From Methylobacterium sp. AMS5 (GTDB lineage Bacteria > Pseudomonadota > Alphaproteobacteria > Rhizobiales > Beijerinckiaceae), in the NCBI RefSeq assembly GCF_001542815.1, contig NZ_CP006992.1, forward strand, positions 3,663,501-3,727,500: DNA of 64,000 nt. The letters are read 5' to 3'. The translations under genes and the position numbers were made by a program. The first letter of the stretch is position 1; every line of letters begins with the position of its first letter. This document shows, in pieces, positions 1 to 64,000 of this stretch. Under the pieces are notes generated by a model that did no database searches, had not been told where the DNA came from, and saw only the letters and a program-made list of their open reading frames with translations.

Positions 1-13
1 CACGGAGGAAACT

Positions 14-742
14 ATGGCTCAGGAACGCGTCGCCCTCGTCACGGGCGGAACGCGCGGCATCGGCGCCGCGATCTCCAAGCGCTTGAAGGACAAGGGCTAC
101 AAGGTCGCCGCCAATTACGGCGGCAACGACGAGGCGGCCAACGCCTTCAAGGCCGAGACCGGCATCCCGGTGTTCAAGTTCGACGTCGGCGATCTCGCGA
201 GCTGCGAGGCCGGCATCAAGGCGATCGAAGCCGAACTCGGCCCGATCGACATCCTGGTGAACAATGCCGGCATCACCCGCGACGGCGCCTTCCACAAGAT
301 GACCTTCGAGAAGTGGCAGGCGGTCATCAAGACCAACCTCGACTCGATGTTCACCTGCACCCGTCCGCTGATCGAGGGAATGCGCTCGCGCAATTTCGGG
401 CGCATCATCATCATTTCGTCGATCAACGGCCAGAAGGGCCAGGCCGGCCAGACCAACTACTCGGCGGCCAAGGCCGGCGTGATCGGCTTCGCCAAGGCGC
501 TGGCGCAGGAGAACGCCGCGAAGGGCATCACCGTGAACGTGGTGGCCCCCGGCTACATCGCCACCGAGATGGTGATGGCAGTGCCGGAAGACATCCGCAA
601 CAAGATCATCTCGACGATCCCGACCGGCCGCCTCGGCGAGGCCGACGAGATCGCCCACGCGGTCCAGTATCTCGCCAGCGACGAGGCCGGCTTCGTCAAC
701 GGCTCGACGTTGACGATCAACGGCGGCCAGCACTTCGTCTGA
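14..742 (+). CDS. phaB: Acetoacetyl-CoA reductase PhaB
   Basis: NADPH-dependent reduction of acetoacetyl-CoA to (R)-3-hydroxybutyryl-CoA for polyhydroxybutyrate synthesis, cytosolic. The 242-aa protein is a classical short-chain dehydrogenase: the nucleotide-binding GGTRGIG motif is at residues 11-17, NNAGIT follows beta-strand 4, and the catalytic Ser and Tyr-x3-Lys (TNYSAAKAG) lie near residues 137-155. Length and the QKGQAGQTNYSAAKAG block fit PhaB rather than FabG. The start is supported by a strong GGAGGAAA ribosome site just upstream of the ATG. phaA would be expected left of the window. The family call is clear; separation from FabG is by recognised sequence character only. Confidence 0.93.
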   Translation: MAQERVALVTGGTRGIGAAISKRLKDKGYKVAANYGGNDEAANAFKAETGIPVFKFDVGDLASCEAGIKAIEAELGPIDILVNNAGITRDGAFHKMTFEKWQAVIKTNLDSMFTCTRPLIEGMRSRNFGRIIIISSINGQKGQAGQTNYSAAKAGVIGFAKALAQENAAKGITVNVVAPGYIATEMVMAVPEDIRNKIISTIPTGRLGEADEIAHAVQYLASDEAGFVNGSTLTINGGQHFV

Positions 743-896
743 TCGACCGCCAAGCGCCATGCCGTCCGGAGGCCGCCGATCCGCTCAGACGGGTCGGCGG
801 CCTCTGCCGTTTCGCGGCAAGCGTGCTCGCTTGGCCGGAAAAAATACTTTATGCCGCCTGGAAACCTCCACCGATTGCTCTCTGAATGAACCGGCT

Positions 897-1868
897 GTGC
901 TGCGCCTCGCGCTGATCCTGCGGCGGAACCTGCCTCGGCTGGCGGGTCTCGCGACCATCCCGCTGATCCGGGCGGTGTTCCTGCTCGCGCGGATGCTCGG
1001 CACCGACCGGGCGAGCACGGCCGGCGGCCGGCTCGCTCGCCTCATCGGCCCGTTCCTGCCCTCGCACCGCACGGCGATGGACAACCTGCGCGCGGCCTAT
1101 CCGAAGGAGGACGAGCGGCGATTGCGGGCGATCGCAGGGGAGGCGTGGGACAATCTCGGACGCACGGGCGCCGAATACGCTCATCTCGACACGATCTTCG
1201 ATTACGACCCGGAGAACCTCGCGACCCAGCGCATGGAGGTGCGCGGGCTCGAACAGTTCTTCGCGATCCGCGACGATGGCCGGCCGGGGCTTATTTTTTC
1301 GGCCCATCTGGCCAACTGGGAGCTGCCAGCGATCTGCGCGGAGAAGTTCGGCCTCGAGACCACCGCCGTGTTCCGGCCGCCGAACAATCCGGCCGCCGCC
1401 CAGCTCGTGCAGGAGGTGCGCCGCAAGACCATGGGGGGCTTGGCGGCCTCCGGTCCCGGCGCCGTCTTCGCGATGCAGGGCGTGGTGGAGCGCGGCGGCC
1501 ATCTCGGCCAGCTCATCGACCAGCACTTCACCCGCGGCGTCGTGGTGCAGTTCTTCGGCCGGCCGGTGCTGGTCAACCCGCTGCTCGGCAAGCTCGCACG
1601 GCACCACGATTGCCCGGTCCACGGCGCGCGCGTGGTGCGCAAGGCCGGCGGGCGCTTCCTGCTCGAACTGACGCCGCCGCTCGACCTGCCCCGCGGCCCC
1701 GACGGGCTGATCGAGGTTCAGGGCGCGATGCAGGCGATGACGCGCGTGATCGAGGGCTGGGTGCGCGAGCATCCCGGCCAGTGGCTTTGGATGCACCGCC
1801 GCTGGCGGCCCAACATGCTGCCGAAGGCGAAACCCACTGAGGGGCCGCTAGAATCGTCCGCGTCGTGA
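897..1868 (+). CDS. Lipid A biosynthesis lauroyl/myristoyl acyltransferase (LpxL/HtrB family)
   Basis: Transfers a secondary acyl chain onto lipid A at the inner membrane. The frame is open from 759, but the first 46 residues are low-complexity Arg-rich and unlike the family. The GTG at 897 gives 323 aa beginning VLRLALILRRN with a hydrophobic N-terminal anchor, so I prefer it; the ribosome site there is weak. The catalytic HX4E motif (HLANWE) is near residue 137, and the QFFGRPV and PVHGARVVRK blocks typical of the family follow. It ends 13 bases before the convergent gene on the other strand. Confidence is high for family, moderate for start. Confidence 0.85.
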   Translation: MLRLALILRRNLPRLAGLATIPLIRAVFLLARMLGTDRASTAGGRLARLIGPFLPSHRTAMDNLRAAYPKEDERRLRAIAGEAWDNLGRTGAEYAHLDTIFDYDPENLATQRMEVRGLEQFFAIRDDGRPGLIFSAHLANWELPAICAEKFGLETTAVFRPPNNPAAAQLVQEVRRKTMGGLAASGPGAVFAMQGVVERGGHLGQLIDQHFTRGVVVQFFGRPVLVNPLLGKLARHHDCPVHGARVVRKAGGRFLLELTPPLDLPRGPDGLIEVQGAMQAMTRVIEGWVREHPGQWLWMHRRWRPNMLPKAKPTEGPLESSAS

Positions 1869-1881
1869 CCGCACCCTGCGT

Positions 1882-2409
1882 CTAACCGGCGGTCAGGCGT
1901 TGGCGCAGGAGCGTCGAGGAGATGCCGGGGGTATAGGGTACGACCGCGCGCATCGCTTCAGGCAAGTCGGCGCAATCGGCAAGCTTCGTGGCCAGTTCGG
2001 CCTCGTGGGCCGCGCCGAACGCGTAGAGGTCGTAGCCGAACCGCGCCATGAAGGCGCGGTCGATCACGCGGGGGCCGTCGGTGACCACTGCATCGACCCA
2101 GCGGCAGGCCGCCACGATCTCGACGCGCTCGACCAGGGTGAGAACCGGCGGGCGTCCCTTATAGGCCGCCACCCGCGCGTCGGGGACGACGCAGACCGTC
2201 AGTCGCCCGCCCAGGGCACGGGCCGCGGCGAAGAAGCGGACATGGCCGGGATGGAGCAGATCGACCACGACCTTGGCGTAGACGGACGCGCCCGCCGTTC
2301 CCGCTCCGCTCACGCCCGCCGTTCCCGCTCCGCTCACGCCCGCCGTTCCCGCTCCGCTCACGCCCGCCGTTCCCGCTCCGCTCACGCCCGCCGTTCCCGC
2401 TCCGCTCAC
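1882..2409 (-). CDS. Cytidylyltransferase-like nucleotidyltransferase (glycerol-3-phosphate cytidylyltransferase type)
   Basis: The C-terminal ~130 aa form a compact nucleotidyltransferase: HPGH (HxGH) near the start, and GISSTLLRQRL near the end matches the ISST-x-R signature of TagD-type CTP:glycerol-3-phosphate cytidylyltransferases. The first GTG overlaps the stop of the upstream gene (GTGA), which suggests translational coupling. The N-terminus is then five copies of VSGAGTAG encoded by a 24-bp tandem repeat. Each copy carries its own in-frame GTG, so any of the five could be the real start; the catalytic domain begins only after the last one. The partner is the glycerophosphotransferase-like gene immediately upstream. 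The substrate is inferred. Confidence 0.78.
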   Translation of the reverse strand: MSGAGTAGVSGAGTAGVSGAGTAGVSGAGTAGVSGAGTAGASVYAKVVVDLLHPGHVRFFAAARALGGRLTVCVVPDARVAAYKGRPPVLTLVERVEIVAACRWVDAVVTDGPRVIDRAFMARFGYDLYAFGAAHEAELATKLADCADLPEAMRAVVPYTPGISSTLLRQRLTAG

Positions 2410-2410
2410 G
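2291..2410 (-). repeat. 24-bp tandem repeat, five perfect copies, at a gene start
   Basis: Unit cccgccgttcccgctccgct plus cacg on the + strand, repeated exactly five times (2291, 2315, 2339, 2363, 2387). Read on the minus strand each unit is 8 codons, VSGAGTAG, so copy-number changes keep the reading frame. Each unit also contains a GTG preceded by a purine-rich GGAGCGGGA. The last copy overlaps the stop codon of the upstream gene. Confidence 0.97.
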
Positions 2411-3425
2411 CCCGGCCTCCCTCCTTCAGGATTTCGTCCACGGCGGCCGCCACCCGGACGCGGGCGCAGCCGTCGGTGAACGCACCGAACAGAGCCGCCC
2501 GGCGGGCGAGGCGCGCCACCTCGTACCGGTTCGGCTCGGCGAGGGACCGGGTCACCGCCGCACGCAGCGTGTCGACCTGCTCGACGCGGGGACCGATGTC
2601 GCGCCACTGCCACTCGATCCCCTCCGCGTCGTAACTCAGCGGCGACGCGAACCGTTCGGGATTGTCGATGAGCACGATCGGGCGATTCAGGGCGAGGTAA
2701 TGGAAGATCGCGCTGGAGGCGTCCGAGATCATCAGGTCGGCCCCGAGCAGGGCGGGGATCAGGTCGGAATCGGGCGGATGCAGCACGACGTTCGCGTGCC
2801 GCTCGGCGAGACTGCGCCACCTTTCGATCAGGTCCGGCGCGCTGACGGCGATATGGGGATGGGGCTTGATGACGATCCCGATCCCGGCCTCGTCCCCGCG
2901 GATCAGCGCGACGAGATCGTCGCCGAGCATCTCGGCCGATGACAGCAGCGGCGTCCAGGTTGGGGCGTAGACGATACTCACCGCGCAACCGGGGACCCGG
3001 ACACCCTGCGCGCGCGGCGTGTTCCGGAACAGAAGATCGCTCTGGATCAGTCCCGTCGGAAGATAGGCCCGCCGCGGCACATGCCCCTGCGCGGTGAGGC
3101 GCTCGGCGATCGCCGCACTCGCGACGCAGACGTAATCGGCCGCGTGATACGCCATGGCCGGACCGTTCTTGCTGATAAGACCGTGCCCGACATGCAGGAT
3201 CGTCGCGTCGGGCAGGCTCCGCCGCAGGACGACCGCCGTGCCGGCATCCGCGACGATGACAAGGTCAGCGCCCCGGCCCGCTGCCTCCTGTCCGTCTTCG
3301 AAAGCCGCCATCGAGAGGCGCACGACGTCATGGCGGGCCGAGAGCAGATCGGCGAGCGGATCGAGGATGGGGGCGTGCCACGCGTACTGGTCAATGACCA
3401 GGATGGAGAAGGTACCCGCTGTCAT
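2406..3425 (-). CDS. CDP-glycerol glycerophosphotransferase-like protein
   Basis: 339-aa GT-B-type transferase resembling the TagB/TagF family. Features seen: the HVGHGLISKNGPA segment, IVIKPHPH, DLMISDASSAIFHYLALNRPIVLIDNPERF (the conserved D-x-SS acceptor/nucleotide region) and a C-terminal regulatory-looking helix. An upstream ATG adds 12 residues (MAGVRIRPGRRA); I chose the internal ATG at 3425 (MTAGTFSI), which starts directly at the first beta strand. The stop overlaps the start of the downstream cytidylyltransferase-like gene, so the two probably make and polymerise or transfer a CDP-activated polyol phosphate, perhaps a surface decoration. Such pairs are commoner in Gram-positives. 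Product chemistry is inferred. Confidence 0.75.
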   Translation of the reverse strand: MTAGTFSILVIDQYAWHAPILDPLADLLSARHDVVRLSMAAFEDGQEAAGRGADLVIVADAGTAVVLRRSLPDATILHVGHGLISKNGPAMAYHAADYVCVASAAIAERLTAQGHVPRRAYLPTGLIQSDLLFRNTPRAQGVRVPGCAVSIVYAPTWTPLLSSAEMLGDDLVALIRGDEAGIGIVIKPHPHIAVSAPDLIERWRSLAERHANVVLHPPDSDLIPALLGADLMISDASSAIFHYLALNRPIVLIDNPERFASPLSYDAEGIEWQWRDIGPRVEQVDTLRAAVTRSLAEPNRYEVARLARRAALFGAFTDGCARVRVAAAVDEILKEGGRA

Positions 3426-3619
3426 AGCCCGCCGTCCCGGCCTGATCCTCACGCCGGCCAACGGGCCCCGTCACACTGGGAGGCGCTGTCCGCTCGGGCT
3501 CGCTGTCCACCATCGTTCGCACCCGTTGCAAGACCACCGGAACCGACGCCACGGGACCGGTGAGGAAGGGTCCGAGACCGAACGTGGTCTCGGCCGATCC
3601 TGCGTCGAGGACAGGCGCG

Positions 3620-4876
3620 TCAGACCCACTCGCCGCGGCGCATCACCGGCACCGCCTCGCCCGAGGCGGTGATCCCATCCACGTCGATCTCGGCCGAGCC
3701 GATCATCCAGTCGATATGGATCAGGCTGCGGTTGGCGCCGCGCTCGGCGAGATCAGACTCGCTCAGACCGTCGCCGCCGTTGCGGAAGCATTTCGAGTAG
3801 GCCTGCCCCAGGGCGATGTGGCTCGCGGCGTTCTCGTCGTAGAGCGTGTTGTAGAACAACAGGCCCGAGGCCGAGATCGCCGAGGAGGCGGGCACCAGGG
3901 CCACCTCGCCGAGGCGGGCGGCGCCCTCGTCGGTGTCGAGCACCTTGGCGAGCACGTCGCTGCCGGTGCGCGCGTTCGCCTCGACAATGCGCCCCTCGGA
4001 GAAGCGCACGCGGATGTCGTCGATCAGGGTGCCCTGGTAGGAGAGCGGCTTGGTGCTGGCGACGTAGCCCTCCACCCGCGCCCGGTGGGGCGTGGTGAAC
4101 ACCTCCTCGGTCGGGATGTTGGCGTTGCAGACGATGCCGTTCTTGGCGGTCGTGGCGCCGCCGCACCATTCGTGATCGTCGGCGAGCCCCACGGTCAGGT
4201 CGGTTCCGGGGCCACGGAAGCGCAGGGCGGAGAAGCGGGCGCCGTTGAGCCGCTCGGTGCGGCGGCCAAGATCGCGGTTATGCGCGCCCCAGGCCGCGAC
4301 GGGGTCCGGTCCGTCGATGCGCGAGGCGGAAAAGACCGCGTCCCAGAGGCGCGCGACCGCCTCGTCCTCGGGCAGGTCGGGGAAGACCGTGCGCGCCCAG
4401 GGCTTGGTCGCGGCCGAGACGATGGTCCAGTTGGTGGAGAAGCCGGCGATCAGTTCCAGCGCCGGCACGTAGGCCTGCGAGCGCGAACGGTTGGCGCGGG
4501 CGACCTTGGACGGGTCCTGCCCCGCCAGCAGGGACGGGTCGTCGCCCGAGATCGCGAGCCGGGCCGCTCCGCTCCGGTAGGCGTCCGCCATCCCGGCATA
4601 GAGCCAGCCGGCGGCCCGGTCGAACGCCTCATCGGGCGCGTGGGCGAAGCGCGCCAGCGTCGCGGCGTCGTCCGCGTAGAAGGTGGTGACCAGCGCGGCG
4701 CCGGCCTTGTAGGCCTGCTCGGTGATGGCGCGGGCCAACGGGACCGCTTCGAGCGGCGCCGTCATCACCAGTTCCTGGCCCGCTTTCAGCCCGAGGCCGA
4801 CCCGCACGGCGACTTCCGCCAGCCGGTCGAGGCGCTCGGTAAAGGGGAGGGCGGCCGTGCCCGGCGTCTGGCTCAT
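3620..4876 (-). CDS. Aminopeptidase, M29 family (AmpS/thermophilic aminopeptidase type)
   Basis: Cytosolic metallo-exopeptidase removing N-terminal residues. 418 aa from the ATG at 4876 (MSQTPGTAALPFTERLDRLAEVAVRVGLGLKAGQELVM), typical for M29; an upstream ATG adds 17 unlike residues. Metal-ligand blocks are visible: PTEEVFTTPHR (Glu), a second Glu region near EGRIVEANA, SHIALGQAYSKCF (His) and SLIHIDWMIGSAEIDVDG (His, Asp). It stands alone, with the DUF2218 gene 77 bases upstream on the same strand. The family call is firm; the peptide specificity is unknown. Confidence 0.9.
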   Translation of the reverse strand: MSQTPGTAALPFTERLDRLAEVAVRVGLGLKAGQELVMTAPLEAVPLARAITEQAYKAGAALVTTFYADDAATLARFAHAPDEAFDRAAGWLYAGMADAYRSGAARLAISGDDPSLLAGQDPSKVARANRSRSQAYVPALELIAGFSTNWTIVSAATKPWARTVFPDLPEDEAVARLWDAVFSASRIDGPDPVAAWGAHNRDLGRRTERLNGARFSALRFRGPGTDLTVGLADDHEWCGGATTAKNGIVCNANIPTEEVFTTPHRARVEGYVASTKPLSYQGTLIDDIRVRFSEGRIVEANARTGSDVLAKVLDTDEGAARLGEVALVPASSAISASGLLFYNTLYDENAASHIALGQAYSKCFRNGGDGLSESDLAERGANRSLIHIDWMIGSAEIDVDGITASGEAVPVMRRGEWV

Positions 4877-4953
4877 GGAATAGGTTCTCCAGGCTGTCTC
4901 GCCGCGCGCCGTCTTCCCGGCCCGCAACCGATCCCGTCAGACCGATCCCTGGC

Positions 4954-5247
4954 TCAAGCCGCGCGCGACCACGTGATGTCACCCAGATTTTCGCGGAAGG
5001 CAAAGCGCAGGAGGTGGTCGGAGACGACATTCTCCAGCCGTGTCAGGCCGGCCGGGTCGGGCGTGGCCACCTGCATCACCAGAGCATCGGGGCTCGCCTC
5101 GAAGGTGCAGATCCGGTCCTCGCCGAACGGAACCCGGCCCTTGTCGCCGCTCTCTTCGACCGGGAATTTGTGGCTCCAATGGCGGCAGAGCTGCTTCAGG
5201 TAGCGACTGGCTTCCGCGGTCGGCACCCGGGCCTGTGAAACGGGCAT
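4954..5247 (-). CDS. DUF2218 domain protein
   Basis: 97-aa soluble protein beginning MPVSQARVPTAEASRYLKQL. The layout of an N-terminal helix, then HWSHKFPVE, then a strand with FGEDRICTFEA, and a C-terminal LENVVSDHLLRFAFRENL matches DUF2218, a small domain of unknown function often found beside siderophore or metal genes. The frame is open further upstream, but the residues there are low-complexity and the ATG at 5247 fits the family length. No function can be read from the context. Confidence 0.8.
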   Translation of the reverse strand: MPVSQARVPTAEASRYLKQLCRHWSHKFPVEESGDKGRVPFGEDRICTFEASPDALVMQVATPDPAGLTRLENVVSDHLLRFAFRENLGDITWSRAA

Positions 5248-5615
5248 CAATGGTCTCCTTCGAAGTCGGTGCGGACGGGACGCGTGTCCCAGGATGCAGG
5301 CCGGACGACGCGCTCCCACCGCCCGCCGTTGCAGCGCGTCACCTGCCAGGAAGAGCGCACCGCACTGCAGTATGTGGGACGAGCGCCTAAAATCGTCATG
5401 CGACGAAACCGAGGCGGACCGCTCCGCCACCAGTCCCGGTAGAGGGTGATTGTCGGGTCGCAAGGGTTAACGATCTCATCATCCGGGCATCATTCCGGTT
5501 GCGCGCAAGGCTGATTCCCGGCCCTGTGACCCGGATCATGCAGCCATCTTGTGCGTTGCACAACAACCCGCCGCGGCCGCAATGCGTTCCCGCGTGCGCC
5601 CCGTCACACCCGTTT
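5248..5615. other. Intergenic, no gene seen
   Basis: About 370 bases between the DUF2218 start and the stop of the FAD-linked dehydrogenase. Open frames here are short and compositionally unlike neighbours. It must hold the DUF2218 promoter; I see no clear -35/-10 pair or hairpin. Confidence 0.5.
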
Positions 5616-7067
5616 TCAGACCGGGAGAGCCGGCGGCGGATCGTCCGAGAGGGCCACCACCTTGCCCGGATTGAGCCCATCGTGTGGGTCGAGGGCGGCC
5701 TTCAACCGGCGCATCAGGTCGAGGCCGACGGGGTCGGCGGTGCGGGCGAGTTCGTCGCGCTTGATCAAGCCGATGCCGTGCTCGGCGGCGATCGAGCCGT
5801 CCATGCGCTCGACGATGCCATGAACGATGGTGTTGAAGCGGCCCCACTGGCTCAGGAACTCCGCCTTCTCCATGCCGACCGGCTGGGTCAGGTTGAAGTG
5901 GATGTTGCCGTCGCCGAAATGCCCGAACGGGCAGGGGCGCAGGCCCGGCATTACCGCCTCGCAGGCCGCACTCGCCTCGTCCAGGAAGTCGGCGAGGCGC
6001 GAAAGCGGCAACGAGACGTCGTGCTTGATCGAGCCGCCCTCCGCCTTCTGCACCTCGGGCAGCAGCTCGCGCAGGCGCCACAGGGCAGCGTCCTGCGCCG
6101 CGCTGGCGCCGATCACCGCATCCTCGACCCCTCCCGCCTCCATCGCCTCGGCGAGCAAGGCTTCCATCTCGGCACGGGTGTCTGAGCCGGGCCGGGGCGA
6201 GGACAACTCCACCAGGGCGTAGGCGGCATGGGAGCCGGAGAGCGGCGGGCGCACGTCGATGCCGTGTCTCAGCACCATCTCCAGCCCGAAGCGGGGGATG
6301 TACTCGAAGGCCGTCAGCCCGCGGTCGGCGCCGGCCCGGAGCTGCGCGAACAGGGCGAGCGCCGCCCGCGCCGAGGCGAGGCCGACGAAGCCGACGCAGG
6401 TCGAAAGGGGCTTGGGGTACAGCTTCAGGGTCGCGGCGGTGATGATGCCGAGCGTGCCCTCCGAACCGACGAACAGGTGCTTGAGGTCGTAGCCGGCGTT
6501 GTTCTTGCGCAGCGCCTTCAGCCCGTTCCAGATCCGTCCGTCGGCGAGCACGACTTCGAGCCCGAGGACGAGGTCGCGGGCATTGCCGTAGGCCAGCACC
6601 GCCAAGCCCCCGGCATTGGTGGCGAGGCCGCCACCGATCCGCGCGGTGCCCTCCGCCGCCCAGGAGAGCGGGAACAACATCCCCGCCGCGTCGGCGGCGG
6701 CCTGCACATCGGCGAGGATCATGCCGGCTTCCACCGTCATGCTCGCGCCGAGGGGATCGACCGCGCGCAGCCGGTTGAGGCGGTTGAGGGACAGCACGAT
6801 CCCGCCGAAGGGCACACCGCCGCCGACGAGGCCGGTATTGCCGCCCTGCGCCACCACCGGCACCCGCGCCTCGGCGCAGGTTCGCACGGTGAAGGCGACC
6901 TCCTCGGTCGTGCCCGGCGCCACGACGGCCAGCGCATGGCCGCGATAGAGCCCGCGCGACTCGACGAGATGCGGCGCGAGATCGGCCGGATCGGTGCGCA
7001 CGTGCCGACGGCCGAGCCGCTCGGAGAGGGTGGCCAGCAGGCGATCGTGGGAGAGGGGAGCGGTCAT
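5616..7067 (-). CDS. FAD-binding 2-hydroxyacid dehydrogenase (D-lactate/D-2-hydroxyglutarate/GlcD type)
   Basis: 483 aa from the ATG at 7067 (MTAPLSHDRLLATLSERLG); earlier in-frame codons encode a Pro/Arg-rich leader not typical of the family. The PCMH-type FAD domain spans roughly residues 40-220: QGGNTGLVGGGVPFGG (pyrophosphate loop), GGGLATNAGG and ARDLVLGLEVVLADGR. The C-terminal FAD-oxidase domain has EGGSIKHDVSLPLSRL and GHFGDGNIHFN, the His cluster of this family. It oxidises a D-2-hydroxyacid to the 2-oxoacid and passes electrons to a quinone or flavoprotein. A divergent FAH-family gene lies 215 bases away and may act on a related metabolite. Substrate not resolvable. Confidence 0.88.
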   Translation of the reverse strand: MTAPLSHDRLLATLSERLGRRHVRTDPADLAPHLVESRGLYRGHALAVVAPGTTEEVAFTVRTCAEARVPVVAQGGNTGLVGGGVPFGGIVLSLNRLNRLRAVDPLGASMTVEAGMILADVQAAADAAGMLFPLSWAAEGTARIGGGLATNAGGLAVLAYGNARDLVLGLEVVLADGRIWNGLKALRKNNAGYDLKHLFVGSEGTLGIITAATLKLYPKPLSTCVGFVGLASARAALALFAQLRAGADRGLTAFEYIPRFGLEMVLRHGIDVRPPLSGSHAAYALVELSSPRPGSDTRAEMEALLAEAMEAGGVEDAVIGASAAQDAALWRLRELLPEVQKAEGGSIKHDVSLPLSRLADFLDEASAACEAVMPGLRPCPFGHFGDGNIHFNLTQPVGMEKAEFLSQWGRFNTIVHGIVERMDGSIAAEHGIGLIKRDELARTADPVGLDLMRRLKAALDPHDGLNPGKVVALSDDPPPALPV

Positions 7068-7282
7068 CGATGGAGGGCGGAGGCGGGGACGAACGAAGGC
7101 GTCGTCCGGTTCAGATAGGCCGGGGGAACGGCATTTGCACCGAGGGCCGAGGATGGGGAATGCTGGGAAAGGTATGCGGGGCAATGGCACGCACCGGGCG
7201 CTTGCGGGTTCTCCTTCCGCAGCGGATCGCCGCCCGATCCGACCGTGTTTGCCGTCCCACCGAAGACGAGGCTTGAGGCGCT

Positions 7283-7978
7283 ATGCTGTCCGTGATCCCG
7301 AACCCGCCGCGCACGGCGCTGCCGATCCACGGCAGCTCCGACCTGTTTCCCGTGCGCCGGGTCTATTGCGTGGGCCGCAACTACCGGGCCCATGCCCGCG
7401 AGATGGGCGCCGACGAGCGCGACCCGCCCTTTTTCTTCCTCAAGCCGGCCGACACGCTCCAGGTCGTGCCCGAGGGCGTGACGGTCGAGCATCCCTATCC
7501 GCCCCGCACCGAAAACTACCATTTCGAGGTGGAGCTGGTGGCCGCCCTCGGCCGGGGCGGGCGCGACATCCCGGTGGAGACCGCCGGCACCCATGTCTAC
7601 GGCTACGCGGTCGGCCTCGACATGACCCGGCGCGACCTTCAGGACGAGGCCAAGCGGCAAGCGCGCCCCTGGGAGCTCGGCAAGGCGGCGGATTTCTCCG
7701 CCCCCATCGGCGCCCTGCGGCCGGCGGGCGTCATCGGCCACCCCCGCTCCGGCGCGATCACGCTGGCCGTCGATGGTGCCGAGCGCCAGCGGGGTGACCT
7801 CTCCGAGATGATCTGGTCGGTGCCAGAGCAGGTCGCGCTGCTCTCGACCTATTTCGAGTTGCATCCCGGCGACCTGATCCTCACCGGCACGCCCTCGGGC
7901 GTCGGGGCCGTGCAACGCGGCCAGGCCATGAGCGCGCGGATCGAGGGCGTGGGCGCGATCGCGCTCAAGGTCGTGTGA
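7283..7978 (+). CDS. Fumarylacetoacetate hydrolase family protein
   Basis: 231-aa FAH-fold enzyme (hydrolase, isomerase or oxaloacetate decarboxylase class). Seen: VYCVGRNYRAHAREMG at the N-terminus, FFFLKPADTLQV, YHFEVELVAALG (the metal-ligand E-x-E), YGYAVGLDMTRRDLQ, and the C-terminal GDLILTGTPSGVGAV. Members act on beta-diketo acids such as acylpyruvates or maleylpyruvate. The stop overlaps the GTG of the NUDIX gene. Family is certain; substrate is not. Confidence 0.9.
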   Translation: MLSVIPNPPRTALPIHGSSDLFPVRRVYCVGRNYRAHAREMGADERDPPFFFLKPADTLQVVPEGVTVEHPYPPRTENYHFEVELVAALGRGGRDIPVETAGTHVYGYAVGLDMTRRDLQDEAKRQARPWELGKAADFSAPIGALRPAGVIGHPRSGAITLAVDGAERQRGDLSEMIWSVPEQVALLSTYFELHPGDLILTGTPSGVGAVQRGQAMSARIEGVGAIALKVV

Positions 7979-8502
7979 GCGAGCCGGGGCGCGACGGGCG
8001 AAGCGCCGCCATCTACAAGGCGGGCATGATCCCGAATCTCGACCGACCCTGGCTCCACCGCCTGTCCCTGCGGGTCGCACTGTTCACGCGCGGCATGACG
8101 CTGGGCGTGCGCGGCGTCGCCATCGACGGGCAGGGGAGGGTGTGCCTCGTGCGCCATACCTATGTCGCGGGCTGGCATCTGCCGGGGGGCGGGATCGATC
8201 CGGGCGAGAGCGGCCCCGCCGCGATGGCGCGCGAGTTCCGTGAGGAGGCCGAGATCGTGGTGTCGCCCGATGCCCCGCTGCAGTTGCACGGCTTCTTCCT
8301 CAACCCAGGCGCACTGCGCCGCGACCACATCGCCGTCTACATCGTCCCGGCCTTCACGGTGACGGGCCCGAAGCGGCCGGACCGCGAGATCGCCGAGGCC
8401 GGCTTCTTCCCCCTCGACGCCCTGCCGGCCGACACCACCCGCGCCACCCGCGCCCGTCTCGACGAAATCCACGGCGGCCAGCCTCCGGCCGAGCTTTGGT
8501 GA
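7975..8502 (+). CDS. NUDIX hydrolase
   Basis: 175 aa from a GTG at 7975 that overlaps the upstream TGA (GTGA); an ATG at 8026 would remove 17 residues and is an alternative. The NUDIX box is GGIDPGE-x7-REFREEAEI near residues 75-97, with the usual Gly before the last hydrophobic replaced by Glu. It hydrolyses a nucleoside diphosphate linked to another moiety; substrate unknown. It forms a two-gene unit with the FAH protein. Confidence 0.88.
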   Translation: MSEPGRDGRSAAIYKAGMIPNLDRPWLHRLSLRVALFTRGMTLGVRGVAIDGQGRVCLVRHTYVAGWHLPGGGIDPGESGPAAMAREFREEAEIVVSPDAPLQLHGFFLNPGALRRDHIAVYIVPAFTVTGPKRPDREIAEAGFFPLDALPADTTRATRARLDEIHGGQPPAELW

Positions 8503-8606
8503 GCCGCGCAAAAAATTCGACCTCGGCGCTTGCATCCCCGGCCGGGATAGTGTTTACCAGCGCCACCGACGGACGCGCCCACGGCGCCGGCCAGACGGAC
8601 AAGAGA

Positions 8607-8681
8607 GCGGGTGTAGCTCAGGGGTAGAGCACAACCTTGCCAAGGTTGGGGTCGAGGGTTCGAATCCCTTCGCCCGCTCCA
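8607..8681 (+). tRNA. tRNA-Gly, anticodon GCC
   Basis: Cloverleaf folds by eye. The acceptor GCGGGTG pairs with CGCCCGC (one G-U). The D-arm contains TAGCTCAGGGGTAGAGCA. The anticodon arm CAACC-TTGCCAA-GGTTG gives anticodon GCC. The T-arm GAGGGTTCGAATCCCTTC carries the TTCGAATC consensus. The 3' CCA is encoded (8679-8681). Confidence 0.97.
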
Positions 8682-8708
8682 GTTTTCCCAACCATACAAA
8701 CGACTTAC

Positions 8709-8730
8709 AAGGCCGCCATCGCGCGGCCTT
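8709..8730 (+). terminator. Intrinsic terminator-like hairpin after tRNA-Gly
   Basis: AAGGCCGC, loop catcgc, GCGGCCTT is a perfect 8-bp GC-rich stem followed by TTGTCGT, 28 bases after the tRNA end. Confidence 0.75.
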
Positions 8731-8828
8731 TGTCGTATTCTCGGGTCGGGTGACCCTGCACCGCCACACTGGTCCGCGCCGAGCGCAGGTTTTTCGGGCA
8801 TCCTGAACCCTGAAGGAGGGCGGGTGCC

Positions 8829-9919
8829 ATGCCTCGCAAACGCTTCACGAACGAACGGATCGCCTTCGCCCTGCGCCAGGCGGAGAACGGTGCAACGGTG
8901 GACGAGGCCTGCCGGAAGATGGGCGTGTCCGAGCTGACCTTTTAACGCCGGAAGAAGCCGTTCGTCGGCATGGGCGTGCCGGAGATCCGGCGGCTCAAGC
9001 AACGGGAAAGCGAGAACAGCAAGCCGAAGCGGCTGGTCGCCGACCAGACGCTGGACCGCTCCATGCTGCAAGATGTGCTCAAGCGAAAGTGGTGAGGCCC
9101 GCCGTTCGCCGCGAGGTCGCCGGTCACTTGCAGGTGGCCCATGGCATCAGCGAGCGTCGGGCCTGTCAGGCTGCCGGCTTTGGCCGCTCATCGCAGCGCT
9201 CCGATCCGCAGGTGGCGCTGCGGATGCCGCTGAAGGGGTCGGCCGCCGCACGGGTGCGCTACGGCTACCGACGGCTGCATATCCTGTTGCGGCGGGAAGG
9301 CCGGAAGGTGAACCACAAGCGCACCGACCGGATCTACCGGGACGAGGGCCTGTCGATCCGGCCCAAGCTGCCCAAGCGCAAACGGGCCCGGCGCTACCGG
9401 CAAGGGCGGCCGGCGATCGGAGGTCCAAACGAGGTCTGGGCCATGGACTTCATGTCCGACCGCCTGTTTGACGGGCGTCCATTCCTCCTCTGACCGCAAT
9501 CGATTGCGACACGCGAGAGGCGCTCTCGCTGACATCCGAGAGCCAACGTCCGCGCTTTCCAGGTGATCGAGGCGCTGGACGCCTTGGTCCGGCTGCGAGG
9601 ACGCCCCAAGAGCCGGCGGGTCGACAACGGGCCGAAGTTCGCCGGGCGCATGCTCGACCCATCGGCCGAGATGAATGGGGTCGAGATCGACTTCTCTCGA
9701 CCGGGTAAGCCGACCGACAACGCCTATATCGAGTCGTTCAACGGCCGCCTATGAGCGGAGTGCCTGAACGCCTCGCGGTTCCTGTCGCTCGCGGATGCCC
9801 GCGAGCGCATCGAGGAGTGGAGGTGCCACGACAACGACGATCGACCCCACACGGCCCTGGGCGGCTTGACGCCCCGAGCCCTCGCCAACCAAGCTGTCAC
9901 AGCCCGAGAACTTGCGTAG
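8829..9919 (+). pseudogene. Decayed IS3-family (IS407-like) transposase, OrfA and OrfB
   Basis: OrfA begins MPRKRFTNERIAFALRQAENGATVDEACRKMGVSELTF and is then stopped by a TAA at 8942 exactly where intact relatives have a Tyr codon (TFYRRKK); the frame continues KPFVGMGVPEIRRLKQ...LDRSMLQDVLKRKW. OrfB fragments follow in two frames. HGISERRACQAAGF, YGYRRLHILLRREG and the first catalytic region WAMDFMSDRLFDGRPFLL end at a stop near 9493. After a frameshift come RRVDNGPKFAGRM, PGKPTDNAYIESFNGRL, a TGA at 9752, then [26 protein letters not shown]. At least two nonsense changes and one frameshift, so inactive. It lies 150 bases after tRNA-Gly. I could not define its terminal repeats. Confidence 0.9.
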
Positions 9920-10528
9920 GCGGTGGACCACAAACGGGTTCAACTCCACCGCGGTCTTCGACTTCCAACTTACCGACCTTGGCATCCAGGGGCCTACCGA
10001 CGCGGACAAAGCGCGCCCTAACCCTCTCAGCGATCAGCTCCGCTCGTTGTGGAAGGAGAGCGCCTGCTACTGAAGAGATTACACTGCCAATGCCTGACCG
10101 CGTTCTACCGCATTGAGCATTGCGAGGTTCGCAACTTCCCCATTCGACACCACAGGATGCACAGCATCGCCCCGCCACGCGGCCCCGGCAATGCTTGCTC
10201 AGGAGCGTATGGGTCCGACACGGAACCGGACGGCTTTCGCTGTCTGCGATCAAAGCAATCAATTCAGGCGCCCACCCGCAAAACTCGACTGCAGCCTACG
10301 CAATGGCGCTCTCGGTGTCGGCGAACTCGCTGACCTCTGCTTCATCAGTCGGACCGCGCAACTGACATATGAGTGGATGACACCACCCAAGCAAGTCGGG
10401 CAAAAAATTTCGCGACCAGGAATAAAATTCTCAGAGGGCCTGTTCATCATCGAACGTGACTATCGGTGCCTTACGGCGTGGGCTAGACGCATGGAACGAA
10501 ATAGGATCAGGCCCAAGGAATTATCTGA
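9920..10528. other. About 600 bases without a convincing gene
   Basis: Lies between the decayed IS3 element and the rsbR start. Overlapping open frames on both strands (for example a 147-codon frame from 10113) have mixed, low-conservation-looking composition and no recognised domain. It is less GC-rich than the flanks, consistent with an accessory or scarred junction. The rsb promoter should be here; I see no clear -35/-10. Confidence 0.5.
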
Positions 10529-10602
10529 ATGGCGATGGACGGCACCGAGGTCCTGATCAAAACGGTCACCAGCGAGGAAGCGGCGATCCTCGACGCATGG
10601 GT
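10529..10602 (+). pseudogene. rsbR: 5' fragment of rsbR, cut by an IS3-family insertion
   Basis: Starts ATG at 10529 with AAGGAA 9 bases upstream and encodes MAMDGTEVLIKTVTSEEAAILDAWV before the insertion point. Joining this to the sequence after the second GGGT gives DAWVALLKAGGALQTGR in one frame, which is how RsbRD-type N-terminal domains read. As the DNA stands, translation runs into the IS left end. Confidence 0.88.
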
Positions 10603-10636
10603 TGATCGGCCCCCACGCGGTGGTCCAAGTTCTAAG

Positions 10637-11506
10637 TTAGTGCAGGGTCGGCCTTTGCTCCACGGGTCGCTTGGCCGGCGGAGCCGACCGGGTGAGCGCA
10701 GCCGGCCAAGCGGTGAAGGCCGGCACGAACACCTCCGGGGCCGGTGGTCGGTAGCCGAGCGAGGCGTGCGGGCGCACGCTGTTGTAGTGTAGACGCCAAC
10801 TCTCGATCACGATCTGCGCCTCCTTGAGCGTGTAGAAGATCTCACCGTTCAAAAGCTCGTCCCGTAGTCGTGCGTTGAAGCTCTCGACGTAACCGTTCTC
10901 CCATGGCGAGCCGGGTGCGATGTAGGCTGTTCTGGCGCCGACACCGGTGATCCAGGCCTGCACGGACTTGGCGATGAACTCCGGACCGTTGTCCGAGCGG
11001 ATATGGCCGGGCACGCCGCGCAGGATGAACAGGTCGGACAGCACGTCGATCACGTCCACCGCCTTCAGCTTGCGTGCGACGCGGATCGCCAGGCACTCCC
11101 GCGTGAACTCATCGACCACGTTCAGCATCCGGAACTTGCGGCCCTCGTGCGTGCGGGCTTCGACAAAGTCGTAGGACCAGACGTGATCGCGACGCTCCGC
11201 CCGCAATCGCAGGCAGGAACCATCCCCGTCCCAGATGCGGCCGCGCTTGGGCTGCCGAGACGGGACCTTCAGCCCCTCGCGCCGCCAGATCCGTTCGACC
11301 CGCTTGTCGTTGACGAACCAGCCCGCCGCCTTCAGCAATGCACCGATCTTCCGGTAGCCGTAGCGCCCGTACTGGCGAGCCAGTTCCACGAGGTCGGCTG
11401 TCAGCGCGGCCTCATCCTCTCTTCCCCGCGGCACCTTGCGCTGCGTCGAGCGATGCTGCCCGAGCGCCCGACAGGCGCGGCGCTCGGAGACGTCTAGGAC
11501 GTTCAT
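10637..11506 (-). CDS. IS3-family transposase OrfB (DDE integrase catalytic part)
   Basis: Carries the rve-type DDE core: [25 protein letters not shown] (first Asp), [14 protein letters not shown] (second Asp) and [18 protein letters not shown] (Glu), with C-terminal [17 protein letters not shown]. The N-terminus [23 protein letters not shown] is the HTH_21-like segment. The listed ATG at 11506 is probably not the main start: the frame joins OrfA by a -1 shift at GGGAAAC, which would make a fused OrfAB transposase. No stop or frameshift is seen in the core. Confidence 0.94.
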
Positions 11507-11544
11507 GACATGCGCGATGCAGGCGCGTCGGCGCGCGGGGCTGG

Positions 11545-11820
11545 TCAGTTTCCCCGAGCGGCCTCCTGCAGGATCAGCTTGTCGAGGGTGAGATCCGCAA
11601 TCGCCTTGCGCAGCCGCTGGTTCTCAACCTCCAAGTCCTTCATCCGTCGAACCTGATCGCTCTTCAGGCCGCCGTACTCCTTGCGCCAGCGGTAGTAGGT
11701 CACTTCCGTCACGCCGATGGCCCGGATCGCCTCCGCCACGCTCTGGCCCTGCGAGACCAGAACATCCACCTGCCGCAGCTTGGCGACCACGTCTTCCGGC
11801 TTGTGCCGCTTCGTTCCCAT
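11545..11820 (-). CDS. IS3-family transposase OrfA (helix-turn-helix)
   Basis: 91 aa from the ATG at 11820 ([51 protein letters not shown]), the DNA-binding HTH subunit, then a leucine-zipper-like [24 protein letters not shown] that mediates OrfA/OrfAB multimerisation. An upstream ATG at 11850 adds ten atypical residues. It ends RGN-stop exactly at the slip site. Confidence 0.93.
11548..11554 (-). promoter_or_regulatory. Likely programmed -1 frameshift site of the IS
   Basis: On the minus strand the OrfA frame ends CGG GGA AAC TGA, giving the heptamer G GGA AAC (X XXY YYZ form) directly before the stop. A -1 slip reads GGG AAA CTG ACC and enters the OrfB frame without meeting a stop. Confidence 0.75.
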
Positions 11821-11885
11821 CTGTCCGTCCTCATCTGGCTCAAAAGCCATACCTCAGGGCGGACCACTTCAGTGGGGGCGGATCA

Positions 11886-12697
11886 GGGTCGCGCTTCTGA
11901 AGGCTGGCGGCGCGCTTCAGACCGGTCGTATCCGGGAGGCCGAGCTTGAGACGCAGGCCAAGTCGGTGCTCGGGCAATTCCGCCGAGCGCTTGCCTCAGG
12001 CAGCACTGACGCGACCGAAGACGCCTATACTTCATTGTGTGAAAGCCTTGCAGACATCTCAAGGTCCCGTGCCATCCAGGGCTTCACTTCAACCGATACC
12101 GCTTCCTTCGTGTTCTCGCTCAAGGAGCCGATCTTCGACGCCCTGAGCCGGGCGTCCGGGAAGGACGCCGCACAGGTGACGGCCGGCATCTGGTCGGCGA
12201 GCAAGGTGATCGACCAACTCGGCCTCCACACGATGGAGGTCTTCCAGCAGAGCCGCGAGGAGGTGATCGGGCGCCAGAGCGAGGAGATCGCCGAACTCTC
12301 GACGCCAGTCGTGCGGCTCTGGGATGGAATCCTCGCGCTGCCCCTGATCGGCACCCTGGATAGCGCCCGAACCGGCGTGGTGATGGAGAACCTCCTCCAG
12401 GCCATCGTCGATGAGGAAGCCGAGATCGCCATCATCGACATCACCGGCGTGCCGACCGTCGACACGCTGGTGGCCCAGCACCTTTTGAAAGCCATTGCCG
12501 CCGCTCGCCTGATGGGAGCCGACTGTATCGTCTCCGGCATCCGACCCCAGATCGCCCAAACGATGGTCCACCTCGGCGTGGAGCTAAACGTGATCTCGAA
12601 GTCCACCCTGGCCGATGCCTTCGCCCTGGCGCTTCGCAGGACGGGCCGCAGCGTCGTGCGCAAGGCTCCTTCCGCGTCTGACGAGAGCCGTCGCTAG
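11886..12697 (+). pseudogene. rsbR: 3' part of rsbR (stressosome RsbRD + STAS), separated from its start by the IS
   Basis: Encodes the rest of a 293-aa RsbR-type stressosome scaffold: an RsbRD-like sensory helical domain (GRIREAELETQAKSVLGQFRRALA, FVFSLKEPIFDALSRASG) and a STAS domain from about VVRLWDGILALPLIGTLD. The RsbT phosphoacceptor context DITGVPTVDTLVA is kept, with Thr217 in restored numbering. The current frame is open back into the IS to an ATG at 11717, so an abnormal fusion with antisense IS sequence at its N-terminus is possible. Otherwise the sensor is lost and only RsbS is intact. rsbS follows 4 bases later. Confidence 0.9.
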
Positions 12698-12701
12698 CGC
12701 C

Positions 12702-13106
12702 ATGGACCGCATTCCGATCCTCAAGCTGGGCGGCGCGCTCATCGTCACCATTCAGGTCGACATGCACGACCGGCTCGCCGTCGCCCTGGAGGAGGACCTC
12801 ACGGCGATGATTTCGCGCACCGGCGCGCGGGGCGTGCTGATCGAAATCTCCGGGTTGGAGATCGTCGATTCCTTTATAGGGCGCATGCTCGACAACATCG
12901 CATCGGTCTCGCGCGTCCTCGACGCAGAGACTGTCGTCGTCGGCATGCGCCCCGCAGTCGCTATTACACTGGTCGAACTTGGCCTGACGCTATCCGGAAT
13001 CAAGACGGCCCTGAACGTTGAGCGCGGGATGGCGATGATACAGGCCCGGCTCAACGAGGAAGACGCCGAAGGCCTGAGGAGCACTCGTGGCCGTTACGAG
13101 GACTGA
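12702..13106 (+). CDS. rsbS: RsbS, stressosome STAS protein
   Basis: 134-aa single STAS domain that co-assembles with RsbR and binds RsbT in the stressosome core. The N-terminus MDRIPILKLGGALIVTIQVDMHDRLAVALEEDL is typical. ISGLEIVDSFIGRML places the phosphoacceptor Ser at residue 57, equivalent to Ser59 of Bacillus RsbS. ATG at 12702, 4 bases after the rsbR stop; the 3' end overlaps rsbT by 20 bases, a sign of tight coupling. No intact RsbR partner is encoded beside it because of the IS. Confidence 0.93.
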   Translation: MDRIPILKLGGALIVTIQVDMHDRLAVALEEDLTAMISRTGARGVLIEISGLEIVDSFIGRMLDNIASVSRVLDAETVVVGMRPAVAITLVELGLTLSGIKTALNVERGMAMIQARLNEEDAEGLRSTRGRYED

Positions 13107-13491
13107 GCGCAAACCAATCCACTCCGGTGACGATGTCGTGCGCGTCCGCCAAGCCGTCCGGACCTTTGCGGTCGAGGCCGGCTTTGGCTTAGTCGATCAA
13201 ACCAAGATCGTCACCGCCGCAAGCGAACTCGCCCGCAACACGTTGGACTACGGTGGCGGCGGCGAAGTTCGGATTGAGATTCTACAGGTGGGCCGCCGCC
13301 GTGGCGTGCGCCTGACATTCGAGGACGAGGGCCCGGGCATCCCCGACATCGGACTTGCCCTTACCGACCACTACACCACGGGAGGCGGCCTGGGCCTTGG
13401 CTTGAGCGGCGCCAAACGCCTATCCAATGAGTTTCATATCGAGTCGACCGTCGGCATCGGGACACGCGTCATCATCGCGCGCTGGAAATGA
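13087..13491 (+). CDS. rsbT: RsbT, switch kinase of the stressosome
   Basis: 134-aa GHKL ATPase/serine-threonine kinase that phosphorylates RsbS/RsbR and is then released to activate a downstream target. N-box ASELARNTLDYGGGG, G1-box DEGPGIPDIG, G2-box GGGLGLGLSGAKRL are all present. The GTG start at 13087 lies inside the rsbS 3' end; the stop overlaps the start of the next gene by four bases. In Bacillus the target is RsbU; none is present here, and the following genes carry domains homologous to RsbT itself. Confidence 0.92.
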   Translation: MAVTRTERKPIHSGDDVVRVRQAVRTFAVEAGFGLVDQTKIVTAASELARNTLDYGGGGEVRIEILQVGRRRGVRLTFEDEGPGIPDIGLALTDHYTTGGGLGLGLSGAKRLSNEFHIESTVGIGTRVIIARWK

Positions 13492-14501
13492 GCATGATCA
13501 GCGTCACCGTGACGGAGGCAAGCCAGGTTGCAGAAACGAGGCGCCGGGCAAGCGGGGTCGCCCTCTCATTAGGATTCGATGAGACTGCGGTCGGCCGTGT
13601 CGCCATCGTCGTGACAGAGCTTGCGACTAACCTCGTCAAATACGGGACCAACGGCGAGATCCTCATCGGAATCTTTGAGGACGAGACGGGTACGGGCGTC
13701 GAGATACTGGCGCTCGACCGTGGCACCGGGATCTCCGACTTGGCGGCAGTGCTACGCGACGGCTATTCCACCGGAGGCAGCCCCGGCACTGGCCTTGGTG
13801 CTGTCAGGCGTCAGTCCCAAGCCTTCGATATGGCCGCGTGGCCAAACAGAGGCCTCGCTGTGCTTACGCGGATCACGAGTACAGTCAGCCGGGCCTCATC
13901 CGTGGCCCCCGGTCCGGTTCCACATTTCGGAGCTGTAGGTGTGCCTTTGCGCGGCGAGGCCGTGAGCGGGGACGCTTACTGCGTCCGTCCGCACGGCAAG
14001 GGGTGGACCGTGCTGGTTGCCGACGGTCTCGGACACGGACCTCTGGCCGCACAGGCCTCAGATGCGGCCGTGCGCGTGTTTCGCGCGCACGATCATGAGC
14101 CTCCGGGTCGCATCCTTGCGTCGGTTCATGCAGGCCTTGGACATACTCGCGGCGGAGCGGTGTCGGTGGCGCGCTATGACGCCGATCGTGGGACGCTGGT
14201 GTTCGCCGGCATCGGCAACGTCGCGGGTGGCGTGATCACCGGTGGCGTGACCAAGCGCCTCGTTTCCCTGTCCGGAACCGCTGGCCTCGTCGCCCGCCGC
14301 ATCCAGGAGTTCGAGTATCCCTTCACCCCACAAAGCGTTCTCGTGATGTGCTCGGATGGTATTGGAACAAGCTGGTCCCTCGAAAACTACCCGGGCCTCG
14401 TCGGCGCACATCCCACCCTCATCGCAGGCGTAATCTACCGCGACTTCGCGCGGGGGCGCGATGACGCCACGGTCGTGGTCGCCAAGGACCCGGCATCGTG
14501 A
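13488..14501 (+). CDS. RsbX-like PP2C phosphatase fused to an N-terminal RsbW/RsbT-type ATPase domain
   Basis: 337 aa with two domains. Residues about 1-130 form a GHKL domain (VTELATNLVKYG N-box, DRGTGISDL G1, GGSPGTGLGAVRRQ G2). Residues about 145-335 form a SpoIIE/RsbX-type PP2C domain: GEAVSGDAYCV, VLVADGLGHGPLA, VLVMCSDGIGTSW and RGRDDATVVVAKD supply the metal-binding Asp residues. The predicted role is to dephosphorylate RsbR/RsbS and reset the stressosome; the ATPase part may bind RsbS or phosphorylate it. Bacillus RsbX lacks the kinase half. Starts by a 4-base overlap with rsbT and ends by a GTGA overlap with the kinase gene. Confidence 0.88.
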   Translation: MSMISVTVTEASQVAETRRRASGVALSLGFDETAVGRVAIVVTELATNLVKYGTNGEILIGIFEDETGTGVEILALDRGTGISDLAAVLRDGYSTGGSPGTGLGAVRRQSQAFDMAAWPNRGLAVLTRITSTVSRASSVAPGPVPHFGAVGVPLRGEAVSGDAYCVRPHGKGWTVLVADGLGHGPLAAQASDAAVRVFRAHDHEPPGRILASVHAGLGHTRGGAVSVARYDADRGTLVFAGIGNVAGGVITGGVTKRLVSLSGTAGLVARRIQEFEYPFTPQSVLVMCSDGIGTSWSLENYPGLVGAHPTLIAGVIYRDFARGRDDATVVVAKDPAS

Positions 14502-16399
14502 AGTGGCCTCTCGTGACGATGATGATCGCGCACGAGGATGACATCTTCACCGTGCGCCAGCGCGTCCGACGCGTGGCAGGGCAAATCGGCTTCGGCGCGC
14601 CAGACCAGACCCGGATCGCCACCGCTGTCTCCGAGATCGCGCGCAACGCCCATGACTATGCGGGCGGTGGTCGCGTTGAGCTCGGGGTCGATGTCCTAGC
14701 CGGGCGTCAAGCCCTGGTCGTGCGCATCGTCGATCAGGGACCTGGCATCGCCGAACTCTCGGCGATCCTGGAGGGCCGGTATCGTTCGGCCACGGGCCTC
14801 GGCATCGGCATCACCGGGTCGCGTCGGCTCGTGGATCGCTTTGACGTTCTCACCAAACCCGGCGACGGCACGACGGTGACGCTGGGGAAGGTCATCCCCG
14901 CTGGCCGCCCTTCGCTCACCGGACCGGCGGTCGCCGCGTTGGCGGAGGCGATGCGGGGCTGGAGCGAGGGGCCACAAGCCGCGATGCGCGAGCAGAACCG
15001 CGAATTGCTCGCCAGCCTCGCGGACCTGTCCGAACGCGAGGAGGAAGCCCGGCGCCTGAACGCCGAGTTGGCGGAGACCAACCGCGGTGTGGTCGCGCTC
15101 TATGCCGAACTGGAGACCCAGGCCGGGCAGTTGCGCGAGGCCGGCGCGACCTTGGAAAGTCAGGTTTCGGAACGCACGATCGAACTCGCGCAGGCGAACG
15201 AACGGCTCAAGGCCGAAGCCGAGGAGCGCGAGCGCATGGGGGAGAACCTGCGCCAGTCCCAGAAGATGGAAGCCGTGGGGCAGCTCACCGGCGGCATCGC
15301 GCATGACTTCAATAACCTGCTCACCGGTATCGTCGGATCGCTCGACCTGATGCAGACCCGAATGCGGCAGGGCCGTACCGAGAACCTGAAGCGCTACATC
15401 GAGACGGCCATGGCCTCGGCCAATCGCGCCGCGGCCCTGACCCATCGGCTCCTCGCCTTCGCCCGGCGCCAGCCCCTCGACCCGAAGCCGACGGACGTGA
15501 ACGCGCTGATCGGCGGCATGTCCGATCTCCTCCGTCGGACCACGAGCGAAGCCATCGAGTTGCGCGTCCTCTCGGAGCCTGCCCTCTGGCCGACCGTGTG
15601 CGATCCGCACCAGCTTGAGAACGCGATCCTGAACCTCGTCATCAACGCGCGCGATGCCATGCCCAACGGGGGCGTCCTGACCATCGCGACCACCAATGGG
15701 CGGCACGAGGCGAAGGACCCGGATCTGCGGAACTCGGGACTGACATCGGAGTACGTCTGCATCAGCGTCTCCGACACGGGGACCGGCATGCCGCCCGAGG
15801 TTGTGGCGCGGGCCTTCGACCCGTTCTTCACCACGAAGCCGCTCGGCCAGGGCACGGGCCTGGGCCTGTCGATGATCTATGGCTTTGCCCGTCAGTCCGA
15901 AGGGCAGGCGCACATCGAGAGTGTCGTGGATCGCGGGACCACGGTCACCATTCGCCTTCCTCGCAACGCCGCGAGCCATGTCGAGGCGGCTCCTGCGCCG
16001 GAGGTTGGGGAAATCCCACGTGGAGCGGGCGAGACCGTGCTTGTGGTCGAGGACGAGCAGACCGTGCGGGACCTCATCGTCGAGGTCCTCCATGACCTCG
16101 GCTACAAGACCCTTCAGGCTGGGGATGGGCTCTCCGGATTACGGGTCCTCAAGTCGTCGGTGCAGATCGACCTTCTTGTCTCGGACGTCGGCTTGCCCGG
16201 CCTGAACGGACGGCAACTCGCGGATCAAGCGCGCGAAACCCGCCCCAACCTGAAGGTGCTGTTCATTACCGGCTATGCGGAAGGCGCGGCGACGCCTTCG
16301 GGATTTCTCGATCCCGGCATGGCGATGATCACAAAGCCTTTCGCGGTGGATACACTGATGTCCCGCATCAGAGAGATTATCCAAGGCAATGGCTTATAA
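14498..16399 (+). CDS. Hybrid histidine kinase with an N-terminal RsbT-like ATPase domain and C-terminal receiver
   Basis: 633 aa. Residues about 5-145 are a second RsbT-like domain ([40 protein letters not shown] aligns by eye with RsbT; G1 [10 protein letters not shown]2 [14 protein letters not shown]). A coiled coil follows at 165-250 (long Glu/Arg/Leu heptads). Next is an HWE-unlike dimerisation/phosphoacceptor box [11 protein letters not shown] with His269, a HATPase ([38 protein letters not shown]) and a receiver domain near 510-630 with phospho-Asp in [10 protein letters not shown] and Lys in ITKPF. No membrane segment, so cytosolic. Its position suggests it is the stressosome output, replacing RsbU/sigma-B. 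GTG start overlaps the upstream TGA; an ATG at 14519 is also possible. Confidence 0.9.
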
Positions 16400-16453
16400 C
16401 AGAGGCCGATGGCGTGCTGGCCGCGTGACGGCTGCGTGATACGGCTTCGCCCA

Positions 16454-16556
16454 GAGCATCATCCCGAAAGGTGGCCTGCGGCTTTCGAAAAAAGATGGTG
16501 CGAAAACAAGAGGCTAGCCCCATCGTCCTGGATTTGATTTCCAGCACGATGCTCCG
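16454..16556. repeat. Dispersed palindromic repeat, copy 1
   Basis: A nested hairpin GAGCATCATC..CGAAAG...CTTTCG..GATGGTGC (16454-16501) is followed by GCGAAAACAAGAG and a second dyad (CATCGTCC...CACGATGCTCC). The same pieces recur at 43478-43549 and, inverted, at 56503-56603. It lies between convergent genes and may also terminate transcription. Confidence 0.8.
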
Positions 16557-16643
16557 GGTGCAGCGCCCGCAGCCCATCGGCGGGTTTGACCGTCAGCCGC
16601 TGCAGAGCAACCACGCTTTCGCTGAGGAGACCGCCGGCGGATT

Positions 16644-17606
16644 TCAGGCACGAGCGCGCACAGGGGCGGGGCGCTCCGAGGGCTTGAGGCGAGCGCGCCA
16701 GACGGAACGCTGGACGAGATCTCCGATCACGCCTGCCAGAACTTCGGCAACGGCCTCGCTACCACGGGTATTCAGAGTTCGCTGAGACACCACAACGGAG
16801 AGTCGCCAGGACGGTGTCGGATCGACGATTGGCATGGCGACCATCTCGCCGCGCTCGATCTCCGCAGCCAGGGCGAAATGCGGCATGATGGCCGCGAAGG
16901 CCTGAGCGCGCACGAGCTCCGCGATCGCCGGCAGGCTCTCGCAATCCGTTGCGGCCAGAGCGATGTCGTGGCGTGCCGCGAGTTGCTCGATCACGGTGCG
17001 CAGCACGTTCGGGCGGCCAGGCAGCACCACTGGAAGCGCCTGCTGAAAGACCTGGCCGAACGCGATCTCGCGCCGCGCGGCCAGCGGATGAGAGGTGGGG
17101 ACGATGAACATCAGGTCCTCGACCATCATCTCGGTCCAAGCCACGTGTTCGAACGCTTTGTGATCGTAGAGCAGCGCGACGTCCAGGCGTCCGGATTGGA
17201 TCCACTCGTCCAACGCACCGCTCATCGCCTCGACGATATGGAGACGGATGTTGGGAAGCGCCTCCGCCATGGCCCGGTGGAGTGGCAGAGAAAGACCACG
17301 GCAGGCTGAAGTCGGCAATCCGACCGAGATTCGTCCGCTCGGGCTCGTTGCCTGTGAGCGCATGACATCCTTGGCCCGCTCGACCTCCTGCAGGATGCGC
17401 CGCGCGTGTTCGTAGAACTTCAGCCCGAGTTCCGTGGGCGTGACCCCGCGGGCGTGCCGGAACAGCAATTCGACACCGAGTTCGTCCTCAAGATTGCGCA
17501 TCTGTTGGCTGAGCGAGGGCTGGGCGATCCGCAGCACCTCAGCGGCCCGAGAGACGTTCCCGCTCTCCGCGATTTGCGTGAAGTACCGAAGCTGACGAAG
17601 ATCCAT
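16644..17606 (-). CDS. LysR-family transcriptional regulator
   Basis: 320 aa. N-terminal winged helix MDLRQLRYFTQIAESGNVSRAAEVLRIAQPSLSQQMRNLEDELGVELLFRH, then a LysR substrate domain (SGRISVGLPTSACRGLSLPL, SGRLDVALLYDH) of the Nac/CynR-like subgroup. It is transcribed divergently from the Liv-type transporter at 17909 and probably controls it in response to the transported compound or a metabolite. The C-terminal 20 residues are Arg/Pro-rich. Confidence 0.92.
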   Translation of the reverse strand: MDLRQLRYFTQIAESGNVSRAAEVLRIAQPSLSQQMRNLEDELGVELLFRHARGVTPTELGLKFYEHARRILQEVERAKDVMRSQATSPSGRISVGLPTSACRGLSLPLHRAMAEALPNIRLHIVEAMSGALDEWIQSGRLDVALLYDHKAFEHVAWTEMMVEDLMFIVPTSHPLAARREIAFGQVFQQALPVVLPGRPNVLRTVIEQLAARHDIALAATDCESLPAIAELVRAQAFAAIMPHFALAAEIERGEMVAMPIVDPTPSWRLSVVVSQRTLNTRGSEAVAEVLAGVIGDLVQRSVWRARLKPSERPAPVRARA

Positions 17607-17908
17607 GGCAATCCAACCCGGGGCCTTTGTGACAAGGCGCGGAACTCCACGCCTATGTCAAACTGCTCTAAGGCCGAGCAATCTGCGCAAACTATGTGCA
17701 TTACATATAAAATTTACAAGCAAAAACATAATCTTACCAGGAAATCGCTTCATCGACACTCGCCTATGAACGATGCTCATAGGAAATTCCAATGGCTCAC
17801 ATCGGAATTTGGTCTTTGATACCTGATGTATTCGTTGCGTAGCCTGACGGCCATAGCCTGAACATCGGGGCTGCGCCCGAGCATCGTCAGTGAATTGGAG
17901 CCCAACTC
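17607..17908. promoter_or_regulatory. Divergent control region between LysR gene and Liv transporter
   Basis: About 300 bases that are much more AT-rich than the surroundings (notably 17690-17750, ACATATAAAATTTACAAGC). This is the expected place for LysR T-N11-A sites and two promoters; I do not assign exact boxes. Confidence 0.55.
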
Positions 17909-19102
17909 ATGGTTGCGCCGAAGTATTTGCGTCGACTATTCCTGGCTGCGCCACTGGTTTTCACGACCCCAAGCTCGGCACTTGCCCAGCAGGAGCCCTG
18001 CATCGGCAACTCTGCCGCCATCACCGGCCCGGCGGCCTTCACCGGCCAAGCCATCAGAATGGGCGCCGAGATCGCCCTTGATGAGATCAATGCCAAGGGG
18101 GGCGTCCTCGGCAAGCCGTTGCGCTTCGTCCAGTATGACGACGCTGGAACGCCGCCGCGCGGCGTCGACAACACCCGGCGCGTCGCGCTTGCCGATAAGT
18201 GTACCGTCATCCTCGGCGGTTACCACTCCACCGTTTCGGTGGCTCAGGTCGAGCCGGTCCATGCCATCGGCATTCCGTTCGTCGGCGTGCTCGCGGCCAA
18301 CACACAGGCCATCGAGAACGGCCGCAATCCGAACTACATGTTCCGGGTATCGGCCAAGGACAAATGGGTCGCCCGCTTCCTCGTCGAGCAGGCCGCGAAA
18401 GTCTCGAAGACCGGAAAGATCGCTTTCTTCTATGAGAATACAGGGTGGGGCAACGGTGCCGTGCCGGACGTGAAGGCGGCGATCGCAAAGGCCGGCAAAG
18501 AATTGGTCGCCACGGAGACCTTCAACTGGAACGATCAGGACATGACCGCGCAGGCGATCCGCGCGCGGGATTCGGGTGCCGACGTTGCCCTGTTCTGGGC
18601 CCTCGACCGCGAGGGCAACCAGCTCGTCCGCTCGATGGACAAGGTCGGCTACAAGCCCACCATCATCGGCGCCTGGGGCATCGCCGGCAATCTCGGCGAA
18701 CTTGCCGGCCCGCTCGCCAATGGCGTCCAGGTCGTGCAGACCTACAGCTTCATGGGCGACCTCGACCATAAAGGCCAAGCGCTCTGGCAGAAGATCCAGA
18801 CGAAGTACGGCCTGAAGGATCCGTCGCAGATCAAGATGGGCTCCGGCATCGCCAACACCTACGACGCCGTTCACATCGTGGCCCAGGCCATCGAGAAGGC
18901 CGGTGCCTTCGATTGGAAGAAGGTCCGCGAGGCGCTTTATCAAGTCAGATACGAGGGCTTGGTCGCGAAATACGATCCGGCTTTCGATTCTTCCGACCCG
19001 GAACGCCAGGACGCAATCCTGCCGAGCGAATACAAGCTGACGGTCTGGTCCGACGGCAAGCTCCTGCCGATTGCGCAGACCCCCTACGGCAGAACGAACT
19101 GA
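17909..19102 (+). CDS. ABC transporter periplasmic binding protein, branched-chain amino acid/amide (HAAT) type
   Basis: 397 aa. Sec signal peptide: KYLRR, hydrophobic LFLAAPLVFTTP, cleavage near SALAQQ. The mature part is a type-I periplasmic fold (AAITGPAAFTGQAIRMGAEIALDEINAKGGVLGKPL, VILGGYHSTVSVAQ, FYENTGWGNGAVPDVKAAIAKAG). Captures the ligand for the LivH/LivM(G)/LivF genes downstream. The adjacent cyclase and amidase suggest an amide or cyclic imide ligand rather than an amino acid; that is inference. Confidence 0.9.
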   Translation: MVAPKYLRRLFLAAPLVFTTPSSALAQQEPCIGNSAAITGPAAFTGQAIRMGAEIALDEINAKGGVLGKPLRFVQYDDAGTPPRGVDNTRRVALADKCTVILGGYHSTVSVAQVEPVHAIGIPFVGVLAANTQAIENGRNPNYMFRVSAKDKWVARFLVEQAAKVSKTGKIAFFYENTGWGNGAVPDVKAAIAKAGKELVATETFNWNDQDMTAQAIRARDSGADVALFWALDREGNQLVRSMDKVGYKPTIIGAWGIAGNLGELAGPLANGVQVVQTYSFMGDLDHKGQALWQKIQTKYGLKDPSQIKMGSGIANTYDAVHIVAQAIEKAGAFDWKKVREALYQVRYEGLVAKYDPAFDSSDPERQDAILPSEYKLTVWSDGKLLPIAQTPYGRTN

Positions 19103-19114
19103 CGGCACGCGCGC

Positions 19115-19138
19115 CCCCTCCCTCCTCGAAGGGAGGGG
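19115..19138 (+). terminator. Attenuating hairpin between binding protein and permease genes
   Basis: CCCCTCCCT, loop cctcga, AGGGAGGGG: a perfect 9-bp stem 13 bases after the binding-protein stop. No U-run follows, so it more likely lowers read-through or protects the upstream mRNA 3' end. Confidence 0.6.
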
Positions 19139-19228
19139 CGGGAGCGGCTCGTTCGAATCCCGATCGCCGGGTCGCCCCAACTCCGCTGAACGCCTGTCCG
19201 CTTCACACAGGGAACTCTCGCGGCAGCC

Positions 19229-20104
19229 ATGACGACCGCCCTGCAATATACGCTCTCAGGCCTCGCGATCGGGGGCATCTACGCCCTCGTCGCGCTCGGC
19301 TTCCACATCATGTGGTCGGCCGCCAAGGCCGTGAACTTCGCCCACGGCGACACGCTGATGATCGGCGCCGTCCTCGCCGTGATGGGCATCGATGCCGGCG
19401 TGCCGCTGCCGCTCGCCTGCCTCCTCGCAATCCTGGCCGGGGCCTTGTTCGGCGTTGTGCTGGAGCGTTTCGCGGTGCGACCGTTCATCGGCACCAACGC
19501 CTCGATCGGCTGGATGCTGACCACGATCGCCGTCGGCATCATGGCCGAATCCCTTGCCACGATGCAGTTCGGCGGCTTCTCGCGCCCCTTACCCTCGCCC
19601 GGCGTTGCAGGGGCGATCTCGATCCTCGGAGCGGGCGTCTATCCGCAGGAGCTCGTCATCCCAGCCGTCGCACTGCTGGCGATGGCGGGCCTCCACGCGA
19701 TGCAACGGCACACGCTCGTCGGCAGAGCGATGCAGGCGGTCGCCCACAACCGCCAAGCGGCCGCCCTGATGGGCATCAACGTCGACCGGATCGTGATGTT
19801 CTCCTTCGGCCTCGCGGCGCTGTTCGGCGCAGGGGCAGGCGTGCTCGTCGCCCCCGTGATTCAGGCTTCCGCCAGCATGGGCGTCCTCCTCGGGCTCAAG
19901 GGCTTCGCCGTCGCCATCATCGGCGGCATCACCAGTGGCCCCGGCGTCGTCCTGGCCGGCCTCGCCTTCGGGGTCATGGAGAAGTTCGTCGAGGGCTACG
20001 TTTCAACCGCGGCGCGGGAGATCGTCGGCTTCAGTGCGATGATCCTCGTCCTCGTCGCCTTCCCCCAGGGTCTGTTCGGCCGCCGGGAGATCTTCAAGGT
20101 ATGA
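19229..20104 (+). CDS. LivH-type ABC permease
   Basis: 291 aa, inner-membrane permease with about eight hydrophobic helices. Family blocks: YTLSGLAIGGIYALVALGFHIMWSAAKAVNFAHGD at the N-terminus, the coupling region QAVAHNRQAAALMGINVDRIVMFSFGLAALFGAGAGVL, and IIGGITSGPGVVLAGLAFGVMEKF. The stop overlaps the ATG of the LivM-G gene (ATGA). Confidence 0.92.
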   Translation: MTTALQYTLSGLAIGGIYALVALGFHIMWSAAKAVNFAHGDTLMIGAVLAVMGIDAGVPLPLACLLAILAGALFGVVLERFAVRPFIGTNASIGWMLTTIAVGIMAESLATMQFGGFSRPLPSPGVAGAISILGAGVYPQELVIPAVALLAMAGLHAMQRHTLVGRAMQAVAHNRQAAALMGINVDRIVMFSFGLAALFGAGAGVLVAPVIQASASMGVLLGLKGFAVAIIGGITSGPGVVLAGLAFGVMEKFVEGYVSTAAREIVGFSAMILVLVAFPQGLFGRREIFKV

Positions 20105-21480
20105 AGGCCCTCTACACCCTCGGCTTCGCGCTGCTCGCGGCCATCCTCGTTGTCGTGCCGCTCACCTCCGGCAACGAGTACGAACTTCGCTTGTTCATGC
20201 TGTTCCTGATCTACGGCGTGATCGCGGTCGGCCTGAATGTCCTCGTCGGCCTCACCGGCCTCGTCTCTCTCGGCCAAGCCGGACTGTTCGCGCTCGGCGC
20301 CTATACCGGCGCGATCCTGGCGATCCGGTTCAACCTCGACCTCGTCCTCGCAAGCATCGGCGCGGCGGTGGTGGCCGGGCTTTTCGGCGCGGCGCTGGCC
20401 TATCCGAGCGTGCGGGTGCGGGGCGTCTATCTCGCGGTGGTGACGATCGCCTTCGGCCTCATTGTCGAGAACGTTGCTATCGAGTGGCAGAGCCTCACCG
20501 GCGGCACGACGGGGCTCAGCGGCATCCCCGGCCCGAACCTCTTCGGAGTTCCGCTCTCGGGCTACGCCTTCTACGCCGTGCTCGCCATCACCCTGTTTCT
20601 CGCCACGCTGGCGGCGCACAACCTGAAGCACTCGGGCTACGGCCGCGCGATGCTGGCGGTCGCCCAGAGCGAGACGGCCGCGCGCAGCCTCGGCATCGGC
20701 GCGACGGGGATCCGCACGCTCGCCTTCGCGGTCGCGGCCATGACGGCGGGGATCGCGGGCAGCTTCTACGCCTTCCTCAACGCCTATATCTCGCCCGACA
20801 TCTTCACCTTCTCGGATTCCGTCCGATTCCTGCTGATGGTGATTCTGGGAGGAGCGGCCTCGACCTTCGGACCGATCGTCGGCGCCTTCATCCTGACCTA
20901 TCTGCCGGAGGTGCTGCAGCGCTTCGCCGAGTGGCAGAAATTCGCCTACGGCGCCCTGCTGCTGGCGGTGATGTTCGGCCTGCCCGGCGGCATCCTGGGT
21001 ACGCTGGGCCAACTCTACGCCCGTCTGCGCCCCGGCCCGCGTGGGGTCGAGCCGGGCCAAGGCATGCCCGCCGCCGAGCTTCTCGCGAGCCGCAAGCCTA
21101 CCGGCCTGGAGACCCACAGCCTCTCCGTTCGCTTCGGCGGGCTCACGGCGCTGAGCGCTGCGAGCGTTCGGGTCGCCCCAGGCGAGATCCACGCTCTGAT
21201 CGGTCCGAACGGAGCCGGCAAGTCGACCTTCGTGAACACGATCTCGGGCTTCTATCGCCCGAGCGAGGGGGGCGTGCACCTCGACGGGACCGATCTTGCC
21301 GGCCTCAAAGTTCACGGCATTGCGCGGCTCGGTCTCGCCCGCACCTTCCAGAACACCGAGCTGTTCGGACAGATGACGGTTCTGGAGAATGTCATGGTGG
21401 GTGGCTTTGCCCATCACGGCTACGGCCTGACCGGCGCGATCCTGCGCACGCCCCGCTTCCGCCGCGAGGAGGCCGCCTGA
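20101..21480 (+). CDS. LivM-type permease fused to a truncated LivG-type ATPase domain
   Basis: 459 aa. Residues 1-325 are a LivM permease (LNVLVGLTGLVSLGQAGLFALGAYTGAILA, VRVRGVYLAVVTIAFGLIVENV, RSLGIGATGIRTLAFAVAAMTAGIAGSFYA, LGGAASTFGPIVGAF). Residues about 340-459 begin a LivG ATPase: Walker A GPNGAGKST, Q-loop LARTFQNTELFGQMTVLENVMVG. The protein then ends at RRFRREEAA-like sequence (TPRFRREEAA). The ABC signature, Walker B and switch His, about 110-130 residues, are missing. LivM-LivG fusions in related bacteria normally carry a full ATPase. The livF start overlaps the stop (TGATGA). Confidence 0.88.
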   Translation: MKALYTLGFALLAAILVVVPLTSGNEYELRLFMLFLIYGVIAVGLNVLVGLTGLVSLGQAGLFALGAYTGAILAIRFNLDLVLASIGAAVVAGLFGAALAYPSVRVRGVYLAVVTIAFGLIVENVAIEWQSLTGGTTGLSGIPGPNLFGVPLSGYAFYAVLAITLFLATLAAHNLKHSGYGRAMLAVAQSETAARSLGIGATGIRTLAFAVAAMTAGIAGSFYAFLNAYISPDIFTFSDSVRFLLMVILGGAASTFGPIVGAFILTYLPEVLQRFAEWQKFAYGALLLAVMFGLPGGILGTLGQLYARLRPGPRGVEPGQGMPAAELLASRKPTGLETHSLSVRFGGLTALSAASVRVAPGEIHALIGPNGAGKSTFVNTISGFYRPSEGGVHLDGTDLAGLKVHGIARLGLARTFQNTELFGQMTVLENVMVGGFAHHGYGLTGAILRTPRFRREEAA

Positions 21481-22217
21481 TGACCGATACTCCGCTTCTC
21501 TCGGTCGAGAACCTCGAAGTCCGCTACGGCGCGGCAACCGCGCTCCGCGGTGCGAACCTGACCGTGCAGCGCGGCCAGCTGGTCGCCGTGATCGGCAATA
21601 ACGGTGCCGGCAAGACCTCGCTGATGCGCGGGATCACCGGCCTCGTACGACCGAGCGGTGGCCGCGTCCTGTTCAAGGGCGAGGAGGTCACGCGGCTGCC
21701 CGCCCATGCCAAGGTCGCCCGCGGTCTCGCGATGGTGCCCGAGGGACGCCTGATCTTCCCCGACCAAACCGTCGAGGACAATCTGATACTGGGTGCCTAC
21801 ACCCATGGCGGCCTCAAGACGGCGCGGGCGAAGCGGACGCTGGAGCGGGCGCTCGCGCTCTTCCCGCGCTTGCGCGAGCGGCTGCGCCAGCCGGCCGGCA
21901 GCATGTCGGGCGGCGAGCAGCAGATGCTCGCCATCGCCCGCGGTCTGATGGCCGAACCCGACCTCCTGGTGATCGACGAACTCTCGCTCGGCCTCGCGCC
22001 CCGCGTCGTCGAGCAACTCATTGGCGTCTTGCGCGACCTCAACGGCCAAGGCCTCACCATTCTTCTCGTCGAGCAGCTCGCATCCTACGCGCTCGCCATC
22101 GCCGACCACGCCTACGTGGTGGCGCAGGGGCGCACGGTGCGGGACGGCCCGAGCGGGCTCATTGCCCGCGACCCGGAGGTCATGGAGACCTTTCTCGGCA
22201 AGAAGAAAGCCGCCTGA
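21481..22217 (+). CDS. LivF-type ABC ATPase
   Basis: 245 aa, complete ATPase: Walker A GNNGAGKTS, Q-loop MVPEGRLIFPDQTVEDNLILG, signature MSGGEQQML, Walker B LLVIDELSLGLAP (Glu followed by Leu instead of the common Pro-Ser), H-loop replaced by LLVEQLASYAL, as usual in LivF. It would have to energise the transporter alone or with the truncated LivG half. The last residues GKKKAA are typical. Confidence 0.92.
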
Positions 22218-22245
22218 GAGCGGCATCCCGCCGAACCCGATACGG

Positions 22246-22267
22246 CACGGCACCGGACGGTGCCGTG
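22246..22267 (+). terminator. Hairpin between livF and the cyclase gene
   Basis: CACGGCACC, loop ggac, GGTGCCGTG: perfect 9-bp stem in the 81-base gap. It may reduce read-through into the cyclase and amidase genes. Confidence 0.55.
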
Positions 22268-22298
22268 AACGATCCGTCACGCCCGAAAAGGACCCGCC

Positions 22299-23000
22299 AT
22301 GCCCCAGCGCGTCGTCGATTTGAGCCTCCTGATCGAGGACAACATGCCGGCCCACAAGCTCTTCCAGCGGCCGGTGATCACCACGCATCTCAGTCACGCG
22401 AGTTCGGCCGCCCTCAATCTCGGCGTGCCGGGCGATGCGATGACCTTCCAGACGAACTTCATCGCGATGCTCGACCATGTCGGCACCCATGTGGACGCCT
22501 TCCGGCACGTCGATCCGAACGGCCAGCCGGTCGACGAGATGCCGCTGGAGCTGTTCATGGGCAAGGCGGTCTGCTTCGACCTGCGTCACATCCCCGATCT
22601 CGGCGACATCACGGTCGCCGACATGGAGGCGGCGGAGGCCAAGAGCGGCGTCAAGGTCGACGGACACATCGTCCTGCTCTGCACCGGCTTCCACGCGCGC
22701 AACTATCCAAGCCTCGACTCGGTGTGGAAGAACCCGCTGCTGACCGTGGAGGCCACCCAATGGCTGCACGAGCGCGGCTCGAAGATGCACGGTGTCGAGG
22801 GGCCCTCCACCGATAAGCCGAGCGACAACATCTTCGCTCAGCATCGCCTCTGCCGTGAACTTGGCATGAGCCATTGGGAATGGCTGGTGAACCTGGAGGA
22901 GCTTCTGGGCAAGGGCGAGGTGCAGTTCTTCGGCGCGCCGCTGAAGTTCAAGGGCGGCTCCGGCTCGCCGGTCCGCGCTTTCGCCCTCGTCAACGACTGA
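22299..23000 (+). CDS. Cyclase-family metal-dependent hydrolase (kynurenine formamidase-like)
   Basis: 233 aa. Motif HVGTHVDAFRH (cyclase family HxGTHxDxxxH metal site) near residues 61-71, plus RVVDLSLLIEDNMP at the N-terminus and GPSTDKPSDN, HRLCRELGMSHWEWLVNLEEL at the C-terminus. Family members hydrolyse formylkynurenine, cyclic imides, isatin or close polyketide rings. Next to an amidase and a Liv transporter, hydrolysis of an amide or cyclic imide is the simplest reading. ATG at 22299 has AAAGGA upstream. Confidence 0.85.
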   Translation: MPQRVVDLSLLIEDNMPAHKLFQRPVITTHLSHASSAALNLGVPGDAMTFQTNFIAMLDHVGTHVDAFRHVDPNGQPVDEMPLELFMGKAVCFDLRHIPDLGDITVADMEAAEAKSGVKVDGHIVLLCTGFHARNYPSLDSVWKNPLLTVEATQWLHERGSKMHGVEGPSTDKPSDNIFAQHRLCRELGMSHWEWLVNLEELLGKGEVQFFGAPLKFKGGSGSPVRAFALVND

Positions 23001-23053
23001 CGCCATTGCGGCGCCCCCTCGGGCGCCGCGCCTCCCTTGCAGAGAGTGGAGCG

Positions 23054-24463
23054 ATGACGAGCGACCTCGACTTCATGACCGCGCTCGCATTGCGCCGCCT
23101 GATCGCGGTGCGCGCGATTTCGCCGGTCGAGCTGACGGAGCGCGCCCTCGCGCGTGCCGAGACGAGCCAAGCGTCCTTGAATGCCTTCTGCCACCTGATG
23201 CCGGAGGAGGCCCGCAGCGCCGCGCGCCGGGCCGAGGACGCTGTGATGCGCGGCGCGCCTCTCGGGCTGCTCCACGGCCTGCCGGTCTCGGTGAAGGATC
23301 TGATCGCGGTGGGCGGCCAACCCTACGCGTCCGGCTCGCGGGCCATGGCAAGCAATGTCGCCGCCGCCGATGCCCCCGCCGTCGAGCGCCTGCGTGCCGC
23401 CGGCGCCATCATCATCGGGAAGACCACCACGAGTGAGTTCGGAGCCAAGCCCGTCGGCGACTCGCCGCTCACCGGCATCACCCGCCATCCCTGGGATCTG
23501 GCGAAGACACCGGGCGGATCGAGCGCCGGCGCGGCCGCCTCGGTGGCATCCGGGATCACGCCCTTCGCACTCGGCACCGACGGCGGCGGCTCCCTGCGCA
23601 TTCCCGCAGCGCTGACGGGCCTCGTCGGGTTCAAGGCGCAATTCGGGCGGGTTCCGGTCTGGCCGACCTCGGCAACGCCGACGCTGGCCCATGTCGGCGC
23701 GCTTGCTCGCAACGTCGCCGATGCCGCCTTGCTGACGACGGCGGTCGCCGGCCACGATCCGCGCGATCCCTCCGCGGTGGCCGGGCCCGTCCCGGACCTT
23801 TTGGGCGCGGTGAAAGCTTCCATCGCCGGCCTGCGGGTCGCCTGGAGCGCGACACTCGGCTACGCGCGGCCCAACCCGGAGGTCGCCGCCATCGCCCGTG
23901 CCGCTGCGATGACGCTGGCAGACCAGGGCGCGATCGTGGAAGAGGTCGAGACCGTCTTCGAGTCCGATCCAGCCGCTCTCTGGACGGCCGAGTTCTACGC
24001 CGGCATCGGCACCCGCCTGCGCGGCGTTCTCGAAAGCCGCCGCGACCTCCTGGACCCCGCCGTCGCCGACGTGCTCGACGCCGCCCTCGCTCAGGAGATG
24101 CGCGCCTACTACGAGACCGTCTTCGCGCGCTACGCGCTGCGGGACCGGATGGTCGACTTCTTCACCGGCTACGATGTCCTCGTGTCGCCGACACTGCCGA
24201 TCTCGTCCTTGGAAGCAGGCAGGAACATCCCGGAGGGGCTGGAAGATCGCAGCCTCGTCTCCTGGGCCTTCTATACCTATCCTTTCAACCTCACGGGCCA
24301 GCCCGCCGCCTCTGTCTGCGCGGGGATTGCCTCGGATGGAATGCCCGTCGGCCTCCAGATCGTGGGCCGCACGCTCGGCGAATACGACGTGATGCGAGCG
24401 GCTGCGGCGATCGAGCGGACGAAGCCGCCGGGCTATAATCTTCGTCCGCTGACAGAGCCGTGA
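23054..24463 (+). CDS. Amidase (amidase signature family)
   Basis: 469 aa. The Ser-cisSer-Lys triad is complete: Lys in LPVSVKDLIAVGG, cis-Ser in PGGSSAGAAASVASG, nucleophile in GTDGGGSLRIPAALTGLVGFK. The ATG at 23054 follows GGAGCG. It hydrolyses an amide to acid plus ammonia; signature enzymes also include carbamoyl and hydantoin-type hydrolases. Same strand and direction as the cyclase, 53 bases downstream, so probably co-transcribed. Substrate unknown. Confidence 0.9.
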   Translation: MTSDLDFMTALALRRLIAVRAISPVELTERALARAETSQASLNAFCHLMPEEARSAARRAEDAVMRGAPLGLLHGLPVSVKDLIAVGGQPYASGSRAMASNVAAADAPAVERLRAAGAIIIGKTTTSEFGAKPVGDSPLTGITRHPWDLAKTPGGSSAGAAASVASGITPFALGTDGGGSLRIPAALTGLVGFKAQFGRVPVWPTSATPTLAHVGALARNVADAALLTTAVAGHDPRDPSAVAGPVPDLLGAVKASIAGLRVAWSATLGYARPNPEVAAIARAAAMTLADQGAIVEEVETVFESDPAALWTAEFYAGIGTRLRGVLESRRDLLDPAVADVLDAALAQEMRAYYETVFARYALRDRMVDFFTGYDVLVSPTLPISSLEAGRNIPEGLEDRSLVSWAFYTYPFNLTGQPAASVCAGIASDGMPVGLQIVGRTLGEYDVMRAAAAIERTKPPGYNLRPLTEP

Positions 24464-24757
24464 GGGGCAACCGCGATGAGGATGGTCGGGGCTGGCCCTG
24501 GTTCAACCAAAACAGAAAGTCCGTTTGTGGCGCAGAGCCGAACAGGCGGAGCGCGAATTTTTGCCCGCTTTCGGCCCTTTACGTGCGGCCGCTCAAATGG
24601 CCGCTACGAGTCCAGCCGGCTTGAAAACGATGGTTCAAGACAACTCCGACGATGATCGGCTTCTATCCATTGCAGACGAGTGCAATTTCGCAAAGTTCGT
24701 CCCGATCTATCCAACGGATAGAATTGCAATTGAAACAACAAAGCGTGGCCCAGAATA
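24464..24757. other. AT-richer spacer, no gene seen
   Basis: About 290 bases between the amidase and the convergent TetR gene, noticeably lower in GC around 24640-24780. A 106-codon frame covers it but has no recognisable domain and an implausible mixture of sequence; I do not call it. Confidence 0.5.
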
Positions 24758-25462
24758 TTACGCTCCCTTGGATTCCTGTGTGCTCTCAAAGAAAATTTTC
24801 GGTGCGCCGCGCATGAAGACGCCGACATCATCGGAGAGCGTCTGAGAAAGATCCTCTGGGATCGGCCAGCCATAAACGAACTTTCGGATCGCGAGATAGA
24901 AGACCTTGCCGTGTAGGGCCCAGGCCGCCTCGGCCTCCCGCTCGCTCAAGGGCACCGTGGCGAAATCCGGCAGGCCGAGATCCGCCCGGAGTTCAGCGCA
25001 GATCGGATGGATGACGCGCTCACGCACGATCTCAAGATAGCGCGGAGCGATGTCGTAGCCCTTCAGCCCCGAGAAGACGAAGATGCGCACCCAGACATAG
25101 TCGAAGATCCTCCCGGCATATTCGCTGTAGAAGCGCAGGATCCGTGCCTCCAGCGGTTGCGAGCGGTCCTGCACCAAGCCGCTCCAGGCCGGATTCCAGC
25201 GCTGCACGTAGACGTGCTCGTAGACGCGGTCGAGCAGCGCTTCCTTGGTGGGGAAATAGCGAAAGATCGCCGAGTGCGTGATGCCGAGGCTCTTGGCCAG
25301 TTCCCGTGTCTGACCGCCGAGGCCGTGCTCGGCGAAGAACTGCGCCGCTGCTTCCACGATCTGCTGCTCACGCTGTGCCGCCGGAAGGCGCCGCCGGCCG
25401 ATGAGGTCGAGCGTCGGCGACTTTCCGTCCGGGGCATCCTCCAGGGTGGCGGGCGAATCCAT
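24758..25462 (-). CDS. TetR-family transcriptional regulator
   Basis: 234 aa from the ATG at 25462 (MDSPATLEDAPDGK). HTH: QREQQIVEAAAQFFAEHGLGGQTRELAKSLGITHSAIFRYFPTKEALLDRVYEH. The C-terminal domain is all-helical with aromatic-rich SEYAGRIFDYVWVRIFVFSGLKGYDIAPRYLEI, a ligand pocket. Divergent from the molybdenum hydroxylase operon with paired operator-like sites between them, so a repressor of that operon and itself is likely. Confidence 0.92.
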   Translation of the reverse strand: MDSPATLEDAPDGKSPTLDLIGRRRLPAAQREQQIVEAAAQFFAEHGLGGQTRELAKSLGITHSAIFRYFPTKEALLDRVYEHVYVQRWNPAWSGLVQDRSQPLEARILRFYSEYAGRIFDYVWVRIFVFSGLKGYDIAPRYLEIVRERVIHPICAELRADLGLPDFATVPLSEREAEAAWALHGKVFYLAIRKFVYGWPIPEDLSQTLSDDVGVFMRGAPKIFFESTQESKGA

Positions 25463-25469
25463 GCTTCGT

Positions 25470-25532
25470 GACCGTTTGGTTATTTCGCTTGACGCGATCG
25501 TCCGCACTTGGATAGCTTGTAACCAAGCGGTC
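25470..25532 (+). promoter_or_regulatory. Divergent promoter with twin TetR operator-like sites
   Basis: Two inverted copies of one 13-mer differing at one base: GACCGTTTGGTTA (25470-25482) and TAACCAAGCGGTC (25520-25532). Each is itself a near-palindrome of the form RACC-N4-GGTY, as TetR operators often are. Between them TTGACG (25489-25494) and TAGCTT (25513-25518), spacing 18, form a reasonable sigma-70 promoter for the rightward operon, with one operator at its start region. Confidence 0.7.
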
Positions 25533-25590
25533 AACAACGATCGGACAAACGATCGACCGCAGCGACATGCGGCCTGTGGGAGGGACGCTC

Positions 25591-26469
25591 ATGAAGGCTC
25601 GTGCCTTCGATTACCGCCGCGTGGCAAGCGTGGCGGAGGCGCTCGACGCCTATGCCGCCTGTGAAGGCGAGGCGCGCTTCCTCGCGGGCGGCCAGAGTCT
25701 GCTGCCGGCGCTGAACCTGCGCCTCGACGCGCCCGACCTGCTCATCGACATCGGACGGATCGAAAGTCTGCGCGGCATCGCGATTGAGGGCGACCGGCTG
25801 CGCATCGGCGCCCTGACGCGTCACGCCGAGACGCTGGCCTCCCCGCTGATCGCCGAGCATGCCCCGCTCCTGACCCAGGCCGCGGCCTACATGGCGCATC
25901 CGGCGATCCGCAATCTCGGCACGATGGGCGGCAGCCTCGCCCTGTCGGACCCGGCCTCCGAACTGCCGGCCTGCATGCGGGCGCTCGGCGCCGAGTTCGA
26001 GATCACCGGCCGTGACGGCACCCGGACGGTCGCGGCGGACGACTTCTTCCTCGACCTGTTCGAGAACGTGATCGAGCCCGGCGAGATGTTGACCGCGGTG
26101 CGCGTGCCGCTGCCCGTGCCCGGCACGCGGATGCGGTTCGAGGAAATCGCCCGGCGGCGCGGCGACTACGCCCTGGTCGGCCTCGCGGCGCATCTCGTCC
26201 TCACCGGTGAGACGGTGGAATCGGCCCGCCTCGCCTTCTGCTCGGTCGGCCCGACGCCGATGCGGGCGCCGACGGCCGAGGCGGCGCTTGCCGGCCGGCC
26301 GCTCGATGCGGCGGCCATCGCTGAAGCCACGGCGGCGCTCGCCGACGACCTCGCGCCGGACGAGGACGAGGGCTTCTCGGCGGCGGCGCGGATGCATCTC
26401 GCCCGCGTCCTGCTCGGCCGGGTGCTGCCCGCCCTGAGGGAACAAGAGACCGGGGAGATGGCGGCATGA
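25591..26469 (+). CDS. Molybdenum hydroxylase FAD subunit (CoxM/xanthine dehydrogenase medium chain)
   Basis: 292 aa from the ATG at 25591 (MKARAFDYRRVASVAEALDAY). FAD-binding loops ARFLAGGQSLLPALNLRLDAPDLLIDI and HPAIRNLGTMGGSLALSDPASELP match the FAD_binding_5 domain; the C-terminal CO_deh_flav_C part starts near FEEIARRRGDYALVGLAAHL. Transfers electrons from the iron-sulfur subunit to an acceptor. Overlaps the next gene by ATGA. Confidence 0.93.
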   Translation: MKARAFDYRRVASVAEALDAYAACEGEARFLAGGQSLLPALNLRLDAPDLLIDIGRIESLRGIAIEGDRLRIGALTRHAETLASPLIAEHAPLLTQAAAYMAHPAIRNLGTMGGSLALSDPASELPACMRALGAEFEITGRDGTRTVAADDFFLDLFENVIEPGEMLTAVRVPLPVPGTRMRFEEIARRRGDYALVGLAAHLVLTGETVESARLAFCSVGPTPMRAPTAEAALAGRPLDAAAIAEATAALADDLAPDEDEGFSAAARMHLARVLLGRVLPALREQETGEMAA

Positions 26470-26969
26470 TCGAGCCGCAGCCCGTCGCCGTCACCGTCAA
26501 CGGCGCCCGCCTCCGCCGCTTCGTCGAGCCGCGAGTCTCGCTGGCCGACTTCCTGCGGCAGGATCTCGGCCTCACCGGCACCCATCTCGGCTGCGAGGTC
26601 GGCGCCTGCGGCGCCTGCATCGTCAATCTCGACGGACAGCCGGTCCATGCCTGCCTGATGCTCGCGGTCCAGGCGGACGGGATGCGGATCGACACGGTCG
26701 AGGGCCTGTCGGAGTCCGGCGAACTCGCCGAATTGCAGGCGGCCTTCCACGCCCGCAACGCCCTGCAATGCGGCTTCTGCACGCCGGGCATCCTCGTGGT
26801 CGCCCGTGACTTTATCCGCGACTGCCGCGCGAGTGGACGCAAACCAACGCGAGCGGCGATCCGCGACGCGCTCTCCGGCAATTACTGTCGCTGTACCGGC
26901 TACGAAGCGATCGTCGACGCCATCGAGAGCGTCGCGGGCGCAGCCCCGATGCGGGAGGACGCGGCGTGA
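26466..26969 (+). CDS. Molybdenum hydroxylase [2Fe-2S] subunit (CoxS type)
   Basis: 167 aa with two [2Fe-2S] clusters. Plant-ferredoxin type: GCEVGACGACIVNLDG with a distal Cys in VHACL. All-helical domain: ALQCGFCTPG and GNYCRCTGYEAIVDAI. It links the molybdenum subunit to the flavin subunit. Overlaps both neighbours by four bases. Confidence 0.95.
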   Translation: MIEPQPVAVTVNGARLRRFVEPRVSLADFLRQDLGLTGTHLGCEVGACGACIVNLDGQPVHACLMLAVQADGMRIDTVEGLSESGELAELQAAFHARNALQCGFCTPGILVVARDFIRDCRASGRKPTRAAIRDALSGNYCRCTGYEAIVDAIESVAGAAPMREDAA

Positions 26970-29344
26970 GTGCGGCGACCGACAGCCCGGCCCGCCACCG
27001 CGAGAAGGGCCGCTATATCGGCCGCGGCCTGCCGCGTCCGGGCGCCAAGCGCCTGCTCGCGGGGCGGGGCCGCTACACCGACGACGTGAGCCTGCCGCGC
27101 ATGCTCCACGCCGCCTTTCTGCGAAGCCCCTACGCCCATGCCCGGCTCGGCGCCATCGACGTGTCGGAGGCCGCCGCGATGCCCGGCGTGCATCGGGTGC
27201 TGACGGGCGCGGATTTTTCCGCGATCTGCACGCCGTGGGTCGGAACGCTCAGCCACTTCAAGGGCATGCGCTCGGCGCCGCAACTCCCGCTGCCCCTCGA
27301 GAAGGTCGTCTGGGCCGGGCAGCCGGTGGTGATGGTGGTGGCCGAGACCCGCGCCGAGGCGGAGGACGCGCTCGAAGCGATCCAGGTCGCGTTCGAGGAA
27401 CTGGAGGCGGTGGTCGATCTCGACGCCGCCCGCGCCCCCGACGCGCCCCGCATCGACGCGGACGCGCCCGACAACGTCCTGTTCCGCACCCGCATCGAGG
27501 CGGGCTCGACGGCGGAGGCCTTCGCGGGAGCGCAGAGCGTCGCGGTCGATCTGCGCTTCGGCCGGCACACGGCGGTGACGATGGAGCCGCGCGCCACGCT
27601 CGCCGATTTCGACCCGAGCGAGGAGCGGCTCACCGTCCACCAATCGACCCAGACCCCCTACCAGTTCCAGGATCTCTACGCCCGCCATTTCGGCCTGTCC
27701 GAGGCGCGGGTGCGGGTGATCGCGCCCGATGTCGGCGGCTCCTTCGGGATGAAGCTGCACGTCTACCACGAGGACATGGCGGTGGTGGGCGCGAGCCTCC
27801 TGCTCAGGCGGCCGGTGAAGTTCACCGCCGACCGGATGGAGGCCTTCGCCAGCGACATCCACGCCCGCGACCACCGGGTGCGCGCCCGCCTCGCCTTCGC
27901 TCCGGACGGCATCCTGACGGCGATCGAGGTGGACGACGTGACCGGCGTCGGCCCGTTCTCGGCCTATCCGCGCACCAGCGCGGTGGAGGGCAACCAGGTC
28001 GTGCGCCTGATCGGCGCGCCCTACCGGCTCACCGACTACCGCGCCGACCTCACGGTGGTGGCGCAGAACAAGGTGCAGATGAGCCAGTACCGCGCGGTCG
28101 GCCACCCGATCGCCTGCGCGGTGACGGAGCGCCTCGTCGATCTCGCCGCGGACAGGCTCGGCCTCGACCCGTTCGAGATCCGGCGGCGCAACACCATCAC
28201 CGACGACATGTACCCGCACACCACGCCGAGCGGGTACCGGTTCGAGAAGCTCTCGCTCGCGACCTGCCTGTCGCGGCTCCACGACCTGATGGACTATCCG
28301 CGCCTGCGCGCCGAGCAGGCCGCCCTGCGCGAGAAGGGCGTCCATCGCGGCATCGGCATCGCCACCTATGTCGAGATCACCAACCCGACGCCCGCCTTCT
28401 ACGGGGTCGGCGGCGCCCACATCTCGGCGCAGGACGGCTGCGTCCTCAAGCTGACGCCGGCCGGCGAGGTGCAATGCGCCATCAGCATCACCGAGCAGGG
28501 CCAGGGCAGCGAGGCGATCGTCGGCCAGATCGTCGCCGAGGGGCTCGGCGTCGATCGCGACGCGGTGCGCGTGCTCACCGGCGACACCGAGACGACGCCC
28601 TCGGGCGGCGCGACCTGGGCCTGCCGCGGCGCCGGCATCGGCGGCGAGACCGCGCTCCAGGCGAGCCGCAAGCTGAAGCGGCGCATCCTCGAGATCGCCG
28701 CGGCGATCCTGCAGGCGGAGGCCGAGGCCCTCGACATCCGCGAGGGCGCGGTGACGGATGCCGACGGCACGCCCCGCATGACGCTAAAGGAGCTGGCGAA
28801 CCTCGCCTATTACCGCTCCGACCTGCTGCCGCCGGACGTCTCGCCCGCGCTCACGGTGGCGCATCACTTCGCACCGCGCGGCTACCCCTTCGCCTTCACC
28901 AACGGCATCCACGGCAGCCTCGTCGAGGTCGATGCCGAGACCGGCTTCGTGACGATCCTGAAGCACTGGGTGGTCGAGGATTGCGGGCGGGTCATCAACC
29001 CGCTGCTGGTGGACGAGCAGATCCGCGGCGGCGTGGTGCAGGGGCTCGGCGCCGCCTTCTTCGAGGAGTGCCGCTACGGCGAGACCGGCCAGCTCCTGAA
29101 CGGCTCGATGACCGACTACCTCGTGCCGATGGCCTGCGAGATGCCCGACATCGTGATCGCGCATGTCGAGACGCCGACGGCGGACACCGAACTCGGCGCC
29201 AAGGGCTGCGGCGAGGCCGGCACCGCCGCCTCCTCGGGCGCGGCGCTCAACGCCGTCAACGATGCCCTGCGCCCGCTCGGCGCCAGCATCTCGCAGCTGC
29301 CGATGACGCCCGAACGCATCCTGAGGGCGCTCGACGTGATCTGA
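26966..29344 (+). CDS. Molybdopterin-binding large subunit of a xanthine dehydrogenase-family hydroxylase (CoxL-like, not CO dehydrogenase)
   Basis: 792 aa. IGRGLPRPGAKRLLAGRGRYTDDV is the usual N-terminus. DVGGSFGMKLHVYHED binds the cofactor, and the active-site base is the Glu in LGAKGCGEAGTAAS near residue 745. The CO-dehydrogenase loop VAYRCSFR is absent; the equivalent stretch reads QMSQYRAVGHP, so this is a hydroxylase or aldehyde oxidase of unknown substrate. Typical chemistry is insertion of water-derived oxygen into a C-H of an N-heterocycle, purine or aldehyde. GTG start inside the CoxS 3' end. Confidence 0.92.
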   Translation: MSAATDSPARHREKGRYIGRGLPRPGAKRLLAGRGRYTDDVSLPRMLHAAFLRSPYAHARLGAIDVSEAAAMPGVHRVLTGADFSAICTPWVGTLSHFKGMRSAPQLPLPLEKVVWAGQPVVMVVAETRAEAEDALEAIQVAFEELEAVVDLDAARAPDAPRIDADAPDNVLFRTRIEAGSTAEAFAGAQSVAVDLRFGRHTAVTMEPRATLADFDPSEERLTVHQSTQTPYQFQDLYARHFGLSEARVRVIAPDVGGSFGMKLHVYHEDMAVVGASLLLRRPVKFTADRMEAFASDIHARDHRVRARLAFAPDGILTAIEVDDVTGVGPFSAYPRTSAVEGNQVVRLIGAPYRLTDYRADLTVVAQNKVQMSQYRAVGHPIACAVTERLVDLAADRLGLDPFEIRRRNTITDDMYPHTTPSGYRFEKLSLATCLSRLHDLMDYPRLRAEQAALREKGVHRGIGIATYVEITNPTPAFYGVGGAHISAQDGCVLKLTPAGEVQCAISITEQGQGSEAIVGQIVAEGLGVDRDAVRVLTGDTETTPSGGATWACRGAGIGGETALQASRKLKRRILEIAAAILQAEAEALDIREGAVTDADGTPRMTLKELANLAYYRSDLLPPDVSPALTVAHHFAPRGYPFAFTNGIHGSLVEVDAETGFVTILKHWVVEDCGRVINPLLVDEQIRGGVVQGLGAAFFEECRYGETGQLLNGSMTDYLVPMACEMPDIVIAHVETPTADTELGAKGCGEAGTAASSGAALNAVNDALRPLGASISQLPMTPERILRALDVI

Positions 29345-29411
29345 GCGCGCACATTCGATTTCGCGACGCGGGACCGCACGCACGAGTCCGCGCGACGACA
29401 GGGAGAGAACG

Positions 29412-30659
29412 ATGAACCGACAGGGACCGGGACACGGCGCCGTCTCGCGCCGGACGCTCGTGCGGGGCATGGCCGCGGCCGGCACGCTCGCCGGGATCGG
29501 CATGCCCTTCGTCGCCCGGGCGGCGGAGCCGATCCGCATCGGCTTCCCGACGCCGGTCACCGGCCCGTTCGGCGCCGAGGCCAAGGACCAGATCCGCTCG
29601 GCAGAACTGGCGGTGAAGCAGTTCAACGAGGCCGGCGGCCTGAACGGGCGCATGGCCGAGTTGCTGGTGCGCGACGACAAGCTCAACCCCGGCGAGGCCG
29701 CGACCCGGACGCTGGAGCTGATCGAGAAGGACCGGGCCCACTTCATCGTCGGCGCCCTGTCGAGCGCGGTGCAGCTCTCGGTCAACGAGATCACCCGCTC
29801 GCGCAAGGTCCTCTACATCTCGATCAGCCAGTCCGACACGATCAACGAGGCCAAGGACTTCAGCCGCCACACCTTCCACGAGGCGCTCAACCCACACATG
29901 ACCACCGCGGCGGTGGCCAAGCACGCCTTCAAGAAGGGCACGCGGGTGGCGTATCTCGCCGCCGACTACGCCTACGGCCACGAGATGCTGCGCGGCTTCA
30001 AGCGCGCGGCGGCCGCCATCGGAGCCGAGACGGCGGGCGAGATCCTGCACCCGTTCGGCGCGCCCGACTACTCGACCTTCATGCCGCGCCTGCGCGCCAT
30101 GCGCCCCGACATCCTGTGCATCTGCAATTTCGGCCGGGATCAGGCCAACAGCATCAAGCAGGCCAACGATTTCGGGTTGAAGAAGGCTTCGAAGATCGTC
30201 GTGCCGGTGCTGCTGCACAACCAGCGCCTCGCGGGCGGCGCGGACGCCTTCGCGGGCGTCGTCGGCGCCAGCAACTACTACTGGGGCCTTGAGGAGACGG
30301 TGCCGACGGCCAAGGCGTTCAACGACGCGTTCCGGGCGGCCTATGCGGGCGCGGTGCCGACCGATTACGGCGCCTACGGCTACACCGCCGTGCGCTCCCT
30401 GCTGATGGCGGTCCAGGCGGCGGGCGACACCGACACGGACAAGGTCATCGCTGCGCTCGAAGCCCTCAAATACGACGTCGCCAAGGGCCCCGAGAGCTAC
30501 CGTTCCTGCGATCATCAGGCGATCCAGTCGGTGCTCGTCACCGAGTCCAAGCCGAAATCCGAGATGAAGGGCGAGGTGGACCTGTTCAGGATCCTCGAGG
30601 TCGAGCCGGGCGCGGAGGCGATGCTCCGCACCTGCGACGAGCTCGGCCATCGCGCCTGA
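29412..30659 (+). CDS. ABC transporter binding protein, Liv type, with Tat-like signal
   Basis: 415 aa. The N-terminus has SRRTLVRG followed by a mild hydrophobic stretch AAAGTLAGIGMPFVARA and AXA-like cleavage (ARAAEP), a Tat signal pattern. The mature fold: IRIGFPTPVTGPFGAEAKDQIRSAELAVKQFNEAGGLNGR, RTLELIEKDRAHFIVGALSS, YGAYGYTAVRSLLMAVQAAG. Ligand receptor for the four transporter genes that follow, and encoded just after the hydroxylase genes, so it probably imports the hydroxylase substrate. Confidence 0.9.
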   Translation: MNRQGPGHGAVSRRTLVRGMAAAGTLAGIGMPFVARAAEPIRIGFPTPVTGPFGAEAKDQIRSAELAVKQFNEAGGLNGRMAELLVRDDKLNPGEAATRTLELIEKDRAHFIVGALSSAVQLSVNEITRSRKVLYISISQSDTINEAKDFSRHTFHEALNPHMTTAAVAKHAFKKGTRVAYLAADYAYGHEMLRGFKRAAAAIGAETAGEILHPFGAPDYSTFMPRLRAMRPDILCICNFGRDQANSIKQANDFGLKKASKIVVPVLLHNQRLAGGADAFAGVVGASNYYWGLEETVPTAKAFNDAFRAAYAGAVPTDYGAYGYTAVRSLLMAVQAAGDTDTDKVIAALEALKYDVAKGPESYRSCDHQAIQSVLVTESKPKSEMKGEVDLFRILEVEPGAEAMLRTCDELGHRA

Positions 30660-30677
30660 CGGCAACGGGAGGCGCCC

Positions 30678-31568
30678 ATGAATCCGGAGTTCTTCGACCT
30701 CGAACTGATCGCCATGCAGCTCTTCTCGGGCGTGGCGCTCGGCGCCGTGTTCGTGATGCTGGCGCTCGGCCTGTCGATCATCTTCGGCATGCTCGGCATC
30801 GTGAACTTCGCCCACGGCCACGTCTTCATGGTCGGCGCCTATGCCGGCGTGTTCGTGATGGAGCGCACCGGCTCGTTCTGGGCGGCGCTGCTGTTCGGCC
30901 CGCTGATGGTCGGGGCGCTCGGCCTCGTGATCGAGCGCTTCCTGATCCGGCCGCTGGCCGGGCGCTCGCCCGACGATCCGCTGCTCCTCACCTTCGGCCT
31001 CGGCTACGTGCTGGTCGAGGGCGTGCGCATCCTGTTCGGCTCGGACGGGCTGCCCTTCGCCACGCCGGAGGAGCTGTCGGGCGTGGCCGATCTCGGCATC
31101 GGCTTCTTCCCGATCTACCGCCTGTTCGTGGTGGGCGTGGTCGCGCTGGTGCTCGTCGCCCTCTGGTACGGACTGGAGCGGACGCGGCTCGGACTGATCG
31201 TGCGGGCCGGCGCCCGCGATCCCGAGATCCTGCGGGTGCTCGGGATCGACATCCAGCGGCTGTGGATGTGGGTGTTCGGGCTGGGCATCGCGCTGGCCGC
31301 GCTCGGCGGCGTGCTCGCCGCGCCGATGCGTTCGGTCAATCCGGAGATGGGCACCGTGGTGCTGGGCGAGGCCTTCGCCGTCACGGTGATCGGCGGGATG
31401 GGCTCGCTGATGGGCTCGGTCGTGGCCGGGCTGCTCGTCGGCATCGTGGTCTCGATGACCGCGCTTTTCGCCCCCGAGATGGCGAGCATCGCGATGTTCG
31501 CCTTCATGGCGCTGGTTCTGCTGGTCCGGCCGCAGGGCCTATTCGGCAAGCCCGGCCTCGGCGTTTGA
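30678..31568 (+). CDS. LivH-type ABC permease
   Basis: 296 aa multi-pass membrane protein. MQLFSGVALGAVFVMLALGLSIIFGMLGIVNFAHGHVFMVGAYAG is the family N-terminal block, VRAGARDPEILRVLGIDIQRLWMWVFGLGIALAALGGVL the coupling region, VTVIGGMGSLMGSVVAG the last conserved block. Preceded by GGGAGGCGCCC at good spacing from ATG. Confidence 0.93.
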   Translation: MNPEFFDLELIAMQLFSGVALGAVFVMLALGLSIIFGMLGIVNFAHGHVFMVGAYAGVFVMERTGSFWAALLFGPLMVGALGLVIERFLIRPLAGRSPDDPLLLTFGLGYVLVEGVRILFGSDGLPFATPEELSGVADLGIGFFPIYRLFVVGVVALVLVALWYGLERTRLGLIVRAGARDPEILRVLGIDIQRLWMWVFGLGIALAALGGVLAAPMRSVNPEMGTVVLGEAFAVTVIGGMGSLMGSVVAGLLVGIVVSMTALFAPEMASIAMFAFMALVLLVRPQGLFGKPGLGV

Positions 31569-31579
31569 GGAGCCCCGCA

Positions 31580-32593
31580 ATGCAGACCCTCGACCAGACC
31601 GTCGCCGAGGCACCGCCGACGGTGCCGCGACGCTTGCCGATCGCGCTCGACGGCGTCTCGCGCTGGCGCGCCCCGCTGTCGATCCTCGCGCTGCTGGCGC
31701 TGCCCTTCCTGCTTCCCTCGCAGGCGCTCGCCGTCAACGTGCTGATCTACGGGCTCTACGCCGTCGGCTACAACCTGCTCTACGGCTATACCGGCCTCCT
31801 CTCCTTCGGCCACGCCGCCTTCTTCGGCACGGGGGCCTACCTCACCGGGATCGGCATCGGCGCGTTCGGCCTGCACCCGCTGCTGGCGATGGCGCTGGCG
31901 GTCGTCGCCGCGAGCGGGCTGGCACTCGCCATCGGCACGGTGTCGATCCGCTCGCGCGGCATCTACTTCGCCATGGTGACGCTGGCGCTCGCCCAACTCG
32001 TCTACTACGTCGCGCTCCAGGCCTCCTCCTGGACCGGGGGCGAGAACGGGCTTCGCGGCTTCACGGTCTCGACCATCGACCTCGGGATCGTCTCTCTCGA
32101 CATCCTGAACCCGCTGACGAAGTACCTCTTCGTGCTGGCCTTCGTCGGCGCGGCGCTCGGGCTGATCTCGCGCATCCTCGCCTCGCCCTTCGGCGCGGTG
32201 ATCGAGGCGATCCGCGAGAACGAGACCCGGGCCCGCGCCTGCGGCTTCGACGTGGAGCGCACCAAGCTCCTCGCCTTCGTGCTGTCCGGCCTGTTCTGCG
32301 GCCTCTCCGGGGCGCTCTCGGCGATCCACCTCTCGATCGTGCCGTTGGACAGCCTCGCCTACCACACCTCCGGCACGGCGGTCGTGATGACGCTGGTGGG
32401 CGGCGCGGGCACCTTCTTCGGCCCCTTCGTCGGCGCCCTGACCGTGCTGGTGCTGGAGGACGTTCTGAGCCTCTGGACGCCGCACTGGCAGCTCGCGCTC
32501 GGCTCCGTCTTCATCCTGTTCGTGCTGTTCCTGCCCCGCGGCCTCTGGGGCACGGCACTGGGGCGGCTCACCGCCTTGCGGGGGCGCCGATGA
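31580..32593 (+). CDS. LivM-type ABC permease
   Basis: 337 aa from the ATG at 31580. A hydrophilic N-terminal ~35 residues precede the helices. Family blocks: LIYGLYAVGYNLLYGYTGLLSFGHAAFFGTGAYLTGIGI, IRSRGIYFAMVTLALAQLVYYV, AIRENETRARACGFDVERTKLLAFVLSGLFCGLSGAL and VGGAGTFFGPFVGA. Ends by overlap with livG. Confidence 0.93.
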   Translation: MQTLDQTVAEAPPTVPRRLPIALDGVSRWRAPLSILALLALPFLLPSQALAVNVLIYGLYAVGYNLLYGYTGLLSFGHAAFFGTGAYLTGIGIGAFGLHPLLAMALAVVAASGLALAIGTVSIRSRGIYFAMVTLALAQLVYYVALQASSWTGGENGLRGFTVSTIDLGIVSLDILNPLTKYLFVLAFVGAALGLISRILASPFGAVIEAIRENETRARACGFDVERTKLLAFVLSGLFCGLSGALSAIHLSIVPLDSLAYHTSGTAVVMTLVGGAGTFFGPFVGALTVLVLEDVLSLWTPHWQLALGSVFILFVLFLPRGLWGTALGRLTALRGRR

Positions 32594-33360
32594 ACCCGGT
32601 CTCGAATCCCATCCTCGAAGTCGAGAACCTCGGCCGCCGCTTCGGTGCCTTCACCGCCCTCGAAGGGGTCTCGGCCGCCTTCGGCGAGGGGCGCATCACC
32701 GCCATCATCGGCCCGAACGGGGCGGGCAAGAGCACGTTCTTCAACCTGCTCTCCGGTGCCCTCAAGCCGACGAGCGGGAGCCTGCGCTTCTCCGGCCGCG
32801 ACATGGGCCGCGTGCCCCAGGCGCGCTTTGCCCATCTCGGCATCGCCCGCTCCTACCAGATCACCAACCTGTTCCCGCGCCTGACCGCCCACGAGAACGT
32901 GCGCACGGCGATCCAGGCCCGCACCCGCCGCTACGATTTCTGGAGCCGGCGCGACGCGCTCACCGGCCTCGGCATGCGCGCCGACGAGATCCTCGACGCG
33001 GTCGGCCTCTCAGGCCGCCGCGACCGGCCCGCCGCCTCGCTCGCCCACGGCGAGCAGCGGGCGCTGGAGATCGGCATCGCGCTCGCCGCCGACCCGAAGC
33101 TGCTGCTGCTCGACGAGCCCACCGCCGGGATGGGACCGGAAGAGACCAAGGAGATGGTCGCGCTGCTGCGGCGCTTAGGGGAGAGCCGCACCATCCTGCT
33201 GGTCGAGCACAAGATGAAGATGATCCTCGGCCTGTCCGAGCGGATCCTCGTGCTGCATCACGGCCGGCTCATCGCCGACGGGACGCCGTCCGAGATCCAG
33301 GCCGACCGGGACGTACGCCGGGTCTATCTCGGCCAGAGCGGCGGGTACGGCCATGCTTGA
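32590..33360 (+). CDS. LivG-type ABC ATPase
   Basis: 256 aa and complete: Walker A GPNGAGKST, Q-loop ARSYQITNLFPRLTAHENVRTAIQ, signature replaced by LAHGEQRALEIGIALA (the usual LivG variant), Walker B LLLLDEPTAGMGPEE, H-loop ILLVEHKM. This contrasts with the truncated LivG domain of the first Liv system. Overlaps livF by eight bases. Confidence 0.94.
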   Translation: MNPVSNPILEVENLGRRFGAFTALEGVSAAFGEGRITAIIGPNGAGKSTFFNLLSGALKPTSGSLRFSGRDMGRVPQARFAHLGIARSYQITNLFPRLTAHENVRTAIQARTRRYDFWSRRDALTGLGMRADEILDAVGLSGRRDRPAASLAHGEQRALEIGIALAADPKLLLLDEPTAGMGPEETKEMVALLRRLGESRTILLVEHKMKMILGLSERILVLHHGRLIADGTPSEIQADRDVRRVYLGQSGGYGHA

Positions 33361-34057
33361 GATCGATCGCCTCGACGCGTGGTACGGCCCGAGTCACGTG
33401 TTGCACGGCCTCTCCCTCAAGGTGCGACCCGGCGAGATCCTGGCACTGGTCGGCCGCAACGGCGCGGGCAAGACCACGACCATGAAGGCCGTGATGGGCC
33501 TGATCCCGAAGGTCGCCGGCTCCGTCCGCTTCCTCGGGGAGGATCTGCTCGGGCGCCCGGCCCATGCCCGCTTTCCGCGGGGTCTGGCCTACGTGCCCGA
33601 GGACCGGCGCATCGTGCCCGGCCTCACCGTGCGCGAGAACCTGAAGCTCGGTCTGCTGCGCGCCCCGGCCTCCATCAAGGAGGGACCGGCCATCGCCGAG
33701 ATCGCCGAGACCTTCCCGCGCCTCGCCGAGCGGCTCGACCAGACGGCGGTGACGATGTCCGGCGGCGAGCAGCAGATGCTCGCCATTGCCCGCGCGATGA
33801 TCGCGCGCCCCAAGCTGATCCTGCTCGACGAACCCTCGGAGGGCATCATGCCGGTGCTGGTCGAGGAGATGGGCCGGCTGTTCGTCGCCTTGCGCGAACG
33901 CGGGGTGACGCTGCTCCTCGTCGAGCAGAACGTCGAGTGGGCCCTCAACCTCGCCGACCGCGCCGTGATCATCGACCAGGGCGCGGTCGTGCACGAGAGC
34001 TCAGCCGCGGCCCTGCGCGCCGATACCGCGATTCAGGATCGCTACTGCGCGGTCTGA
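33353..34057 (+). CDS. LivF-type ABC ATPase
   Basis: 234 aa. Walker A GRNGAGKTT, Q-loop YVPEDRRIVPGLTVRENLKLGLL, signature MSGGEQQMLAIARAM, Walker B LILLDEPSEGIMPVLVEEM, LLLVEQNVEWALNLADRAVIIDQG. Last gene of the transporter; CoxG follows 29 bases later in the same direction. Confidence 0.94.
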   Translation: MLEIDRLDAWYGPSHVLHGLSLKVRPGEILALVGRNGAGKTTTMKAVMGLIPKVAGSVRFLGEDLLGRPAHARFPRGLAYVPEDRRIVPGLTVRENLKLGLLRAPASIKEGPAIAEIAETFPRLAERLDQTAVTMSGGEQQMLAIARAMIARPKLILLDEPSEGIMPVLVEEMGRLFVALRERGVTLLLVEQNVEWALNLADRAVIIDQGAVVHESSAAALRADTAIQDRYCAV

Positions 34058-34086
34058 CCGCCACGACCCGTTACGGGAGGGAAGCC

Positions 34087-34563
34087 ATGGATATCACAGG
34101 CGAGTACCGCATCGCGGCGCCGCGCGCGGCCGTCTGGGCCGCCCTGAACGACCCGGAGGTGCTCGCCCGCTGCATCCCCGGCTGCAAGGAGCTGACGCAG
34201 GCCTCGCCCGAGGAGTTGGCCGCCAAGGTCGCCCTGAAGGTCGGCCCGGTCTCGGCGACCTTCGCCGGCACCGTGCGGTTCGAGGACATCCGCGCCCCGG
34301 AGGGCTACACCCTGGTCGGCCAGGGCAACGGCGGCATGGCGGGCTTCGCCAAGGGCCGCGCCGTCGTCTCGCTCCGCGAGGAGGGCGCGGAAACCGTGCT
34401 GGCCTACGAGGCCAAGGCCGAGATCGGCGGCAAGATCGCCTCGCTCGGCGGACGCCTGATCCAGGGAACTTCGCGCAAGCTCGCCGACCAGTTCTTCGGC
34501 ACCTTCGCCGCCGAACTCGGAGCGCCCGCGACCGCTTCCGAAGCGGTCGTCGCCACGCCCTGA
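34087..34563 (+). CDS. CoxG-type SRPBCC protein (maturation factor of molybdenum hydroxylase)
   Basis: 158-aa START/SRPBCC-fold protein: [36 protein letters not shown] and [36 protein letters not shown]. CoxG homologues accompany CO dehydrogenase-family operons and recruit the enzyme to the membrane or aid maturation. Here it lies downstream of the transporter, which ties the hydroxylase, the transporter and this gene into one unit. No C-terminal membrane helix. Confidence 0.88.
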
Positions 34564-34592
34564 CGCTCCCGTCACCGAAGCTTCGAAAATCC

Positions 34593-34610
34593 GCCGGCCC
34601 GCAGGCCGGC
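34593..34610 (+). other. Short hairpin upstream of the semialdehyde dehydrogenase gene
   Basis: GCCGGCC, loop cgca, GGCCGGC in the 64-base gap between coxG-like and mmsA-like genes. No U-run; possible processing or attenuation point. Confidence 0.45.
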
Positions 34611-34627
34611 ACGGACAGGACAGAGCC

Positions 34628-36127
<1,500 letters not shown>

Positions 36128-36147
36128 CGCTGGCCGGTCGCTCGACA

Positions 36148-36175
36148 TGCAGGAGGTCGAAATCGGCCTCCTGCA
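36148..36175 (+). terminator. Hairpin after mmsA
   Basis: TGCAGGAGG, loop of ten, CCTCCTGCA: perfect 9-bp stem 20 bases after the stop, followed by GGCTTTGATG. A plausible weak intrinsic terminator for the long rightward operon. Confidence 0.65.
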
Positions 36176-36935
36176 GGCTTTGATGCCTATCGCGGAGCTG
36201 TGTTGAGCGAACGACCGAAGAGCCTGACGTACCCTCATGCTCACGCCGATCACGTTCGAAAAGGCGCGGAATCCGATGACGCCAGGAGAACTCCGTCTAC
36301 TTCGCTCGGGGGAATCGACGAACTGAGACCAAGTTGTTCAGTCCGGTTTTCTAAATTTCCGGGATCGACGAAATCATAGCGCGTGAGTTCCTGACTCTTC
36401 TCGGGCATCTCAACTGCGTCAGGCCGCGTCTGATTTCGGCAAATTCCGAAGCCGCCCGGAACGGCCAAAATAGGTCATCAGCAAAACTTCGGCCCGTTCC
36501 CAAAGATCCGCTCATGATCCAAGTGCGGACTTCATCCTCCTTTGGGAAGCTGCAAATTCAGCTGATCAGACAGAGGTTAGAGCCGTATCCGACCCCATTG
36601 CACCAGACCGGCGTCTCTAGCTCTTTGTTTTGACGCGCATTCTTTCGACGAACCGGTGGCCACTTCGTCGGAGGGCGCTCTAGCAGCTCGACACAAACGA
36701 GACTGGGGCGCAGCGGGAATTTTGTGAGGCACTCTAAACCTCTGCCGCCTCATCGGTGCGGTGCTCTACGAGGCCAAGGCCTGCCAACGCCACCAAACCC
36801 GCCGCCCTGCCGTCCCCGTGCCAAGGAGGAGGGCAGCAAATCCGCGACATTCCATTCCGGGCCGGTTCACGGCCTCGCCAATCCAACAATCACGCCATCC
36901 TGACCCACCCGGCTTTGACATCCCTCGAGGAGCGG
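36176..36935. other. 760-base gene-poor region
   Basis: Between the mmsA terminator and the convergent LysR gene. Lower GC at 36250-36480. Contains a dyad CGACGAA...TTCGTCG (36646-36670) and TTTTGTGAGGCACTCT (near 36719-36735), a 16-mer that recurs near 52446, possibly ends of lost insertion sequences. Open frames on both strands are short and unrecognised. No gene called. Confidence 0.5.
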
Positions 36936-37838
36936 TCAGGCCGTGGTCACCTGACGGTTCAGGCGCGCGGCAAGTTGGTCGGCGAATTTGCTGGCCGCTA
37001 CCGGGAGCAGGCGTCCGCGCAGTTGCGCCAGCACGACGCTCATCGGCTCGAGGTCGCGGGCGTCGATCAAACGGCTTCGCAGGCGCGGGTCGTCCGGAAT
37101 GCCGCTCGGCACCTGGAAGCTGACGACATCCTCTCGCAGGACGACGTTGCGCAGGAATTCCAGCGATCCCGATTCCACGGTCGCGCGCATCTCGACCCCG
37201 CGCCGGGCGAGCGCGTGCTCGATATGGTGGCGGATGGCGAGGGAGCGGTCGGGCAGGGCCAGGGCGTGGGCGAGGCAGTCGCGCAGCCGGATCGGCCCGT
37301 CCTCGGAGGCCAGGGGATGACGCGCCCGCATCAGGGCGCAGAGGGACTGGCGGCCGGCATAGAGCGGGTGCAGCTCCGCCGAGGGCGGTGGCTGGAGGAT
37401 GAGCGCGAGGTCGGCCTCGAACGAGACGAGGGCGGCCACCGCCTGGACGTGGTCGCGCACCTGCACGGTAAAGGCGACCTGGGGAAACTGTGCCCGGTAG
37501 GTCTCAACCTCCTCCGGGATCATCCGGGTGACGAAGGCTTGACTGCAGGCAAGCGCCACGTGGCCTCGGCGCACGCCGGAGAGGTCGGCGATCTGCGAGC
37601 GCACCCGGTCGAGGTCCGCTGCCTGGTCACGGATGTGCCGCGCCAACAATTCCCCCGCCGCGTTCAGGCGCATTCCTTGTGCAAGGCGCTCGAAGATCGG
37701 CGTTCCGAGCTCGTACTCGATGTCCTGGATCTGCCGCGTCAGCGCCGAGGGCGTGATGTTGAGGCGCTCGGCGGCCCGCCGGATCGATCCGCTGCGAGCG
37801 ACCTCGGCCACCGCGGTCAGGCTGCGCAGATGCTTCAT
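36936..37838 (-). CDS. LysR-family transcriptional regulator
   Basis: 300 aa from the ATG at 37838. HTH MKHLRSLTAVAEVARSGSIRRAAERLNITPSALTRQIQDIEYELGTPIFERLAQGMRL; substrate domain RRGHVALACSQAFVTRMIPEEVETYRAQFPQVAF. An ATG 16 codons upstream is in frame but precedes the helix start. Divergent from the Ssu/Tau-type transporter 117 bases away and probably its activator. Confidence 0.9.
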   Translation of the reverse strand: MKHLRSLTAVAEVARSGSIRRAAERLNITPSALTRQIQDIEYELGTPIFERLAQGMRLNAAGELLARHIRDQAADLDRVRSQIADLSGVRRGHVALACSQAFVTRMIPEEVETYRAQFPQVAFTVQVRDHVQAVAALVSFEADLALILQPPPSAELHPLYAGRQSLCALMRARHPLASEDGPIRLRDCLAHALALPDRSLAIRHHIEHALARRGVEMRATVESGSLEFLRNVVLREDVVSFQVPSGIPDDPRLRSRLIDARDLEPMSVVLAQLRGRLLPVAASKFADQLAARLNRQVTTA

Positions 37839-37955
37839 CCCGGCTCTCCCGCCAGGGTGTTGCCAGAAATTCAACAATGCCGTCAAGAATTAGCACTTCC
37901 CGGCAACACCGGTGCTTTCTAGGCTCGATGCACCGGTACATGCAGGAACCGCCCG

Positions 37956-38912
37956 ATGATCGACCGCCGCAGCCTCCTCGCCGGTCTCGGAACCGGCCTC
38001 GTCGCGAGTTCACTCCCCGGCCGCGCCGCGCGGGCGCAGGCCGCGCCGATCGTCATCCGGATGGCCTCGCTCAAGCTCATCCACTCGATCGCCCCCCACT
38101 TCTACGAGCGCTTCACGCCCGAAGGCGTGCGGGTCGAGGTCATCCCGTTCGAGAGCCCGACCGAGGGCAAGAACGCCGTCGTCACCAAGTCGGTGGATTT
38201 CGGCACCTTCGGGCTCGCGGCAGCGACGCTCGGGGCCGCGGCGGGCGAGCCGATCGTCGTGATCGCCTCCACCTGCAACCGTGGCATGGGGGTGATCGCC
38301 CGCAAGGATTCCGACATCCGGACGATCAAGGACCTGCGCGGCAAGCGCGTGGCGATCTGGCCCGGCAGCACGCAGGAGGTGTTCGCCCTGGAGCGGATGC
38401 GCATGGAGGGACTATCCGTCAAGGACATCACCCCGGTGCGCATCTCCTTCTCGGAGATGCACCTCGCGCTCGCCCGCGGCGACGTCGATGCCTATGTCGG
38501 CGCCGAGCCCGCCCCCGGCGTCAGCCTCGCCTCGGGCGTCGGCCAACTCGTCGAATACCCCTATGGCACCGAGATGGGGTCGCTCAACATGGTGTTCGGC
38601 GCCCACCGGGACACGCTGGCCGAGCGGCCCGACCTCGTGCGCACCATGCTGGAGATCCACCGCAAGGCCACCGAGTTCGCCGCCAAGGACCGGGAGGCGA
38701 TGATCGCCATGGCAGTGGCCAAGCTCGGCCAGAAGCGCGAGGCGCTGGCGATCTCGGCTCCGAACGTCGAACTCACCTGGAAGCTCGGGCCGGACGAGGT
38801 GCGCCAGGCCAAGGTCTACGCCGAACGCATGCTGGCCCTCAAGCAGATCAAGCGGCTGCCCGAAGACGGCTTCATCGATACCCGCTTCGTCGATGCCATG
38901 AGGGACGCGTGA
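37956..38912 (+). CDS. ABC transporter binding protein, SsuA/TauA/ThiY type
   Basis: 318 aa. The N-terminal MIDRRSLLAGLGTGLVASSLPGRAARAQA is a Tat/Sec signal with cleavage near ARAQA. The mature part is a type-II fold: GVRVEVIPFESPTEGKNAVVTKSVDFGTFGLAA, DSDIRTIKDLRGKRVAIWPGSTQEVF, ALARGDVDAYVGAEPAPGVSL. Family ligands are sulfonates, taurine, nitrate or thiamine precursors. It lies 12-14 kb from the sulfonate genes on the right of the window, so a sulfonate ligand is possible but unproven. Confidence 0.88.
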   Translation: MIDRRSLLAGLGTGLVASSLPGRAARAQAAPIVIRMASLKLIHSIAPHFYERFTPEGVRVEVIPFESPTEGKNAVVTKSVDFGTFGLAAATLGAAAGEPIVVIASTCNRGMGVIARKDSDIRTIKDLRGKRVAIWPGSTQEVFALERMRMEGLSVKDITPVRISFSEMHLALARGDVDAYVGAEPAPGVSLASGVGQLVEYPYGTEMGSLNMVFGAHRDTLAERPDLVRTMLEIHRKATEFAAKDREAMIAMAVAKLGQKREALAISAPNVELTWKLGPDEVRQAKVYAERMLALKQIKRLPEDGFIDTRFVDAMRDA

Positions 38913-39802
38913 GCGCCGCGATCGAGGGCGCCGCCCTCTCCGCCGCCCTCTCCGCCGCCGTGCCGACCGCCTTGCCGGCTCAGGGCCAGAGCCCCAAGCC
39001 GGACGCCCCGCTGCGCAACCTCCTCGACCGCTTGCGCGGCCCTGTCCTCGCGCTGGTGGTGCCGCTGGCAGCCCTCGCGCTCTGGCACTTCGCCACCGCG
39101 AACCGGCCCTACAGCCTCGTCCCGCCTCCCGCCGAAGTGTGGCTGGCCCTGCGCGACATGGCGTTCGGCGGCATCAACGACGACGCCTTCAGCGCCACCC
39201 TGTGGACCCATCTCTGGGCCTCGCTGTCGCGGGTCTATGGCGGCTTCGCGCTGGCCGCCGCCGCGGCCCTGCCGCTTGGCCTGATGATCGGACGCGTGCC
39301 CCTGGTCCGGGCTCTCCTCGATCCCGTGCTGCAGATCCTGCGCCCGATCCCCGTCACCGCGTGGCTGCCGCTGGCCATGATCCTGTTCGGGCTCGGGGCC
39401 CGCTCGGCCTTCTTCCTCGTATTCCTGGGTGCCTTCTACCCGATCCTCGTCAACACCGTGTTCGGCGTGCGTTCGGTGGAGCCGCGCCTGTTCGAGGCGG
39501 CGGCGATGCTGGGCTGCACGGGGCCCGCCCAGTTTCTCCGGGTGGTGCTGCCCGCTGCCCTCCCATCGATCTTCACCGGGCTGCGGCTCGGCCTGGGTTT
39601 TGCCTGGGTGGTGATCGTGGTCGGCGAGATGACGGGCGTCCAGACCGGCCTCGGCGCCGTCATCATGGAGGCGCGCCAGCTCTCGCGGACCGAGATCGTG
39701 ATCTGCGGCATGGGCGTGATCGGCGTCGCGGGCTTCATCTCGGACTGGATCATCATGCGCATCGGCCGCCGCCTCCTCTCTTGGAGCCCCTCCCATGGCT
39801 GA
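38909..39802 (+). CDS. ABC permease, SsuC/TauC type
   Basis: 297 aa, GTG at 38909 overlapping the upstream TGA. An Ala-rich hydrophilic N-terminus of about 40 residues, then helices; the EAA-like coupling loop is EAAAMLGCTGPAQFLRVVLPAALPSIFTGLRLGLGFAWVVIVVGEM, typical of BPD_transp_1 permeases of this group. The N-terminal ALSAALSAAV is a short imperfect repeat. Overlaps the ATPase gene by eight bases. Confidence 0.9.
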   Translation: MSAAIEGAALSAALSAAVPTALPAQGQSPKPDAPLRNLLDRLRGPVLALVVPLAALALWHFATANRPYSLVPPPAEVWLALRDMAFGGINDDAFSATLWTHLWASLSRVYGGFALAAAAALPLGLMIGRVPLVRALLDPVLQILRPIPVTAWLPLAMILFGLGARSAFFLVFLGAFYPILVNTVFGVRSVEPRLFEAAAMLGCTGPAQFLRVVLPAALPSIFTGLRLGLGFAWVVIVVGEMTGVQTGLGAVIMEARQLSRTEIVICGMGVIGVAGFISDWIIMRIGRRLLSWSPSHG

Positions 39803-40574
39803 GCCCACCGTTCCCATCCTGACGATGCGGGACGTCTCGAAGACCTATACCGCGCAGGGCCGCCGGACCGAGGCCCTGCGCGGCGCCAGCCTCGCCGTCC
39901 AGCGGGGGGAGTTCGTCTGCCTGCTCGGTGCCTCGGGCTGCGGGAAATCGACCCTGCTGCGCATCGCCGCCGGCTTCGAGGCGCCGAGTTCGGGCCAAGC
40001 CCTGATGTGGGACAAGCCGATTGCCGGCCCTGCTCCGAGCCGCGGCATGGTCTTCCAGGATTACGGCCTGTTCCCCTGGCTCTCGGTGCGCGACAATATC
40101 GGCTTCGGCCCGAAATCGCGGGGCCGCCCCGCGGCGGAGGTCCGAGACACCGCGCGCCGCTACATCGATCTGGTCGGTCTCGGCCGCTTCGCCGATGCCT
40201 ATCCGCACCAGCTCTCGGGCGGCATGAAGCAGCGGGTGGCCATCGCCCGGGTGCTCGCCAACGAGGCCGAGATGGTCCTCATGGACGAGCCGTTCGGGGC
40301 GCTCGACGCCATGACCCGCGAGCGCCTCCAGGACGAACTCCTCGACCTCTGGGCCCGGACCGGCCTCACCGTGCTGTTCGTCACCCACGCCATCGAGGAG
40401 GCGATCTTCCTCGCCGACCGGATCGTGATGATGTCGCCGGGGCCGGGCCGGATCGAGGCCGTCCACACCGTCGACCTGCCGCGGCGCCGTGACGTGTCGA
40501 GCCCCGCCTTCAACGACCTGCGCCGCATGCTGTCGGCCCAGCTCCACAGCCACCACGCACCGAAAGCCGCCTGA
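39795..40574 (+). CDS. ABC ATPase, SsuB/TauB type
   Basis: 259 aa: Walker A GASGCGKST, Q-loop MVFQDYGLFPWLSVRDNIGFG, signature LSGGMKQRVAIARVLA, Walker B MVLMDEPFGALDAMTRERLQDELLDLW, H-loop VLFVTHAIEEAIFLADRIVMM. The FPWLSV and THAIEEA strings mark the nitrate/sulfonate/taurine group. Final base shared with the next start (TGATG). Confidence 0.93.
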   Translation: MAEPTVPILTMRDVSKTYTAQGRRTEALRGASLAVQRGEFVCLLGASGCGKSTLLRIAAGFEAPSSGQALMWDKPIAGPAPSRGMVFQDYGLFPWLSVRDNIGFGPKSRGRPAAEVRDTARRYIDLVGLGRFADAYPHQLSGGMKQRVAIARVLANEAEMVLMDEPFGALDAMTRERLQDELLDLWARTGLTVLFVTHAIEEAIFLADRIVMMSPGPGRIEAVHTVDLPRRRDVSSPAFNDLRRMLSAQLHSHHAPKAA

Positions 40575-41413
40575 TGGCCGCGGCCGACGCCGTGCTCTGG
40601 CGCGACCTCGACCGCGCCGCGCTCACCCGAGCCTACGACAATTCCGGGGCGGTCCGGGACAGTGCCGCCCTCGTGGCGGGCTGGCGCTCCCGCAGCGCCG
40701 CCTTCCGCGAGGGCAAGGCGGGACAGACCTTGGCCTACGGCCCCGGCCCGCGGCAGGCCGTCGATCTCTACCGCTGCGGCACGGCGGGGGCGCCCTGCCT
40801 CGCCTTCGTTCATGGCGGCTACTGGCAGCGCAACGCCCGCGAGGATTTCACCTGCATGGCCGAGGGTCCTCTCGCCCTCGGCCTCGACGTGGCGCTGGTT
40901 GGCTACACGCTGGCGCCGGAGGCGAGGCTCACCCGGATCGCAGGGGAGATCGGAGCCGCGCTGCGCCTGCTGCGGCGGACGATCGGACCCTCGCGCCTCG
41001 TCGTCGCGGGCTGGTCGGCCGGCGGCCATCTCGCGACCCTGATGACGACCCTTGCGGCCGACACGGTCGATGCCGCCCTGGCGGTGAGCGGGCTCTTCGA
41101 TCTCGAACCGATCGCTGGGACCGCGCTCAACGATGCGTTGCACCTCACGCAAGCCGAGGTGGCCGAGCTCTCGCCCATCCGCCGCCTCGCCCTGGGCGGG
41201 CCGCCCGTCTCGGTGATCTATGGCGAGGCCGAACTGCCCGAGTTGCGCCGCCAGTCCGAGGATTACCACGCCGCTCGCCGGGCGCTGGGCCTCGACGGCG
41301 ATCTCCACACCGTGCCGGGAGCCGACCATTTCCGGGTGCTCGACGCCCTGATCGCGCCCGACGGGCGCATCGCCCGTGAAGCCGCCCGCCTCGCGGGCCT
41401 GGGACATGCATGA
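40574..41413 (+). CDS. Alpha/beta hydrolase (arylformamidase/esterase-like)
   Basis: 279 aa. Oxyanion HGG motif in FVHGGYWQRNAREDF, nucleophile elbow GWSAGGHLATL (Ser near residue 149), a C-terminal Asp/His pair consistent with GADHFRVLDAL. HGGYWQ is frequent in bacterial kynurenine formamidase-like hydrolases. It is the fourth gene of the Ssu-type transporter operon, so it probably acts on the imported ester or amide. Substrate not known. Confidence 0.87.
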   Translation: MAAADAVLWRDLDRAALTRAYDNSGAVRDSAALVAGWRSRSAAFREGKAGQTLAYGPGPRQAVDLYRCGTAGAPCLAFVHGGYWQRNAREDFTCMAEGPLALGLDVALVGYTLAPEARLTRIAGEIGAALRLLRRTIGPSRLVVAGWSAGGHLATLMTTLAADTVDAALAVSGLFDLEPIAGTALNDALHLTQAEVAELSPIRRLALGGPPVSVIYGEAELPELRRQSEDYHAARRALGLDGDLHTVPGADHFRVLDALIAPDGRIAREAARLAGLGHA

Positions 41414-41512
41414 ACGAAGAACCTTCGGCTCCCTCGCTCCGAATGGCCGTTCACTCCACTGAATCAGACCTTCATATTGGCTTCGCCGAACCTCCTCCGG
41501 TCGTCTTGGCGG

Positions 41513-42874
41513 TCAGCCGGCTGGCATACCCGCACCAGTTAGTGCCCGCTTGAGCGTCGAGCGGGCCGCGTCGATGGCGACGGTGGCGGCCCCCAGGGTC
41601 CGCGGTTCCGTCGGCCTGTTCAGGGCGTGGCGTGCGATACTGGCCGCGAGATCGTCCACCTCGCTCGCCATCGCCTCCAGACGCTCGCGCTCGGTCTCGC
41701 GGCGGGCTTCGGAGCGCAGTTCCAGCAGGCGTACGGTGGCGACCTCGATCCGCTCGCGGCGCTGGCGCCCGACGCGCTGCCGGAGCCACGCTGCCGTGGA
41801 GCCCAAGCCGCCCCCCAGGATGGCCACGAGGTAGATCCAGCTCTCGTAGCGCTCGATCAAGGTTTCTTGCTCGCGCTCGTAGTAGTCGAGGGCGCCCGGA
41901 TGAATGGGCAGGCGGGCGCTGGTCGCGTCGGCCGTGTCCTCGTAATCCGGGTGGCTGACGTCCTCCGCGGCCGGTACCGCCTCAGCCAGGGCCGCGCGCA
42001 TCTCGAACAGGTGCTGCGTCACCTCCGCGGCCACGCTCCGCGACAGGTCGGCCCGTGCCATCAGGCGGTAGGACGAGCCCACGGTCGCGACGTCCTCGGC
42101 CGGCAGGCGGGGATTGCCGCCGTACAGGGCGGCCGGCACCGTGACCGGCTGCAGGCGCGGCCACCGCGCCAGCACCGCTGCGATATCGGGCACCCCGATC
42201 AGCGCGACTTCACCGCCGTCGCTCGCCTCGCCCACCAGGGCGACCACCCGCCGGGCAGCCGGGGAGCTGGGCGTCGTCACGAGAACCATGGCGTCGATGC
42301 GCCCGTCGCGGAGCGCCGTTGCGACATCGGCCTCCTCAAGCGGGACCAGCACCACGGCGGTGTTGTTCACGGCCCCGGCCGGAGCATCTGTCAGGAGTTC
42401 AAACCCGTAGTGGGCGACAAGTTCGCGGAGCAGCGTCCGGTCGGCCGTCCGGCTCGCCAGCATGCCCAGCCGTTTGCCCGCAAGGTCCGGGATACCCTTG
42501 GTGCCGGAGGCACCTGGCGCGGCGACGAAGGCGGCGAGCTTCCGCAAGACCGCCAAGGTCAGGCCGTTGCCCGGCATCGCCACGTCCGGCCGAACCACCG
42601 CGAGGTCGGCCTTGCCGGCCTTCAACGCCTCCGCGCTCTCGCGCACCCCGGCGAAGGATACGACCTTCAGCCGGATGCCGAGGCTGCGCCGGGCGAGCTC
42701 GTCGGCATAGGCCCGCAGCAGCGCCGGCTCGGTGCCGCCGTTCGGGGCGACCGCGATGGTGAGGGTCGTGGGACGCGTGAGATGGAACGCCGCGACGGCT
42801 CCGAGCACGAGCAGGATCGCCAGGCCGAGGAGGAGAAATGCCTCGCGGCCACCCGGAAGCCCCAACCGACGCAC
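41513..42874 (-). CDS. TAXI-family TRAP transporter-type binding protein with C-terminal membrane anchor
   Basis: 453 aa. An N-terminal hydrophobic segment EAFLLLGLAILLVLGAVAAFHL (signal or anchor) is followed by TAXI-type periplasmic domain: LTIAVAPNGGTEPALLRAYADEL, ADLAVVRPDVAMP, IPDLAGKRLGMLASRTADRTLLRELVAHYGFEL, FEMRAALAEAVP. A second transmembrane helix near residue 345 (IYLVAILGGGLGSTAAWL) and an Arg/Glu coiled coil of about 80 residues follow. No TRAP permease is nearby, so it may be a sensor-like orphan; the extra C-terminal helix plus coiled coil supports that. Confidence 0.85.
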   Translation of the reverse strand: MRRLGLPGGREAFLLLGLAILLVLGAVAAFHLTRPTTLTIAVAPNGGTEPALLRAYADELARRSLGIRLKVVSFAGVRESAEALKAGKADLAVVRPDVAMPGNGLTLAVLRKLAAFVAAPGASGTKGIPDLAGKRLGMLASRTADRTLLRELVAHYGFELLTDAPAGAVNNTAVVLVPLEEADVATALRDGRIDAMVLVTTPSSPAARRVVALVGEASDGGEVALIGVPDIAAVLARWPRLQPVTVPAALYGGNPRLPAEDVATVGSSYRLMARADLSRSVAAEVTQHLFEMRAALAEAVPAAEDVSHPDYEDTADATSARLPIHPGALDYYEREQETLIERYESWIYLVAILGGGLGSTAAWLRQRVGRQRRERIEVATVRLLELRSEARRETERERLEAMASEVDDLAASIARHALNRPTEPRTLGAATVAIDAARSTLKRALTGAGMPAG

Positions 42875-42971
42875 GCACGCCCCTCGCTTGCTCAGGGCTG
42901 GTTCGGCCCTGGTGCCCAGGTGGGCGACGCGCCACCGGTTTTCGAGGGGATCGGCCTGCCCGCCACCCGGA

Positions 42972-43026
42972 ATCCTAACGAGACGCTTATGGGATCGGCC
43001 CCGCGACCCGCTCGAACCCTAACGCG
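42972..43026 (+). promoter_or_regulatory. 55-nt element shared with the kdp upstream region, copy 1
   Basis: Runs from ATCCTAA to CTCGAACCCTAACGCG and ends 39 bases before the 83-aa gene. 41 of 55 positions match 52063-52117 read on the minus strand, with identical spacing and a perfect 16-base right end. Contains two CCTAA half-motifs. Probably a regulator site or promoter common to this gene and kdp. Confidence 0.6.
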
Positions 43027-43065
43027 AACCGGTACAGCTTAGGGACGCGGTTCCCTGAGGACCGC

Positions 43066-43317
43066 GTGAACCCCAAACGAACGATGTCTCCCACCCTCCA
43101 AGGCGCCGCCATCCACGCTGACGCCTCCGCCACGGACGCCGACCGGTTCATCGTCGGGCAGGACCCCGAGGGTCACTGTGTGGCCCTCGAGATCCACGGG
43201 CGTGCCGGCGGCCTGTTCCGGAGCCGGAAGGACGCCGTCGACTACGCCGAGGACGAGACCGACCACCGGTCCGACGCCGTGCTCCTGTCCGGGGCCTGCA
43301 TCGAGCTGCGCATCTGA
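43066..43317 (+). CDS. Small conserved-looking protein of unknown function (83 aa)
   Basis: Either GTG at 43066 (83 aa) or ATG at 43084 (77 aa). The core DRFIVGQDPEGHCVALEIHGRAGGLFRSRKDAVDYAEDETDH looks like a compact alpha/beta domain seen as short hypothetical proteins in Methylobacteriaceae (recognised pattern, not searched). No signal or membrane segment. Convergent with kdpE and preceded by the element it shares with kdp, which suggests co-regulation with potassium or osmotic response. Confidence 0.7.
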   Translation: MNPKRTMSPTLQGAAIHADASATDADRFIVGQDPEGHCVALEIHGRAGGLFRSRKDAVDYAEDETDHRSDAVLLSGACIELRI

Positions 43318-43455
43318 TCCTGCGCGATGGCATGGAGTGGCCATGCCCGGCACCCAAATCCCTCCCGTCATCAGCCGTAGGGGTTTCAGTTCCACCCGTT
43401 CCGTCCGAGCCGACCGCATCCGGCACCTGGGCTCCGGACGCCGCAGCGCCGACGT

Positions 43456-43479
43456 CACTCGCACTCGCACTCGCACTCG
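43456..43479. repeat. Hexamer microsatellite (CACTCG)x4
   Basis: Four perfect head-to-tail copies of cactcg immediately before the A-run that begins the dispersed repeat, in the gap between convergent genes. Confidence 0.9.
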
Positions 43480-43549
43480 AAAAAAAGACGATGCGAAAAC
43501 AAGAGCCTCAAGCATCGTCCGGGATCAGGTATCCGGGACGATGCTTGAG
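43478..43549. repeat. Dispersed palindromic repeat, copy 2 (partial), with strong hairpin
   Basis: CGAAAAAAAGACGATGCGAAAACAAGAG matches the middle of copy 1, followed by a hairpin whose arms CTCAAGCATCGTCC and GGACGATGCTTGAG are perfectly complementary (43507-43549). Confidence 0.85.
43507..43549. terminator. Bidirectional terminator-like hairpin between the 83-aa gene and kdpE
   Basis: 14-bp perfect outer stem plus a few inner pairs around the loop; sits between convergent genes. On the minus-strand side the A-run at 43480-43487 becomes a U-run about 20 bases after the stem in the kdpE transcript. Confidence 0.75.
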
Positions 43550-43607
43550 CGCCGGCCCGACCGCTCCGTTCCCCGATGAGGCGCCGATCGAGGCTCGAAG
43601 ATCGCCA

Positions 43608-44350
<743 letters not shown>

Positions 44351-44354
<4 letters not shown>

Positions 44355-47068
44355 GCGGCGATATCCCTTGGCGTGGTCCGGGCGGGAACCGGGAGCGTCA
44401 CGGTGAAGGCGGCCCCCAACCGGTCCCGGCGGTTGCCGGCGGTGACCGTACCCCCCATGGCCTCGACGAAGCCGCGCGAGATGGCGAGGCCGAGCCCGGT
44501 CCCGGCCCGTACCCGGTCGCTCTTCCGGACGCGGTAGAACTTGTCGAACACGCGCTCGACATCCGCCTCCGGGAGCCCGAACCCCTCGTCCAGAACCTCG
44601 ATGCGCACGGTGCGCCCGTCCCGCCGGGCGCGCACCGTAACGGTCGAGTCCTCGGGCGCGTACTTCGCGGCGTTGTCGAGCAGGTTGACCAGCACCTGCT
44701 CGAACAGGACCGGATCGAGCCTCAGGGTCGGCAGGTCGGGTGCGATCGCGACCGCAAGCCGGTGGCCGGCAAGGATCTTCTGGGTCCGCCGCAGGGCGGT
44801 GTCGATGGTCTCGGCGACATCCTGGAGCGCCAGGTTCGGCGTCACGGCCCCGGCCTCCAGCCGCGTCATGTCGAGCAGGTTCACGATGAAGCGGTTCAAC
44901 CGCTCCGATTCCTCGATGATGGTCGTCAACAACTCCGCCTTGGCCTCGATGGGGAGGGCGCCGTCGAGGTCCCGCAATGTGCTGGCGGCTCCGAGCACGG
45001 AGGCGAGCGGCGTCCGCAGATCGTGGCTGATCGAGGTCAGCAGCGCTCGGGCGAGGCGATCGGTCTCGGCGGCACGCTCGGCCCGGTCGAGATCCTCGAC
45101 GAGGCGCACCCGCTCGAGGGCGAGCGCGCCCATATCGGCGAGTGCGTCGAGAAGGCGCCGGCCTTCAGGCGTCAGGATCGGGCCCGTGCCGTCCGCATCG
45201 AGGCCGATCACCCCGATGGTGCCGCGCCCGGTGCGCATCGGCAGGAACAGGCGCTTGGCCCCGGGCAGGGTGTCGGCGCCGCGCCCGGTCGGGCGCTCGT
45301 TGTCGAAGGCCCACTGCGCCGCCGCCAGGTCGGCCTCGTCCAGCATGTCCTCCGGCGGGTAGCCGGCACGGACGGCGAGGGCCTTATCATCCGGCAGGAG
45401 AAGGACGACGCGTACCCTCAGCATGGCCGCGACCTGCGCGGAGGTCGCCCAGAGCACGTCGTCGAGGGTCCCGCAGGCCGCGAGCTTGCGCGAGAACCCG
45501 AAGAGCCGCTCCGTGGCCTTCGCGCGGCCCTGGCTGACCACGGCGCTCAGGCGGGCACGGGCGGCGAGGTTCGAGACCAGCACCGCCACCAGGGTGAAGA
45601 GCAGAAAGGCCGCGATGTTGGTCGGGTCGGCGATGGTGAAGGTGTAGACCGGCGGCAGGAAGAAGAAGTTGTACGACAGCGAGGCCGCCACCACCGCGGC
45701 GAGCGAGGGCCCCAGGCCCCAGCGCACGGCGACCGCCACGACGGCGGTCAGCAGCATGAGGTCGGCGTTCTCGACGCCCGTAGACGGCTCCAGCAGCAAA
45801 GCGAGCCCGAGTCCGGCACCGGTGACGAGCAGCGCCAGGGCGTAGGACCGGGCGTCGAAGGTGGCGGGCGGAGCGGCGGTGGCGACCGCGCGCCGGGACG
45901 CCATCTCGGTCGGCGCGTCCTCGCCCGGTACCACGTGGACGCTGATGTTGCCGCTGCGGCGGACGAGGTCGTGCACCACCGAGCCGTTCACGAGTTCGAA
46001 GGCCCAGGAGCGCGTCGCCTTGCCCACCACGATGTGGTTCACATTGGCGGAGCGTGCGTAGGCGAGGATGTCGTCGGCGACGCGCCGGCCGCCCGGCAGG
46101 GTGACGGCGTCGCCACCGAGCCGGTCGGCGAGCCGCAAGGCCTCGGCCACCCCGTCGCGCGCGGCCTCACTGAGGGAGGCGGCGCGCGGTCCCTCGACCA
46201 CCAGGGCGGTCCAGGGGGCGTGGAGGCGGTCAGCCAGCCGCTTGGCGTAGCGCACGAGGCCTGCCGAGCGCGGATCCTCACTCACGCAGACGAGCACGCG
46301 CTCGCCCGCCGCCCAGGGGCCGGGGATCGCATTGGCCCGCATGTGGCTCAGGAGCTCGTCATCGACCCGGTCGGCCGTCCGACGCAGGGCGAGCTCCCGC
46401 AGGGCCGTCAGATTGCCGCGCGAGAAGTAGTGCTTGAGTGCCCGCTCGGCGTTCGCCGGCACGTAAACCTTGCCCGCCTTCAGGCGCTCGATCAGATCGT
46501 CCGGGTTGAGGTCGACCACCTCGATGTCGTCGGCCCGGTCGAGGATGCTGTCCGGCACGGTTTCGCGCACGCGGATGCGGGTGATGGAGGCCACGACATC
46601 GTTGAGGCTCTCGACGTGCTGGATGTTCAGCGTCGTCAGGACATCGATGCCGGCGTCGAGCAACTCCTCCACGTCCTGGTAGCGTTTGGGGTGGCGCGAG
46701 CCGGGCGCGTTGGTGTGGGCGAGTTCGTCGACCAGCGCCAGGGCCGGGCGGCGCGCCAGCAGCGCGTCGAGGTCCATCTCCTCCAGCACGGTGCCATGGT
46801 AGGGCACGGCCCGTCGCGGGATGGTCTCGAAGCCGTCGAGCAAAGCCTCGGTCTCGGCCCGGCCATGGGTCTCGACCACGCCGACCACGACATCGGCGCC
46901 GGCCTTGAGCTTGGCACGCCCGATGGTGAGCATCTCGTAGGTCTTGCCGACGCCGGGAGCGGCGCCAAGAAAGACCTTGAGACGGCCGCGCGTCCGCTCT
47001 TCCCGGCGGGCCGCTTGGAGCAGCGCGTCGGGCGAGGGGCGGTTCGGGTCGCGGCCGGTCCCGGGCAT
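44351..47068 (-). CDS. kdpD: KdpD sensor histidine kinase
   Basis: 905 aa. Order: N-terminal KdpD domain with Walker [14 protein letters not shown] and [41 protein letters not shown]; a USP domain near 250-375 ([38 protein letters not shown]); four short transmembrane helices (DUF4118) near 405-500; a GAF-like linker; the His box [19 protein letters not shown] near residue 670; HATPase ([51 protein letters not shown]). Senses potassium/ionic strength. It starts 10 bases after kdpC, so the regulatory genes are in the same operon as the pump. Confidence 0.96.
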
Positions 47069-47078
47069 GGTTCGCTCT

Positions 47079-47684
47079 TTAGCGCTTGGCGAGGTCGTCC
47101 AGGAGAAGATTCAGGGCGAGCACGTTGACGCGCGGTTCACCGAGCAGTCCGAGGGTGCGGCCCTGGACCTGACTGGCGACGAGCTCGCGGAGCCTGTCCT
47201 CGGGCAGGTTGCGGGCTCGGGCGATGCGCGGCACCTGGAACAGGGCCGCCTCGGGCGAGACGTCGGGGTCGAGGCCCGAGCCGCTCGTGGTGACGAGATC
47301 GACCGGCACCGGCCGACCTGGGTTCTCGGCCCTCCGCGCGTCGAGGTCACCCTTCACGCGCTCGGCCAGCGCCGCGCTCGTGGGCCCGAGATTCGAGCCG
47401 GCGGAGTTGGCCGCGTTGTAAGGGGCCGACACGGTCCTGGAGGCGTCCGCCGGATCGGCCGCGGTGGTGGCCGAGGGCCGGCCATGGAAGTAGCCCTCGC
47501 CGGTGAAGCTCTGGCCGATCAGGCTGGAACCGACGATCGTGCCGTCGCGCTCGATCAAGCTTCCTGCGGCCTTGGCCGGGAAGAGCGCCCCGGCGACGCC
47601 GGTGACGGCGAGGGGGTAGGCGAGGCCCGTAACCGCCGTCAGCGCGACGAGCAGGACAAGGGCGGGACGAAGCTGATTCAACAT
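47079..47684 (-). CDS. kdpC: KdpC subunit of the potassium-transporting ATPase
   Basis: 201 aa: one N-terminal transmembrane helix ([29 protein letters not shown]), then the periplasmic domain with [62 protein letters not shown] and the C-terminal [19 protein letters not shown]. Start ATG at 47684 with GGAGGTCTCC-type purines upstream of it on the minus strand. Family length normal. Confidence 0.95.
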
Positions 47685-47707
47685 GGGAGGTCTCCGGGAC
47701 CTGTCGT

Positions 47708-49798
<2,091 letters not shown>

Positions 49799-49857
49799 GG
49801 GTTCAGGTGTCCGGAGAGGGCGAGGAGGCCGGGCGAGCGACGCCGGACCTTGCCGGT

Positions 49858-50058
49858 TCAGGGGGCCGTCGTGCCGGCGGCCAGGGTGAAGGCCGCCGCG
49901 AGGGTGAGGCCGTCGAGCAGCGCCACACCGAGGAGGGCCAGCACGAGGTCGCAGATGCGCACGGGCCTCGCCTTGGCGCCGTGGGCGCGGTGGTGCGGCG
50001 GCCGGTGCAGCATCGGGTGATGGCGCGGCATGCGCCGGTTCGGAACCGTGCGCGGCAT
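49858..50058 (-). CDS. Small His/Arg-rich single-pass membrane protein between kdpA and kdpB (66 aa)
   Basis: Starts ATG at 50058, one base after the kdpA TGA, with GGAGG inside the kdpA end at ideal spacing, so translational coupling is likely. Residues 1-38 are His/Arg/Pro-rich ([28 protein letters not shown]); residues about 40-60 form one hydrophobic helix ([23 protein letters not shown]). I do not recognise the family. Its location suggests an accessory of the Kdp complex; the basic His-rich segment would be cytosolic by the positive-inside rule. It is absent from classical kdpFABC operons. Confidence 0.65.
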
Positions 50059-50059
50059 C

Positions 50060-51775
50060 TCAGCCTCCGGTCGCGAAGGTCTGCCCGGCCGCCCCGGCAA
50101 AGTGCTCGACCACCGGGCCGAGCGCCAGCGAAGGGAAGAAGGTCAGGCCGCCGATGATCAGCACCACGCCGACGAGGAGGCCGACGAACAGCCCGCCATG
50201 GGTCGGGAAGGTGCCGGCGGAGGCCGGGACCCGCTTCTTGGCGGCGAGCGAGCCGGCGATGGCCAGAACGGGGATCTTCACGAAGAAGCGGCCGACGAGC
50301 ATGCCGATGGCCAGCGTCGTGTTGTAGAACAGCGTGTTGGCCGTCAGCCCGCCGAAGGCCGAGCCGTTGTTGGCGGCAGCCGAGGTGTAGGCGTAGAGGA
50401 TCTCCGAGAAGCCGTGCGGGCCGGCATTCGCGGGCCCGGCGAGACCGGCCGGCACCACCGTGGCAAAAGCCGTGAAGCCCAGCATCATCAGCGGCAGGCA
50501 GAGGATGCCGAGCATCGCCATCTTCACCTCGCGCGCCTCGATCTTCTTGCCGAGATATTCGGGGGTGCGTCCGACCATCAGGCCTGCCACGAAGATCGCG
50601 ACCACGACGAAGACCAGCATGCCGTAGAGGCCCGCGCCGACGCCGCCGATGATCACTTCGCCGAGCTGCATGTTGAGCAGCGGGATCAGCCCGCCCAGCG
50701 CGGTAAAGCTGTCATGCATGGCGTTGACCGCACCGCAGGAGGCGGCCGTCGTGATCACCGCGAAGAGCGCCGAGGCGGCGATGCCGAAGCGGACCTCCTT
50801 GCCCTCCATGTTGCCGCCGGTCAGTCCGAGGTTGGACAGGACGCCGTGGGCGCTGGCCTCGGCCCAGTAGGTCACGCCGACGCCGGCGATGAAGAGCAGG
50901 CCCATCGCGGTGAGGATCGCCCAGCCTTGCCGCTCGTCCCCGACCATGCGGCCGAAGACGTTGGTGAGCGCGGCGCCGATCACGAAGATCGAGAGCATCT
51001 GCAGGAGGTTCGAGAGCGCCGTCGGGTTCTCGAAAGGATGGGCGGCGTTGGCGTTGAAGAAGCCGCCGCCGTTGGTCCCCAGCATCTTGATCGCGACCTG
51101 GCTCGCCACCGGCCCGACCGCGATGGTCTGCCTCGCGCCCTCCAGCGTCGTCGCCTCGACGTAGGGCGAAAGCGTCTGCGGCATGCCCTGGGAGACGTAG
51201 AACAGGGCCAGCACGCTGCAGAGCGGCAGCAGCACGTAGAGGGTGGCACGGGTCATATCGACCCAGAAGAAGCCCAGCGTCTTTGTCGAAGCCCGAGCGA
51301 AGCCGCGGATCAGCGCGACGGCGACCGCCATGCCCGACGCCGCCGAGACGAAGTTCTGGACCGTGAGCCCGAGCATTTGGCTGAGGTACGAGAGCGTGGT
51401 CTCGCCACTATAGGACTGCCAGTTGGTGTTGGTGACGAAGCTCGTCGCGGTGTTGAAGGCGAGGTCGGGCGCCACCGCCGCCTGCTCGGCTGGGTTCAGC
51501 GGCAACAGCGCCTGCAGGCGCAGGAGGGCGTAGAGCAGGACAAAGCCGGCCACGTTGAACAGGACCATCGCCCCTGCGTAGCCGAGCCAGGTCTGCTCCT
51601 GACGGGCGTCGATGCCGGAGATGCGCAAGAGCCCGCGCTCGACAGGCGCGAGCACGGGAGAGAGGAGGTTGCGCTCGCCGTTGAAGACGCGGGTCATGTA
51701 CCCGCCGAGTGGCCGCACGAGCGCCAGCACGACCGCGCCGTACAGCGCGATCTGCATCCAGCCGTTGAGTGTCAT
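50060..51775 (-). CDS. kdpA: KdpA potassium-channel subunit
   Basis: 571 aa, about ten helices. Selectivity-filter-like loops: [58 protein letters not shown] and [13 protein letters not shown], the four KdpA P-loop regions. Standard length. ATG at 51775, 22 bases after kdpF. Confidence 0.97.
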
Positions 51776-51797
51776 GGAAGTCAGTCCTGGGGGCCGC

Positions 51798-51887
51798 TCA
51801 GAACCGCTCGGGGCGGACGAGGGCGTAGGTGAGGTAGACGAGGAGCCCGGTGGTCACGAGGGCGCCGAGGGCGAGGTCGAGGGTCAT
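51798..51887 (-). CDS. kdpF: KdpF, small stabilising subunit of the Kdp complex (29 aa)
   Basis: [19 protein letters not shown] then [10 protein letters not shown]: a single hydrophobic helix ending in the family-typical YAL-x-RPERF. Too short for ordinary gene calling, but its position before kdpA and its C-terminus are diagnostic. Confidence 0.93.
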
Positions 51888-51898
51888 GGCGGCTTGCC

Positions 51899-51982
51899 TC
51901 AGAGGCGCTCGCAGAGCGCGGCATAGCCGGCGACCAGGCCGAAGAAGGCGAGGCCCCCGAGCAGGAAGACGATGTCGAGCAT
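51899..51982 (-). CDS. 27-aa single-helix protein leading the kdp operon
   Basis: ATG at 51982, reading MLDIVFLLGGLAFFGLVAG then YAALCERL, TGA at 51899, 11 bases before kdpF. One membrane helix with a Y-x3-C-E-R-L tail. From memory, short ORFs with a similar Y-x3-C-x-R-L end precede kdpF in other Proteobacteria; not checked here. The ribosome site is weak. Function unknown; a Kdp-associated microprotein is the likely reading. Confidence 0.65.
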   Translation of the reverse strand: MLDIVFLLGGLAFFGLVAGYAALCERL

Positions 51983-52062
51983 GGTGTGTCCGTATCCAGT
52001 CGGTCCGCCGGCTGCGGGTGCCCCGCGGCCGACCCGGGCCGGTCCTGAATGTGGACGGGAAC

Positions 52063-52117
52063 CGCGTTAGGGTTCGAGACGGAAAGGGATACGATCTCAT
52101 AAGGATCGCATTAGGAT
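52063..52117 (-). promoter_or_regulatory. 55-nt element upstream of kdp, copy 2
   Basis: Minus-strand sequence from ATCCTAATGCG to CTCGAACCCTAACGCG, 80 bases upstream of the 27-aa gene, matching 42972-43026 at 41 of 55 positions with the same spacing and orientation relative to the downstream gene. Candidate KdpE binding region or promoter core. Confidence 0.6.
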
Positions 52118-52502
52118 CGGCCCGATTCCGAGCGTCCCGTCATCCCTCGGCGATGGCCGCATCAAGGGTAACGGAATCCGAGATTGGGCGCTTGCCTTGC
52201 GGCCCGGTCGACCGGCCGCCTTGCGCGGCCGCCCCTGAGGAAGACCGGCGAGGTTCTTTAGACTTGCGCCGGGGCTCGGCCCGCATGCCGCTCAGGCATG
52301 GCGCAAGCGTTTTGCAGCGAAATCAGGCCCCGCCATTCGAAGCCGTTGAGCGGATAACCGGTCGGCTTGCCCGCGTGACGAAGTGTCTCTCACAGAACTC
52401 CCGCTGCGTCGCCGTGCCCAGAACGGAGACGATCGGTGATCGGGTGTTTTGTGAGGCACTCTCAGCCAGAGCCGAAACGGCGGTGCTGTGCTGGAACCCA
52501 GG
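52118..52502. other. Intergenic, no gene seen
   Basis: About 385 bases between the kdp control element and the ackA stop. Holds GTTTTGTGAGGCACTCTC (near 52445-52462), sharing 16 bases with a site near 36719; it may be a remnant of an insertion sequence end. No open frame is convincing. Confidence 0.5.
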
Positions 52503-53687
52503 TCAGGCCGAAAGCACTTGGCTGCCGACACTGCGTGCAATCGGCAATTCTTCATCAGCGGGAATAACGTAGACAGGGATCGTCGCTCCATCGGCGCTGA
52601 TTCTGACAGTGTTGGCCGCGTTGCGATCCTCATCCAGGCGGATGCCGGTCCAGGCCAAGCCCTGGGCGATTGCCGAACGGATTCGGGCCGAGCGTTCGCC
52701 GATGCCGGCGGTGAAGACGAAGGCGTCCAGGCCGCCGAGGGCCGCCATCATCGAACCGGCCTCGCGCACGACGCGGTAGGCGAACAAGTCGAGCGCTTCC
52801 GTGGCCCGGGGCTCCTCGCTCGCCAGAAGGGTGCGCGCGTCGTTGCTGATGCCGGAGACGCCCAGCAGGCCCGAGCGCCGGTTCAGGATCTCGGAAACCT
52901 CCGCCGGTGTCATGCCGCGCTGCTCGATCAGGTACAGCACGAGACCGGCATCGATGGCGCCGCAGCGCATCCCCATCATCAGACCGTCGAGGGCGGTGAA
53001 GCCCATGGTGGTGGCGATGCTGCGCCCTTCGCGCATCGCGCAGAGGCTCGCGCCGTGGCCGAGATGGGCAACGATCACCCGTCCCTGCGCAACGTCGCCG
53101 GCAATGTCCGGCAGCACATCGGCGATGTGCTGGTAGGAGAGACCGTGGAAACCGTAGCGGATAAGGCCCTGATCGGTCAGCGCGTGCGGAATCGCGAAGA
53201 GCTGGGCGAGCCGCGGCATCGACCGATGGAAGGCCGTATCGAAACAGGCGAGCTGCGGCAGATCGGGCCAAGCCTTCGCCACCGCCCGGATCGCCGCGAG
53301 ATTGTGCGGCTGGTGCGCCGGGGCGAGCGGGATCAACCCTTCGAGGCTCGTCATCACATCATCGTCGATCACGACCGGCGCCGAGAAATCCGGGCCGCCA
53401 TGGACGACGCGGTGCCCGGCCGCGCGAAGGTCGAGGTGGTCCGCGCAGCGCAGGCGATCGAGGAGCCAATGCGTGGCGGCTTCGTGACGGCTGCCCTCCG
53501 GCAGCACCGCCCCGTCGAACAGATGCGCCTTCGCCCCGGCGGCGCCCCCGAACCGCGCCGCGCTCCCGATCCCCTCGATGCCGCCGCGGCAGAGCGGTTC
53601 GAGCGTATCGGCCCGGAAGAGCGCGAATTTCACGCTCGATGAGCCGGCGTTGAGCACCAGAATGGCGGCGTCCTCGGTGCGCGTCAT
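52503..53687 (-). CDS. ackA: Acetate kinase AckA
   Basis: 394 aa, interconverts acetyl phosphate plus ADP and acetate plus ATP in the cytosol. ASKHA blocks: ILVLNAGSSSVKFALF, HRVVHGGPDFSAPVVI, CFDTAFHRSMP, RYGFHGLSYQHIADVLP, VIVAHLGHGASLCAMREGRSIATTMGFTALDGLMMGMRCG, VFTAGIGERSARIRSAIAQGL. Here it is paired with xsc, whose product is acetyl phosphate, so it likely harvests ATP from sulfonate carbon; no phosphotransacetylase gene is in the window. Same strand as the iclR-type gene, 37 bases downstream of it. Confidence 0.95.
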   Translation of the reverse strand: MTRTEDAAILVLNAGSSSVKFALFRADTLEPLCRGGIEGIGSAARFGGAAGAKAHLFDGAVLPEGSRHEAATHWLLDRLRCADHLDLRAAGHRVVHGGPDFSAPVVIDDDVMTSLEGLIPLAPAHQPHNLAAIRAVAKAWPDLPQLACFDTAFHRSMPRLAQLFAIPHALTDQGLIRYGFHGLSYQHIADVLPDIAGDVAQGRVIVAHLGHGASLCAMREGRSIATTMGFTALDGLMMGMRCGAIDAGLVLYLIEQRGMTPAEVSEILNRRSGLLGVSGISNDARTLLASEEPRATEALDLFAYRVVREAGSMMAALGGLDAFVFTAGIGERSARIRSAIAQGLAWTGIRLDEDRNAANTVRISADGATIPVYVIPADEELPIARSVGSQVLSA

Positions 53688-53724
53688 GGGGCGTGTCTCC
53701 TCTCCCGGCGCGCCCCTCGGGCGC

Positions 53725-54501
53725 TTATCGCAGCGTGACGGCCATGGCTTCGGCCGCCTCTCGCAGGGTTGGCAGACGCTCGGCCGCGTTCGCGCGGGAG
53801 ACCCGCACCACCGGCGCCTGGAGCGCGAGGGCAGCGATGCAGTCGCGTCCGTTGTGATCGAAGATCGGCACGGCCACGCAGAACAGGCCGGATAGGAATT
53901 CTTCGTCGTCGAAGGCATAGCCGTCGCGCTTGATCCGGCCGAGTTCGGCCCGGAGCGCGTCCGCATCGGCGAGGGTGTTGGCCGTGTATCGCTCCAGCGT
54001 CAGCGAGCCGATCAAGCGGTCGCGCTTGGCCGGCGGCATCATCGCCAGGAACAGCTTGCCACTCGCCGAGGCGTGGGCCGGTACGCGCGACCCCTTCTGG
54101 AAGGCGACGCGCAAGGGTGCGGCAGCCTCGACGCGGTCGAGATACATGACCTCGCTGCCCTCCAGCACCGTGAGGTTGCAGGATTCGCCCATCGTACGAA
54201 CCACCCGCTCGAGGAGCTGATGACGCTGGGTCGAGCCGGAATTGTTCGACAGGATCGCGAAGGCCAGCGCCGTGGCGCGCGCCGCGAGTTCGTAGCGTCG
54301 TCCGTCCGGCATCCGTCGCAGCAGGTCGGCGCCCTCCAGCATGCTCAGCCACCGGTGCAGGGTGGGCTTGGGCAGGCTCGCCGCCTCCGTGAGTTCCGCG
54401 AGCGTGGGCGGATGATCCATCTCGGCGATGATCTCCAACAGGCTGAACGCCTTCAGGGCCGGCGAGGATTCGGGAGCATCATCCATGGTTGCAGGCTTCA
54501 T
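53725..54501 (-). CDS. IclR-family regulator (candidate sulfonate/isethionate regulator)
   Basis: 258 aa. Winged helix SPALKAFSLLEIIAEMDHPPTLAELTEAASLPKPTLHRWLSMLEGADLLRRMPDGRRYEL; effector domain VMYLDRVEAAAPLRVAFQKGSRVPAHASASGKLFLAMM, with the C-terminal half GYAFDDEEFLSGLFCVAVPIFDHNGRDCIAALALQAPV. Lies between ackA (same strand) and divergent xsc; IclR regulators named IseR accompany isethionate genes in other bacteria, which fits the rest of this cluster. Effector unproven. Confidence 0.88.
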   Translation of the reverse strand: MKPATMDDAPESSPALKAFSLLEIIAEMDHPPTLAELTEAASLPKPTLHRWLSMLEGADLLRRMPDGRRYELAARATALAFAILSNNSGSTQRHQLLERVVRTMGESCNLTVLEGSEVMYLDRVEAAAPLRVAFQKGSRVPAHASASGKLFLAMMPPAKRDRLIGSLTLERYTANTLADADALRAELGRIKRDGYAFDDEEFLSGLFCVAVPIFDHNGRDCIAALALQAPVVRVSRANAAERLPTLREAAEAMAVTLR

Positions 54502-54710
54502 ATTCCAAATTCCTGAACGTAGAAAGCAAAAAAACGAGATTTCGATTGCATACGGGTGCGGCCGGGCGCTAAGTTTCGGTCAGATGAGGATGCAGCCGGC
54601 ATGGCGTGTCCTCCATCGGAGCGGCCCGACCGCCATGGCCACGCGCCGCCGTCCGAGCCGACGAACGACCATCACAACGACTTGGCAAAGCCAGGGTGGG
54701 AGAGCGCGCC

Positions 54711-56486
54711 ATGAGGATGACCACGGAAGAGGCCTTCATCAAAGTCCTGCAGATGCACGGGATCGAGCATGCCTTCGGCATCATCGGCTCGGCGATGATG
54801 CCGGTCTCCGATCTGTTCCCGAGGGCCGGCATCACCTTCTGGGACTGCGCCCATGAGAGCAACGCCGCCCTCATCGCCGACGGCTATTCCCGCGTGACCG
54901 GCAAGATGGCGATGGCGGTCGCCCAGAACGGACCGGGCGTGACCGGCTTCGTCACGGCGATCAAGACCGCCTACTGGAATCACACGCCGATGCTGCTGGT
55001 CACGCCGCAGGCGGCCAACAAGACGATCGGCCAGGGCGGCTTCCAGGAAGTCGAGCAGATGGCTCTGTTCGAGGACATGGTCTGCTATCAGGAGGAGGTC
55101 CGCGACCCGACCCGCGTCGCCGAGGTGCTCAACCGGGTGATCGAGAAGGCGTGGCGCGGCTGCGCGCCGGCACAGATCAACATCCCGCGCGATTTCTGGA
55201 CGCATCAGATCGATGTCGCGTTGCCGCAAATCGTCCGGCTGGAGCGGCCGACCGGCGGTCGGCAGGCGATCGCCGAGGCCGCGGCGCTGCTGTCGGGTGC
55301 GAAGTTCCCCGTGATCCTGAATGGGGCCGGTGTCGTCATCGGCGACGCGATCCGGGAATCCGTCGCGCTCGCCGAACGGCTCGATGCGCCGGTGGCCTGC
55401 GGCTACCAGCACAACGACTCCTTCCCGGGCTCGCACCCCCTCGCCGTTGGCCCGCTCGGCTACAACGGGTCGAAGGCGGCGATGGAGCTCATCGCCAAGG
55501 CCGATGTGGTGCTGGCACTCGGCACCCGCCTCAACCCATTCTCGACGCTGCCCGGCTACGGCATCGAGTACTGGCCCAAGAACGCCAAGATCATCCAGGT
55601 CGACATCAATCCCGATCGGATCGGCCTGACCAAGACGATCTCGGTCGGCATCTGCGGCGATGCCAAGCACGTCGCGCGCGAACTCCTGCAGCAGCTGTCC
55701 CCAGAGGCGGGCAATGACGGCCGCGAAGAGCGGCAGGCACAGATCCACCGTACCAAGTCCGCCTGGGCGCAGGCGCTGTCGTCGATGGATCACGAGGACG
55801 ACGACGAGGGCACGAACTGGAACGTGGCGGCACGCGAGCGCGAGAGCGGGAAGATGTCGCCGCGCCAAGCGTGGCGCGCGATTCAAGCCGGCTTGCCTTT
55901 CGAGGCGATCCTGTCGACCGATATCGGCAACAACTGCGCGATCGGCAACGCCTATCCGACCTTCGAGCAGGGGCGTAAGTACTTGGCGCCGGGCATGTTC
56001 GGTCCCTGCGGCTACGGCTTCCCGGCGATCATCGGCGCCAAGATCGGCTGCCCCGACGTGCCTGTCTTCGGCTTTGCCGGTGACGGCGCCTTCGGCATCT
56101 CGATGAACGAGATGACCTCGATCGGCCGGGATGAGTGGCCGGCGGTCACCATGGTGATCTTCCGCAATTTCCAGTGGGGCGCCGAGAAGCGGAACTCGAT
56201 CCTCTGGTACGACAACAACTTCGTCGGAACCGAGCTCGACACGAAGCTGAGCTACGCGAAGATCGCGGAAGGGTGCGGGTTCCGGGGCGTGCGCGTCGAG
56301 ACGCAGGGGGCGCTGACCGAGGCGATCCAGCAGGCCACCGAGGCTCAGGCCGACGGCGTGACGACCTTCATCGAGGTGATGCTCAATCAGGAGCTCGGCG
56401 AACCCTTCCGCCGTGACGCGATGAAGAAGCCGGTCGTTGTCGCCGGCATCGACCGCCGCGACATGCGGCCCCAGCAGCCCGCTTGA
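54711..56486 (+). CDS. xsc: Sulfoacetaldehyde acetyltransferase Xsc
   Basis: 591-aa ThDP enzyme: sulfoacetaldehyde plus phosphate gives acetyl phosphate plus sulfite. N-terminal MTTEEAFIKVLQMHGIEHAFGIIGSAMMPVSDLFP with the catalytic Glu in CAHESNAALIADGYSR; middle domain with GYQHNDSFPGSHPLAVGPLGYNGSKAAM; ThDP motif GFAGDGAFGISMNEMTSIGRDEWPAVTMVIFRNFQWGAEKRN. The strings IIGSAMMP and QWGAEKRNSILWYD mark Xsc rather than acetolactate synthase. Start ATG at 54711 (a second ATG at 54717 also works) after GGTGGGAGAG. Divergent from iclR, convergent with the sulfite dehydrogenase genes. Confidence 0.96.
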   Translation: MRMTTEEAFIKVLQMHGIEHAFGIIGSAMMPVSDLFPRAGITFWDCAHESNAALIADGYSRVTGKMAMAVAQNGPGVTGFVTAIKTAYWNHTPMLLVTPQAANKTIGQGGFQEVEQMALFEDMVCYQEEVRDPTRVAEVLNRVIEKAWRGCAPAQINIPRDFWTHQIDVALPQIVRLERPTGGRQAIAEAAALLSGAKFPVILNGAGVVIGDAIRESVALAERLDAPVACGYQHNDSFPGSHPLAVGPLGYNGSKAAMELIAKADVVLALGTRLNPFSTLPGYGIEYWPKNAKIIQVDINPDRIGLTKTISVGICGDAKHVARELLQQLSPEAGNDGREERQAQIHRTKSAWAQALSSMDHEDDDEGTNWNVAARERESGKMSPRQAWRAIQAGLPFEAILSTDIGNNCAIGNAYPTFEQGRKYLAPGMFGPCGYGFPAIIGAKIGCPDVPVFGFAGDGAFGISMNEMTSIGRDEWPAVTMVIFRNFQWGAEKRNSILWYDNNFVGTELDTKLSYAKIAEGCGFRGVRVETQGALTEAIQQATEAQADGVTTFIEVMLNQELGEPFRRDAMKKPVVVAGIDRRDMRPQQPA

Positions 56487-56502
56487 GGGGCGCCGTACCT
56501 CA

Positions 56503-56603
56503 GAGCATCGTCCTTTTCCGAAAGCCGGCAACCACCTTTCGGGATGATGCTCCAAGACCAAACGAAGCGCCCGGAACCGCATCGTCGATCAGGTTCCGGG
56601 CGC
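56503..56603. repeat. Dispersed palindromic repeat, copy 3 (inverted), acting as bidirectional terminator
   Basis: Two consecutive hairpins. The first (56503-56552) is nested: GAGCATCGTCC/GGATGATGCTC outside, CCGAAAG/CTTTCGG inside. The second (56567-56603) has perfect 12-bp arms GCGCCCGGAACC and GGTTCCGGGCGC. They sit between convergent xsc and soxD-like genes. The first hairpin is the reverse complement of the 16454-16501 unit. Confidence 0.85.
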
Positions 56604-56621
56604 CCTCAGGGCAAATGCCCG

Positions 56622-57164
56622 TCAGCGCGTATCGGGGCGCGGGTCGGGAACGAACCCGTCGCGGTTCGGCATCCTCACCGCCGGGAGCGTCCTGGCGTCC
56701 ATGACCGCATCGTCCGGGACGAGACCGTTCAGGTTGAGGACGTAGGCGACGACCGCGTAGACCTCGTCGGGGCTCAGCGATTGCGGCGCGTTCATCGGCA
56801 TGGCGCGGTGGATATAGTCGAATAGGGTCGGTGCGTAGGGCCAGAAGCTGCCGACCGTCTTCACCGGTTTGGGCGAGGCCAGCGAGCCGTGGCCGCCGGC
56901 CAGCCGGTCGCCGACGCCGCCTTCTCCCTGAGCGCCGTGGCAGGAAGCGCACTGGGCCTCGAACAGCGCGCGACCCTGTTCGACGCTGCCGTGGCCCGGC
57001 GGGAGCTTCCTGCCGTCGCGGTCGATATCGATGTTCCAGCCCGCGATCTCCCCGTCGGTCGGGGCCCGTCCGAAGCCGTAGCGGCCTTCGGCGTGGGCGC
57101 ACGCGCCGAACAGCGTCAGAGGGATCGCGATCGCCAGAAGCCGCCTGCGCTCAAACATAGCCAT
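56622..57164 (-). CDS. soxD: SoxD-like c-type cytochrome, partner of the SoxC-like subunit
   Basis: 180 aa from the ATG at 57164 (MAMFERRRLLAIAIPLTLFGACAHA), a Sec signal peptide. One haem c site CASCHGAQGEGG near residue 77, axial Met candidate in IHRAMPMNAPQSLSPDEVYAVVAYVLNLNGLV. The order GRAPTDGEIAGWNIDIDRDGRKLPPGHGSVEQGRALFEAQ...WPYAPTLFDYIHRAMP is that of SoxD. Overlaps the SoxC-like gene by 14 bases. Takes electrons from the molybdenum subunit in the periplasm. The other sox genes are not in the window. Confidence 0.88.
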   Translation of the reverse strand: MAMFERRRLLAIAIPLTLFGACAHAEGRYGFGRAPTDGEIAGWNIDIDRDGRKLPPGHGSVEQGRALFEAQCASCHGAQGEGGVGDRLAGGHGSLASPKPVKTVGSFWPYAPTLFDYIHRAMPMNAPQSLSPDEVYAVVAYVLNLNGLVPDDAVMDARTLPAVRMPNRDGFVPDPRPDTR

Positions 57165-58440
57165 TCGACACCTCGCCGTCGGCGGCAATCCGCCAGGGGA
57201 CGACCGCGTTGTTGTGGTAGAACGACTTCATGCCGCGAACCGTCGTCAGAGCCTCGAAGCTCGGCTGCACATAGCCCGTCTCGTCGGTGGCGCGGCTCAG
57301 GATCGTCGTCGGCCGGCCGTCCCAGGTCCACGGGTAGCGAAAGCGGGTGAAGGCACGGCTCAGGACCGGCTCCTGCAGTCCGGCGGGCTGCCACGTGCCG
57401 CCGCCGTCGACCGAGACCTCGACCCCGGTGATGCGCCCGCGGCCGCTCCAGGCGAGACCGGTGATCTCGTTGAAGCCTCCGGCGATCCTGTGCGTGCCGG
57501 AGGGTCGCGTGATGATCGACTTGGCCTCCATGGTGAAGGTGAACTGGCGCGCCGTGCCGTCGGGCATCGAATCCGTGTACTTGGCGGTCTCCTCCCGCGA
57601 GTAGGCGGGCTCGGCGACGACGTTGAGGCGGCGAAGCCACTTCACGCTCATGTTGCCCTCGAAGCCCGGGAGCAGGAGGCGGAGCGGGTATCCCTGCTGC
57701 GGGCGCAGCCGCTCACCATTCTGGCTGAAGACGAGCAGGGCGTCGTCGAGGCACTTCTCCAGCGGCACGCTGCGTGTGAGGGCGGCGGCATCGGCGCCCT
57801 CGGCGACGACCCACCGCGCCTCCGGGGTTACACCGACCTCGTCGAGGATCGTCTTGAGCCGGACGCCCGTCCACTCGCAGCAGCTCGCCAAGCCGACCAG
57901 ATCGGAAGCCGTCTTGGCCTGCTTGATCGCCTCAAAGCCGGGATTGCCGGAGCATTCCAGGAAGTAGATGCGGGATTCGGTGGGAAACCGCCGCAACTCG
58001 CCCATGGTCAGGAGCAGGGGACGTTCGACCAGGCCGTGGATCATCAGGCGGTGCTGAGCGGGATCGATGGCGGGGATACCGCCGTGATGCCGCTCGTAGA
58101 ACAAACCGTTCGGCGTGATGATACCGTCGAGATCCTGCAGCGGCGTGCGGCTGGCGGAGGAGGTGTACTGCTTGCCGTTCTTCGGCACGTTGCGGATGAC
58201 GCCCCTCTCGAATTCCGAGGGCGTGCCGTAGAGCTGACTGCCGACATCCGCGCCCGGCTCCTTCATCCAGCGCGGCACGTTCGGGGGCGTGTCGTCGAGG
58301 ACCGGTGCCGGCTCCGACCGTGCCGGCGAGGCCACCCCACCGGCGAGGCTTCCGCCGACGAGGGCGGAGCCGGCAGCCAGGATCTGCCGGCGGGAGCGCG
58401 GCACCCGCGTGACCGCTTTCGTTCCGTCGTCGTCGCTCAT
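57151..58440 (-). CDS. soxC: SoxC-like molybdenum sulfite/sulfane dehydrogenase
   Basis: 429 aa, Tat signal (SRRQILAAGSALVGGSLAGGVASPARS). Sulfite-oxidase fold: TPLQDLDGIITPNGLFYERHHGGIPAIDPAQHRLMIHGLVERPL, molybdenum Cys in IYFLECSGNPGFEA, SCCEWTGVRLKTILDEVGV, QGYPLRLLLPGFEGNMSVKWLRRL, and the Mo-co dimerisation domain with GVEVSVDGGGTWQPA. The LQDLxGIITPNGLxxERHHxGxP string marks SoxC rather than SorA. In this cluster it probably oxidises sulfite released by Xsc, or sulfane sulfur; which cannot be told from sequence. Confidence 0.88.
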   Translation of the reverse strand: MSDDDGTKAVTRVPRSRRQILAAGSALVGGSLAGGVASPARSEPAPVLDDTPPNVPRWMKEPGADVGSQLYGTPSEFERGVIRNVPKNGKQYTSSASRTPLQDLDGIITPNGLFYERHHGGIPAIDPAQHRLMIHGLVERPLLLTMGELRRFPTESRIYFLECSGNPGFEAIKQAKTASDLVGLASCCEWTGVRLKTILDEVGVTPEARWVVAEGADAAALTRSVPLEKCLDDALLVFSQNGERLRPQQGYPLRLLLPGFEGNMSVKWLRRLNVVAEPAYSREETAKYTDSMPDGTARQFTFTMEAKSIITRPSGTHRIAGGFNEITGLAWSGRGRITGVEVSVDGGGTWQPAGLQEPVLSRAFTRFRYPWTWDGRPTTILSRATDETGYVQPSFEALTTVRGMKSFYHNNAVVPWRIAADGEVSNGYV

Positions 58441-58527
58441 CGGATCCTCCTGCCGTTCACGCGGATCGCGGAGCGTCCGCGGCGGCGAAGCCCTGCGATC
58501 CTACGCCCGAGAGGGTATCTTGGGCGA

Positions 58528-58866
58528 TCAGTAGGTGGCCGCCAAGTAATCCGCGATGGCCTTGGCGTCGGCCTCCGCGATCGGTGCGCCGTAGACCTTG
58601 ATCATCTTGGTGACTTCCGCCGACCAGAAGGCATGGCCCTTTTTGGCCGGCTGCATGGCGATGTAGTCCGGTGAGTGGCAGGTCAGGCAATGGGCCTCGG
58701 CGATCTCGGCGCCGGGGCCGGGCCGGAACTTGGCCGTCTCCTCCGGCAGGTCGTAGGCAACCGGTCCGGCACCGGCGGTCCCGGTCGAGACGGCAAAGAG
58801 AGCCAGGGCGGCAAAGCTTGAGCAAGCGAGGCCCGGGCGGGCGGGGCGCGCAGCAGATCGTGTCAT
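58528..58866 (-). CDS. sorB: SorB, c-type cytochrome subunit of sulfite dehydrogenase
   Basis: 112 aa. Signal peptide ending near GTAGAGP; haem c site CLTCHSPDYIAMQP at about residues 60-64; axial Met in EVTKMIKVYGAPI. Matches the small SorB cytochrome of SorAB enzymes. ATG at 58866, 11 bases after sorA, so co-translated. Confidence 0.9.
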   Translation of the reverse strand: MTRSAARPARPGLACSSFAALALFAVSTGTAGAGPVAYDLPEETAKFRPGPGAEIAEAHCLTCHSPDYIAMQPAKKGHAFWSAEVTKMIKVYGAPIAEADAKAIADYLAATY

Positions 58867-58877
58867 GAACCCCTCCT

Positions 58878-60083
58878 TCAGCGTGCGGTGACGCGCGTCG
58901 TCTCGACGACGTTGCGCAGGTAGCCGGCCGGATTCCAGAGGGCTTCGAGCGGCTGCGACTGGCCGATCCGGTTCAGCGCCCGAACCCGTAAGCGGTGCTC
59001 GCCGGCCGGAACCCTCAGGCTCGCCTCCCAGCCCCGGAAGGCGTAGCGACCCTCGTCGCGGCCGAGGCTGGCCGCGGTCCAGCTGCGCCCGTCGTCGCCG
59101 GAGATCAGCACCTCGGTGAGGCCGTAGCCGCCGTCGAAGGCGATGCCGCGCAGCAGCGTGTCGGCCCCCGCCCTGACGCTCCCGCCGTCGGGCACGTTCG
59201 TGATGAAGGAGCGGATGGTGAAGCGGTTGATCGGCACCGTCGCCGACGGCGACTTGCCGGGCTCGGTGCAGCCGCAGGCATTGGCCGGGATGCGGTAGGC
59301 CGTCTTCATCCAGAAGTTCTCGAACGTCGTGTCGAGCACCGTGATCGCGTTGAGATGCTTCAGCCAGTACGTGCCGTAATAGCCCGGTACGACGAGGCGG
59401 AGCGGGAAGCCGTTGAGGAAGGGCAGATCCTCGCCGTTCATGGCGTAGGCCAGCATCACCTCCCCGTCGCGGGCGTGGTCGAGGTCGAGCGCCTTGGCGA
59501 AGTCGGGCGTCCGCTCCAGCACCGGCCCGTCGAGGCCCTCGAACATCACCTGTCGCGCGCCGGCCTGGACGCCGGCCCGGTCGAGCACGGCCTTCAGCGG
59601 CACGCCCGTCCAGCGGGCACAGCCCATCGCGCCGTTGGCGAGTTGCCCGCCGGCGACCCGCGGCTCGAAGAAGCCGCGCGAATTGCCGGAACACTGGTTG
59701 ACCGCCGTGATCTCGACCGCGCCGAACCCCTTGAGGTCCGCCAGCGACAGGGTGAGCGGCGTCTCGACCTTCCCCTTGATCTCCAGGCGGAAGGTGTCCG
59801 GGTCGATCTCGGTGGGGATGCCGGCGAGATGGTAGCGCACGAAGAATGCGTCGTTGGCCGTGATCGGGCCCTCGTCGAAGACCGAGAACGGCGTCTCCAG
59901 CTGCGGCGGCCGGCTCGTCATCTGGATCAGCGGGCGCTTGCCGGGATACGCGACGAGCGGGCGCTCGCCGTTGCCGAAGGGAAGCGTGATCTGTTCGGGC
60001 GAGGCGGCGCGGGCCCAACCGGTCGCGGAACTCGCGAGCAGGACCGTTCCGGCGCCGCGCAAGAGGGCGCGTCGGTGCATCAT
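58878..60083 (-). CDS. sorA: SorA, molybdenum sulfite:cytochrome c oxidoreductase
   Basis: 401 aa from the first of two adjacent ATGs, with AGGAGGAAGCC upstream. Tat signal HRRALLRGAGTVLLASSATGWARA. Blocks: TSRPPQLETPFSVFDEGPITANDAFFVRYHLAGIPTEIDPDTFRLEIKGKVETPLTLSL, the molybdenum Cys in VNQCSGNSRGFFEPR, GARQVMFEGLD, NGFPLRLVVPGYYGTYWLKHLNAITVLD, and the C-terminal dimer domain. It oxidises sulfite to sulfate in the periplasm, passing two electrons to SorB, removing toxic sulfite made by Xsc. Confidence 0.92.
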   Translation of the reverse strand: MMHRRALLRGAGTVLLASSATGWARAASPEQITLPFGNGERPLVAYPGKRPLIQMTSRPPQLETPFSVFDEGPITANDAFFVRYHLAGIPTEIDPDTFRLEIKGKVETPLTLSLADLKGFGAVEITAVNQCSGNSRGFFEPRVAGGQLANGAMGCARWTGVPLKAVLDRAGVQAGARQVMFEGLDGPVLERTPDFAKALDLDHARDGEVMLAYAMNGEDLPFLNGFPLRLVVPGYYGTYWLKHLNAITVLDTTFENFWMKTAYRIPANACGCTEPGKSPSATVPINRFTIRSFITNVPDGGSVRAGADTLLRGIAFDGGYGLTEVLISGDDGRSWTAASLGRDEGRYAFRGWEASLRVPAGEHRLRVRALNRIGQSQPLEALWNPAGYLRNVVETTRVTAR

Positions 60084-60139
60084 GGCTTCCTCCTTTTGGG
60101 GCGGATCCCGTTTCGGATCCGCCGCTTTTCCAGCACGTC

Positions 60140-61213
60140 TCAGCCGAGCCGAAGCAGGTGGATCAACCCGAGACTGATCAGCAGCAACGTTGCGAGCGAC
60201 AGCGTCACCGCCGCGGTGACGCGCCCGCCGACGCGGCCGATCACCCGCACATCGACCCCGAGCCCGAGGGCGGCCATCGAGACCACGGTGAGGGTGCCGG
60301 CGACCCGCGTGATCGGGCCGATCGCGGCGTCGGGCACGAGGCCGAGCGAGCGGCACGCGGCGAGCACGAGGAAGCCGAGGATGAACCACGGCACCAGCTT
60401 GAACGGGTCGAACCGGCGTGCTCCGCCGGTTTCCGGCGCGCCACCGTCGAAACGCGGTGCGAGGAGCGAGAGCCCGACCACGACGGGGCCGAGCATCAGC
60501 ACGCGCACGAGCTTCACCAGAGTGCCGATCTGCGTCGCCACCAGCCCGGCCGGGACGGTGGCGGCGAGAACCTGCGGCACGGCATAGACCGTGAGGCCCG
60601 CCAGAATGCCGTACTGGCCGGCGCCGAGGCCAAGCAGGGGGATCAGCAGCGGCAGGCCGAGCACCATCAGCACGCCGAGGATCGCCGTGAAGGAGATCGA
60701 GGAGGCGACGTCGTCGCTGCTGGCGCCGATGACCGGGGCGACGGCCGCGATGGCCGAGTTCCCGCAGATCGAGTTGCCGCAGGCGATCAGGATCGAGATG
60801 CGCACGGCGAGTCCGAGCAGGCGGCTGATCGCGAAGCTCGCCATGATCGTCACGACCACGGTGGCGACGATCGCCGCGAGCAGCACCGGGCCGGAGGCGA
60901 CGATCGCCGCGAAGCTGATCGAGGCACCGAGCAGCATCACCGCGACTTCAAGGAGCTGTTTGGCGCTGAAGGCGATGCCCGAGCGCCAGAGCGGGCTCGG
61001 TGTCCAGAACGTCCGGATCGCCATGCCGAGGAGAATCGCGATCACCAGCGCCTCGATATAGGGGTGCTCGAACGCGCCCTCCTCGAGATGCTGCAAACCG
61101 ATCGAGACCAGCGTCACCGCAAGGCACAGCCCGATCCCCGGAGCCAGTTCCCTAAGGCGCGACATTGCGAGGCGGGGCTTCGAGGGTGTCACCAGGCGGT
61201 TCTTCTGCAGCAT
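60140..61213 (-). CDS. UPF0324/YeiH-family membrane protein, putative sulfate/sulfite exporter
   Basis: 357 aa from the ATG at 61213 (MLQKNRLVTPSKPRL); earlier in-frame TTG and ATG codons are less likely. About ten hydrophobic helices; family strings ELAPGIGLCLAVTLVSIGLQ, AKQLLEVAVMLLGASISF, LIACGNSICGNSAIAAVAPVI, and the duplicated C-terminal GLGVDVRVIGRVGGR. Proteins of this family recur beside xsc genes and are thought to export sulfite or sulfate, which is how I read it here. Substrate is inferred from context. Confidence 0.85.
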   Translation of the reverse strand: MLQKNRLVTPSKPRLAMSRLRELAPGIGLCLAVTLVSIGLQHLEEGAFEHPYIEALVIAILLGMAIRTFWTPSPLWRSGIAFSAKQLLEVAVMLLGASISFAAIVASGPVLLAAIVATVVVTIMASFAISRLLGLAVRISILIACGNSICGNSAIAAVAPVIGASSDDVASSISFTAILGVLMVLGLPLLIPLLGLGAGQYGILAGLTVYAVPQVLAATVPAGLVATQIGTLVKLVRVLMLGPVVVGLSLLAPRFDGGAPETGGARRFDPFKLVPWFILGFLVLAACRSLGLVPDAAIGPITRVAGTLTVVSMAALGLGVDVRVIGRVGGRVTAAVTLSLATLLLISLGLIHLLRLG

Positions 61214-61304
61214 CGTCGGTCCTTGATGCCGATCCCGGCTTGGTCCCGGCGGCCCCATCCATAGCAAGTCTTTCTATATCTGCACGCTATAGACAAACTA
61301 TTTT

Positions 61305-62693
61305 CTATGAACGCGCCGACTTGTGGAGCATTCTTCGCATCGTCGGCGTCGCGAGAGCCGGCTCGGCGTCCAGCGCCCCCGGATCCCCGGCCAGCGGCCG
61401 TCGTGTCGCGCGCCCGATCCAGATCGCCGAGGCGGCGCTGACGAGACCGGCGAGCGCGCAATAGGCGCAGACCAGCCACGGCCGATCCGTACCGGAATAT
61501 TGCAGGAGCGCGGTCGCGACGATCGGAGTCAGGCCACTCGCGAAGATGCCGGAGAATTGGTAGACGAAGGAAATTCCAGTGTAGCGTACCCGGGCCGGAA
61601 ACAGTTCCGAGAACAAGGCCGCCTCCGGCCCGTAGACCGAGGCATAGAAGATCCCGAAGGGTACGATCAGCGCAAGCCAAATCGCCCCGATACTGCCGCC
61701 GCTGTTCAGGAAGATCCAGAAGGCCGGAAAGGCCGAGAAGCCGGTGAGCACCGACCCCCAGGCGTAGACGCGGGTACGGCCGAGCCGGTCCGAGAGCCAG
61801 CCGGCGATCGGAATCGTGGCGCAGAGCAGGAGCGCGGCTGATGTGACGCCGAGCAGGGCCTGGGTGCGCGGTACCTGAACGGTGCCCGTAAGATAGCCGA
61901 TCGAGAAGACCGCGAAGATGTTGAAGAACACGCCGTCGATGGTGCGCGCGCCCATGCCGGCGACGACGTTGCCGGGAAAGTCCCGCATCATCGAGACGAA
62001 CGGGATCGCCGCCTCGCGGTTCGTCTCCTTCACGCGGGCGAATTCGGGCGTCTCCATCACGTTGAGCCGGATGTAGGCGCCGACGGCGACGAGCACGGCG
62101 CTGAGCAGGAAGGCGAGCCGCCACCCCCAGGAGAGAAACTGTTCGTCCGTGAGTCCGTAGGACAGCCCCGCAACGACGCCGGAGGCGATGCAGAGCCCCA
62201 GCGCGAGCCCGATCTGTGGGATGCTGGCGTAGAGGCCGCGTTTCTCCGGAGGCGCATACTCGAAAGCCATCAGCACGGCTCCGCCCCACTCGCCGCCCAG
62301 CCCGATGCCCTGGACGATCCGCAGGATCAGCAGCAGGACGGGGGCAGCGACGCCGATCTGTGCATAGGTCGGCACCAGCCCGATCAGGAAGGTCGCCACG
62401 CCCATCAGCAGGAGGGTGATGACCAGCATGCTCTTGCGGCCGATCCGGTCGCCGAAATGTCCGAAGATCACGCCACCGAGCGGCCGGGTGACAAAGCCGA
62501 CGGCGAAGGTCGAGTAGGCGAGCAGCGTCGAGACGAGGGGATCGTCGGCTGGAAAATACAGCTTGTTCAGGACAATGCCGGCGACGACGCCGTAGAGGAA
62601 GAAGTCGTACCACTCGATCGTCGCTCCGATCAGAGCGGCCGTGACGACGCGGGCGAGGCCGCCGCGTTCGGGTGCCGTGTCACTCGTCGTCAT
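61305..62693 (-). CDS. MFS transporter, metabolite:H+ symporter group (IseU-like sulfonate importer)
   Basis: 462 aa, 12 predicted helices. AALIGATIEWYDFFLYGVVAG, GRKSMLVITLLLMGVATFLIGLVP, RIVQGIGLGGEWGGAVLMAFEYAPPEKRGLYAS are the MHS family signatures (proline/betaine/shikimate-type importers). The ATG overlaps the GMC gene stop (ATGA), so both are co-transcribed. In isethionate clusters a MFS protein (IseU) is the importer; with Xsc nearby this role is likely. Confidence 0.88.
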   Translation of the reverse strand: MTTSDTAPERGGLARVVTAALIGATIEWYDFFLYGVVAGIVLNKLYFPADDPLVSTLLAYSTFAVGFVTRPLGGVIFGHFGDRIGRKSMLVITLLLMGVATFLIGLVPTYAQIGVAAPVLLLILRIVQGIGLGGEWGGAVLMAFEYAPPEKRGLYASIPQIGLALGLCIASGVVAGLSYGLTDEQFLSWGWRLAFLLSAVLVAVGAYIRLNVMETPEFARVKETNREAAIPFVSMMRDFPGNVVAGMGARTIDGVFFNIFAVFSIGYLTGTVQVPRTQALLGVTSAALLLCATIPIAGWLSDRLGRTRVYAWGSVLTGFSAFPAFWIFLNSGGSIGAIWLALIVPFGIFYASVYGPEAALFSELFPARVRYTGISFVYQFSGIFASGLTPIVATALLQYSGTDRPWLVCAYCALAGLVSAASAIWIGRATRRPLAGDPGALDAEPALATPTMRRMLHKSARS

Positions 62694-64000
62694 GCCGGGC
62701 TCCCCTCTGGCGCCGGCGCGGGATGCCGGCTGGATGTGGTCGCCAGCGGGTCGGAGGCGACGGCGACCGCCGCTGAACCGGCCCGCGCATCGGCCAGAAT
62801 CATTTCGGAGGCCTTCTCCGCGATCATGACCACGGGCGCGCTGGTGTTGCCGGAGATCAGGGTCGGCATGATCGAACAATCGACGACGCGCAGGCCGCCG
62901 ATGCCGTGGACGCGCAGGCGCGCATCCGTCACCGCCATCGGGTCCGAGCCCATCTTGCACGTCCCCGAGGGGTGGAAGATCGTGGCCCCCGTCGCACGCG
63001 CGAAATCGAGCAGGGCTTCGTCGCCCTCGACCTCCGGGCCCGGCTTGACCTCTTCCGTCAGCAGCGTCCGCAGAGGGGACGTCGCGGCGAGGCGCCGGGC
63101 GAACTTGATGCCCTCGACGGTGCAGCGCCGGTCCGTCTCGGTCGCGAGGTAGTTGGCCCGCATGACGGGCGCCGCGAAGGGGTCGGCGCTGCGCAGAGTC
63201 ACGCTCCCGCGGGATTCCGGGCGCAGCTGGCAGACCGAAAAGGTGCAGCCTGACCAGGGATGGGGCGCGCCGCCGGCCATATCGGCCGAGAGCGTGGCGA
63301 AGTGGAACTGCACGTCCGGCGTGCCGGGCCCGGGCATGACGCGGGTGAAAAGGCCACCCTGATTGATCCCGACGGCCAGCGGACCGCTGCGTGTCAGCAG
63401 CCAACGCAGGCCGATCCGCGCCCTCCCGAACACGGTGCGCAGGTCGTCATTCGTCGTGATCGGCTTGGCCACCTTGTACATCAGCCGGATCTGCAGGTGG
63501 TCCTGCAGATTCGCACCGACGCCGGGCAGCGCGTGCACCAGGGGGATGTTGTGGCGCGCCACCTCCGTCTCGGGTCCGATCCCCGACAGCATGAGAAGCT
63601 GCGGGCTCTGCAGCGCACCCGCGGCCAGGATCACGTCCGTCGCGGCGCGCGCCTCGTACATCCGGCCCTTCAGCCGGTAGCGGATCCCAACCGCACGGCG
63701 CCCTTCGAGGATCAGGCCGACCGCCTGCGCGCCGGTCTCGACGCGAAGGTTACGACGACCGCGCGCCGGGCGAAGATAGGCGACTGCGGTGCTGCAGCGC
63801 CGGCCCTTGCGGGTGAAGAGCTGGTAGTAGCCGACGCCCTCCTGGTCGCCCGCGTTGAAGTCCGCCGTGCGGCGGATGCCGAGCTCGCCCGCGCCGGCAA
63901 TGATCGTATCGATGAGTTCGTGCCGATGCTCGATGTCGGAGCACCAGAGCGGCCCATCCGCGCCGTGGGCGGGTCCTGCGCCGTGGGAATTGTGCTCGGA
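62690..64000 (-). CDS. GMC oxidoreductase, choline dehydrogenase-like (IseJ-like isethionate dehydrogenase), 5' end beyond the window
   Basis: The last 436 residues are present and the frame is open to the window edge. Seen: SDIEHRHELIDTIIAGAGELGIRRTADFNAGDQEGVGYYQLFTRKGRRCSTAVAYLRP (substrate/FAD region), VILAAGALQSPQLLMLSGIGPE (GMC signature 2), QDHLQIRLMYKV, and the C-terminal domain with HPSGTCKMGSDP and VVDCSIMPTLISGNTSAPVVMIAEKASEMIL carrying the His/Asn pair. The N-terminal dinucleotide fold is cut off. GMC enzymes oxidise alcohols; with Xsc, a MFS importer and IclR nearby, isethionate to sulfoacetaldehyde fits best, choline or another alcohol being alternatives. Confidence 0.85.
   Translation of the reverse strand, partial: SEHNSHGAGPAHGADGPLWCSDIEHRHELIDTIIAGAGELGIRRTADFNAGDQEGVGYYQLFTRKGRRCSTAVAYLRPARGRRNLRVETGAQAVGLILEGRRAVGIRYRLKGRMYEARAATDVILAAGALQSPQLLMLSGIGPETEVARHNIPLVHALPGVGANLQDHLQIRLMYKVAKPITTNDDLRTVFGRARIGLRWLLTRSGPLAVGINQGGLFTRVMPGPGTPDVQFHFATLSADMAGGAPHPWSGCTFSVCQLRPESRGSVTLRSADPFAAPVMRANYLATETDRRCTVEGIKFARRLAATSPLRTLLTEEVKPGPEVEGDEALLDFARATGATIFHPSGTCKMGSDPMAVTDARLRVHGIGGLRVVDCSIMPTLISGNTSAPVVMIAEKASEMILADARAGSAAVAVASDPLATTSSRHPAPAPEGSPA

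Follow-up and report, generated by a model that had tools for sequence, protein, structure and literature searches.

We propose that the stressosome cassette of Methylobacterium sp. AMS5, which encodes RsbR, RsbS, RsbT and the reset phosphatase X, has a histidine kinase (K) as its output instead of sigma-B, and that K would be a client held via its RsbT-like head, released with RsbT or in the way RsbT is, and signalling through its coil. We give this proposal, which is drawn from sequence comparisons, an even chance of being right. It is based on the domains, the intact active-site residues, the gene order, a separate clade of K heads, and the retention of head and coil while catalytic cores are swapped. 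The features, in the coordinates of the window (the whole stretch of 64,000 nucleotides that was analysed), are as follows:

10529-10602, plus strand: 5' fragment of rsbR, from the start ATG to codon 24, corresponding to the N-terminal end of the uninterrupted M. goesingense L078 RsbR
10603-11885, minus strand: insertion element, which we take to be of the IS3 family from its domain pair; OrfB (10637-11506) and OrfA (11545-11850), with Pfam rve_3/rve/HTH_21 and HTH_Tnp_1; ends TGATCGGCCCCCAC/GTGGGGGCGGATCA; 4-base repeat GGGT at 10599-10602 and 11886-11889
11886-12697, plus strand: remainder of rsbR, 269 codons; rest of RsbRD_N and STAS, with the sites GTLDS and VDT
12702-13106, plus strand: rsbS; STAS (Pfam), phospho-acceptor Ser57 in VDS
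13087-13491, plus strand: rsbT; GHKL switch kinase, HATPase_c and HATPase_c_2 (Pfam)
13488-14501, plus strand: X; HATPase_c_2 head (residues 10-114) and RsbX/SpoIIE-type PP2C (171-292)
14498-16399, plus strand: K; hybrid histidine kinase of 633 aa with an RsbT-like head
14519-14890, plus strand: RsbT-like head of K, residues 8-131; E 3e-26 to RsbT, own clade
15065-15112, plus strand: coil motif, K residues 190-205; numerous columns hardly vary among 52 aligned rows
15278-15472, plus strand: HisKA of K (Pfam), phospho-acceptor His269
15602-15964, plus strand: HATPase_c of K (Pfam), residues 369-489
16037-16372, plus strand: REC of K (Pfam), residues 514-625

On re-checking, the coordinates that the first-pass annotation gave for rsbS-rsbT-X-K (12702-16399) were correct, as were its junction overlaps of 4-20 bases (20 for rsbS/rsbT, 4 for rsbT/X and 4 for X/K); a 4-base gap lies between rsbR and rsbS. 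RsbS matched the RsbS chain of 6qcm (1.2e-30), its Ser57 being aligned to Ser56 of 6qcm, and the N-box and G-boxes of RsbT are intact in the alignment. X is indeed the PP2C phosphatase fused to an ATPase domain that had been described (Pfam HATPase_c_2 and SpoIIE). Its PP2C part matched chains of SpoIIE (3zt9, 4.1e-7) and RsbX (3w40, 3.6e-5), and it differs from a single-domain RsbX-type PP2C by its extra GHKL head (Pfam). The claim that sigma factor, RsbU and RsbW are absent holds within the cassette: the genes at the locus are R, S, T, X and K, rather than the RsbU, RsbV, RsbW and SigB of a sigma-B partner-switching operon. The next gene 3' of K encodes a LysR regulator on the opposite strand.

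The first-pass annotation did not include rsbR (10529-12697), which is split after codon 24 by the insertion element, two further copies of which (about 100% identical) occur elsewhere in the genome. The remainder of rsbR matched RsbRD_N from profile position 28 (3.1e-17), STAS (1.2e-13) and the RsbR chain 7b0u (2.2e-31), with a dN/dS of 0.06 versus M. goesingense L078, whose intact RsbR has 293 aa; rsbR is uninterrupted in both L077 and L078. The first phospho-site of RsbR has presumably changed from T to S. Because rsbR is split, the cycle from the stressosome to K may be broken in AMS5.

The Pfam order of K, namely HATPase_c_2 (16-130), HisKA, HATPase_c and REC, is that of a hybrid histidine kinase, and H269 is invariant in 49 aligned kinases. 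The layout of RsbT-like domain, HisKA and REC reported earlier is real, the coil and the HATPase being also present, and it is widely conserved together with its rsbRST linkage. The Pfam scan of K found neither PAS, GAF or another sensor domain nor RsbU_N (PF08673). As Pfam recognises no further input domain in K, an output of the stressosome via a phosphorelay is the natural reading.

The RsbT likeness had been assigned to the first 145 residues of K; the likeness stands, residues 10-131 being 40% identical to the adjoining RsbT (E 3e-26), and its extent is better given as residues 8-131. When the genome was searched with K, the head's highest-scoring hit apart from K itself was the rsbT gene (2.4e-23), and the head of X is less similar to RsbT (26% identity, 5e-10) than that of K. 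The domain search suggested for the K N-terminus returned HATPase_c_2, and the matches of the head profile to SpoIIAB (2.2e-9) and RsbW (1.6e-4) argue against an unrelated fold; a sensor-kinase ATPase also scores 8e-10. These profile matches, the E value to RsbT and the clade tests led us to reject chance similarity. Unlike RsbT, a free-standing switch kinase, the K head is fused and falls outside the RsbT clade: K heads form one clade across phyla (31/31, bootstrap 99/SH-aLRT 91), for which the FastTree support is only 0.645.

Several comparisons bear on what the head may do. First, its dN/dS of 0.05 versus L078 indicates that it is under purifying selection. Second, the residues E46, N50, D79, G81, G83, G102 and G104 occur in 100% of the 94 K heads compared, and RsbT has them too. 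Third, over 25 loci, helices 1 and 2 have mean identities to RsbT of 39% and 57% in K versus 20% and 25% in X, while K is no closer to RsbT in the remainder of the head (35% versus 36% in X). By these identities, the likeness of the K head to RsbT seems to be concentrated in two helices out of the three that correspond to the STAS-binding helices of RsbW. Fourth, in excerpts of PMC7340262, helices 1-3 of RsbW bind its STAS partner through contacts including Arg23, Ser48 and Glu49, and the putative K counterparts of these residues, R20, S45 and E46, are 98-100% kept. Alternatively, the likeness in helices 1-2 of the K head may reflect a dimer face common to both proteins or a surface for contact between RsbT and K.

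R, S, T and X lie upstream of K in 96/101 K rows, from six phyla as the records are named, so that a K unlinked to rsbRST, which the first-pass annotation held to be adverse to its reading, is rare. The search that it suggested for the five-gene order showed that, among the 80 top named loci, 77 have R-S-T-X-K in order; these loci are a biased set, comprising the most similar 80 of 551. Two weak matches of the family scan were excluded from the fused count, one being an unrelated kinase (G032) and the other having no head (G102). A second, REC-first kinase follows K in 57/94 unique K. The orphan K of L210, which has no coil motif, adjoins a lone RsbR. The catalytic half of K is exchanged among relatives (CckA-like, other HisKA, HWE), head and coil being retained in swaps; the four HWE kinases have kept the head in 4/4 and the coil motif in 0/4. 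An output of the HWE versions to PhyR/EcfG was considered and set aside: among seven selected neighbours scanned in the four HWE loci there was no PhyR-like protein, and a lone REC protein was observed (L074:1437-1895). RsbU_N-bearing kinases occur in L065, L218 and L222, and the bacterial family to which AMS5 belongs has both RsbU_N-type and RsbT-headed kinases (L065).

The coil motif marks stressosome-linked kinases: in 398 genomes, all 17 of its matches sit 1.4-1.9 kb behind an RsbT. The kinases of these 17 genomes are with head in nine cases and headless in eight, which implies that linkage does not depend on the head.

In the cycle that we propose, for which we infer the binding, the direction of the signal and its targets, the STAS core of RsbS and RsbR would, in unstressed cells, hold RsbT and, via the RsbT-like head, K. 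Upon stress, RsbT (or the K head) would phosphorylate RsbS Ser57 and RsbR, thereby freeing K. Once free, the head would, together with the coil next to it, take an active dimer form, leading to autophosphorylation of HisKA, whose phosphate would go to REC and in many relatives also to the second, REC-first kinase. Finally, X would dephosphorylate the STAS proteins to reset the core. A broader version, which we put forward tentatively and hold to be somewhat improbable, is that a single coupling unit operates across several phyla: the coil would answer an RsbT-type domain, either in trans (RsbT, with headless kinases) or in cis (the K head), and K would be a stressosome subunit sequestered on the STAS domains of RsbS/RsbR. 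Switch protein and output kinase would then be united in one molecule, and replacing its catalytic half could give it a different output.

It is rather unlikely, in our view, that released RsbT docks in trans on the kinase coil as on the RsbU linker, the head being only a dimerising or ATP-sensing relic. RsbT could act in this way because kinases that bear this coil and no head are found at the corresponding position (L073, where the cassette is kept, L217, L219, L220, L223, L239-L241 and L244); furthermore, the 17/17 coil matches go with stressosomes, and RsbT activates RsbU by ordering its coiled-coil linker (excerpts of PMC12143880). However, the low dN/dS of the K head, its conserved ATP-binding residues and STAS-facing helices, the absence of RsbU_N from K and the HWE kinases with head and no motif all speak against this reading. 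Quite improbable is the reverse direction, in which the head would be active as a STAS kinase under the control of the phosphorelay, and K would feed two-component signals into the stressosome: all the ATP-binding residues of the head are kept, and the REC domains and the REC-first kinase could be inputs, but K has no Pfam-recognised sensor of its own, and its catalytic half varies whereas its head does not. That K is an ordinary histidine kinase sharing the locus but not coupled to the stressosome in mechanism, headed by an unrelated GHKL duplicate, is very improbable, for although GHKL domains are common (26 PF13581 matches in the genome, 16 of them over the cut-off and most in long open frames), the linkage across phyla, the single head clade and the tie of the coil to stressosome loci argue otherwise.

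The proposal of K as a client of the stressosome can be compared with known systems. As the first-pass annotation stated, two-component genes beside stressosome genes have already been published (excerpts of PMC9237108), and so have RsbU_N-kinases. Similarly to AMS5, the RSTX loci with two-component genes behind them (Vibrio vulnificus VvD1-D2; HisKA/REC types) carry a four-gene module that kinase/REC output genes follow directly, with no sigma-B (excerpts of PMC9237108 and PMC10014275). By contrast, excerpts of PMC9237108 describe the X of such modules as a single-domain PP2C and the RSTX output proteins as being with or without RsbU_N, with no mention there of an RsbT-like head; in the same excerpts, the majority of the downstream proteins considered have no RsbU_N, and the V. 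vulnificus authors obtained no positive RsbT-D1 interaction. According to excerpts of PMC10014275, the deletions of RSTX and of D1 have similar phenotypes, which provides a genetic precedent for coupling a stressosome to a two-component system. RsbU_N histidine kinases are also stressosome-adjacent, with an N-terminal coupling module and a coiled-coil linker (excerpts of PMC12143880 and PMC9237108), but their head is RsbU_N, which binds RsbT, instead of being RsbT-like. In Bacillus subtilis, RsbRST-RsbU/V/W-sigB-RsbX likewise contains a reset phosphatase alongside R, S and T, whereas its signal leaves through a phosphatase cascade that ends at a sigma factor (excerpts of PMC9237108).

The same five genes as in AMS5 occur on Deinococcus radiodurans R1 MP1 (DR_RS15570-DR_RS15595), the aligned parts being 53% (R), 63% (S), 62.5% (T), 41% (X) and 32% (K) identical; unlike in AMS5, a second kinase (sixth gene) follows K. 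In this cluster RsbS is DR_RS15575, RsbT is DR_RS15580 and K is DR_RS15590; the D. radiodurans K is annotated only as 'ATP-binding protein'. The two MP1 kinases are probably DR_B0028/DR_B0029, a mapping of numbers that we infer, and one paper presumes that these two share their regulation with an antisigma-regulation operon (excerpts of PMC6501615).

An RsbT-like head on a histidine kinase is not described in the literature searched, which comprised excerpts, and an earlier mention is possible. The arrangement of K is probably a direct wire from the stressosome to a phosphorelay, and it bears on the signal output of Gram-negative stressosomes. Both D. radiodurans and Methylobacterium are genetically workable. 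A switch-domain kinase, together with a coil motif common to headed and headless stressosome kinases, offers a concrete and testable coupling element, which would allow the recognition of stressosome-controlled kinases that records label 'ATP-binding protein'.

The cassette of the window has the following order:

rsbR, plus strand, split; its start (10529) was set using the intact M. goesingense gene, of 293 aa, as reference
10603-11885, IS3-family element, interrupting rsbR after codon 24, with the 4-base repeat GGGT
rsbS, plus strand
rsbT, plus strand
X, plus strand, an RsbX/SpoIIE-type phosphatase with an ATPase head in front
K, plus strand, a kinase of 633 residues: RsbT-like head (8-131), coil, HisKA (His269), HATPase and REC

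The overlapping junctions reported by the first-pass annotation were confirmed (20 bases for S-T, 4 for T-X and 4 for X-K). The gene next downstream of K is a convergent LysR regulator, and no response regulator lies directly behind K. Farther along the window (44351-49798), a KdpD-type sensor kinase and a P-type ATPase resemble a kdp potassium-transport locus.

The RsbT-headed kinase cassette is real and conserved. In the window it spans 4.5 kb and is ~90% identical in DNA to two related loci, L077 and L078 (the latter from M. goesingense), the N-terminus of K reaching 96-97%; on this likeness, the source is probably a Methylobacterium near M. goesingense. A genome-contig scan, from which the best 80 of 551 relatives were taken, returned many Methylobacterium and Janthinobacterium, together with Bradyrhizobium, Sphingomonas and other proteobacteria; these 80 also include cyanobacteria (Nostoc, Microcoleus, Phormidium) and MAGs titled Planctomycetota, Bryobacteraceae, Nitrospira, Rokuibacteriota and Deltaproteobacteria. 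The full order R-S-T-X-K occurs in 77 of these best 80 (counting L097, whose K is cut by a contig end), the exceptions being L105 and L150, cut by contig ends, and L155, rearranged and holding X and K only. Among the loci with kinase core compared, 96/101 K (94 unique, 7 duplicates) are preceded within 10 kb by R, S, T and X in the same orientation; the other five are L105, L150, L155, L064 (contig end) and L210. The last (6018-8521) is a lone, divergent RsbT-headed kinase adjoining a lone RsbR (RsbRD_N+STAS) in a 14-kb stretch where no RsbS, RsbT or X was detected, and its genome also carries a full cassette, L211. Fused matches, as judged by open-frame length in overlapping samples, occur in 9/149 genomes of the same family (any match: 16), 10/397 of the same order (14) and 10/398 of the same phylum (39).

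Plasmid records hold a six-gene version in Deinococcus radiodurans R1 MP1 (L225, NC_000958) and a five-gene version in Sphingomonas (L226, NZ_CP061037). For D. radiodurans, the part of PMC6501615 covered here reports DR_B0028 to be higher following vacuum recovery; it also quotes the opinion that DR_B0028/29 belong with an antisigma operon. Single observations also emerged: Methylobacterium sp. J-067 has two cassettes in one assembly (L085, L088); in an Oscillatoria MAG (L155:3631-9205) the R-S-T place is taken by a fusion of a Ser/Thr kinase with a periplasmic-binding domain, followed by a shortened X and then K, an arrangement that may be an assembly artefact; and at L221:1513-2550 one open frame behind rsbR-rsbS joins RsbT directly to a PP2C phosphatase.

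The insertion in rsbR looks recent, since the element has two other genome copies that are ~100% identical. The dN/dS of 0.04-0.09 (versus L078) for the remaining 269 codons of rsbR and for S, T, X and K reflects the time before it. Against L077/L078, the synonymous divergence of K is 0.35-0.43 in the head, 0.05-0.12 in the linker and kinase core (14900-15997), as if recently recombined, and 0.25-0.28 again in REC.

The RsbT-like N-terminus claimed for K was borne out: it is 40% identical to the adjoining RsbT over 122 residues (E 3e-26), and 26% to the X head. A 52-row head profile searched against solved structures matched SpoIIAB (2.2e-9) and RsbW (1.6e-4), the YycG sensor-kinase ATPase domain scoring slightly better (8e-10), as expected within one superfamily. 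Across 99 RsbT, 95 X heads and 94 K heads, the residues that bind ATP show no or almost no variation. With classes assigned from gene context and length ahead of tree building, FastTree grouped 94/94 K heads (support 0.645), 95/95 X heads (0.996) and 89/99 RsbT (0.987), and IQ-TREE with 91 heads grouped 31/31 K (bootstrap 99/SH-aLRT 91), 30/30 X (100/100) and 26/30 RsbT (98/89), the four outlying RsbT all coming from HWE cassettes. From these separate groupings, the three look like old paralogues.

The agreement between RsbT and K is concentrated in two helices. At 25 chosen loci, which are kin and thus not independent trials, and with helix limits of our own taken from the SpoIIAB alignment, mean identity to RsbT is 39% for K versus 20% for X in helix 1, 57% versus 25% in helix 2, and equal elsewhere in the domain (35% and 36%); K is closer to RsbT than X is at 23/25, 25/25 and 11/25 loci, respectively, and the means from all 90-93 loci match. 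In the RsbV-RsbW crystal structure, according to the part of PMC7340262 covered, RsbW contacts its STAS partner through helices 1-3, the named residues being Arg23, Asp42, Lys44/Ser48, Glu49 and Tyr118. By numbering offset, Arg23, Ser48 and Glu49 would correspond to R20, S45 and E46 of K, retained in 100, 98 and 100% of K heads; the position of RsbT K40 and K R39 remains basic, and the residue comparison gave no match in K heads for Asp42 and Lys44. We propose, at about even chances, that the K head binds the STAS core in the manner of RsbT, which is the best single mechanism. The helix agreement could instead reflect a dimer face, because that of RsbW also uses helix 1.

The main rival, in our judgement less likely, is that RsbT acts on the coil of K in trans; it stems mainly from headless kinases that share the coil at stressosome loci. 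The eLife text covered (PMC12143880) reports that RsbT makes the linker of RsbU an ordered coiled coil; RsbU_N-kinases are noted there as well. Among compared loci, a pattern for TNRGVVALY, composed only once the motif had been seen, is present in 82/101 K, in 5/46 kinases without K head or RsbU_N (L073, L217, L219, L220 and L223, each directly behind X), and in 0/66 REC-first and 0/6 RsbU_N kinases. The 19 K without it are 4 HWE, L061, L210 and 13 other HisKA kinases; three of those, L213-L215, nevertheless match the coil query from the related locus L071. Within the genome that holds the window, K is the coil's sole match. At E 1e-4, the L071 query gave a single match in each of 17/398 same-phylum genomes, always (17/17) with its start 1.38-1.88 kb downstream of where an RsbT match starts. 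The head is present in nine of the 17, where K was already known before the query was made, and the other eight, all inspected (L217, L219, L220, L223, L239-L241, L244), carry RsbT and ATPase-PP2C together with a HisKA kinase that has no head. Since these matches are tied to RsbT, headed or headless, the coil is, judged from sequence, the best marker of stressosome coupling.

The output behind the head is exchangeable in kind. Relative to the window's K, 11 HisKA-type K within L057-L071 are 46-65% identical in the head and 52-79% in the linker, and from 75% down to 24% in the catalytic part; within Methylobacterium, L059 and L060 combine a retained head (62-65%) with another core (45-47%). The 94 unique K comprise 73 HisKA kinases that have a single REC, 10 that have two, 7 that lack it (some of them truncated at contig ends) and 4 of HWE type. 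In 57/94, K is followed by a REC-first kinase (REC-HisKA-HATPase, in most cases carrying another REC); the window is without one. RsbU_N-kinases take the kinase place in other cassettes (L065, L218, L222; L067 below the cut-off). L222 (4499-9893) is itself a stressosome with two RsbT-like proteins, then RsbU_N-GGDEF and RsbU_N-PAS-kinase-REC proteins.

The part covered of the V. vulnificus paper PMC9237108 describes RSTX modules whose downstream genes fall into eleven architectures, HisKA/REC relays and some with RsbU_N heads among them; it states that most of the downstream proteins considered are without RsbU_N, and gives no positive result for an RsbT-D1 interaction. The covered part of PMC10014275 reports similar phenotypes for V. 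vulnificus RSTX and D1 mutants. The covered text of PMC9237108, PMC12143880, PMC10014275 and PMC6501615 contains no description of an RsbT-like kinase head, the reviews likeliest to mention one lying outside this scope, and the cassette is apparently under-described. It belongs to a known class, that of stressosomes with two-component outputs, in which the RsbT-like head would be a new feature, and K is likely a stressosome output.
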